DNA of 64,000 nucleotides, from the NCBI RefSeq assembly GCF_040954835.1, contig NC_090696.1, forward strand, positions 77,499,722 through 77,563,721, written 5' to 3'. The notes beneath the pieces are model-generated. The model was not told the DNA's origin. It worked only from the letters and a program-made list of their open reading frames with translations, and did no database searches. Both the position numbers and the translations under genes were made by a program. Positions within the stretch are counted from its first letter, which is position 1; every line of letters begins with the position of its first letter. The stretch is from Lepisosteus oculatus (lineage: Eukaryota; Chordata; Actinopteri; Semionotiformes; Lepisosteidae). Below are positions 1 to 64,000 of this stretch, one piece after another.

Positions 1-40
1 GGGCTAACGAGCGGCGCTCCTGTTGGCCTCCTCCTCTCAG

Positions 41-1596
41 GTGAGCGATGGCTTTCCTCTCCGCCTCTGGAGGGCCAGCGTGGAGATCCCCGCGGCCCCG
101 GAAGACGTGCTGAACCGTGTGCTCAGGGAGCAGCACCAGTGGGACGAGGACCTGCTGGACTGCAAGGCGGTGGAGAGCCTGGACCAGCAGACCGAGGTCT
201 ACCAGTACGTGCGGACCAGCATGGCGCCACACCCCCCGCTGGATCACGTGGTGCTGAGGTGAGAGCCGCCGCTGGCCCCCCGCGCGCAGGCCGCCGTCTC
301 CGTCACGGCAGTGGCGAGATGCGCTCCTCTCCTGGAAGGCCGGTGTGCTCAGGCTGGGGTTTTCCCTGCTCCCTTGTCTTGCTAGGACCTGGGTGACGGA
401 TCTGCCCAAGGGCGCTTGTGCTGTAGTCGGCGTGTCTGTGGATCACGAAGGGGCGGCGCTGATGGGGGTCCGGGCCAACGTGCTGACGTCACGCTATCTC
501 ATCGAGCCCTGTGGGGCCTTCAAGTCCAGGCTCACCTACATATCCAGGATAGACTGCAGGTAGGTGGCGCAACACCAGAGCACAGGGCTGGCCGCAGAGC
601 AGAGGAGGCCGATCGGATTGGCTAGCTGGCTGGACCAATTAACTAATTGATCCAAGATCTCATCCAGCCAGTTCTTGGCTGGTATCGGCTTCAACAACGT
701 GCCTGGGGATGATGTTCCAGACTCCTGTCGCCCTTTTAGCAAAGAAGAGCTTCCTATTCTTGGTTTCAAATGTACCTCTGCGTAGCGTCCTCTTGTGTCC
801 CTGATGGGCATTTCACTGTTCATTCTGAGGAAATCCACAGGGTTGGTTTCCTCGGCGCCTTTCAAAAAGAGGATTTCAAGAAGGAGTTTGAGAAACCGAG
901 AGGGGTGTGTGGTTCAGACACCTGAAAAAAACTGACAAGAACTGACACACCTGCAAGACATACTGTTATTTATTTGGGCTCCTGGTGAAGATAAGGACAC
1001 AAACCTTATCAAGCCTAAAGCTTCACCTCACACACCATGAGCGTACAGCTGGATGTGGCTGTACAGTGTCCATGTGCTAACTGTTATTTCACAGCATGCA
1101 TTTATGTTTCACCTTTAGAATGAGCAGTAAAGCTCTCATTCTGAGATAAATGGGTCATACCTCTGCGTGCAGTAGGTTCAATTCCAGTCAGCAGTAGTTT
1201 CTGCTGCATTGATAGCCCCAGGGAAAGGTTATAAATAGATCTAAAACAGGGCTAGCAGACAAGCTCAGCTCTCCACTCATAGATCAAATGCTTCGGGTTT
1301 TGAAAAATCAGGATGTTATGACATACGGTTTACGTACGGCCAGCCCAAGAGCTTCCTGGATCATGGATAATGTTATCTTTCCCAGTGAAATATGTTTCGC
1401 CGTCTTCAGTTGCTGCGCTGGTTAGGAGGATGTTGGGGAAGAAGAATGGTTTCCCTCCTCTGTAGTGATTTTCTTTCCTTCTCCTCCTGTCAACAGGGGT
1501 CATTGTCCTGAGTGGTACAACAAGATATTTGGGCACTGGTGTGCAGCGGAGGTGGTGCGGATACGTGACTCTTTCAGCAGCCAGCTGGATAAATAA
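41..1596 (+). CDS. DLC1: DLC1 (3' part): START domain, last three coding exons
   Basis: Coding exons are 41..258, 386..559 and 1497..1596, each flanked by AG/GT and joined in phase (both introns phase 2). The translation is a START lipid-binding domain of the DLC1/STARD8/STARD13 Rho-GAP family, with motifs LNRVLREQHQWDEDLL, VYQYV..SMAPHPP, TDLPKGAC, YLIEPCG..KSRLTYISRID and, in the last exon, CPEWYNKIFGHWCAAEVVRIRDSF, ending SSQLDK-stop at 1594-1596. The SAM and Rho-GAP domains would lie left of the window. DLC1 rather than its paralogues is inferred from the neighbours TRMT9B and LONRF1, which flank DLC1 in human with the same relative orientations. The family inactivates RhoA at focal adhesions. 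The intron 560-1496 carries a dispersed repeat. Confidence 0.85.
615..890 (+). repeat. Dispersed repeat family R, copy 1
   Basis: The sequence reads AATTGATCC..., then CATCCAGCCAGTTCTTGG, GGCTTCAACAACGTGCCTGG, GTTCCAGACTCC and CTTGTGTCCCTGATGGG. The same series of blocks recurs at 40888-41060, 48655-48775 and 59455-59590, and in reverse at 15660-15825 and 19925-20150. This copy is in the intron before the last DLC1 exon. It resembles an old retroposon known from many fish genomes, but I cannot name the family. Confidence 0.6.
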
Positions 1597-2870
1597 CTCG
1601 GCGCCCTCGCGCCGCTCGCCGTGCACTCTGGGAAGGGGGAGTCCTCCCGCGTGGCCGAGGAGAGTCTGCGTGACGTTGCCTGCAGTTTGCACATACGCCA
1701 AGGCAGAGGACGACAATAAGAAGTTGACTGAACTGTGACAAAATGCTTTTTTTTTTGTCTTTTTGCTGCTTAATTTGAGTAACGGGTCGCCCGTGCCCCA
1801 ACTGGAACGAACCTGAGCTCTTTAAGGTGCTGTTAAAGCACTTGATTAACACAGGGCTGCTATTGCTTCTGGGAAGCCAATAAAAATATTGTACATATTA
1901 TAGACGAGGCCAATTATCTTACACTTCAGTCCTGATACAATATGTTGTGAAAATATTGTTGTTCTGCGGTGTTGCTAGCAGGACTGAAGATTGTCTGCTT
2001 GTCTGGCTGTTTCTGCGTGCTCTGTTCTTCCTGACGAGGGATGTAAGAGACAGTGTGTCATTGTGTGTTTCTGGATTTGCTTCAAAGAGTACGTTGTAGA
2101 ATGGTGGCTGGGACACCAGGAGGTGGGAAAGTAGAGTAAGGTTTGCAATTTGCTTAAAGGCTTTAAGTTTCTCAATTCCCAAACGGACCAAAACATTTTT
2201 TTAAGAACAGAAAAGTCTCAAGTGTATCTGAGGTCAGTGGCCTCTGATGTCTTTACGAGGTAGTGGAACAGAAGGGTGAGTGGATGTGAGCATCAGAAAG
2301 GATTTGAGCCCAGCACGTGCGTCGTCCTGGTCTGCTGAATTTATTGTGCCGTCTGTTTTAATAACATCTGTAAAATAGAAACAGTGTTTGAAGAATGTAA
2401 TAAATTGGTCCTTTTATAAAGGTGATTTTTCTACAGGTTTTACTGTAAATACAGAAAGGACAGATGCAGTGACATGGAACTGCATTGCAATTCGTGTGAA
2501 TGGTGAGATGATAGTGTAGGTTAAGTAATTCAAAGAAGGAAAATCTGCAGGTTTGTACACATCTCTATCAGTGTTACTCAATACCTTAATGAAGTGTTGT
2601 TTTTCTAAAATAAGCTTATTTTAATTATGCATTGTCAGAATTTTAAGTTACTTTTCATTTGCGATACATTTTCTGTACATACCATTGTATTGTAAACTTG
2701 GATACATTTAAGTGTATACTGCCTAATAAGGATAATGCATGACAATGACAGATTATTTAAAATATTCACATATTTATACCTCAGATATACTTTTTTGTAC
2801 CTCGTGTCATTTTATTGTAAATGTTACTCTAAAGCTCAGACAGAAAATAATAAAATGTTTTATCATATTT
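1597..2870 (+). other. DLC1: DLC1 3' UTR (predicted extent)
   Basis: AT-rich non-coding sequence following the DLC1 stop codon. It contains AATAAA-type signals at 1879-1884, 2399-2404 and 2849-2854. The last is followed by a T-rich stretch and a TGTGTTG element near 2940, so it is the best candidate for the distal end. The extent is an inference; no transcript evidence is available. Confidence 0.5.
2849..2854 (+). terminator. Candidate distal poly(A) signal AATAAA of DLC1
   Basis: AATAAA lies in a strongly AT-rich segment about 1.25 kb after the DLC1 stop, with T-rich and GT-rich sequence downstream. Earlier AATAAA copies at 1879 and 2399 could be used instead. Confidence 0.45.
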
Positions 2871-3389
2871 TATTATTATTTCTGTACAGATCCTAAATAT
2901 TTCGTGCACTATTAAATGTATTAAAAAGGAATGCGTCTTCTGTGTTGTTGTCATTTCATTGCAGTGTAGCAGATTATGCCTCGTGGTTTTTAACATCAGT
3001 CTCTGTAGGCTACCTCATTATGAGAACTTACATATGACAATTAAAGATATAATGCCTCAAACACTACTTCAAACTTTTTAATGCTCACACTCACTGGTCC
3101 ATCAATATCAAGATTATTGCCCTCGGATGTTTTCTTTTTCACACTTTGCAGCTCAGAGCCCCAGGACAAAGAGGTGCGTCTAGCTCATTCAGGTACCAGT
3201 AATCAACAGGTCTGAGGAAGAGAGAAGCCAGAGAATTGGCTTTATCACGGGGCAACGTGTCCCAGATGCCTACTATCCTCCGAGTGCCTCCTGGTCTCAT
3301 TTCCCTTAGGGCGCTGTGGGTCTGTACTGTTCATTCAGAAGCTATCTCCACCGGGCTGGCTTTGTCACCAAGTACCTGTACGAGGTCTG

Positions 3390-3640
3390 ATCTGCAGTCT
3401 TCTGTGTTCAAGACTAAAGAGGCTCAGTTCCTTCAGCCTGTCGGCTGTATCTGGCTTGCTCCTCTGTCTGCTGCACCTTTTCCAGAGCAGCGGTGTCCGT
3501 TTGTGTAATGCGGTGACCACACCTGTGCACAACGTTCTAAATGAAATGTCACGAGTGCAGCGTACAACATTCCCGCAGCATCACCTCACTTCCTATGTCA
3601 ACTTGTATTATATCCTCACTCAGTACGCCCGGAAGAATAC
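3390..3640 (+). repeat. Dispersed repeat family R, downstream segment
   Basis: Contains GAGGCTCAGTTCCTTCAGCC, CTGTCTGCTGCACCTTTTCC, AGAGCAGCGGTGTCC, GGTGACCACACCTGTGCACA and AATGAAATGTCACGAGTGCA. This is the typical downstream portion of the same retroposon family as at 615-890, recognised by order and wording. The flanks (3140-3390 and 3640-4010) may be further decayed parts. Confidence 0.45.
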
Positions 3641-5924
3641 CATCTGCTCCAGGAGATGTAGCTTTAATTGCATGTCATACCTGTAGCGGTTCTGTCTCTT
3701 CTGTTCGAATACGATTTCATCTAGAATTGTGTCTTTCCTCTGCCTGAGGAATGTTGTCATTTTCTTACTCTGTAAACTCCTGAGGAAAAAAACATTCATT
3801 TCATAAATCCGCCATTTCCCTCAAGTCCACCACTCATTACCCGTTAACTATCTCCTGCTAACTATCTCTGTGAAAATTAATTTCAACCTTTTCCGTTGTC
3901 CTACTCAATAAACTAATTATTTTAGCCTGCTTTCCAACGTTTCTCTCTCTTTGCTTTTGGCCTTTTAATACACTTTTTGAGCTGAGCTTGCAAATCCACG
4001 TACCCCTTAAGAATGCTCAATTTGTCCAAGGCCTGGAGAACATTTCCTCACCCAAGTGTACTTTCCTCTAGAAGGCGTTGGGCCTGGGACCCCAAGTGCG
4101 GTATTTTGATCTCCACCCCTCTCTCGCTGAACTGTGTCCACAGTGAACCGGACACAGGGCGCAGGGGGCTGTTTCTGGTGTGAGAATAGTATCCTTCGGG
4201 AAAACAGCTGACATCGGCTCTATGACACGTCCAGTTCAACTCTGCCTCCTGTATCCTGTGCTTTTCACATGTCTTTATCATTGCAAAATGCACTCCAGAA
4301 CACAAAGAAAACCCAAGTAGGGGATATTAACATGTGTAAGTCTTAATTATGGTTGGTGCATTAAATTACTGCTGTGCTCAGTATTCTTTTAAGAAACATT
4401 GATTTGTTTTTTCCAGTTTTCACGATGAAGAAATTTCTGCACAATTCCAAGAATTTGCTGTTGTGTTTACATGCAGTTACCAGATGTGTTAAACTAACAA
4501 CAGGATTGTTATGGAGTCAGATTATTTGAAACTGAAATGCAGGAAGCACTCACTGGCATAAAAAACTGTTTAAACTCTAGAATCACTGTTGCCTGTTCAA
4601 ATACAGATTGTTTGTGTACTATTAATAGGAAGCAGCTTAAACCGGGTTAAAGACAGAAGAATGTCACATGTCATCAGGTGATCTGTCTCAGTCTATTTGA
4701 TTGCACAAGTCCTAAGGGAAGAAATATGTTTATAGGTGACATCATCTTAAGGAAACTACCTTTCCATTATTTGAGTTGCTAAAAGGTTGAACGGTAACTT
4801 TTACCACTGACTAATGCGCTGAAATTCAAGGCGTTCCGGAGTTTCTAAGGAGAAAAAATATCTTTCAGATAGGCACTACAGTCAATGATAACGATCTTAC
4901 ATTTAACAAATGCAACATAATGTGTTGAGTGAGATCATAAACTGGCTTTCTTCATTCATATGAACCACATGTAAAAAGGAAAGGGGAGCAGTTGTTTTGT
5001 GCTGAAGAAAACTACCTTTTGTTAGGTTTTTAACCTGTTTGTAAAAAGATCATTCTGACCAAAGTTCTTTCTGAAAACTAGATTCTAATTTACTGTAAAC
5101 AGGACCTCCTGGTGCAAGTTGGAAATAAGACACTGGCATTGTCCTGACAATGAGAGGTCATCACCAGCTCACTTTGAATATAGTTTGGTCTGGTTACTTT
5201 CATTGGCAGTTAAGACATCTTATCTTCAAAAGCAGGCATTGTTAAACCTCAAAGAAATGTTCTTGAGAAGGCATTCCAATCACACGCTCCTCACCTGAAA
5301 TCACACCTCATTACTTTCTCGAACAGCTGTTTGTTAATATTCAGAAATGTTTAGTGACTGTAAAAGCAATCACGTCAAAGTGCTGCACAATACATTCCAT
5401 GATAAAACTGAAGAGAATTGCAAAAGGTATTCATTGCTCGTTCCTTAAGGAGCAAGAGATTTCAAGCTGTTAATCACCAGTGTCATATTCTTATAAATAT
5501 ACTGTAATTCCTACACTTAATCTGTTTGGTTCACCATTCTTCAACCAACACCCTGTTTCATCAGAGGGAACATTGAAAATGTGTACTATAGTTATTCAGG
5601 GAGAACATTTCATAAAATTTTCCTGCTTGGGTTATATGTATGAAATCAAAGAAGATATCAATTTTCCTATTAAAGACATCTAATATAATTGAACAATTAA
5701 CATTTTTTTTAAATATATGCAGGAATAAAACACGAATCTGTATTTTCCCTTTTAGTGGAATTTAATGCGCGTGCAGTGACTAAGACAGGACCAGTACAGA
5801 TAAAATGTCTTCAGACATCTCGGTGGACAGGTTTAATTGGCTTGTTAGCATTCTTCCCTTGAATCACCAGTTAAACACAAAACATACAATACACATGGAA
5901 ACTCCACAGAAATAGTGTTTAAAA

Positions 5925-6015
5925 CCAAGGACAGGAGCCACCTCTTTATGCCAAGGGGGGTGGGAGTATGGAACAGCTACCGAGCCACGATACCCCAGTT
6001 TCAGGATCCAGAAAG
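5925..6015 (-). repeat. Dispersed repeat family R, short inverted fragment
   Basis: GGACAGGAGCCACCTCTTTA followed by GTATGGAACAGCTACCGAGC is the reverse-complement reading of the ...TTCCAGACTCC... block of family R. The copy is short and decayed. Confidence 0.35.
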
Positions 6016-8122
6016 GGCTACCAAACCTAGCTAACCTTCATTTTGTTTGTAATGTTTACTTAGTTGGTTTAAAGTTGTATTACTAATATTTATTAGAGAG
6101 CAACACATTCTCATTTTGGAATTGTGGTCATCATTCCTGGATTTGTTACATGCATGTTCAAAGCTAAGGTGAGACACTGCTATCCTGGCGTTGAGAAAGG
6201 TACTTCACCTTAAACTGCTTCAGGAAATTAGCCAGCTGGGTAAAACGTTTAAAGTGTAAGAATCTTTGGATAGATATTGATTTAAAAAAAAGGTGTCAGC
6301 CAAATAAAAGCGTCATTAATTAAAACCAGTATGTCAGGAGCCCGACCCCAGAAGGATTTTTGTGGAAATGCATTTTCGGGGACGTGCTCACATTAAGAAA
6401 GCAGTTCACTAGCTCCATCTGGAGGGCACACAGAAAGTGAGCCTGTCTCGTAATGTTTTGTGCGACGCAAATGCACGATTCGTTTTTACTGTGAAAGTTT
6501 GTAAACGTTAACTGTATCTGCTTTGGCAGCGCGATAATTCAACGGTCATGCCAGTCAATCCCCTTGGGCTGAATCGAAGTGAACTGAATACTGTAGCGCA
6601 TTTCTCCAGCCGCAGATCCAATACTCACATCTGTACGGTACTGTGCTACCGGTCCAAGACTCCTCGGCGGCTATTGTACGGTCTGGAAACGGTGGGAGGA
6701 TTAAAGGCCAATATAATCAGGTGTTTCTAAGTCTAACTTCATAACGCGCCATAAATAGGTACAGATGAATATAGTCATAATTATCTTCCGCTGCACGCCA
6801 AGAACTTGCGGCCATTTTTCACGGTCGCACCCTGCGACGCCAGTCCTCTTGTCCGAGGCTGATGAAGTTTTTTTTTTTTTCGGCGAAGAGCCATCTTCTG
6901 AAAACCAATAACGTATATATCCACAGATTATCCTAAACTACAATCATTTTAACTAGCTTGTAAGACACCAGATGTGGTCTTTAACACCGCCGGAGCTTTT
7001 TAAAGGAGTGTTGAGTTGGCGATGCGTTCACTTTCATGAAGAAAATAAGATAGATTGAAATACATTCGTAATTTATTATCGGAAACGTAATACAGCAGTG
7101 TTAGTCGCAAACTCTGTTATCGGACCAATCCTTGTTCAGTGTGATCGAGAGAAAACTCTGATCAGATCTTTTGTGAGTAAACATCTGCTAATTATTAGGC
7201 AGCGGAGTTCAATGTGGCAAGGAAACACCGGTCACTGAACTTTCCACTTGCATACTAAAAGTTTTACATTTGCAAAGTAGGATATATATACAGCACATTT
7301 CAGAATTAACAAAATAAAATATCTATATTCACAATTAATGTGTTACTGGGATTTACATTGTCTTCATAGTACAATATACTATACATCTTTTTCCATTTGA
7401 AAATTGTATGCTTTAACATGTCAAAATTGATCTTCTGTTTATCATTTTCCTCTGTAAGTAATTCATCTACTACAGCTTAACAGTGTACACAGATCATCTC
7501 TACATATACAGTATATACAGACAAAACAACATTTAAGCACAACTATGCTACAGCAGTATTCATAAAGAGTATCTTCACTTTTCAGTAAGCATTCACAGTG
7601 TCCAGTGATTACTTTATCCCCAGAACAAACAAAAACAGGAGAAACTCTGTAATGAACAGAGGAAGAGAGTCTTCAAATTTCCAGCCTGCTGGTTTGCTTT
7701 CTTACTGGAGAGGCCACTCAAATCTCTTTCAACCAAACACCTTGCGATCATTGAAGGAATAACTATTCCTGATACCCAGTATGTATATGTATTCATATGT
7801 TGAAACACAGATTAAAGGTTTAGGTTGTGTTGTTTCAGCCTATAAGAAATACGAAGGGCACGTCAGATTCCTAAAGTAACATAAATCATACCAGAATGGG
7901 ATAGTAATTTTGTGCCTTTTTTATTGCTGGACAGAATGCATTTCCCTTCTGTTTTCTCTGTAAGTATGAACCTAGTAAGCTCATGCAAATTTCTTTTTTT
8001 TTTTTGTATTTGTCTTGACAAGACAAGCAAAAGTAATACTTCAAAATCCCATCAATGCCACAAATTAAATTTGGGGCTGCCCTGGTGGTCCAGGAAATTC
8101 ATTTTCTGTACTTTTAATTCTT

Positions 8123-8128
8123 TTTATT
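8123..8128 (-). terminator. Poly(A) signal AATAAA of TRMT9B
   Basis: On the minus strand AATAAA lies about 150 bases past the TRMT9B stop codon, in AT-rich sequence, which would give a short 3' UTR. Confidence 0.5.
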
Positions 8129-8276
8129 AATTAACTCTAGGACTGAACACATGATTTGCTATTGGAGCAATTTTCCCCAAAACTAGGATGAGTTCCCACG
8201 TATAATCTGCAAGAGCCTTGTTTCAGTGTTGATTCTGCTGATGGATGCTGATCGGTATCGGAGCGCAGCGCTGGCT

Positions 8277-11200
8277 TCAGACAGCACAGGGGGGGAGTTC
8301 TGGGCGGGACTGCTTCCTCGCCAAGACGCCCCAGTTCCCGTGGTCCAGGAACGTGCTCTGGATGTGGAGCTCGGGCACGTTGTCCGCGACAAGCCTTGCT
8401 AGCTCTCCCTCCTTGAAGACGTGGTAGTAGCGCATCAGCTCCGTAGCGCCCTCCCGCCGGGCCGCCGGCGCCTCGGCCCGCCCGCGCCCCGGCTCCGCGC
8501 CCGCGCCGTCCAGGCGCCAGGACCGCAGGGCCCGGCCCAGGAGGCCCTCTCGGCCCGCGGGGGCCGCGGCGCAGCTGCCCAGGCCGGGCCCCCCCGGCCC
8601 CCCGGAGCACAGGGCCTGGTTCCAGGGCACGAACACATCCTGCTTGTCGAAGCGCCGGTGCCGCTGCTCCTGCGCCCAGACGTAAATCAGCATGAGGCCC
8701 CCTGGGGCCAGCGTCCTGGCCATCTCCCTGACGGCGCACCCCCTCCTCTCGCTGGTGGAGAAATGATGGATCACTGAAGGCACAGAGAAGGCAAGGAGCT
8801 CCAGATCGCACCCCGGACTCGGCAAATGTTCTAGCAAGATCCGTCATCCGGGCTCGTCACGTCTCCTGGGGCGGGGCTCCGCGGCACAGGACCCAGTGGA
8901 GGTTTATCCCTGCTGAAAGGAGGAGAAGGGAAACACAGCGTTTCGGCTGTGGAGCCTTCTTCGGGCGTGGCACTTGAAGAAATCTCCACAGCCCAAACCG
9001 TCGTGTTTCTCCTGTTCTCTTTTCAGCAGGGATAAACCCTCACTGGGTCCCCTGCAGCCTGCGCCTGCTGGAAGGACTCCGCAGCGAGCTCGGGGTCAGG
9101 AACTCCGCCACGGGAATCTTCCCGCTTCGGGATCGGATAGGCCACGGCCCGTCTTTTCTGCCCTCCCCCTCCAGCGTCACCCCCTCCCCTCCTTATCCTC
9201 CTGCTCCTGCTTCTTCTGTGAAAAGCAATGCTCGAAATGACTTTCAGTTGGTTCAAACGCGTTCCCTCTGACCTCCTGCCTGCTGCGAGCACTGAGCGAT
9301 TCAGTCAACCTGGCCCACACCTTGGGAAAACATGATTTGCCTATACTAAGGACGGAGATTTCTGAGGCTTGAATGCAGAGTGAAGAAAAGTATTTAGATC
9401 ACCCTGCGTGAGAGCCGGAAATCTGACGACGCGGAGATGCGGTGAATCCTGCTCCTTCGTACTGAACCGAGTCCAGTGGGCTCCTTACCTCCTACGGAGA
9501 TGACGGCGGAGAAGATGCCGTCTCTGAAAGGCAGCCGCAAGTTGTCGCACAACAGCACCTCGCTGCCCCGCTTCCTCGCTCTGTCCACTAGAGGGCGGCA
9601 CACATCGCAGCCCACGCTGAAGACCCCGCTGTTCACCTGCAGGTACCTGCCGGTCCCGCAGCCTGGGGCGACAGAATCACATCTCTTTGAATTAAACACC
9701 TGCGCGCTGTCTAGAGTCCCATTGTTTAACCTGAGATGCAAAAATAATAATAAGCACTGACCACTACAATTTCCCCCCAGCACAACATTTTCTTGCTACT
9801 AGAAAAAAAATCTTTTTTTTTAGGTTCAGGAATATGAACAAAACTGGGTTATTGTTACGTGCCTCCTACGCTGCTTTCTTAAGTTCGGTATTGAACTACG
9901 AGTGTGTGGGGTTTTTTTTTCTTTTGTAACCGAAGGGCATTTAAAAGACATGTTTGAAATTCTACCTCGAGTTCAATTTGTGGTCACGAACAGTCACTGA
10001 TAAAACAATTTGGGTCGCCGAAGACATCAGAAAGAAAACACGTGTATAGTTTCTATACGTGATTTCCGAAATGTCTTCCTGTTCTTTTGAATGGCGTGGA
10101 TTATTTAACATGCACACATTGAGCAACTACATTTATTCAGTATACGTGTTTCCTCATACTGCGAATGAAAAGTATTTGTGCAATTAATAGACAGTATTCC
10201 AAAAGAAACCCATCCAGTTCCAATTACTAGCAGATGGATACTGGTGATTGAAAAGCATCACATGGCGCTTTTCCGTAGAACACGCAATCATCATGATTCA
10301 CATTGAAGAGCACAACACGGATCTCGGATTGCGGCGATGTTTAATTGCGGAAGGAGAGGACTTCGCAAGAAAAACAGCCGAACATCCCGGTTTGTATAAA
10401 GATCTCTGTGGGGGTCTGAGTTATTGGCACCCGCGGGCAGCGAGTCCACGCGTGATCGGCCGACAGCCGCCTGCAACTGCTGCAAAGGGAACGAAAGGAA
10501 ATGTCGTAAATTGACTTGAAGGTCGCTGGTTTCTTTTTATTGCAACCAGGAGACGAAGGAAAGCGGCAGATACAGTATCACAGCTGTGCGTGTTGAGCGG
10601 CGAACAGAAATACAGGCGTGCGGATATTTTGCTCAAAATGTGAAATTAGTTTTTGCCTTATTTTTTACTGATCGTTTTTTATGAGTAAAATGAGCAAAAA
10701 AATAAAACTTTCAACAGTGCTACTGGAATTTATAGGAAACTTCCTCATTTTTACTGCACAAATATTTAGATCTAAGTGCGTTAAAAATGTTCATTACCCG
10801 TAGTGCAAAAAAGACTAGACTAGCTGTATGCACATTTTCATCCTTCCCATTTCATTTAATAATTCCTCACACTCATATAGCGCTTTTCTGGACACTCCAC
10901 TCAAAGCACTTTACAGGTAATGGGGATCCCCTCCAACACCACCAGTGTGCAGCCCCACCTGGATGATGCGCCAGTCTGCTCCCCACACACCAGCTCTCAG
11001 TGGGGAGGAGAGCAGAGTGATGAAGCCAGTTCATAGATGGGGGTTATTAGGAGGCCATGACTGGTAAGGGCCAATGGGAAATTTGGCCAGGACAGCGGGG
11101 TAACACCTCTACAGTTTTTGAGAAATGCCCTGGGGTTTTCAATGACTACAGAGAGTCAGGACCTCGGTTTTACTTCTCATCCGAAGGACTGCGCCTTTTG

Positions 11201-11691
11201 ACAGTATAGTGTCCCCTTCACTATACTGGGGCATTAGGACCCACACAGACCGCAGGGTGAGCGCCCCCTACTGGCCCCACTAACACCTCTTCCAGCAGCA
11301 GCCTCAGCTTTCCCAGGAGTCTCCCCTCCAGGTCCTGACCAGACTCACACTGCTGAGCTCCAGTTGGCGGCCAGCTGGGAGCTGGGAGCTGCAGGGGGAC
11401 ATGGCTGCTGGCTAAATTTGCATTGATTTATCAAGATCCTGTTTACAGAATAGTAAACCACCGGTTCCTTGTCTAAAGACAAATACTCTGACCCCAGGGA
11501 TACTAACCAATGTCAGCCACCAGGCTCCCGGGCTCCTGCTGGAGTAGAAACTGTCGCACCCGAGGCCAGGCTCTGCACTGGAGGTCGCTGAGGTAGGGCG
11601 CTGTTTTTTCGTACACACTGTGGACATGCTGCTTCTCCAGCTGAACAGCTTCAGCGTCCATCCTGAGCAGATCAAACCGTTGTGCACTCAT
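8277..11691 (-). CDS. TRMT9B: TRMT9B (KIAA1456-like) tRNA methyltransferase-like protein, short form
   Basis: Coding exons on the minus strand are 11691..11508, 9662..9489 and 8773..8277 (stop 8279-8277), giving 284 aa with consistent splice phases. The N-terminus matches the ALKBH8/TRM9 class: QLEKQHVHSVYEKTAPY, SAM-binding motif I DIGCGTGRYL (residues about 60-69), VGCDVC, CDNLRLPFRDGIFSAVISVG, then IHHFST, REMARTLAPGG and KQDVFVPWNQALCS. The C-terminus has the TRMT9B-specific MRYYHVFKEGELARLV...DHGNWGVLARK. The first coding exon begins exactly at an ATG after the acceptor; a second Met 10 codons on (11661) matches the usual start of the family. The region between the catalytic part and the C-terminal motif is only about 70 residues, Ala/Gly/Arg-rich, whereas human TRMT9B (454 aa) has a long Ser-rich linker. 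The family relates to wobble-uridine methylation; activity of this form is unknown. Confidence 0.85.
8888..9070. repeat. Hairpin MITE-like element, copy 1 (complete, in TRMT9B last intron)
   Basis: Two arms are inverted copies: GGTTTATCCCTGCTGAAAGG at the left and CTTTTCAGCAGGGATAAACC at the right. They are joined by a second inverted pair around GCTGTGGAGCCTTC / CTCCACAGCCC. The same layout recurs at 18280-18420, 41322-41478 and 59938-60110. Confidence 0.65.
10858..11416 (-). repeat. 5S-rRNA-headed SINE (SINE3 type), near full length
   Basis: Read on the minus strand, the head at about 11416-11320 contains a 5S-like control region (GAGCTCAGCAGTGTGAGTCT, GGACCTGGAGGGGAGAC). This is followed by a body with TCTGTGTGGGTCCTAATGCC, TTCGGATGAGAAGTAAAACC and GGCCAAATTTCCCATTGGCC. 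The tail reads TGTAAAGTGCTTTGAGTGGA ... AAAAGCGCTATATGAGTGTG. It lies 91 bases past the first coding-exon donor of TRMT9B. Confidence 0.75.
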
Positions 11692-14165
11692 CTGGGGAAA
11701 CTGACGGCGACTGTCTTAGCGGGATCTAAAGCACTGAAAGAAATCCATGAACCTGGCACCTCAGAAATTACTCTCTGCAGCCGAAGCCAGTGAGTGCTAA
11801 TGCTACCATCATGTCTGGAGGAATCGGAGGAGCGGGTTGTGAAACACTCCTGCACAATCAGAGGGCTCAGCATGATCGCATCATTCAGGATTGTTCTCTG
11901 GGGGAGATATTATCCTCTCTCGCCCACATCCTGGTGAATTTATGATTAATTTCTTTTCATTTCTGCACACCCTGGAAAGCAATGCTCAATTTCAGCCACT
12001 GTAGGCCTTCACTGGCAGACATGTATATTTCAGTTTTAAGACTGAGATAATCTGGCGTGTCTTTCCACATGCCTATTGGAGTGCTCAGAGAGTAGAGTGA
12101 TGTACACTTACTGTGTGTGAAAGAGCTCGCCAAGGATTCCTAAACTGGAGACAATCCAAATTGTCTTCATAGGCCTGCTAAAATTCAGTTGTTTTTTTAA
12201 AGATAAAGGACTAAACCAGGACATATTCAACACCTAAAAGATATCACCTTCCTAAATGTGGTGTTGTGAAGGGCCTGTGGTTCAATGTGGTCTTTAAGAC
12301 GACCTGCCACTGAATTTAGAGCCCAGTCATTGCTGTTTTTCTAAAGAATGACACACTTATCTGTAGAAGACCTTATCTGTAGATTTGAATTGATGTTTCT
12401 TTTTGCTGTTGTTGTACATGCTTCCCAGATTCTGGAATACAATTTCACTCTATTGTGTAAAGAAAACGCTCACAGATGAGGGCTGAATTATGAATTGTGT
12501 GAGCTGTAAATCTAGAGAAAGAGACCTCTTGGAGAAATCAGGTGCTGAGATGAGACATATCGATCACCTTCATGAATGCTTCATGGCTCTTCCTAATCTT
12601 ATTATTAGTTTGTTTATTGTTTTTTTTTTGCTGGAACATACTGTAGTATCTTCTGTCTTCATCTAGGGAGACACAGATTGAGCACAATCCTCCAGCGCAG
12701 CACAGCTCACCCATCTGCAACAGCCTGATGGCCCCTGGGCTTCAGTTCTGTTATTTGCCCCCAGATTTGCCCCCTTTGGGTACCCAGAGCAGATCCTGTC
12801 TGTGTATGTACATCGCCGGGGTCTGGATTCAGTGACCATGCAAAGGGCTGTGGGAGTACCGGAACAGCCTGCCCAGCTCTGTGAGTCCCTACCACTGAAC
12901 AAACGTGTCTACATCACTGCTCACACTGATGTGTTTTTTTTCCTCGTTTCACACTGCTTGTGCTGGCTTGTTTTTTTAAGTTGTGTGTTATTTAGCTTTG
13001 CGGTTGTTGCGGCTGTTGTTCTGTGTTTACGTTTTAATGTCTCTGTATCGGAGCACACATGCAAATAAGCACTTCGTTGCACTGGTGCACATGGAAAATA
13101 AGCTGAACTGGACTGTTGCTGAAGCCGGCAGCCGGGCGAGATCCTGAGATCAATTGCTGTCCCTAGTCACTACCAAACGGACTAAGGCCTTGCCCATCTC
13201 GCGTGAAGTCCTCCTGATAACCGGCCTGCAGCCACCTCTAACACCCACTCCTGACACCCCCACCCTGCTGCCTGGGCCCTGTCCACTGAGCGGACACAGC
13301 TCTTCTTACTATCAAGATGTTTGAATCACCAGGAGCCTGCTCTGGGCAGCTGCGCCCTCTCTGCCCTCTGTGTGTGTTGTAGGCACACTGCTGCCTGCCT
13401 GCGATTTCAAAACAACTGAACACAATCATGTTGCATTTTATGGACGGCAACATTTTATTTGCTCTGGTGCCACAGAAAGGTTTCTACTGGGTGCATAAAA
13501 TTGTTTTGTCCTGATGAAACAGGTAACAGAGATCATTTCACTTCGGGGACTACTGTACAAGCAGACAAAGCATTATCGCCTCATGACTGTTCAATGGTCT
13601 GGGACCTTCATTTCACTGAAGGAAGGGCACAACAGACCATTCCAATGATATATTAGGGTATTTTAAGTATTCATGTCTAATTGCTGCAAATCACATTCGT
13701 TTTCTACATGCAATCATTTCAATATTTCCATCTACATCATGTCTGGTTTCTTTAACCTTTTACTGGTGATATTCCATAATGTCACGTTTTGTTCTATCAT
13801 TCTATGGGAAGACCATTTCATGTAGTACATTATTTTGTTCTACAAGAACCTTTAAAAACATAATAAAATGTGACATATCCTGCTATTTTTACATTAATTA
13901 TTGTCTTAATGGGAATAAACAAACTAAAAACAATGCTTTATATTTCCCAGACAGCACACTGGTTTGGGAATCATCAGACAGGCAGGAGAAACAAATTATG
14001 ACACTACATTACTTACACTGTGAACCTCTAACCAAATCAAGATAGGTGAATATTAAAAACGGTTGATTTATTTTTTAGATTAACTGGAAAATGAGTATCC
14101 TTTCATCAAATCAAAGCTAGTCCTTGATGAAAAAAACAGCAACTGCACATTTACAATGCCTTCAG

Positions 14166-14188
14166 TAGGCATACTTAAGGTATGCCTA
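14166..14188. repeat. Small perfect hairpin
   Basis: TAGGCATAC and GTATGCCTA are exact 9-base inverted copies around a TTAAG loop. No function can be assigned. Confidence 0.5.
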
Positions 14189-14373
14189 CCTTAAGGATTT
14201 GCATGATTTTACAATAAACAATATTAGTATCTTCAAGAAATTAAAACTCATTTATTTCACGTTCACCCGTCCTTTAAATGATCTGCCCGACCTACAGTCC
14301 AGTAAAGCTAATTTTTTTTCTCCGTGGATTCACAACTGTAATTCTGAAACTATTTAAGCATATGCTACAGTAC

Positions 14374-14460
14374 ATACAGTTTATTTTCGTACAGCTGATT
14401 TGCGTATTTATTTTCGTATTTCGTACAGTTTATTTTCGTATCTCACATACAGCTTTATTT
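14374..14460. repeat. Short tandem repetition of a TTTATTTTCGTA motif
   Basis: The motif TTTATTTTCGTA recurs three times with variants (near 14381, 14409 and 14430), followed by a partial TTTATTTTC. It is a local tandem duplication in AT-rich intron DNA. Confidence 0.5.
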
Positions 14461-14615
14461 TCAATTAAAAATGAAAACGAATGCATGTTCTTCTATTGCG
14501 AGCAGCCGATGCCAGTCGCCTAGAAATAGGTGTTTTCCGTGCACTCGCAAGGACCAGGCGCGGTTCCACGGCTGAGCCCTCCTGTTCGTTAAGACGGATG
14601 AAATCACGGGCTTAC

Positions 14616-14960
14616 CTGTTTTCCAACGCCCCCCGTCTGCCTGCTCGCTCTTAGCGGATCCTAGCGACCTCCAGAGGGGTGATTCTGAGAGTCGGGCCGA
14701 CTTCTCCCTTTCGCACAGACGCCCGCTGGACACTCGGGAGCTACGAGGCTCCCTCGCATCGTCAGCCCTACCCCGGCCGCAGGGGACGGTCGCTGGGAGA
14801 CGCTCTGCAAGCGGCAGCAAAAACGTCGGGACACGCCGGTCCGGGGGGGCCGCCGCAAGCAGGTCTAGTGTCACCTCGATGCTCCCTCATGCAGGTGATG
14901 CAGTACAGCCCCCCAGCTGTCGTTTTCTTCCTCGCCGGCGGCGCTGACTCCGATTAATCA
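14616..14960 (-). promoter_or_regulatory. TRMT9B: CpG-rich promoter and probable noncoding first exon of TRMT9B
   Basis: A CpG-dense segment in otherwise AT-rich surroundings. On the minus strand it ends with a good donor, AAAACAG/GTAAGCCC, at 14616/14615, facing the ATG exon at 11691. This is what a noncoding first exon with a CpG-island promoter would look like. The transcription start is not determined. Confidence 0.55.
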
Positions 14961-15567
14961 CACTCCAGCCTCAAACACAGGGGCTCCCCGGGACCGATTC
15001 TCATTCACAGAGCACGTTCTCCTACACCAAGGACACTCTGTCCCTGTTTCCCCTGAAAGACTGATCGTCTGAAACTGAGGGAGCTCTCTGACATTCATTC
15101 TTGTTCCTAACCGTCAATTCCGATGATTCCCAACAGTCCCCCCTGCAGATACCAACATATTTTGAATCGATCTTAAAAAAGAGAATGTATCTGTTGTTGT
15201 TGTTTGGTGTTTTTTTTATATGCAGGGTTTTTTTCACGCAGCAATTTTATGTGTGAAAGTGGATCGGGATACACGAGGCAGAGATCGCGGCTGGCTGCAG
15301 GAATCTTCAAACCTCCTCCTGTGACAGCAGGCGAGAGTGGTGTTGATGTGAATACAGAAACCGTCCCACGTTAAAGAAGAGTCATAGGGCAGTTCTGTTA
15401 ATGTATGCACCGGAAGAAAGTCCTCTCATTATCTATTATGTGTGTTGCAGGGACGATCATTTTGAATTCTATCCGTGAGAACAAATACTTGGATCAATTC
15501 AAATTTATTTTGAACACATCATTATCTTTCTTTAGTTCAGGTATGTAGCTGCGACAGCATGCGTAGT

Positions 15568-15645
15568 CTGCAAAGGAACAAGTAATAGGTTTATTCCATG
15601 CTGAAAAGACAAGAGAGAAAACACAACGTTCTCTTTTCAGCATTA
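15568..15645. repeat. Hairpin MITE-like element, copy 2 (internally deleted)
   Basis: TGCAAAGGAACAAGTAATAG, GTTTATTCCATGCTGAAAAG and then CTCTTTTCAGCATTATC. The two arms are almost abutting and the central part is missing. Confidence 0.55.
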
Positions 15646-15659
15646 TCTTTCTTTGCCTT

Positions 15660-15825
15660 TCCAAGGACAGATTGGGAGAGTTTGGAACCAGCTGCCCAGC
15701 TATGGTGCTGAAATTGATACAGTGGTTTCTTTCAGCAAACAGGTGGATGTCATCCTGGGATCAATTTACTACTAACAACCAAACAGGCCGCTGGGCTGAA
15801 TAAGCCCCTCTCGTTTGTAACCCTT
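15660..15825 (-). repeat. Dispersed repeat family R, inverted copy
   Basis: On the minus strand it reads ...GGGGCTTATTCAGCCCAGCGG..., TAGTAAATTGATCCCAGGAT, then GCTGGGCAGCTGGTTCCAAA. This is the same block order as family R at 40888-41060 and 615-890. Confidence 0.5.
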
Positions 15826-16059
15826 CGCAAAACAATTTCCCCACCCGTTTTCTTTGCCAAGACTCAGATGATGAAAAGTCATCTTTGCTGTCCTGCAGGT
15901 TTCTCTTGAAACACAGAATTTGTAATTGGCTTTGAAGCTTGTTGCAGTTCATTCCAAATTTCATCTAGCATGTAGAAAAGGGGGCTGTAGATCTGTTTTA
16001 CTCTGCTAAAATAGATTTGTTACAAAGGGAATTCTAATGAAGCTGGGTGTATTATCTGT

Positions 16060-16712
16060 GCACAGTTAAATCCATCCACCCATTTCGTAATCTTTTTATC
16101 CACTTCATGGTCTCAGGGGAGCCAGAAACTGTCCCACCAAGAACGGGGTGCAAGGCAGGATACACCAGTCCCTCTAAGGGTACAAGGCAGGGTACACCCT
16201 GGACAGGACACCAGTCCCTCTCAGGGCACAAGGCAGGATACACCCTGGACAGGACACCAGTCCCTCTCAGGGCACAAGGCAGGGTACACCCTGGACAGGA
16301 CACCAGTCCCTCTCGGGGCACAAGGCAGGATACACCCTGGACAGGACACCAGTCCCTCTCGGGGCACAAGGCAGGGTACACCCTGGACAGGACACCAGTC
16401 CCTCTCGGGGCACAAGGCAGGGTACACCCTGGACAGGACACCAGTCCCTCTCGGGGCACAAGGCAGGGTACACCCTGGACAGGACACCAGTCCCTCTCGG
16501 GGCACAAGGCAGGGTACACCCTGGACAGGACACCAGTCCCTCTCGGGGCACAAGGCAGGGTACACCCTGGACAGGACACCAGTCCCTCTCGGGGCACAAG
16601 GCAGGATACACCCTGGACAGGACACCAGTCCCTCTCGGGGCACAAGGCAGGGTACACCCTGGACAGGACTCCAGCCCATCATCGGGCCCTGAACAGTTAA
16701 CTGTTTCCGCAA
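16060..16712 (-). repeat. SINE tail enclosing the 46-bp minisatellite
   Basis: Flanking the minisatellite are ATCCATCCACCCATTTCGTA on the left and CCAGCCCATCATCGGGCCCT on the right. Both are typical of a common fish SINE/LINE tail in reverse orientation. The array expanded a piece from within it, since its core is identical in reverse to the SINE tail at 63966-63984. Confidence 0.6.
16165..16670. repeat. Minisatellite, 11 units of 46 bp
   Basis: The word CCAGTCCCTCT recurs every 46 bases at 16165, 16211, 16257 and so on to 16625, and the phase is kept to 16671: eleven units. Units differ mainly at two positions (TCAGGG/TCGGGG and CAGGATA/CAGGGTA), and the first unit is more diverged (CTAAGGGTAC). 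Because no unit carries a stop in several frames, long open frames exist here on both strands. They are artefacts of the repeat. Confidence 0.95.
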
Positions 16713-18279
16713 AATGCAGATTTTTAGATAGATAAGATTAGAAATGAATTTTATTATTTCCTTGAGGGAATTACTTTATGGACACACAGCACTGTACATT
16801 TAAATAGAATGCAAAAAAAAGAAGAAGAAAAGAAAAACATTGCACATTATTCTATTACAAAAAATATAGAAAAACACATTAGCACACCACTCTATTACAC
16901 ACGTTTAACACATAACAACATGTAACATTTATAGCACATCACAAAACATAGTGCACTCGAGTGGGTTGTAAGAGTCAAGATTGTCTGTCTGAAGTGATAT
17001 GTTAAAAACTCCAACCCTGTTTGTCAAACATGGGGATTTTGAAAGCTGTGACAGAATCTCATGAAAATCTAACTGTATAAAACCATGAATAAATGGTGAA
17101 TACCCAGTTTTCCCTCACGCGCTTGGATCTATTTTCAATGAAGCGCTGTAATAAACTGGAATGGTCCTGTGTGGATTGTTGCCTGAGAATGTACTCATAA
17201 CAAAGCACATGTAATAAACAACACACCGTAACGATCCCCGGACACATTAACACACAACATTCAGCTTCCCGACATCATGAACATGTTCATACCTGAAACT
17301 GCTCGGTGATTTTTCTCCGTTTCCCATCGTAACTGAAGCTCGGTATTTTATTTTCTCTGAGGAAAACTCATTATTTATCGGAAATTCTAATTTTGTAGCA
17401 GAGGCATAAGTGGACTAATAATGTGCTTATGAAATCAATAGCTCTGTATTACAGAGGACACACTCCTGAGCTGTTTCAACAGAGCACGGGGTTTTGTAAT
17501 TGCACACAGTTTTGATTGCTCTTCTGGTTTCAGTTATCATGCCATTTTCCAGGTGTCTCTGCTGTGTTGCATGGCCTTTTCTAAGACGGAGGAGGATTTA
17601 CAGGCTGAGATCGACAGGCACAGTCGCGCTCGAGATGTGACCCCTTGAAATGGCCTGACTTTAGACCCCTGATCTTCCCGGGGGGAACTTCCAACTCTCA
17701 CTGTCTTTCAACCCCCGCAGGTTCCTGGATCATCATGGAGTTCCAGTGATCGTTCATTCCTCTCTAAAAGCTTAATATTTTCAGTGACACCCACTTGAAA
17801 TAGTCCTCCAGTAATCTATCACATAAATATAGTTTAAGGACTGAAAAGAAATTGTAAGAAAGCATACAGATTCCCAATTTGCACGGGAATATTACAAAAA
17901 TATCTTATTGACACACTTTTGGTTCCGTTTGAATTTATTGTGATTTCAGAATGTCACCCGTTTCCAATATTCAATTGAAAAAAAAATCATTTTATCAAGT
18001 TATAGACTGTTTTGTTCTTACTTTTTTTTCTGGAACGTGCCATGACTTGAATGTCTTAAATTCAAATACCAAACCTTGATTGTCAGATAATTCAGTAAGA
18101 ACTGAAAGGATGGATTAGTATTCATGTGTTATCAATGAGGGGTAATGTACGTTATCATTCAAACTTTAGATGATGAAAATGATGAGGAACACGGTCCCAT
18201 TATTAGAGCTCTTGGGGTCCTTGATCAATGGACAAGTCTTGAAACGTTCTAGGGCCTGAATGATCATAGTCGTTCAAGT

Positions 18280-18420
18280 AGGGAGCTGTGTCAGCAGGCA
18301 TAGGTTGCAAAGGAACAAGTAAAGTTTTATCCCTGCTGAAAACAGAAGAAAGAAAACAGACGAAATGTTGTTTCTTTTCTTCTCTTTTCAGCATGGAATA
18401 AACCTTTACTTGTTCTAAAA
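18280..18420. repeat. Hairpin MITE-like element, copy 3
   Basis: Left arm AAGGAACAAGTAAAGTTTTA TCCCTGCTGAAAA; right arm CTTTTCAGCATGGAATAAAC CTTTACTTGTTC. The arms are near-exact inverted copies about 25-40 bases apart. Confidence 0.65.
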
Positions 18421-19924
18421 TGATTGTATCTTACCTTAGTAACATGCCATTGATAGTAAAGCAATGATAAAAAATTGAATTGAACTGTTCACACACACAT
18501 ACAGTATATTCTGTATAATAAGTGGTAAGATTGAACATTTCCTTCCTCTGCCTTTACTTTATTCTTGTTTAATCTTTAAATTAAATTTAAGAATTTCATC
18601 TATCCCCAATCCATTTGTGTTTTTTAAATACCAAACAGAAATTGTGTGTTTGTTAGCCTCGTGGAAGGGCTAACGCCTCTGCACAGAAGCTCTTACGGAA
18701 CGGCCTTGAAATCTGTCACCACGGGCATGCTGTGCAAACAGAGTCTTCTTTTCAGTAGCTCCCTAATTCGGAAGGATTAGATAAATAAATGCCAGAAAAA
18801 CCCATCAATCATTTCCTCTCATTGTTACCATCTTCCCTCCTCCTCCATCTACAAAATCACTGCAGTCTAACAACAGCAGCAGCCACACACAGGACGTATC
18901 ATTCACAACGCGGCTAAACCTCAAAGCAGGAACAGAGGCTGAGACGGGCTTAGCGAGCAGTCTCTGTAGAATAGGGGTTGCAAATGTCACTGAGAAACAA
19001 TCTATAAATGGAATATATTAACACGATATTAGTGGAGTGTCACGGCTGAGGTAACAGTGCACCTCTCCTGTAGAACAGTCGCACGGTAGACACAATCAAG
19101 GACGATGCTCATTGTGAGTGCAGCCCGGTGGCCCTGATGAAGTGAACAAAATCGTCACTAAGTGAAATGAGATGAAAAATAATTTGAAGGGGTAAACAGC
19201 TGTTCCACAGTAATCGTAAAATGCTGCATATGATGAGCTGTTTGTTACGGCTGCAGCTGGTACTAACTAACCCCTCATTACCCAGTTTCCCTCACACACC
19301 CCTCCCTTCACTCTTTAAACCCTCGGCTCACCCGGTAACATCGGTCAGTATTAGGAATCCATCCGCCACCTGAGCTTGCAATGTCCTCGACCCTCTGGCT
19401 ACCGAAATACAGACCTTTCTAGCCCTGGACCTCGACAACCCTTTCGTCTCGCCCCTTTTTGGGATTGTTTGCCTCTCGGCCTCCTCCAGACAGACCGCGA
19501 CCTCTAGCCCTGAGCTACCGAGCACTCTGCTGCCTCGCTCCTCTCGGGCTCGTAGCCATCGGACTCTCTCGGCAACCTGCACAGGGCTCAGACCTGCTCG
19601 TTCGCTTACACTGTTATTATGTCAGTGACACTTGTGGATTGCATGAAAAAGCAGAGTGCTGTTTTTTTCATGCAGACTGCTGTTTGAATGCTCCATATCT
19701 CACAAGGTCCCAATGATGAGTTAGGCTCTCTATTATCTGTGATTATCACGGACTTTCAAGGACAAAAACGAAATATCACATTGATTGGAGATCAATCAGG
19801 ACCTCAGCTGATTGGTAGACAATGGGACTAATAAATTTGCTTGGAGTATTTATTTGGAGGATGAATGGAGAATTAATTTGGTTGTAGTTTCATTGATGGT
19901 TTGTGATGCACACCATGTCAGATT

Positions 19925-20150
19925 TTACAAGAAGACAGTATGGACCGCTTGTGACAGCAGGGAGACACAAACCCGAAGACGCAAATGGAAACTACATGGA
20001 AGTGCATTTAAATCTGGGAACGCTGGCGTCTCCAGCAGCCATGTCGTTGAAGCTGAAGACCTACAGTAGCTTCTATCAAGAAACAACTGGATGAGATCCT
20101 CAGATCAATTAGTTCCCTGTGACCTGATGAGTGAAATGGTCGAAGTAGGA
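19925..20150 (-). repeat. Dispersed repeat family R, inverted copy
   Basis: GGAGACACAAACCCGAAGAC, GGAAACTACATGGAAGTGCA, GTTGAAGCTGAAGACC, then AACTGGATGAGATCCTCAGA and TCAATTAG. In reverse these are the same ordered blocks as the family-R copy at 615-890. Confidence 0.5.
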
Positions 20151-23100
20151 ATGAGGAAGGGAGCAATGAGAGTGTTTTTTACAGTATGTTCTGGGTTACA
20201 TCCACAAGAGGCTTAGCACCAGTCCCTGGACCCTGTCGAGATGCACTTCCAGTCTTTCATCACCCCCTCGTTTCAGGAAGCCTAAACCCGGAGCTCAGTT
20301 TCGGGGAAACAAGCTGGAGGAAGTGTAAAGGAGGAACACAGGCCTCTCCGTTCTGAATGGAGACATTTAAGAAATCTGAAGGCCAATTGCCTCTTAACAC
20401 TTGACACTTGGTCAGTCTACACTCATGCAAGGGGCCTTTGAAAATGATCAGATCATTATCATGTGAGGGGAAACGTCCAGACAATGCCTACAAGACACAA
20501 CCTGCCGAGTCGCCTGTCGCCTGCGAGCTTGAAATGCAGTTCCAGTTGTCATCTCGTTTCTTGGAGGGCATCGGTTTCCTGAGTGTTGTGGTTTGCTCAG
20601 GGAAGGCGTGTTTGAGTAGAGCTGGTGAGTCCCAGGTGTGTGAGTGGTCAGGTGAGTGTGAGGTGTGAAGAAGGACAAACTGGCCTTCAAAATATTGCAG
20701 AGGCGGCTGGAAAATATGTTTCCTGCATTTCCCAGATCACTCAAGTATTCTGACTTAAATATCAGAGCTGATTCAACATTATAAATACAGTAAACGTCTT
20801 GAGGTATTCTGCATTTCAATGTAACAGAACACTTACTGTACCTCAATGTAGTGCATATGAGTTTAGTGCCAAGAGTGCAGCCTTTGATTGTAATTTGAAA
20901 GATGAATTCTTAGTTTGATTCACCTAAATTCAGCAGCTCAGTATAGACCCTGTGTCTATTTTTATGGTAAGCAGGAACACGCCAGGAGCACACTTCCAAA
21001 ATGATCAGTCGGACTTACACAATGCTGATTTTATTCATGCTGTTCTATTGTTATTACTATGTGTTGGAACAAGACAGAGAGGCCAATATATCCAGAAAAG
21101 CAGTTTTTGACTTCCTGTGTGTATGGATTAGGATTACCATCTGTCGATGTCAACAGTGGACCTATTTACACAGGGCAGGTGTCGAACAATAGGTGTTATT
21201 TCTGAATGGCCAGGATGTTTGTCTTCAATTTCAAACTGCTAACAGACCTTCACAAACGGGTCCCCATATTTTTAGATGAGGCTGAATAAAAGAAACTCAG
21301 GAAGGAAGAAGAAACAGCCCAGCGCTGAGGCAGCGTGTCGCAGTAGAAGGAAATGGGAAAGACAATACAGTCCAGTAAATCAAGAGGGAGAAAAGTTCCG
21401 CTCACCCTCAAAACACTCAGCAGTGTCATATAGCCATTTGCATCGCAAAAGCAGATTTGCATCCAAGAAGGTGCAGAAAAGGGTTAAGAAACAAACTTAC
21501 ATCACAGAATGAAATGCATGTAAATGGTGATTAATAGCTCGATAGCGGTTGGTTCTCCTTGGGCTGTTGTCCATGTTTTCATTCCCAGAACACTACTGCA
21601 ATTGCATGCTCAAGGGCTCCCTCTAGAGTCACACAGAGGAATATCACCTACTAGAACTGCATGTAAAAAGCACGCCCTGCCCTCCAACGGCAAACCTGCT
21701 TCTAGTATTTTCTTTGTATATTTTAACTGCATAATACCAGCTTGTAATGAATAAGGTCTGCTGACAGAAGTGATGTGCATGCACCTTTTACACTGCTGCA
21801 CAAAGGTTTTAGACGTCTCAGGAACAGTCGGCAGTTGCAATATAAAGAATGCCTCATGAGCATCGCTACTTTTCTCAAAGCCTCAGCTGGTTTACTTCTA
21901 TTATGACAACTTTGATTGTTATTCATACACATTAGCTTGGTTGATGTTAAACCAGATGTTTAATTTAGCAGTGTTTAATTCACACTGATTAGATCTTCAA
22001 ACACAGGGTCAAAACTCAAGGTAGACCTAGATTCTGGAAATGGACAGGCACTACGAAGTGTTTTAGGAGCTAATGAACCACATTGATCAATCAGAACGAA
22101 AAAAATTAAATTAAAGGGTTGCTTTTTTGCACTACAAAAACACAGAACTATTAAGATTAACTGTTAGCTTAAACAAAATAGGTAATATTTCAGTGTGCTT
22201 CTGCATAACGAAGGAAGAACTTTGAATGAAAAAAGCAGAACAATTCAGAATGTCTCGAACTATGCACAGCAGTGTGTATAGAAGTGATCAATAGTATAAC
22301 TTATCACAGTACTACATATAAGCATTAGCATATTTAATCTATGAATTATACCTAGAACCCCTCCTGAAAGACGCTTTCACTTTGACCAAACATCAACATT
22401 TACTTCAGTGAAAAAGACAAACAGATATCTTCATGCTCAATGTTTTCACCTGCTCATTGTCTGCAGAAGGTGCAACCGATTAAGATCCAATACTAAGAAA
22501 TGAGAATAGTAATAATAACAGTCACAAGCAGACCTAGACACCAACCCAGACATGAGCAGGTGCACAAGCTGACTAGTACCCAGTGACTAGTGACAACACA
22601 TTCAGGCCTCCCTGACAAATTCCATCTGACTTACATTTATTAATCATTTTATATTTCCTTCTTCAGAAACAATTTCATTTGGAATGTTTTCTCATCCCGC
22701 ATATTGTATTTCAAAGAATGCGACTGAATCCAGTAAATAAAGACATGCACTCCTATTATTACATAACAGACCATACAAAATGTTATAATTAACTCTTTTC
22801 TTTTTTGTTTTTCTGAATGATAGGATTTCCTCAGTCCATCAAAACCGCAAACCATCTCCGAACGAACAAGCATCTACCACTAGGTGTCCCCATGACTCTG
22901 CCACCACTGGAAAAATACATTTAAAACCGAATAAAGTAAACTTCAGATCTAATAATCATATCATTATTTTTAATGTTATTGTTTTATTATTTTAAAGTAT
23001 AATACTGTTACAAATGGGGGGGTGGTTGAAAATGGAGAAAATCATTAAGTGACCAAGTGGATAAATCAATTAGTTAATTAATCAGAATCCCCAACTTGTG

Positions 23101-23709
23101 AAGATTTTGGCAAGGATACACCAGAGAGGTTGGAATAGTTTAATTAATTTTTTTGTTCTCTGGCATAGCTTTGGTTGAAAAGACTAATAACTCAGGCACA
23201 CTTGGTTATACACATATTTATTAAGAGCGACACACAGGGAATACAGACACTAAGCAACACATTACATAGACATACTACACACAAGTTTCCCTATGTGCAA
23301 ATTTACAAAGAAGGCATCCCAGTGGCTTAACATTCTGATCTCCCAGAGAATCCCAGACTGTTAACAAGTCTATAATGTAATGCCTACAAAGGCCACAAAT
23401 AAGAGGCTGCCTTCTAAACTTAATAGAATATTTCCCACAGTTATATCTTACCTTGTTATGAAAACCCAGAATTAACGATAACAGGCCAGAATAAATGGAA
23501 GCCTATCTCCCTGTTCTAAAATGCAAGCACTAAAGAGGAGAGGCCGATTTTAACCAAGGGATTCTTCACTCAGAAAATCTGAGTTCCCTAAAGACTACAG
23601 AAGAGCATGCTCTCTTGGCAAGGTTGAAATACTGAGCTTCAATCTGGTCTGCTCAGCTGATCTGGGACAAAGAGCTTTATATTAATATTTATTCAAAAGG
23701 GGCAGGGGG

Positions 23710-23980
23710 GCTCTTTTAACGCAGCAAGCGGTGCGCCGTACTGTAACGCAGACGGCCGACATGGCAGGTTGTGCGACCCGGCTTGCCAGCGCGGTGACGT
23801 CACCGCCATTCCCTGTGAATAGCAGGGACCGCAGCCGCCGGGCTGACGGGAGATCTCCCTTTGGCTCAGCTGGCTGGGTCCCTGCTGAGTGACGCTGGAG
23901 ACCCGGGTTCGGGTCCCCAGCGGTGGGGGGCCAACCTGTGGCGGCAGCGAGGGCGCATACCCACGTGAGCCCGAGAGCCC
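23710..23980 (+). repeat. tRNA-headed SINE
   Basis: An A-box-like TGGCTCAGCTGG (near 23862) and a B-box-like GGGTTCGGGTCCC (near 23905) are spaced as in a tRNA gene. The sequence does not fold into a complete tRNA, and it sits within a longer GC-rich unit, so it is better read as a tRNA-derived SINE than a working tRNA gene. Boundaries are approximate. Confidence 0.5.
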
Positions 23981-24831
23981 TACAATACATTAATACACTA
24001 CAAAAACAAACCAAAAACCAGAACAGATCAATAAAAACAGCAAACCATCCACAGAAGTAACTGGAAGTAACAGTGTGTAGTATTTGGGAAGGGACTAGTA
24101 CAGTACACGCACATTTGTAGGGGAGGTTCTGTCCAACAGACATCGTGCTGATAGGACTTCTATTCCCTTCCATTTTGTCCTGCACAGTGGGCAGCAAAAA
24201 TGTCTTCCCGAAGGCAAAAGTTCAAAAGACCGAAGAAGAATATGAGCCGAGTCTTTAATGATGGCACAGGCCTTCCTCGGGGTCAGCTGGTGCGGAAAGC
24301 TTGCCGATATCTTCAGAGCTGAGGTTTACAACATTTCGAAGGCGGGTCCATGTCAAATTCCACCATGAAGCTTCACGTGAGGCATGTAAATGCGCAGTCA
24401 CGTGGGCTGTACCGTAGACGCTGCGCGTTAATCGCATCTGCTGTGGCAACGCTGTCTTTCATGGGCCCTGCCAACAAGCGCCCCATGTATCTGAAATTAA
24501 ACAACTCAGAAAACAAGGCAGGCTTGGGAGTCACATTACTCTACAGGTTTCTACAGACATTGTGAAAAATACAGGGGGGTGGAACAGGGCAGGGTGAGCA
24601 GTAATTGTGCAGGGCAGCTCTTATCAGCTGGTGATATAACAGTTTTTGTCAACACTGGCAGCACCAGGCTCTTCCAACTTGAACATGAAGGCTGCCAGCC
24701 CCCCTCCTCTGCCTTCCTGGCAGTGCTGTGACAGCTGAGCCACAGTGGACGGAGTCGGGGGGGGGAGGGGGTGAGGGACGCCGAGCAAGCCGGACAGGGT
24801 ACCCCAGAACCTCTGCACTCCCCCCCCACCC

Positions 24832-24880
24832 TTTCTTCTTCTTCTTCTTCTTCTTCTTCTTCCTCCTCCTCCCCCCCGGT
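24832..24880. repeat. (TTC)n/(TCC)n microsatellite upstream of LONRF1
   Basis: A pure pyrimidine run, mostly TTC then TCC and C, lying about 90-100 bp upstream of the CCAAT box at 24932. Such purine/pyrimidine mirror tracts can form triplex DNA. Confidence 0.85.
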
Positions 24881-24931
24881 TGTTATGAAACCCGCACGGC
24901 GAGGTTTTGTAACCAGGGCTCCCCCCGGCAG

Positions 24932-24979
24932 CCAATCACAGCGCCGCCCCGCGGACCACGTGACGGCGTTTTTATATAA
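24932..24979 (+). promoter_or_regulatory. LONRF1: LONRF1 core promoter: CCAAT box, CACGTG E-box, TATA box
   Basis: CCAAT at 24932-24936, CACGTG at 24957-24962 overlapping TGACG, and TTTATATAA at 24971-24979, all in a CpG-rich region. The spacing is classical and predicts a transcription start near 25005, about 100 bases before the ATG at 25108. Confidence 0.6.
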
Positions 24980-25107
24980 CGGGCCGGCGCCGGGAGGCCG
25001 GCCAGCGCGATCCGCCGAGGTGTGCTGCTGTCTCCGCGTACGTGTCCCGGTAACCTCCCGGGCCACAGCCCTGCGGACGCTCGTAAGGCGCTCACCCCGC
25101 TCTGAGC

Positions 25108-35455
<10,348 letters not shown>

Positions 35456-36490
35456 CCAAAGGGACATTCCTCTGGATCTTCCATTCAAGTCGCCTGGTGC
35501 TGTTCGGTGGCCTTTTCGGTTTTCCTGCTGCCTTTTTTGTACTTGTGATGCTGTTTAAACGGCCTCTCGTGAAACACAGACACTTTATCGATGGTCTTAA
35601 AAAATAATAGTAATAACAAAAAAAGTGCAAAGAAAGAGATAGGACACAGCCTAGATAGTTCACTGCATCACGAGTCTGCAGTCTAATTGTCCCTGGGGTT
35701 GCAGTGTGGAGAAGATATTGGTTATTTCTGTGAAATTCTGAATGTGGGGTCAATGATTTTGAAGGTGTTCACGTACGGAGAGATTTCATTTAAAAAGGTA
35801 ACATAGGTTTACAATGCAGTGCTATGTTAGTCCTATCATTTCTTGTGCTGTTAATAATCTCACTGTCACTTTTAAGCCCATTATGCACAAGCACTCTTAT
35901 GGAGGTCTGTGAAGCTGTCCTTTTTGTTACTCTAACACTGAAAAGGCACAATTTGTTTCTCTTAAACCTCTGAGTTTTAAGTCGGTTTGGAGTCTCTTGG
36001 ATCCTTAAAGAACATAGTATTTATTTGCAGTGGTATTGGCCTGGGCAATCAACTTCCTGTATGAACAAATATATGTTCGTTCTTCAGTGTTTCTTCTGCA
36101 CAGCCACCTGTTCCAGTACCCATCAGTTTTACTGTAGAAGTAGTTAAACATTTTGATCGCATGTCCATGTCTGTTGAAAATGAAAAGGGGGAACTTGATA
36201 TTCTTTACAATATACATGGTCCTGTTGGGGGTGCAGAAGAAGGAGGTTGTCGCGGGATGCTTGGGCGAGCGAGGCTGGCGTTGGGAGCGGTGTGTGTGTG
36301 TGCGTGCACGCTCGCAGGCACGGCTTGGATTCCTGGCGCCCGGCTCCTTCTGCGACAAGCTTCTGTGCGTCTGGTTTTCGTGGTGTACTTCTCTGTGTGT
36401 AAATATGTCTTATAAATGCTTTATTGTATGTAAATCATTTGTAAAAGGTTTATACAGATTATGCTCCAGCTTGAATATTTATCAATTTTC

Positions 36491-36496
36491 AATAAA
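36491..36496 (+). terminator. Poly(A) signal AATAAA of LONRF1
   Basis: AATAAA about 1.04 kb after the LONRF1 stop, followed within 40 bases by a GT-rich TTCTGTGGTG element. It defines a 3' UTR of roughly 35456-36515. Confidence 0.7.
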
Positions 36497-36515
36497 AGAC
36501 ATTTGTACCATGGCT

Positions 36516-37793
36516 GTTCATTCTGTGGTGCCGTTACTGGGCTGTGACATCTCTCATGTGCAGCAGTGATCTCCTTGGCCGAGGGTGGCACTGTGCACAC
36601 TACTCGTTTAGAATTTATAATTGCAATTCTCCTTGCCAGAATTGCCAAAGAGATTTAAAGTTGCTTTAAGCAGTACTGAATAACCATGTACTCAGTACAA
36701 CTGGGGCAACAAATTGTACCTGGGCTTTTTCAGATTGTAGATAAAGCTTTCTTTGACGTAAAACACTGACTCTACGTTGTGCCGTTCAGCCCCGATTCAA
36801 CAGTTCTGATCTTGTCGAGAGGTGTTGGCTATTGCCTCTTCTTGAGTCAGTACTTGCCAAAGTAGGACTAAATACTTATTACTTGTCAGGTAGCCATCTA
36901 ACAGCAGAATTTTTTAAAACCCATTCCAAAACAGTGATTTTATCCCAATCACTGGGCTGTACCCAACAGTACAGCAGAGAATTAAAAACATGAGTATCAG
37001 TCTGTACAAATGAGAGATGGGGTGAATGCAGACCTACTCCAGAGGACAATTGTCAGGTCATTCACCCCACACAAACCACACGAAAAACCTTTTCACCTAA
37101 ATCTTTTGGGAAGCTCCATTATAAAATAAATCTTGAAGAGAAGCAGTATTTCTATGTGGTTTGGGAGTCTGGTGAAGTTGCCACTAATGGAAAACCAATC
37201 AGGTCTGCTGTGGAAATCAGACTTGTAGCACAAGACCAAAGGGCTGAAAAGGCAAATTATTGTTTCACTGTTGTAGGACACAACCACCTACAGCAGCAGT
37301 GTCCAGATCTAGGCCTGGAGATTTTACAAGGCTCTTGCAATGAACAGGTCCCTCACAGCTGGGAAGAGTGACTGGATTGCTTTGACTGGGTCATCCAGAG
37401 CCGACCGGGAATGAAAACCAACAGGACTGGAGTTGGGCAGCCCTGACGACACTGAACACACCTCGCATCCCTCCTGCCCGAACCTGTATACAAGATGTAG
37501 CTCTTGCACATTCCTGATAAGGGCAAACGCACAGAAAGGCAGCTTAACATTCTTCCTAGCAGGTCAGATTGTCTCTTCCAATTGAATCCTGGTGACTTGG
37601 CTGGAACTCGTTTAACAAGTTAACATTTATGACATTAGTCTCATTGAAACAATGTGACCCTCTCTTGGGACCAAATTAACGTTAATTCCAATGCATATTT
37701 AATCATGCCCTCTCAATTTAGGATTTAACTGAGATTTCCAAAGATGAAAAAGAGTACCATGGAGAAACCAGACTTTTGTTTGAAAACAAATGC
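36516..37793. other. LONRF1-PAICS intergenic region (convergent genes)
   Basis: Between the LONRF1 and PAICS 3' ends. No coding exon was seen. The interval about 37150-37450 has the wording of a decayed dispersed repeat (GGACTGGAGTTGGGCAGCCC) but could not be classified. Confidence 0.5.
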
Positions 37794-37799
37794 TTTAAT
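37794..37799 (-). terminator. Poly(A) signal ATTAAA of PAICS
   Basis: On the minus strand ATTAAA lies about 83 bases past the PAICS stop codon. No canonical AATAAA is closer. Confidence 0.45.
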
Positions 37800-37881
37800 T
37801 TTGGAATGGTATCCAGTAGTATTTGTGAGGCTGACGGAGACTCAAGTGCTGTAAGATAGAAACTTCTGGAGGACCTCGTTT

Positions 37882-40800
37882 TTAAAGGGAGCACTCCTGC
37901 AGCTTCTTGTCGGCCAGTTTCAGGGAGACCCAGGTGTTCAACATGGAGGCGCGCAGTTTAGCCCAAACCAGGTGGTCCGTCAGGCCAAAGATCTGAGCGG
38001 CGAACTGCGCGGCTCCATCGGGCGAGAGGACCGTGCTGCAGCCTAGACCTGCAGGAGACACGAGAGCTGAGAAACAGATACGGTACCGCCGCCACACCTG
38101 GGAGGTCCATCCATGCTCGTCTCTTCTCTAAAGAGACGTTTGCCCGGCCAACCGTGAAGCATCTTGAGAGATGTGATATCAGAACAGGCCTCCCACCCCA
38201 GAGCCCCCCGCCGGAAGCCTTACCGCTCGGCATCCTGAGAGACGACCAGATGTCCTGGGCGCCCCAGTCGGGGCTGACCGGCGGGCAGTTGATGACCGGG
38301 TAGGCGGTGTTCCCCGACATGACGGGGCCCAGGCCATTGCTCCGGCCGGCCACAGCCACGAACACGGTGGGCACGCCGTCACCTGGGGGGGGAGAGACGG
38401 CGCCGGAAAGTTACCGGTGTGACACACAGCAGGGGCTCCGCGCGCCACCCCGCTGCGACACAAGACGCGAGATGCGGGCGCTCCAGAGCCACTTCTCTCT
38501 CCCGCGGTGCGTGCCTCCCGCCCCCCCATTCCCCAGCGCCTCGCTCCTCCACTCTCGCACACTAGGAGGCGGAAGAGAGCCCCCTCCCGCCCTCCACAGG
38601 AAGTACCCCGCGTGCCCCCTACCTTCGTACTCGGCCTTGATGCGCAGGGTCTCGTCGGGGCCCTTGTGAGCGGAGGTGACCCTCAGGAGGCAGGGGACCC
38701 CGTAGCCCTCGCAGGCCTTCCGGATCTTGGTGCAGTGGGCCATGTCGGAGGTGGAGCCCATCAGAACCACCACCCGGCCGCCGGCGCGGCTCTCCGGCAG
38801 CAGCTGTGGGGAGACACGAGCCCGTCAGCGCCCAGGCCACATCCATCTGCCCCCGTCCAGGGCAACTCGCAGTTTGGGTTTCTCAGAAACACAGGGATCT
38901 ATAACATTATGCAAAGTAAGTGTGGCGAATTTTTAAGTGGTGTGGAAGAGGCTGCCATCCCACAGTCACATGTCCTCTAAAAGCAGAATGAGCAGAGCGT
39001 GGCACACATCATGTGCCTCTGTCAGCGTGACCTCAATTAGAGCCTTTAATCAACGTCTGTCTACTCGAACAAAAATCAGCCAGCGCTTTTTTTTTTTTTT
39101 TTTTTTTTTACAGTTTCTGCAGTGGAGCAGGAAGAAAAAGAACCCTAAAAGAACTGTTTGGGAAATTATTTACATAATTCCACAGTTTGCGGCATCTATA
39201 TAAAATCAGCATTTTTCCAAGCTGTGTGTCAAATTAGATTTAACGGATCGTGAATTCTGTCAGCTGGTTCTTGATATAGAATCTCGAATTTAAAATTGCT
39301 ACATCCTACTTAATTCTCCATAAAAAACACGTTGTAGATAAAGCTCCCTCTGCCTTCGTGAACGCTACCTTGACTCTTTCAGAAACCCATTCGAAGTTTC
39401 TCTTCACCATCTGCATTGCTTCAGGGGTGACTTCTTTCAGATCTCTGTACACCTGGAGCAAAACAGAAAACAAACAAGCAAATTGCAACAAAGCTGTCCC
39501 TATCAGAAAAGGGCGAAAAGCTCGGCCCCCAGATAGGAGCCAGCACCTGCTTGTCCTTCTGCTGGCTGCGGTCCCCCGAGGGCCACAGCCTCCACGAGTC
39601 ATTGTCGATGACATCAGCCAGCACGATCTCCTTGGTCGTCACGTTGACGCCGAACTCCACCTGCAGGCGGGCGGTGGGAAAGGAGAGGTCATAGGACTGC
39701 ATACAAAGAGGAGGCGAGCTGTGAAATGGGTCTCTGCGTGCTCGGGGGTTCCCCACACCCCGGCAGATCACTTACCTTCATGTCGACCAGGGTGCAGCCC
39801 TGCGTGTCCCAGGCCCGCTCCAGGATCTCGAAGATGGCGACGGTCGTGCGGCTCATGATGTCGATCTCGCAGCGGCCGACGCCGAGGCCCGCGAAGCAGA
39901 ACCGGGCCTCCTGCAGCTGCTCCTCGGACCACTGCGGGTCGTTGTTGGCGTCGTCCTGGGGGCACAGCGAGACGCGGCGTGAGCCCGCCGGCGGGGGCCT
40001 CTCTCGGCGGCGCAGGCCCGGCGGACGCGGGGCGCCTCACCTTGAAGAAGAGCTCCAGCTTGGGCGGGGCGAACCTGTAGCCCTCGCTGACCCCCGGGTT
40101 CCTCTTGAGGAAGGAGCCCGTGGCGACGCGCCGGCACACCCACTCGATGGGGACCATCTCGCAGCGGGCCGCCACGAAGGCCGTGTCCGAGTGCTGCCTC
40201 ACGAAGGCCGTCCGGACCCCTGCACGGCCAGAGAGCGGGTCAGCGGACATCCGCGCCCACTCGAGGTGGGGGTGGGTGGGGGTCTGAACCCCCCTTTTTT
40301 GGCACGACTGAGGAACCCGCGTCTCTTCCGAGGTTCGGGGGAGATCCGAAGGTCGCGGCTCGAGCCGGAGCCCGGCCTGTGCGCTGGCCGCGCTCGGTCA
40401 GAAGCTCACGAGCACCTGGACGCCCGCAGGGCGAGGGGGGGCCTGCCCTGGCACCCTGCTCCCACGACGAGACTCGAAACACGAGAGCTCGGACTCCTCT
40501 GGGCGGGTGGACGATTTAAATGAGGCCCCCTAAACCCTGCTGAATCTGGACTGGGGGTTGTCCCCCTGCTGTGGGCACGGCCCCTGACTGAACCCCCCAC
40601 TTTGCGAGCAGCTTGGCCATACACACGTCAAGGCAGCTGAGTTACACAGCAGCTCTAACAAGACTGGGAAGTCATTGAAACTCTTGCTTTTTGGAGTTGA
40701 GACTCCAACTGAACCAGCCACTTTTCAAAACTCCCGTGTAAAGAAATTATGCTTTGTCCAATAAAAGCCATCCTTCAGCAGCCCCGTGAAACATCCTTCA

Positions 40801-42120
40801 AGAGACCGATTCTCCCTCACACAACCCCTCGCCAAAGACTCGCGGAGAGCAGAAGCAGTAACACTCAACAGCCACACGCTTCTCCCAAGACCAAGTAAGA
40901 ACATAATGATGGCCATTCAGCCCATCTAGCCTGTTTAACAGCGAGTAGCTAATTGATCCCAGGAATCTCCAGGTTATCGGCTTGAACAACATGGCTGGGC
41001 AGCTTGTTCCCCTCTCCCGCATCCCTTTGTGTAATGAAGGGTCTCCTGTCTTCAGTTTTCACCCACCACCACCCACAGTTTCTACTTGTGTCCGCTCTCT
41101 GGTTTTACGCGTGGACAGGCAAGAGTTTAAATTCGCTGTCCCTTGCGGGATCAACAGAGGGGTTAATGAGGACATAAAGACATTTATCTGAGAGCCTACA
41201 GCCTTTGCCCTGTGCGAGGTAAAAAAAAAACAGCAAACGAGTTCGTGTTTCGTCACAGAGGGCTCGTTGGTCCAGTTAGAGAGGACTTATGCTCTGCTAG
41301 TTGGATGGAAACACATTTCAGTAAAACAAGTCATGGTTTATTCCATGCTAAAAGGAAAAGGAGAGACGACAATGTTTGGCTGTGAAGAAGGCTTTAACAC
41401 AGCCCAAACACGGTCTCTCTTTTCTTTTATCTTTCGGAATGGAATAAATGAACCCCAAGACCTGTTCCTCTGCAGTCTGACGCAGCTCCCCACTGTACCC
41501 GGACTGCTTTAGTACAACGCTGCGTGCGCAACTGACGCGTTTTAAACCGTACAAACCAAGACTCCCCCCAGCCCTTCGGCGAACCGCGTTTCACGCAACG
41601 GGGCCGAGGACACGGCAGAGCAGAGCCCGTACCCGCCTCCTGGAGCAGCCGGAACACGCAGCAGGTCGTCCCGTTGGCCAGCGCCGCCTTGCCCTGCAGC
41701 TGGTCCTTCCTGGCGGCGTTGCCGGCGGTGATCTGGTCCTTGGACTGCACCAGCACATGGCCCGGCAGGTCGGGCAGCTCGTAGATCTGCTTCGTCTTGC
41801 CCTCGCTCAGCTTCTGGCCCAGCGGCGGCAGCTCTGCAGGCACACAACGCCCGCTCCTTTCCGTGAACTTGAAATCGCTTGTTCAGACAACAGCGGGGAA
41901 AACCGCATGCGAAGACCGCTGATAATAGCAGCTTCATTTCCCTATCTAGAGGAAAACTTGCTTCTAACCGTAACAAAACTGGCACGTTAAAGCCCTTATC
42001 TGAGCTGCCCGCTAGAGAGTACCCAGCCTCACAAAGGGTTTACTCGGCATGCTCTCGAAGCAACGTGAGAAAGTTAGAAAGCGTTTTGAAGAGGGGGAAA
42101 TTACCTGTTTCAGACGCCAT
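37882..42120 (-). CDS. PAICS: PAICS, bifunctional AIR carboxylase / SAICAR synthetase
   Basis: Nine coding exons on the minus strand: 42120..42105, 41833..41633, 40219..40041, 39955..39776, 39660..39547, 39452..39369, 38803..38623, 38382..38224, 38048..37882. All phases agree; product 426 aa (human 425). The N-terminal half is SAICAR synthetase ([65 protein letters not shown]). The C-terminal half from about residue 268 is AIR carboxylase ([50 protein letters not shown]). The enzyme converts AIR to CAIR and CAIR plus aspartate to SAICAR in cytosolic de novo purine synthesis. The first coding exon holds only 16 bases (MASET + G). On the minus strand TTTTGCAG lies just before GTACAGAAGC, so an additional noncoding 5' exon is possible. 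Confidence 0.95.
39085..39109. repeat. Poly-T tract
   Basis: About 20 T residues in PAICS intron 6; poly-A on the transcribed strand. Confidence 0.85.
40888..41060 (+). repeat. Dispersed repeat family R copy in PAICS intron 2
   Basis: AAGAACATAATGATGGCCAT, TCAGCCCATCTAGCCTGTTT, AGTAGCTAATTGATCCCAGG, GGCTTGAACAACATGGCTGG and CATCCCTTTGTGTAATGAAG. This is the best preserved 5' end of the family in the window. Confidence 0.65.
41322..41478. repeat. Hairpin MITE-like element, copy in PAICS intron 2
   Basis: GGTTTATTCCATGCTAAAAG on the left and TTTCGGAATGGAATAAATG on the right, with GGCTGTGAAGAAGGCTTTAA and CACAGCCCAAACA in the centre. It is a diverged complete copy. Confidence 0.6.
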
Positions 42121-42836
42121 ATCAGAGCGCAGCTTCTGTACCTGCAAAAAAAATCAAATCATATCACGCGTTAGCCCCGCTTGCGTTTGCAACCGCCTTA
42201 CGGATTGAAAGCAGAGATTAAACGTCTGACGGTGGCGGGGGAACATACTTCAGACACGGCGAGGGACTCCGGGCGCCGACAGGACAGAAAGACGCCAAGT
42301 TCTCCAAACGAGTCCGGGGCAACTTCGCACGCACGTCTATAACCGGGGCAGATACGCCCCCTACCTCACGTGTGTCGGGCCTTTTTTTTTTTCAATAAAA
42401 AAAAGTGCTGCAATTCCGCAGACACGCTTCCCGAACCCACGCACGAAGTTTCCCCGGCTGAAGCAAAGTTGCTCTTTCTTTTGTCTTTCGCGTCACATGC
42501 AAAGGGGGGGAGGGTGTACCATATTCCGTCCTCGGGGGGTATCTTGACTTTTAAGCTTTTTAAAAAAAAACAACCAAGGCCTATTATTTGCATTCCCGTG
42601 CAGAGCCGTCTCTGTGGGTTTCGTCACGGGAGGCAGGCCCTGCACTGTCCCGGCGAGAGAGAGGGGGGAGGTTTTTAAAGCGGCCGCCGGCGTGTGGTTG
42701 CGCGCAGATCTTCCCCTCCGTCCCCTCGCGAGTGGTCGAGCCGGACAGCAGCAGCAGCACCACCACCAACACCACGTGCGCGGCCGCGGGGAAGTTCTGC
42801 GCGAGTGGGAGTGGGAGTGGGAGCCGAGCCGCCGCG
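42121..42836. promoter_or_regulatory. Bidirectional PAICS/PPAT promoter, GC-rich, two CACGTG E-boxes
   Basis: Only 716 bases separate the two start codons on opposite strands. CACGTG occurs at 42367-42372 and 42773-42778. The right half is strongly CpG-rich and continues into PPAT exon 1, with a CAG/CAC-rich leader at about 42747-42773. Head-to-head PAICS-PPAT with a shared promoter is known in vertebrates, and the pair are known MYC targets; CACGTG is the MYC/MAX site. Start sites are not determined. Confidence 0.75.
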
Positions 42837-45800
42837 ATGGAGTTCGAGGAGCTGGGGATACGCGAGGAGTGCGGGGTGTTCGGCTGCGTGGCGGCGGGCG
42901 AGTGGCCCACGGAGCTGGAGGTGGCCCAGGTGATCACGCTGGGGCTGGTGGCGCTGCAGCACAGGTGAGCCCGGACCCCCGCGGGTCCACGTGGAGTGAT
43001 GTGCGAGTACAGAGGTCCCCCGGGGTCCCCCGGGGACGCGCAGATAGGTGCACCTCTGGCGAGTGCGCAAACGGTGCCGTTTAGGCTAACAGCTGGGGCA
43101 GAAGTTGTTGTTGTTTTGTTTGTTTTTTTTTTATTTCTCGGCGACTCGCTGAACGGCAAGGGTGCAGGCTCTTTAAAATCAAGACCAGAACTCCCGCAAA
43201 TAAAAAAGGGTGGGAGAGCGAGGTGGGTCGCAGGGTGTAACTCCGAGGGACTAGTCCCCGGTGGCGCGGGCGGTTCCTGTCCCGTTTTCCAGGGGGGAAA
43301 CGTTCTCCGTTGCAGGAGTGTTTCCCCTCCTGCGTGTTCAAACCGGCGAGTTTCTGCCCGCGGTCCGGCCCAGCGGTCTGCGACCTCGGCCGCAGTCGCA
43401 GACGCCAGATGTTGGGTGCACGTTACTAAGATGTCTTTAACGCCTATTGACATGGCTGGCTATAACCCTGGAATGCGCTGGCTTGTTTTTCCTTTATCGT
43501 TTAGCATGGAGATTAAGCGTCTTTCTGCGCTTCCCAATAACCGGAGTCAACCGGTGTCCCTGCACAGCTCTAGTCTTTCCAGACAGTTATGTCTGAGGTA
43601 GATAAGGTGCTGACGGGCTCAGACTCTGTGGGGTTTGGATTCAGCGTGGGGGGAGACTCGGTGTGCGTGAGAGAAGTGGAGCCCACGGCGCGCAGACCCG
43701 CCCACAGACCTTGGCCGGTGCGGAGCGGGGGGACGGTGCGATGGAGCAGACGGAGCCGATCTGAATGGTCGGGGTGCCGGTCTCGGCCCGCTCCTCCTTG
43801 CAGCGGGGCCGGGGGTCCGGCGGTGCGGTGTCCCGTCTGGACGGACATTTCCTGGGTGAGAGGGGAAGCTCTGGAAGATAAAATACAGTGGGCTCGCTGC
43901 AGCTGGGAATACCGGTTAGACGTGAGCTTCCAGTGCATGAGCGGTTTTTTTTTTAAATGTGCACGAAGTTAGGTTGTAACTTTACAACCAGCCCGCGTTG
44001 TATACCATCGTCCGCAGACGGGCTATCTCCCGGTGTGGTCAGAAACGTTTAATGGCCTAAGGGCCCGCTCTGCACTCGAATTGAGTGTTTCTCTTGCACC
44101 GTGAATCGACACCTGGGGGGTAACGCCATTGTTCTGGCGAAATACCCGAGCGATACAGGGTTTAGGTGTAGGAATGTCAGCGGTCAAGTCGCCGGAGGGG
44201 CCTGGGCGCACTGATCGCCCATTCAGCTCGACGGCCCGTCTCCCCGGAGACGCATCAGCAGCGCTAATGGCTCGCTGGGACGCAGCGTCCCGGGGCCCTC
44301 CCGGTGTGTGTGGGGCGCAGAGACCTGGGGACAGGGGGCCCCAGCAGGGACAAGGGCAGAGGTGTGAAGGGCTGGAATCCGAGAGCCAATGGAGGAGGTC
44401 CTGAAAGGAAATAATCACGGAGGGGGAGGAAGGTGGAATCCCGGGAGGGGGGGTTCAGAGGTCGGCGGGGTGAGAGGCTGCAGAAGCGGGCATCTCGCAA
44501 AACACCGACCGGCTCGGGTAACAAGCCAGCAAGGACCGCTGGTCCTTCGTCGGGAAAAATAGATTTTCTCAAAAGTGCACTGTCGGATTTAATAGCTCAT
44601 CCTTCTGGTTATAGATCCACCATTACTTCCCTTGAAGGCGTCTGAAACTCAACGGCATGTCTGTGGCCAGTAGACGGGTGTTACGCGGCGATATTCCTTG
44701 GATTCTTCACATGCTGACTTTTTTTCGACTTTTGCCTGTGATCATAAGATGCAGGCTCCGCTTTTGTGCTGGGGATTGTGAAAAGGGTAGCAACAGCAGT
44801 CAGGCCGATAGGTCAGAGACATTCCTCTGATAAATCGGAACGCAAGATGGTCGGTCTCACCTTCTTTGGCCTTTCTCTTGATTCCCTTGGTGGGCAAACT
44901 TTCGGCTTGAGCGCCGGGCTCTTCTTCATCTGTAGAAAATAATAAAATAGGAATTGAGGAGCCACTCCAAACCGGGAACAGTCACACTGTTTAAATACTC
45001 ATATTTTGATTAAAAACGGCTGCGCTTAGGGTTTCTGCAGGAAGTGCACCAGGAAAAAGAGAATTCTATGCTGCAGTGCATAAATAACTACACTCCGACA
45101 CGTGCAGGGCAGCAGTTCAGGAAACGTGTGCTTCCCTCATGGAAGACGTGGGTCCCCTCCTGTAGGCGAGGTGCTGTGGGATCCTGTGGGATTAAAGCAG
45201 GCGCATAACCTCCTGCCTTTGGAAGTGCTGCACTTTGGCACGTCTGGGTGGCGGCTGCAGCTTTGCCTTGGGGGGCTGTGCAGAGGGCCTGTTCTCGGAC
45301 CTGGCGTGTGTTCAGGAACTTTCCTGCTCTGGGCGGGCCGGCTGTGTGGTGGACTGTGTCCAGCCAAGAGGCGGTACCCACCTGGGCTGTTGTCCGCTCC
45401 GGAGCCGGGCCTCGAGGGGGCGCCCGCGACCTCCTCGCGCCCCGCCGCGCCCGGGCCGCCTGCGCGCCGCAGGATGGCGTCCACCTCGTCGTAGAAGCGC
45501 ATGACCCTCCGGGGGTCCCCGCGCGGGCCGCGGCCCCTCTGCAGCGCCCGGTACACGTACTTCAGGTTCTTGTACTTCGTGCGGCACTGCTTCCAGTCCC
45601 GGTCGACGCCGGCCCGCAGCAGCCGACGGGAGATCTGCAGGAAGATGTCCTTGTTCCGGGTCGCGCCCTCCAGCTGCTGCCGGATGCCCTCGTCGGACCA
45701 GACCAGGATCAGCGCCCTGACCTCGTCGTCGCTCCAGTTCCTCCCGATGCCCGAGTCGTTGACCGTGATGACCCGGAACTGGTTCAGAGCCCGGTCGGGC

Positions 45801-48800
45801 GGCGGCCGGTCGTCTGGGGACGAACGAGAGCGTCACCTGACCGCGCCGCATTCGGGTTCTGCCTGTCGCCCTGACAACGCCTCTCGGGAAGCCGGTTGGC
45901 TATTCTGGGGGCTGTGTTTATCGAGTAGAGGCGGGAAGCAGGCCTACTGCCTGGCCTGCGGGGATTGTGGGATCTGACCCTTGAAACACTAGGGACGTTG
46001 TGGCCCGGGTTCAAGTCCAGGAGTGACCGAGAGGCCCGGGGACAGTTCAGGACAGGAGGCAGGTCTTCTCACAGAGGGTTTTGGGTGTCTGGGCTGCCTC
46101 ATCTCGCTGTTGAAATGCAGTCTGTGGGGGCTCGTTTAAGAAAGGGGTTTGGAATTGTGGATCGCTTAGGTGGAATAAACCAGACATTCTCTGGTTTGGA
46201 ATCTGTCCGATCTTGAAAAAGTGTTTTTTTGTGCTTTTTGTGGAGTTGCAGATAATTGTTGTGAAAAGACGCCTTTGTGTACCTTGAGTTACTTTTGTAT
46301 CCATAGAAATCCAATGATTTTGGTGCTTGCTGATATACTTATTGGCAGTAGTAAGGTGCTGTCTCTAAATGTCAGCCATGAATACTGACTGCTGTTTTTT
46401 TTTAAACCAAGCTCTCAATAAGTACAGCAGCTCCTATTTATAATACAGCATGTGCTGTATGATCAAAGTTAAATCTTTTGCACTTCTAAGTATCAAAGTA
46501 TTACATTTTTGGATGGCATATATATGCAGAGAATGTGAAACATTTAGCATTAATATATTGTCATGATACTCACTTCTAACATCATTTTCTTCTATAAACT
46601 TCGAAATAGTGTGGGTTAAAAGTAGTGTTATTGAACGGTATTGTATAACAACTGAGGAATTGTGCTTGTGTATGTACGAAAATGCACAATGGTAACAGCA
46701 ATTAGTTTATTTTGTATCGGCTTACCTGCATCTTTCATTAGCCTCTTCCATGTGCTCAGGATTGTGTGGTCTTCAGAAGTGCAACTAACTGCATCCTCAT
46801 CTAACGGAGGAAAAAGAAACGTTTTACTTGCAAAATCACTTTTTGTGCCACAGAAAGCTGTTTAAGACCTGCGGAGTGCTTGGCTTCATTAGGATGATGA
46901 ATGGAACCTTGTCCCTCTAGGATAAGAAGTTGCTGTCATTCGTCTCAGTTCTTAGAAATGTTATCTTCAGTTGCGGTTGCTTGGGTGATGTATCGGGGAC
47001 CCCTGTCTGGGTCCCGGGGGGACCAGTGGGGCTACAGTCTGGGGTTTTCAGTCTGACTGGGATCCACACAACTTGCGTGAGCTCACAGCCGGCTTCATTC
47101 CCCACCTTATTCCCTTCTCCCAGCTCTCCGGCTGCTGACCTGGAGATCCTGCAGACACACCGGCCCCCCCCACACACAACGAACCAATTCATGATCAATT
47201 TCTTATTTTATTCATCTCTATAGAATTACGGTGCCGGAACTTATTTTCAATTTCATTTAAAATAAACACTAAACCACTAGGTGGTGTAACAGCACACTGA
47301 TGTACTTCAGAGATCAGAGAAGTACTAAGTTGTCGAAGGTATTATTTGAAATGACTGTACCGGCGTCCTGTGGCTCCTTTTTAATACATGGGATGACAGG
47401 CTCCTCGGAGTTGGTGCTGAAGGTGTCCGTTTCGTCCAGCCTTGGGCTGTCTTCCTCTGTGCCGCAGGAGAACAGAAGTGTTCCTTACACGTTTGGCAAA
47501 AGTTATGAAAAACATTGAACAAGGCCTGCCTTGCCTTTTAAATATCGGGGTGTTGGGTAACAGGTGGATACCCCTTGTACTGTGCAGCTGTGCCCCCCCC
47601 ACACGCACATCTGGACACAGCTGCCCGTGGAGGATGCTCTGAAAGCCCGGGTGAGCGTTTAAGCGGGCGAGAGTGGCTGGGCGCTGGGAGAGGCCCCAGC
47701 CCGACGCAGTGCATGCTGGGGCAGCCAGGGGGCGCCCCTGCATCTAGCCGGCGTGGCGGGGAGGGCAGGAGGGAGGGCGTGCGATCTCTCCACAGCAGGT
47801 GGAAGCGGCGTCTTTACCTTCACTGAAGTCCATTCCCCGGTCCTGCGTCTGGCCCAGCTGCTCCAGCGGCCTGTTTTCCAGGATGGACTCCACCTCCTTG
47901 AAGAACTTCATGTTCTTCCACGCGCTGCCCGAGCCCTGGGAGCTCCTGGCGGTCTTGTACTCGTACTTGAGGTTCTTGTACTTGGTCCGGCACTGCTTCC
48001 AGTCGCGTTCGATCCCGAACCTCTGCAGCCGCCGGGCGATCTCCTGGAAGATGCTCCGGTTCCGCGCGGCCCCCTCCAGCTGGGCTTGGACCCTCCTGTC
48101 TGACCAGACGTACAGCAGGGCCCGGACCTCGTCGTCCGTCCAGTGCTTCCCTCCCTCGGTGGCCACGGGCGGGATGAAGGCCACCCCCCGGGGGGGGCGG
48201 CTGCCTGCGACAGAGGGGGGGGCAGGTTGGGCTGTGGCTGGAGAGGTGACGAGAGGGATTCTGTACGGTGACGTTGATCGACACCGACGTCATCCCAGAC
48301 CTTGCCCGGTTTTACAGGCTCTTCCGTCTCTACGGAATTAAAAAAAAAACTTTTTATCCACAGCGGCTAACGTTCCCATTCGCACAGCGTGTCCTTCTCC
48401 TGACATGTGGATGCCCTTGCTGTGAGGTACCAACAGCCCCTGACCAGACCCCTGCATGGCATTTTAACCCTCGACCTTTTGGTTATGAGCCCGGCACCGT
48501 AATCTGTGCTCCTTGGCGCCTTTCCTGTAAGACACGGCTGATGTGCACCATGCGAGTCTGCACTCATACCGACCACACAGAACCATCTCCCAGATCACGC
48601 AGAACATCGGGTTATGAACGAGATTAGGCCCGTGTTAGAGGGGTTAGTTAGTGGCTCATCGATCCCTGCTGTTCTTGAAAGAAACTAGCGTTTCGGCTTC
48701 ATCAGATTGGCGTCGTAGCCTGTTCCAGACCTTCACATCCCACAGGAAGTCTGTTTTTTTTAATTCTGTGGCAGAAACATGTTCTGCTCCACTACAGGGG

Positions 48801-51800
48801 GTTCTAATAAAGTAGTTCAAGCAGCGAGCTGCCTCAGCGTGCGTAGGCCGCGAAGTAACAGGTGAAGGTTTATTTCACGCTGAAAGGAAAAGAAGAGACT
48901 GCGTTCTGGCTAGTTTTTGAGCCCCCTACTTTATGTGTGTTTGAAGAGTTGAGTTCTATCGATTTCAGCATTAAAACGAGGATTATATGGCATGGCGAGC
49001 GACGGGGGGAGAGAGATCAGTGTTAGGATCTTCCTGTTTGTATTTTCCAGAATGTTTCGACCTATTGAAATATATTTTTTTTACCTGAACCCAGAGATCA
49101 GATCTGCTCAGCGGAGACAAATGGCGGTCCTGTATGAGCCAGTGCCGCCCAGGCGAGTTCGGCTGGCGTGCGCCCCGTGCCGCTCGGTTACCTGGGCCAG
49201 GTGTGCCGCTGCTGGCCTTCACTGCCGGGCGTGGCAGCAGGTCATCTGAGGTCATGCTGAGGTCGTCCTCTTCCAGAGCCACGCAGATCTCCCCCACTTC
49301 TGGATTTTGTTTAGATTGTGGAAAAAAAAAACAACAAAATTAATCAAAAGGTGCATTTAGGTTCAGTAGCCTATCAGAGGTGACGTATAGTGTTGTTGCG
49401 TTCCTGCTTTCCTGGCTACAGGGGCACAGCTGAAGCCTCTTGTCTGTGGAGCTGGTGTGATTTTAGGCAGCACTAGGGTCTCATGGTTTCAAACATGGTA
49501 AATGTGTCCAGCGGTAACAAGGCCTTTTCACCTGTATTTTGCTGGAAGAAAAATCCCTTTTTAAGGGAAGCGTATGCTGCCGGCGGAAGCCGAGCATTTC
49601 GACTCTGGCTTAGCGGAAGAAAGTGATAGTGTGGAAGTAAAGCCCTGCTGGTCCGGGATCAGGGAGTAATGCTATTGCCCTGTGAGGTCATAATCTGGCC
49701 AGCACTTGCTGCTCTGGTGGTTGGAGGACCAGGCGAAGAGCCCTGCTAGGCAGGCCACACCCCTGTGGTTGAAATGAAGATAGTAGATGCAGAGGTGGGT
49801 TTCAGATGTACACTGTTGGGCCCTGTGGAGTTCAAGATCACTTTCTTAGGGTGTCGATATCCTAGCTGAAATTCAGTGTTGTATTTGTTAGCAAGGGTTA
49901 AAGTCCCTCTACTCCTCTGGGTGACTTCATTTGAGCGCTGCCTGCGAGTTACCTGCATGAGCCATGTCCGAGCTGGACCGGGTTTCTTCCTCGCTGACCC
50001 TCGCGGAGTTAGCGCGCGCTCCGTCCTCCTCTTCCTCCTCCTCCTCCTCGTCCGGGGCCTGGGATGCAGCCTCCCCGGCCAGGATGGCGTCCAGCTCCAG
50101 GAAGAACTTCATGGACTTCCCGAGGTCGCCTGTAGAGTGGGCGTGCTTCACGGTTCGGTACTCATACTTCAGGTTCTTGTATTTGGCCCGGCACTGTTTC
50201 CAGTCCCGAAAGACGCCGAAGTCCTGCAGCCTGCTGGAGATGTATATGAACATGGCTTTATTCCTGGTTGCCCCGTGGAGATATCTCTGAATGTTCCTCT
50301 CCGACCACACGGTTAAGAGGGCTTTCACCTCCTCTTCAGTCCAGTGCTTCCCTGCTCCGCACTCCATGTTCAAAATGACCTGGAAACAGTTATCTCCCTC
50401 CCCTGTGCCACCTAGTTGCTGAGGCAACCAGACGGCTGGTTGTCAGTGAGCGCTCGCGCAGCTGAAAGGAGCTTCGTTACTGGCTTAAGCTGCGTAGGGG
50501 GAGGGGGAAACGTGTAATCGGAGAAGCAGCTTGGTGAGCAGGCTGCAGTGCAGGCTCTTTCCAAATAAGGCAACTCCGAAGCAAATGTTTTACAAGTGAC
50601 GCTCCAAGCTCTTGCCAGTGCAGCTAGAGCGAACAATGAGCAGCTTTTCTTTTTACTTCCTTTGTGAAACTCCTTAAGACGGGGTGGCTGAAGGGCTCGG
50701 CAGCTCAGTGTTTTTTTTAGAAGCCTGAAAAGGCACCCAAGCCTAAGGAACCTTCTTTACATCAGGAGTAGTTTAAGTCCGAGTTTGAGAGGGCCATTGC
50801 AGCTCTCAAGCTGTTTATTGTGCTCTGTCGGGAATCTGCTTGTGAGTGGAAGCAGGCTTGCAGTGTGTCTTTGCAAACACTTTGACATCTGGTCGTTCCG
50901 GGTTAACGAAGAGTATCCAAGATGCATGGAGGATATCAAGATTTCTTGCAGAAAATCATTACACATACTGACTAAAATAGGACATTTCTGCCTTTTAAAA
51001 TAAATAGTGATTGGAGATGTCCGTGCAATAATTTAGAAATCTCTGAGTATGAAATTAACTGTCCTCATACTGTACTTCACACCTGTTTAGTGGTCTTTAT
51101 CATTGTAATGAATTTATGCTGGGGAGAAAACTGATTATGTATCAGTTATTATGTCATCGGGGAATCCACTAGTCCTGTGCCCAGAAATCAATGAAACATA
51201 AAGGTTACAGACGAGGCCATTTCACCCTGTTTGGTAGTGAATGAATGTGAACGTCTCGCCCAGCTGTTTCATGAATGGAGCCAGCGTGGCGGTAGTCTGT
51301 TCCACACTGCTGTGCCGCTGTGCGCGAGGAGGTTCCTGAACTCGTCCATCCAGAATTCCCTGCTTGGGCCTTTCAGAAGCTCTCATCTGCTGTAAGATGT
51401 CAGGGGAATTTAATACTGGACTTCAACTGGTCATAAATACTGGACTTTCCCTGCACTTGAATCGTAGTAAGAATTACATACTCTTGGAATTTTATGGTTA
51501 ATGCACTGAATTTTGTTAAGCAGAAAAATATGTTCTGTTTTCAGCAGTCATTTATTATATCTAGGGTACTTGTGCATGCTCTTTCTTTTCTATATGTAGC
51601 TACCCTTAACTCATTGCAAGGAGCAGTGGTCCTGCGTCTCTCATCAGCGCACGCTACGCGCTGCTCTACACAGGTGTGAAAGACCCTCTCGAGCTGTCGG
51701 CAGCCCACCCTCCCGGTCTGTTTGCATGCAGCCAGGAGATCAGAGCAGCAGACGGTCTCCACTCCTTGCAGGCCGGAGTCACAGAAAAGTGACCTGACCT

Positions 51801-54800
51801 TGGCCGAGCGTTGTGATGGACACAGCTCTTGCCTGAAAGGTTTTTTTACACGGTTTTGGCCCTGCTAAATCTGCAAAACAAGCGAAAGCTCAGCAGCTCA
51901 TTAAAACAGGGGTGGGATCCTTGTTCCAGAGGCTGGCCTGTCTGCAGGATTTCATTCCGTCTTCTCTCTGCCCTTGACCTGAATCGGCACGCTATCGGCT
52001 TCGTGCTACCAGCTTCTCCCCACTCTCCTAGAAAACACATCCCCCTCCACATCCCCACAACCGCCGACCCTGCGGTCAAACAGGAGACTCCAGCGTTTTA
52101 CCATCATCTCATCTTCTTGGTCATTGTCCCGTCTGTTTTCGCTATGAGTAAGTCTTTGAATTATGTCTGTGTCTGTGAACTGTTCTTCAGGGGACAAGAG
52201 AGCGCTGGAATCGTGACGAGCAATGGAGCCTCCCCACCAGTGTACTACTCACACAAGGTACGTCGAGCTGCAGACTCGCCTTTTAAGACCACGGTTAGGA
52301 CTCCGTGTGAAAATCGCTGGCATGATGAATTAGTCAATGCAAAGAAAGCACAGTGCAAGTGTGTGTTTTCAGAAGATGAATTGTGTGCAAATGTTGTTAT
52401 TTTTGCAGAATAAGACATTTTGGTGTGCTTTCTGGGACCATCAAGTACGATTTCTGAGCTGAAAGAGATCGTTCTTCTGCCCCCGAGTGAGGGGGCTGTC
52501 GTGCGAGCTGCCGGTGGTCCGGCGAGGTGGTTTCAGCATCTGTCTTTGTGCCTTGTTTCTCAGGGGATGGGTCTGGTGAGCAACGCCTTCCCGCCCGAGG
52601 CCCTGCAGAAGCTCGAGTATGGAAACCTGGGCATCGGACACACGCGGTACTCGACGACGGGCATTTCGGAGCTGCAGAACTGCCAGCCCTTCGTCGTGGA
52701 GACGCTGCACGGGAAGATCGCCGTGGCCCACAACGGGGAGCTGGTGAACGCCCAGAAGCTGCGCAAGCAGGTGAGGTGCAGGCCGCTGGTCCCCGGCTCC
52801 GGGTTCGAGCGGGATAGCCGGTGGCCTGGATGAGCTGGGGGCGTGGAGCTGCCCGCCGTCCTCTCAAACACGACCCCCCCGGCTCCTGAGCCTCCTCTGC
52901 TTTGACAGCTGGAACAGGCTGCTATTTGCTGCTCAGCAGGGCTGTCCGCTCCGGTTGACGTGAGGACCGTGTCCAGGCCTCGGGGGTAGTTCTGTCCTTC
53001 TGCGCGGGCAGACCTTGCCCGGGCGCCACCTGACCGCCGCTTTCTCCGCAGGTGATGCGCCACGGCGTGGGTCTGTCCACCAGCTCCGACAGCGAGCTGA
53101 TCATGCAGCTGCTGGCCCTCACTCCGCCCATGGAGGAGCTGGACACCCCGGACTGGGTGGCTCGGTACGTCCCCGTCCCCGCTGCGCCCCAGCCTCTTGA
53201 ACTGCCTGTGCCTTGTGCCCGTGTGGAGTGTATGTCGCGATCACAGAACCAGCACAGCTGTTTTCCAGTGGCCAGTCCTGGAGCGCCCCAGAATCCAGCG
53301 TGTTATAGAAACGCTTCTAAAATCGACTTCTAGACGCACAGAACCGTCAAAAGCAGGGAATGTGTTCAGTTTAAACACTGGAAATGCAAATACCAAACCC
53401 CTGTATCTCCTGGTGGCCTGGAAGGGGGGTGGAAAAGGAGACGGCTTTTGTTTTTGTTGATGCACATTTAGCTTGGGTTGTGTACTGGAGTTATGGCTTC
53501 TGTATTCCAGGATAAAGAATCTGATGACTGAAACGCCGACTTCCTACTCCTTACTCGTGATGCACCAAGACGTTATTTACGCAGTCCGTGACCCGTATGG
53601 GAATCGACCTCTCTGTCTGGGCCGCCTTGTTCCCAGCTCCAGATTGCAGGGCGCAGGTATCGGCTTTTTTGTTTGTGCTTCAGGAAAGGTCAAGGACTTG
53701 TAGTTGACGGAAAGTTCTAGCTTTATCTGTTGTCCTCAAAAAATACAGTGAAGAATGCAGATAACAGCTGGTTGAGCAAAAGCCCAAATATTTCATGTCG
53801 AGGCATAGTCCGGCTGGCTTATCTCGTGTGTAAAAAACAAAAATCAATTAGAAAGAACTGAGAGGTTAGCTTTGTGTAACTTTGCATCGTGTTTTAACAT
53901 ATTTGGAAAAGCACAGATAACAGAGGAAGGAAGATACCCGGAATACTGATTTTCTGCCTTTCGAATTGATTCCTCCCCAGTTTTGAACTGGTAGATTAAA
54001 AACGATAGGAACTTGGCAGTGAGAGAAATGAGTAACTGTGGTCCAAGAGGGTAACTTAGCTCTGCATGTGATGACGGGTGTTGCTTAAATGTTCGATCTG
54101 TAAGGATCATTTTCTGTTTGAAAAATATTTTGATCTATTCACGCTTCATTTTTAAGACATATTGAGAAACATATTTTTATTCTTCATCGGAATGGACAAT
54201 GTGTGCAGACTCGTAGGTATTTTTGATTAGCGAATCATTAGTAACGTTTTCTCAACTGTTAACGTTAATGTTGCCATTTCAAAATCACTCAAGTGGACTT
54301 CTCCTCTACGGACAGGGGGCGAGACAGGGAGTGCGGAAACCGAGGGCTGGGTTGTCTCCTCTGAATCCTGTGGTTTCCAGTCAATCGGAGCCCGGTAGGT
54401 TCTCCCAGCAGGTTACCGCTGCTGAAAAGGATACGTTTCTGTAGTACACAAGCGCAAACTGTGACCTCTGGGTGCCGTGGATCACAGATTTCTTTATCCT
54501 CTGCATATTCTCTCCAGGAAAGATGCTTACTAGGTGTGAGGAGGAGGTCTGTCTTGCCCCTCCTGGTTCGGTAGGTCTGTGCTGTGCAGACGGTTCCTCA
54601 TGTTCTCTGCTTGGTTCCTCTCTCAGGTATTATCGTGAGGTCCTGCCAGGAGAGATTGTGCAGATCTCGAAGCATGGGGTGAAGACGCTGAGTGTTGTGC
54701 CCAGACCAGAGGGAGATCCTCCTGCCTTCTGCATATTTGAATATGTTTATTTTGCGAGACCAGACTCGATATTTGAAGGTAAGTGACCATAGCTGTTCTT

Positions 54801-56440
54801 TAGCTTTCCTCCTCTTCCTCTGGAAATGTCTGGGAGATTATTTACTTGCAAACAAAACATTTGTTTTCTGTAGACATCCAGGAAAAATATATTATCACTT
54901 GAAATATTTAGGAAAGACATTGCGGGAGAAAGGGCTATTGTTCCAGTAGTTATCAGCAGGTATAATCATTCATGTTTACTCGATCGTGTAAAATATACAA
55001 ATTGGGAAACATCTTTACGAGCAACCGAATGCTGACGAGTAGAAATGAAGAAGATTGGTTTGGTCAGGTTGAGTCAGGACTCAAGGTCTTGTCTGAAGGA
55101 CGGGACCTCCTGCAGACGTGTCCCCCGTCACCATACGATGGCATTAAAGTGCCCATCCTGTGTGTTGCAGGGCAGATGGTGTACTCTGTCCGGCAGCGGT
55201 GCGGGCGCCAGCTCGCCATCGAGGCCCCGGCGGACGCAGACGTGGTCAGCACAGTCCCCGAGTCCGCGACCCCCGCCGCGCTGGGGTTCGCCCAGCAGGT
55301 ACGCCCCCGGCCTCGGCGCCTCCCGCACCGCGGACAAGAGCGCGCGCTCCTGGGCGGAACCGGACCGTGAACCCCTCTCTGTCTCCCGCAGGCCGGGCTT
55401 CCCTACGTCGAGGTGCTGTGCAAGAACCGCTACGTGGGCCGCACCTTCATCCAGCCCAACACGCGGCTGCGGCAGCTGGGGGTGGCCAAGAAGTTCGGGG
55501 CGCTGACGGACAACTTCGCGGGGAAGAGGGTGGTGCTCGTGGACGACTCCATCGTGCGGGGCAACACCATCTCTCCCATCATCCGGCTGCTCAGAGAAGC
55601 CGGGGCCAAAGAGGTCAGCAGCCCGGCTCGGAATACTGCGTTTGCAGGCGGTTTAACGGCAGAGCAGGACTTCTGAAAGGGATCATTCGAGTCGTTTGCC
55701 TGTAGAAAACAGCAGGGTGTTGTAAGCAGCATCGTTTGAGACTGTTCTGTACATTTGAGGGAATCATTAGTGTGCTCTGGATTATCACAATGCCTGGGTG
55801 GGTTTCTTATTCTGCTTTTTGCCTGTTGCATGCTTCAGCTGTGTGTCTTCCTCTCTTTCCTAGCGTTGCAGAACAGCCACAACTCGTTAGTGCCCATTAC
55901 CATCTATTTAGAGCTCAGTGCGCCGGAGAGATGGCAGTCTGAATGGCTTGTTTCACTGGCTTTGTCTCTGGCAGGTTCACATCCGCGTGGCTTCGCCTCC
56001 CATAAGATTCCCGTGCTACATGGGGATCAACATTCCAACCAAGGAGGAGCTGATTGCCAACAGACCGGAGTTTGAGAACATTGCTCGATACATCGGTAAG
56101 TGTGATCGTTTCCAAAGCGATGTGAAAACTCAGTTTAACATTAAAACTTTGTATAAAAAATTGTTGCTTACAATGCTGGTCTCTTGACTAATACCAGTAA
56201 AGAACAGAAAGCGTTCTAGGCGAGCGCGCAGGCTTTCTAACCAGACTTTGCGGGTGTTTGCCGTGCGCAGGAGCGACCAGCGTGGTGTACCTCTCGGTCG
56301 AGGGGCTGGTGGCGGCCGTGCAAGGCGGCGTGGCGTCCCGCGAGGAGAAGGACGCGGTGATCGGCGGCAAGGCCAGCCGGAAAGGGGGCCACTGTACGGC
56401 CTGCCTCACCGGGAAGTACCCTGTGGAGCTGGAGTGGTGA
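42837..56440 (+). CDS. PPAT: PPAT, amidophosphoribosyltransferase
   Basis: Eleven coding exons: 42837..42964, 52191..52257, 52564..52770, 53052..53164, 53511..53656, 54316..54394, 54627..54778, 55171..55298, 55392..55613, 55975..56095, 56271..56440. All phases agree; product 510 aa (human 517). An 11-residue propeptide precedes the catalytic nucleophile Cys12 (REECGVFG). The glutaminase domain shows [21 protein letters not shown] and [10 protein letters not shown]. The PRPP loop [14 protein letters not shown] is at residues 387-400. The four iron-sulfur cysteines are present: C282, C428, C496 and C499 ([11 protein letters not shown]). It catalyses PRPP plus glutamine to phosphoribosylamine, the committed purine step, in the cytosol. 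Exon 6 is only 79 bases. Intron 1 is 9.2 kb and houses a whole gene on the opposite strand. A shorter loop before the last two cysteines explains the reduced length. Confidence 0.95.
43130..43135 (-). terminator. Possible poly(A) signal of the nested gene
   Basis: AATAAA on the minus strand about 500 bases past the predicted stop and still inside PPAT intron 1, 165 bases short of PPAT exon 1. It sits next to a homopolymer run, so it may be chance. Confidence 0.3.
43641..43870 (-). other. Predicted terminal coding exon of the nested Myb/SANT gene
   Basis: On the minus strand a good acceptor (TGTATTTTATCTTCCAG) is followed, in the required phase, by 75 codons and TGA at 43643-43641. They include [19 protein letters not shown] possible donor GCCAAG/GTCTGT at 43710/43709 would leave phase 0, unlike all other introns, so read-through to the stop is preferred. 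It remains possible that the true last exon lies elsewhere. Confidence 0.5.
43641..50367 (-). CDS. Unnamed triple Myb/SANT-like DNA-binding protein nested in PPAT intron 1
   Basis: Eight predicted coding exons on the minus strand: 50367..49953 (exon from 50379), 49299..49192, 48204..47818, 47456..47361, 46800..46726, 45813..45382, 44929..44861, 43870..43641. All seven introns are phase 1 and the joined frame is open for 603 codons. Exons 1, 3 and 6 each encode a Myb/SANT-like (Myb_DNA-bind_4 type) trihelix domain near residues 7-95, 194-282 and 385-475. They share (K/R)xW(S/T)(D/E)(D/E)EV(K/R)AL, VWS(D/E), RNxxxF, RDWKQCR and KYKNLKY. Linker exons are acidic; exon 4 has IKKEP, a sumoylation-type site; exon 7 has a basic KRKAKE stretch; exon 1 has an eight-Glu run. 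The domain is related to those in ZSCAN20/ZSCAN29, but no zinc finger or SCAN domain is seen. A nuclear DNA-binding role is inferred. The last exon is the least certain. A noncoding 5' exon is expected, since an acceptor (TTTCCAG) lies just before the ATG. Confidence 0.8.
48655..48775 (+). repeat. Dispersed repeat family R, fragment
   Basis: TCCCTGCTGTTCTTGAAAGA, then GCGTTTCGGCTTCATCAGAT and TAGCCTGTTCCAGACCTTCA. It lies in intron 2 of the nested gene. Confidence 0.5.
48828..48910. repeat. Hairpin MITE-like element, left arm only
   Basis: CTCAGCGTGCGTAGGCCGCG, AAGTAACAGGTGAAGGTTTA and TTTCACGCTGAAAGGAAAAG match the left arm of the other copies. Confidence 0.5.
50380..52190. other. PPAT intron 1 between the nested gene's ATG exon and PPAT exon 2
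   Basis: About 1.8 kb without a recognised coding exon. The first 250 bases upstream of the nested gene are moderately GC-rich (GTCAGTGAGCGCTCGCGCAG) and are a plausible place for its noncoding first exon and promoter. The rest shows nothing assignable. Confidence 0.4.
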
Positions 56441-56899
56441 GGGGAGGGTTCACCCGCTGCTCAGAGGCTCCTTCTGCCACTTCTGATGCAGCTCGGAGCA
56501 TCGGAGCCGCGAGCGTTGCTCTGTCTGTTTTACCGCACACGGCTGTCTTTATCAAGGACTCCGGTTTTCAGAGGAGAGCGGGCAAGACTTCCCGTGAGAA
56601 AGACTTCCAGAATGTCCCTCTTGAAGACTAACCGGAGGAGCGGCTGCTTCACCTGGACTTTCTTTTTGGCCCGTTGTGCTTTTATTCAGAATGTCGGCAG
56701 GAAATCCTGCCCGTCGTATTCCTGGATTACTCCTGGATTCCTCTACCTGTACGTGCCGTCCGTTGCGTAGAACAGAACCGCCACGCCTACAAAACTGTTA
56801 ACGAAACGCTTGGAAACAAAAAGGACAGCGGCCATGTAAACGGCCCAGTTTGTTAGGATCCGAATCCTACCTACAGAACCCTATCGCAGCACCAGAGGT

Positions 56900-57080
56900 C
56901 CAGTTTAATCCACGCATCCAAAGCTTAGTGCTGTTAAGGGGCACGAGGCAGGACTGTGCCCTGAGCGGGTCACTTGTCCACTGCAGGGCGCTGCCCTGAC
57001 CCCGCCAGCATGTCCACAGGAGGGAGGAGCAAACTCGGGCACCTGGAAAGAGAGAACATGCATACTCCACAGAGTAACTA
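56900..57080 (-). repeat. SINE fragment inside the PPAT 3' UTR
   Basis: In reverse it reads GGAGTATGCATGTTCTCTCT, TGCCCGAGTTTGCTCC and GGACAAGTGACCCGCTCAGG, CAGTCCTGCCTCGTGCCCC. It belongs to the SINE group of 33708-33862 and is transcribed antisense within the PPAT 3' UTR. Confidence 0.55.
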
Positions 57081-58000
57081 ACAAACTCCTCTGGGGCTAA
57101 TTTTCAAGCATTAGAAGTCTCATGTTCTTCTCCATGCTTGAGGAAATCATTTTTTGCACTTACGATACCACCCTTGTCACGATATACATGCGATACCAGG
57201 CCAATTGACCCTACAGTAAAGTGCATTGATTGCTCAGTGTCTTTTAATATGGCGAAGCAGATCTGCAGGAAGGGAATAGCTTGTACTTCGGTTTCAAAAC
57301 GCTACAGGAAGAGTCTGTCCCAATCATTGGGGTTCGGGATGAAAAATGCCACGGCCAGCTCTGTGTCAAAGAGGTTAAGGTGTTGATAGTAACTGCTGGA
57401 TAGTTAGTGCTAAAATGAGAGAATGTTTTTAGACTTTGATTTAAAGCAGTGTTGCCGAGTAATGTACAATTTATACTAGGCCCCAGTTGTTTATGTTCTT
57501 TGTTTAAAGATGAAGTGTTACATTTCCTATAAATGTAGCTTACAGGCAATCTTTGTTTCGTATGCAGCAGCTGTTGCCAAACTTTTTAAATATTTTTTGC
57601 AAATGTCAAAAATGTGTAAACGTGTTAAAGTTTCTGTGATTAAGGCACATCCATTTGTTGTGAATGAATGCTTCAGTGTATCTGTATAACTATGAAATTG
57701 CAAGGGGTAAGAAGTTCAATTTACCGTTACTGTCTTTTTGCCTTGGATGCAAAATTCAGAATATGCTACATTCTGCTTCATAACAAGTGGGAAGTTTCCA
57801 GAATAGAGGCCTTTTAGATGCTTAATGGACGACGGTCCTCAGTCACAGAAACTTGATCAAATCTTTCGTCGGTTGCCAAATGGGATGTGAACCCTAAGAA
57901 ATATTGCAATATAATTTGCAAACGTTGTTTTTAAGACAAAATCCCTAACAATCCGTTTGTACCCTTAGATGAATATTAAAAGCTCAAGAACGTGAATTTG

Positions 58001-58006
58001 AATAAA
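58001..58006 (+). terminator. Poly(A) signal AATAAA of PPAT
   Basis: AATAAA about 1.56 kb after the PPAT stop, followed by CTTGTTAGTTTTTTTT, a GT/T-rich downstream element. It leaves about 600 bases to the AASDH start codon. Confidence 0.65.
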
Positions 58007-58029
58007 GATCTTTTAAAAATCCTGAATCC

Positions 58030-58607
58030 TCTTGTTAGTTTTTTTTTTATTCTTGGGACTAATTGATCGGCAGCACACACTTAAAAAAATCGTAGTTACC
58101 ACGTCTTATTCGTAACGTATTGCTTACTCTATAGTACCACCTAGTGCATTTATGAAGGAATCATTGCATAAAAACGGGGTTAAAATAAAAGTTTCAGGTC
58201 CACCTTGTAGTTGTGTAACGCTAGCCACTCTTATAGAAAACACGCCGCTTCTGCCGGTAGTAACTGTAACGCTACCACACAATAACCCTAAAGCTCAGTA
58301 TCGATAAAGAGCTCAGCCATGCGACCGAGGACACGTAATAGATCACTTCCTTTTCCGGTCACACCCTCCAATGAGAGCTAAGCTCTGTGGGCTCGAGGGG
58401 GCGTTTCCTTTCATGCTATTGGGCGGCTGATGACTCGCTTCCGTGGTTTGGAAGTCTCAAAATGGCAGCTGCTGCTGTTGTTAGGGAAGTTGTCACTTGA
58501 TTGACAACGTGATTGCGGACGGAGTGTGTTTCCCCAAAAGCGCGGCGGCAGTTCCGCATGCACCTGCAAACAGGTTTCTCTGCGCCCCGTGAAATGTGCG
58601 CCGTCAG
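58030..58607 (+). promoter_or_regulatory. AASDH: AASDH promoter and 5' UTR region
   Basis: The only interval between the PPAT poly(A) site and the AASDH ATG. GC content rises after 58320. CTATTGGGCGGC at about 58418 holds an inverted CCAAT (ATTGG) next to a GC-box-like GGGCGG. No TATA box is seen near the start. Confidence 0.45.
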
Positions 58608-61600
58608 ATGGACGGAGCCACGCTGCATGAGCTGGTGCGGGCGGCGGGCTGCGCTCATGGGCACAGAGTCGCCGTGCGCTTCGAGGACGGCACCGGGGCA
58701 GCCTGCGTTTCGCGCACTTACGCCGAGCTCCTGGCTTCGGCCGACGAGCTGAGCACCCTGTTGAAGAGGTGCCGCCACTTGCGAAACGAAAGGGTTTTTG
58801 GTTTGTACTGCCAGCCAGGGGTACATCTTGCCAGCTGGATTCTGGGGTAAGTCGACTTACTGCTGTTTGACATCGCCGCTGTTCTCGTTAATGGTTGAAA
58901 AATAAACAAATCCGCACGATTCATTCTCTCGTTATTTTATATCTTAGGTGTGTTAGGTGATCATTAGCGTATTCAGGTTGTTTTCAAGGCAGGGTTCACC
59001 TAGATCGTAGTAAATTAGTTGTTGTTTTGTGCCCAGGGTATAATCCGCTTTTGTACCGTGCGACATCACTGACAATTTCTGTGGTTCCTAACACATGTGA
59101 AGGAGGAGTATGCCACTATTCTGTTACGGGGCTCACAGCTCGTGTAGAAAATGCTGCGAGTTCAGTGTTTGATTAATATCCTCTTTCTGGCGTCCTGTCC
59201 AACAGAATTCTTCAGGTTCCTGCTGCCTACCTGCCGGTCGATCCAGAGGCCCCCTCGCAGCTGTCGGCCGGCGTTTTGCGCCAGAGCGGGCTAGAGTACA
59301 TCCTCGTCCAGAGTGACCTGATTCAGGTTAGGCGTTCAAACCTCACGTTTATGTTCAGGTGGCAGTTAAGCTCTGCCAGCATCCAGCGTTAACAAACACT
59401 TTCATTGCGTTATGGAGCAGTATTAACCTCAGTCAGGCTACAATAACAACAGGCTAAGACATCACCCAGCTATTTCTTGAAAGAAGCCAGGGTGTTATTC
59501 CATACTCCTACAACCCTCTGTGGGGAAAAAAAAAAAACACAACTGATCTCTTCTAATCAGTTTTAAATGTCAGCTAACTTCACAAATCACTCAGTACATG
59601 AGAAATGGCATGTGAACTGCCACCTCCTGAAACCTGTCAGGAAATACTGCTCTGACAGAAACTCATAAACTCAAGGGCAGCCACTGTGTGTTGTCCTGCT
59701 GGTTGGCCTGTAGGTGGTGATCTTGTCTTTTAACTGAAAAATGGGTACATTATGTTTATAGTAGATGGTAAGCCTTTCCGTTATGTGTTGTGTGTCTTGT
59801 TGGTGTTTAAGAAGGTGTGTCAGGCAGTAGAAAGAGCAAAGAATCCCTTGCCTGTATGTCATGGATTAATTCCTTACTGGAGTCTCGGTTTGCAGGAGTC
59901 AGAGGCTTTGTTAGTGGGGATGTGTGATAGTAGTTCAGGTGGGCAGCTGCGTCGGCTGCAAAGGAACAAGTAATAGGCTTATTCCACGCTGAAAAGAGAA
60001 GAAAGAAAATGCAATGTTTCCGCTGTGGAGCCTTCGCTCACACCCGAAGAAGGCTCCACGGCCGAAACGTTGTTTTCTTTCTTTTCGTTTTGGAATGCGT
60101 TCTAGCCTGCCATGAAAGAGCCAAGGGTCGACAGAGATGGAGTACTGCTAGAGCATTAAGCATCCTTCTGATAACGGTAGCTTTACTTTTTAATTTCAAA
60201 TAAGTCCCTGGAAGCTCTTCCTTCTGGCTTAATGCAAGCATGTTGGATGAACAGTGCAAAAAAAGAAAGGTCAAGATATAGAAATGTTTACATAGAGTGA
60301 GATATGAGGGCAAGTCAAACGGCAGTTCACAAGTAATTTAAATATCAAGTTATGATGTTACACACAAGTTTTAAATATTGTTTAAATGATGAACGCTTTA
60401 AACAGTAAGGTTATTAGACCGTGGTAAAGTTTGTTTTTGCTAACCAAGCAGAAGAAGGCCTGTTGTCTGAGATGTACTGAAACAAAGGTTTTCATTATTT
60501 AAACCAACGTTTTTAGATAAACTCACAACCTTAACGCCTACTTTCTCTTTCTGTGGTGTCGCTAGCGGTTCCAGAATTCGTTTTCGACGTACTTGCGGCT
60601 GGAAGTAAGCGAAGAGCTGCCAAGCCTGAGCGTCCTGCTGGTCGAGGTCCGAGGAAGGGCGCCGAGCAGCCCGCTGGCCGGCGCCGGCTGGGGAGAGAGG
60701 GCCGCTGCGCAGGCGGACAGCAGGGCACCGGGCTCCCTCGCCTACATCCTGCACACATCGGGGACCACAGGACCCCCCAAAACCGTCCGAGTGCCCCACA
60801 GCTGCATAGTACCCAACATTTTGCATCTCAGGTGAGCGTGCACAATAGTTAGAACCCAAGCATTTCCTTTCTGCATTCGGTTGCTTGGGTGGACTCCTTA
60901 GTTTTTCAGCAGTCCATGGATGTTTTCTTCAGTTCTAGGCTTATGACTGTCCTGTGCCTGTAGAAAACAAAACAATTGATCTTTTTTGCATCATGATGAC
61001 CTGCTTTATCCCTTTGTAAATTGTAGCTTGTTTGGACTGGGGGCTTGTCCATACAGCTTGTTGGGGTTCACTATACAGTCTGACCCCAGAGGATGCATCC
61101 TGATGAGCTGAGCAGTAGAAAGCTACTGTTGGCCCCCTGTTGACATTGCTGGGGTTTCCTGAAATGCTGCCATGGCTGCCCTTCGCAGGTCTCTGTTCCA
61201 GATGACGCCAAAGGACGTGGTGTTCGTGGCCTCTCCTTTGACCTTTGACCCCTCAGTGGTGGAGCTGTTCCTTGCTCTGTCCACTGGAGCGTCTCTCCTG
61301 ATCGTTCCCTCCGTCGTTAAAATGATCCCCAGTAAACTGGCTGAGATTCTCTTCAAGCGTCACCACGTGTCCGTCATGCAGGTAAGCTCTTCGTGCAAGT
61401 TTGTGCAGTCGGGCTATTCAGGTTAATACATATTGCTGTTTTGTGAATCGCAGGATACAGTAAGAAAACCATTCACACTCTGTCATGTTTGATTAGCGAT
61501 TTTATTGGAGACTGTTATTTTCTCTATAATGAATATTTTAAACAATTAACTGTTTAAAGTTATTTTTCCAGGTGAGCTTTAACGTCACAGTTATTAAACT

Positions 61601-63401
61601 TAATTTTACACGCTTTTGTAAATTAGTCATTGCAGAATTATTAAAACTAAAGCATTTCGTCGGAATGTGTTAAAATCATGCTTGTGAAATCTAAATTTAA
61701 ATTGATCAGTAGTAAATGTGAAACATTCAGTTTTCCAGATGCATGCAAGCATAACATTCATGGTCTGTTTTTTTTTTTATTCGATTTCCAGTATATCCAG
61801 TCTTTTGCACATATGATACAAAAACATTTCACTGTCTTTGAGTAAAGAATTAAAGTGTGTTTAGTCCTTTTTTTGTATCTGGCATGTCTCTGATGTGTTG
61901 CTAACAGAAGGTGTACTTCTGCTTCAGTAGACTGTTTTCAAAGTAAAGGCGTAGGTGGGTGGGGGGGGAGACTCAACTGCTCACTACAGCATCTCTGCTC
62001 CGAACCATAGAGAGCAGAACAGAATTGCACTCGTTCAGCACTAGGTGGCGCTAAGCTTTCAAGAGTGCTGGCCGTACGTGCACAGAGCATGAGACTTTGT
62101 ATGCATATGGTATTCGGACCACTTTGCTCCACCAGTTAGGAGACCCTGTGTCCAAGGCCACCACTGGCAGGCTTGGTTCCCAGCCAGCAGGCCCAGGCTG
62201 TAGGTCTCCTCTGGCTCTTTCGATGAATCAGGACCTGCCTCCAGACCTGCAGGGACTCTTGCACTAGGGCAACGTAGGACAATGTGCAGCACTTTTATAA
62301 ATATTAGAAATTTAACCAAGTTAGGCAAAACCTGTATCACCATCTTGCTGTAATGTGTTGTACCAGTTCTAGTAGCTGTTTGGTTCAGTTTTGCTCAACT
62401 GATGGTGTGAAATTTTTTAATCCAAGTAGGATTCAGGAAAACTATTGAAAAGGATAAATCACAACATGTTAAGTTCCGGTTTACAAAAGCACTTTACAGA
62501 GAGCATGTTTTTTCATTGAAAATTATTTTTTTGTACAGCAGAGCAGAAGTCGAATCCAGCAGTTCAGGGTTCTTTCCATGAGGTAGCAGTTTTGGATTTC
62601 ATATAACCTTGAAAATAAGTGGATCTTCATTCACTTTCTTTAGCATGCTCTGTTTTTCTCGGTCCAATCCAAGTGATTTGCATTTGCCTAGGGAGAAATA
62701 TTCACGCTCTGTTGCGAATGTGACCCAGTTGTTGAACATTTAATAATAATAATAATAATAATTGCTTACACTTATATAGCGCTTTTCTGGACACTCCACT
62801 CAAAGCGCTTTACAGGTAATGGGGACTCCCCTCCACCACCACCAATGTGCAGCATCCACCTGGATGATGCGACGGCAGCCATAGTGCGCCAGAACGCTCA
62901 CCACACATCAGCTATCAGTGGGGAGGAGAGCAGAGTAATGTAGCCAATTCATAGAAGGGGATTATTAGGAGGCCATGATTGGTAAGGGCCAATTGGAAAT
63001 TTGGCCAGGACACATTTGTTTCGGTGTCGTGAGTAGAGTCCCAGCCGTGTAGCTGTTGTGAGCAGGCTGACCTTTCCTCTCCCAGCCCGGAGACTGCGAG
63101 GGCGCTCTGTGGGCTTGCAGTGCTAATGGAATTATCCTCTCCCTGTGTCGTCTGCCTAGGCCACTCCAACACTGATCAAAATGTTTGGCACCAGCCTGCT
63201 CCAAACTACAGTGCTGTCGGCCGCCACCTCCTTACGCGTTCTGGCACTTGGCGGGGAAGCTTTTCCTTGCCTGTCTGTCCTCAGGAGCTGGAAGGAGGAA
63301 GGGAACCAAACCCAGGTCTTTAATCTCTATGGCATCACTGAGGTGTCCTGCTGGGCAACCTGCTACCAGATTCCAGAAGGAGCTGTCGGGAGCAGCTCTG
63401 C
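58608..63401 (+). CDS. AASDH: AASDH (5' part), acyl-CoA synthetase family member / aminoadipate-semialdehyde dehydrogenase-like
   Basis: Coding exons 58608..58846, 59206..59326, 60566..60831, 61189..61381 and 63160..63401 join in phase into 353 codons; the gene continues past the right edge. Adenylation-domain motifs are clear: YCQPGVHLASWILGILQVP, the phosphate-binding loop YILHTSGTTGPPK (TSGTTG at residues 184-189), SPLTFDPSVVELFLALS.GA, LRVLALGGEAFP and NLYGITEVS. The phosphopantetheine carrier and C-terminal beta-propeller expected for the family lie outside the window. The protein activates a beta-amino or similar carboxylic acid as an adenylate; its physiological substrate in animals is unsettled. 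The start chosen is the first ATG in frame, matching the family's short N-terminus (LHELV). The order PAICS-PPAT-AASDH matches human 4q12. Confidence 0.92.
59455..59590 (+). repeat. Dispersed repeat family R copy in AASDH intron 2
   Basis: AAGACATCACCCAGCTATTT, CTTGAAAGAAGCCAGGGTGT, ATTCCATACTCCTACAACCC and TCTGTGGGG followed by an A-run: the same block order as the other copies. Confidence 0.6.
59938..60110. repeat. Hairpin MITE-like element, copy in AASDH intron 2
   Basis: GGCTGCAAAGGAACAAGTAA, GCTTATTCCACGCTGAAAAG, GCAATGTTTCCGCTGTGGAG and, inverted, GAAGAAGGCTCCACGGCCGA AACGTTG, TTTCTTTTCGTTTTGGAAT. It is a nearly full hairpin. Confidence 0.65.
62741..63013 (-). repeat. 5S-type SINE3, tail-side fragment with (AAT)n
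   Basis: Begins with (AAT)n, then TATATAGCGCTTTTCTGGAC, AAGCGCTTTACAGGTAATGG and GGCCAATTGGAAATTTGGCC. It is 5'-truncated relative to 10858-11416 and lies in AASDH intron 4, ending about 145 bases before exon 5. Confidence 0.8.
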
Positions 63402-63585
63402 GTAAGTGCGGTTTCATTTTCCCTGGCCCGTGTTGCGGAGGGAATATGTGGAAGGGATGAGCAGCCCCGTGCAGCAGCCTTGCCGACCCCACTAATGCAG
63501 ATCTGTTTCACTCCCATGACAGTGAGTTTTCCGAGCTGGGATGTGTGGCGCTCGTGAATTAAAAGAAATAGCAGTGGTGACTATT

Positions 63586-64000
63586 GCAGCTTGCCAGCAG
63601 TCATGTCACCCTGCAGCTCCCAGCTGGCAGCCCACTGCAGCTAAGCAGGTGTGAGCCTGGTCAGGACTTGGATAGGAGACCCACTGGGAAGCTATGGTGG
63701 CTGCTGGAAGAGGTGTTAGTGGGACCAGCGGGGGAGGCTCACCCTGCGGTCTGTGTGGGTCCTGATGCCCCGGTATAGTGGCGGGGACACTATGCTGTAG
63801 TGGGCGCCCTCTTTCGGATGAGACGTTTAACCGAGGTCCTGACTCTCAGTGGTCATTAAAGATCCCCCCTGAGCAATTCTGGATAAGAGTAGGGAGTTAT
63901 CCCAGTGAATGTATTGTCCCCGTGTATGATGGGCCTGCACTTGCCCTGCGATGGACTGGCGCCCAGTCCAGGGTGTACCCTGCCAGTTTGGCAAAGGACA
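63586..64000 (+). repeat. 5S-rRNA-headed SINE3, reaching the window end
   Basis: The head shows the 5S internal control region: CAGCTAAGCAGGTGTGAGCC, TGGTCAGGACTTGG and the C-box-like GGATAGGAGACC (63670-63681). The body (CTGTGTGGGTCCTGATGCCC, TTTCGGATGAGACGTTTAAC) matches the copy at 10858-11416. The tail is different: it ends with GCGATGGACTGGCGCCCAGT and GTCCAGGGTGTACCCTGCC. Confidence 0.8.

Follow-up and report, generated by a model that had tools for sequence, protein, structure and literature searches.

The first intron of PPAT in Lepisosteus oculatus raises the question of whether a protein-coding gene is nested there on the opposite strand, to which family its product would belong, and whether its position would matter for the host. 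The window, i.e., the whole stretch of DNA analyzed (64,000 nucleotides; bases 77499722-77563721 of contig C1), belongs to an assembly of 1.2 Gb in 813 contigs. On its plus strand, the coding part of PPAT exon 1 (42837-42964) and the start of exon 2 (52191) bracket intron 1 (42965-52190). When joined, PPAT exons 1-3 match known structures of amidophosphoribosyltransferases, the best with E 1.5e-58, and PPAT motifs continue to about 56 kb of the window. PAICS lies to the left of PPAT on the minus strand, which is also the strand of the nested gene; two frames there (41430-41882 and 39424-39771) match SAICAR_synt and a third (38414-38824) matches AIRC.

The original prediction had placed eight minus-strand exons in one 603-codon frame, wholly between PPAT exons 1 and 2. 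Both the chain and its position are borne out: the coding region (43641-50367) lies inside PPAT intron 1, on the opposite strand and bracketed by exons 1 and 2. We are fairly confident that this is a real protein-coding gene for a nuclear, probable transcription regulator with three PF13837 domains. The domains would go back to the duplication in tandem of one domain exon, and the antisense nesting of the gene in its host would be passive.

Exon chain and reading frame

The eight exons join into a single open frame with no stop or frameshift. Its length depends on which of two in-frame acceptors of exon 3 is used, with 614 codons for the acceptor at 48237 and the predicted 603 for that at 48204. 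All seven introns are in phase 1. Exon 1 (49953..50367) carries the start codon at 50367, with A at -3 and G at +4, as well as trihelix domain 1 (PF13837, E 3e-17) and an acidic tail; its donor ranks at the 99.1 percentile. CpG around the start codon gives no promoter sign, with observed/expected ratios of 0.70 (50001-50500) and 0.50 (50251-50750) and a window value of 0.68. Exon 2 (49192..49299) encodes an acidic linker and is open in phase 1-1; it is the least supported exon, with a donor at the 98.1 percentile and an acceptor at the 59th. Trihelix domain 2 (E 1.2e-19) is encoded by exon 3 (47818..48237, or starting at 48204; acceptors at the 97.2 and 99.5 percentile). Exon 4 (47361..47456), likewise open in phase 1-1, encodes an acidic linker with an IKKE stretch, which we take to be a SUMO-site-like motif, and has a weak donor (79th percentile). 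The short acidic linker of exon 5 (46726..46800) is flanked by splice sites that both exceed the 99th percentile. Exon 6 (45382..45813) carries trihelix domain 3 (E 8.8e-18) and has two splice sites that rank higher than the 98th percentile; exon 7 (44861..44929) encodes a linker that is first acidic and then basic (KGIKRKAKE), both of its splice sites being above the 99th percentile.

Two terminal exons are possible, and the C terminus and 3' end of the nested gene are uncertain. Exon 8 of the original prediction (43641..43870) encodes a proline/arginine-rich C terminus, in which a Pfam search up to E 1 found no match, and ends with a stop codon at 43641. An alternative terminal exon on the same strand (44264..44400) also has an in-frame stop and would give 583 or 572 codons instead; its acceptor ranks at the 98.9 percentile, compared with 98.5 for exon 8. 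An acceptor for exon 3 at 48329 was ruled out because it breaks the frame, and an extra exon beyond exon 8, judged by eye, was dropped because the phases are incompatible. A candidate poly(A) signal, AATAAA, is found on the minus strand at 43130..43135 in an A-rich run and would stop the transcript within PPAT intron 1. ATTAAA is also present at 44053 and 44593.

Splice sites were scored with splice-site matrices, and each score was ranked among those of every GT or AG dinucleotide on both strands of the window. The predicted proper splice signals are found at most sites, 6/7 donors reaching at least the 98th percentile and 6/7 acceptors at least the 95th; the exon 2 acceptor and the exon 4 donor are the weak exceptions. 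Open phase 1-1 exons were also sought in a blind scan, which, with thresholds chosen when the scores of the nested gene were already known, gave 15 rows on the minus strand and five on the plus strand of the window. Six of the minus-strand rows fall within the 6.9 kb gene span: exon 3 is recovered twice, in alternative forms, exon 1 in part, and exons 5, 6, and 7 once each; the other nine, counted without inspection, are spread over the remaining 57.1 kb. Exons 2 and 4 were not recovered by the scan. The weak exon 2 acceptor, the weak exon 4 donor, and the ambiguous C terminus speak against the reading as a real gene.

Three trihelix domains and their duplication

Three exons of the chain (1, 3, and 6) encode PF13837 (Myb_DNA-bind_4, trihelix), scoring 63.3, 70.9, and 64.9 bits where the cut-off is 27. 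The matches cover positions 2-89, 2-88, and 2-89 of the 89 model positions, and the joined protein reaches E=4.3e-54. The three full Myb/SANT-like trihelix domains that had been predicted are thus present, and the RDWKQCR and KYKNLKY blocks, said to be common to them, are invariant in all three. Among solved structures, the only significant match is the plant GT-1 trihelix domain (2ebi and 2jmw, E about 2e-6); an adhesin accounts for four more matches, at E 0.1-0.5. The joined model of 614 residues has matches, up to E 0.01, in three Myb/SANT-type families and no others, and its weak matches to Myb_DNA-bind_5 (E 0.0024) and MADF (E 0.00099) fall short of their own cut-offs. The first linker is acidic (26 E + D among residues 101-200 of the 603-codon model), and basic stretches lie near the C-terminal end of the protein.

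The three domains share 50-55% of their residues with one another. At the DNA level, they appear as direct repeats of 195 + 51 nt, which are 67-76% identical to the reference copy and about 2.4 and 2.2 kb apart. Similarity among the three units is limited to the domain-coding sequence according to both the repeat comparison and blastn. The latter compared the units 43871-45813, 45814-48237, and 48330-50367, leaving out 92 bases between the last two, and found no match better than E 0.14 outside the domain exons and no detectable similarity between introns. Similarity that is confined to exons and lacking between introns favors a constrained coding gene over chance.

The 195-nt core of domains 1, 2, and 3 (D1, D2, and D3) carries a coding pattern. 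The identities at codon positions 1/2/3 are 0.69/0.86/0.49 for D1-D2, 0.74/0.78/0.51 for D1-D3, and 0.75/0.82/0.72 for D2-D3, and hence the second position is most alike and the third least alike in 3/3 pairs. Amino-acid identity also peaks in the proposed frame in 3/3 pairs (0.66, 0.60, and 0.68), compared with 0.38-0.58 in the other sense frames and 0.38-0.60 in the antisense frames. For D2-D3, both of which are GC-rich, an antisense frame is almost equally alike (0.60 vs. 0.68). Over the entire domain the pattern is weaker, with 0.69/0.69/0.51 for D1-D3 and 0.64/0.70/0.68 for D2-D3, where the third position exceeds the first. Thus, in this pair it is not the third position that varies most, possibly because both copies are GC-rich. 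The NG86 dN/dS values of the three pairs are 0.40/1.01, 0.40/1.04, and 0.40/0.58, the ratio for D2-D3 being only about 0.68. This ratio, the whole-domain codon-position pattern, and the D2-D3 antisense frame also count against the reading as a real gene.

The same data bear on the idea that the locus is a decaying or untranslated relic, in which the domains are old coding sequence but the gene as a whole has ceased to be expressed. Two poor splice sites, the uncertain 3' end, and the weaker codon-position signal across the entire domain would fit such a relic. However, the eight joined exons are free of stops and frameshifts, whereas the introns of the copies have no detected similarity, and we regard a relic as quite improbable.

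For the real gene that we favor, the three domains look like the result of an old tandem duplication. The domain exon would have been multiplied in tandem, probably along with one or more phase-1 linker exons. In a tree of nine trihelix domains, comprising the three of the window and six of 14 other genome places (L016-L023 omitted), the window's domains group together with 80/77 support on long branches, and no branch is starred. The tree joins D1 with D3 (88/91) whereas DNA identity is higher for D2-D3, and therefore we claim no order of duplication.

Relatives of the nested gene and its predicted product

Domain 2 as a query against the 1.2 Gb genome gives at least seven matches, three in the window and four elsewhere that are 29-38% identical. 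Since four other places match it, the family is a known one. A search with the Pfam model gives at least 17 matches in the genome, 14 of them marked as over the cut-off (one marginally, with 26.9 bits, or 27.1 counting neighbors), and none in 14 control genomes. Among the matches listed, there is no second place where three domains occur together. One trihelix locus at 40.7 Mb of contig C1 resembles MSANTD1, and another, on contig C26, resembles MSANTD2. The closest three other loci among the matches listed, on contigs C21 (L004), C15 (L005), and C3 (L006), have a trihelix domain like that of the nested gene, 31-38% identical to domain 2, and in all three an open phase-1 donor is available downstream of the domain, as in the nested gene. 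A common exon structure is thus likely. L004 and L005 additionally offer phase-0 donors, so the common exon phase is likely rather than proven. The three-domain alignment gave 36 pattern matches in viral contigs and 34 in prokaryotic contigs, with none confirmed in either set, as expected from the viral and prokaryotic nature of these collections.

Harbinger elements encode Myb/SANT-like proteins, and together with the sub-cut-off matches to Myb_DNA-bind_5 and MADF this might point to a gene captured from a transposon-carried (PIF/Harbinger-like) Myb protein. Such an origin is extremely unlikely in our view: Myb_DNA-bind_4 is far ahead of the other families, the nested gene has multiple exons, and the protein search, whose counts are lower bounds, does not find it in multiple copies, although a gene domesticated long ago could also exist as a single copy.

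Known members of the PF13837 family include plant GT-1 and the animal proteins MSANTD1, MSANTD2, ZSCAN20/ZSCAN29, and UTF1. All three copies in the nested gene contain the same domain above the Pfam cut-off, but unlike these proteins the nested gene has three domains per protein, each on one exon. In ZSCAN20 and ZSCAN29, SANT domains are accompanied by a SCAN domain and by zinc fingers of the C2H2 type. The joined 614-residue protein matches neither a SCAN nor a zinc-finger domain, and hence it falls outside ZSCAN20/29 so defined. According to one study, a mammalian ZSCAN20-like gene carries a second SANT domain and is proposed as the source of eutherian UTF1; no UTF1 orthologue was found in fish there (PMC3706607).

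The nested gene is thus probably a further member of a known trihelix family in an ordinary arrangement. The original prediction of an antisense-nested gene for a DNA-binding-type protein is backed, at the level of sequence, by the domains, the frame, the phases, and the exon-confined similarity. From family membership we infer that the protein binds DNA. The gene would be transcribed antisense to PPAT, giving a nuclear protein with three trihelix domains separated by acidic linkers. The protein would most likely act as a transcription regulator, with two or three of its domains binding adjacent or spaced DNA sites jointly, and it would recruit other factors.

Position within PPAT

Nesting of this kind is unsurprising, since 5-14% of vertebrate genes are in overlaps of any kind according to a survey (PMC2151771). 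Like other vertebrate nested or overlapping genes, the one described here has its coding region on the opposite strand within a host intron, and only the identity of host and guest was found to be unusual.

The nested gene might regulate its host, either by convergent transcription from about 50.4 kb toward the PPAT/PAICS start at about 42.8 kb or through a protein that dampens PPAT and perhaps PAICS. The nested gene is oriented toward PPAT exon 1, roughly 170 bases separate the end of this exon from the candidate poly(A) signal at 43135, and PAICS follows beyond on the strand of the nested gene. Moreover, a bidirectional promoter common to PPAT and PAICS is described for mammalian systems (PMC2444028). 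These points concern geometry, however, and the sequence carries no regulatory sign; in addition, vertebrate overlaps are mostly not conserved according to the survey cited above (PMC2151771). Interference with PPAT is possible, with support so far from geometry, but we consider regulation of the host unlikely. A more elaborate reading, in which the triple-trihelix locus would be a local brake on PPAT/PAICS through its transcription or its product and at the same time an old relative, lacking SCAN, of those SANT exons that ZSCAN20, ZSCAN29, and UTF1 came to carry later in mammals, appears very doubtful. Most likely, the position of the gene within PPAT is passive.

A gene of this kind is not named in the accessible portions of the open-licence literature on trihelix/SANT families, PPAT/PAICS, and nested genes. 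If it is expressed and conserved, it would add a regulator with three domains to the trihelix family and would provide an actual example of a DNA-binding gene nested at the region that controls purine synthesis. Furthermore, the nested gene suggests a route by which a phase 1-1 domain exon may be multiplied inside one gene.

Possible alternative 3' end of the nested gene

Splice-site scoring and the joined frame point to a candidate alternative terminal exon, which is proline-rich, at 44264-44400 on the minus strand. Its acceptor equals in strength that of the originally predicted terminal exon (43641-43870, minus strand) of the nested trihelix gene, and two ends may be possible for this gene. 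Elsewhere in the genome, L017 and L018, two places at 30.75 Mb of contig C4, carry a weak PF13837-type domain pair (30.0 and 28.5 bits) on opposite strands, ~4 kb apart.

Domain matches left of PAICS

Domain-family matches of the RING type and to the LON substrate-binding domain occur on the plus strand (frames 25087-25917 and 33287-33622, respectively). Together (25087-33622), they perhaps represent a single LONRF-like gene to the left of PAICS.

Tandem and dispersed repeats

Several frames on either strand are open across a tandem repeat at 16162-16686 (46-base unit, 11.4 copies, 97% matches). According to its genome copies, a 5S rRNA-like match (63593-63709, plus strand; Rfam, 41.7 bits) is part of a dispersed repeat: among 6401 candidates, the 40 scored comprise the window's own copy and 39 further ones with identities of ~86-90%. 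Because the match sits in a dispersed repeat with such similar scored copies, the element is probably a 5S-derived SINE, a name we infer.
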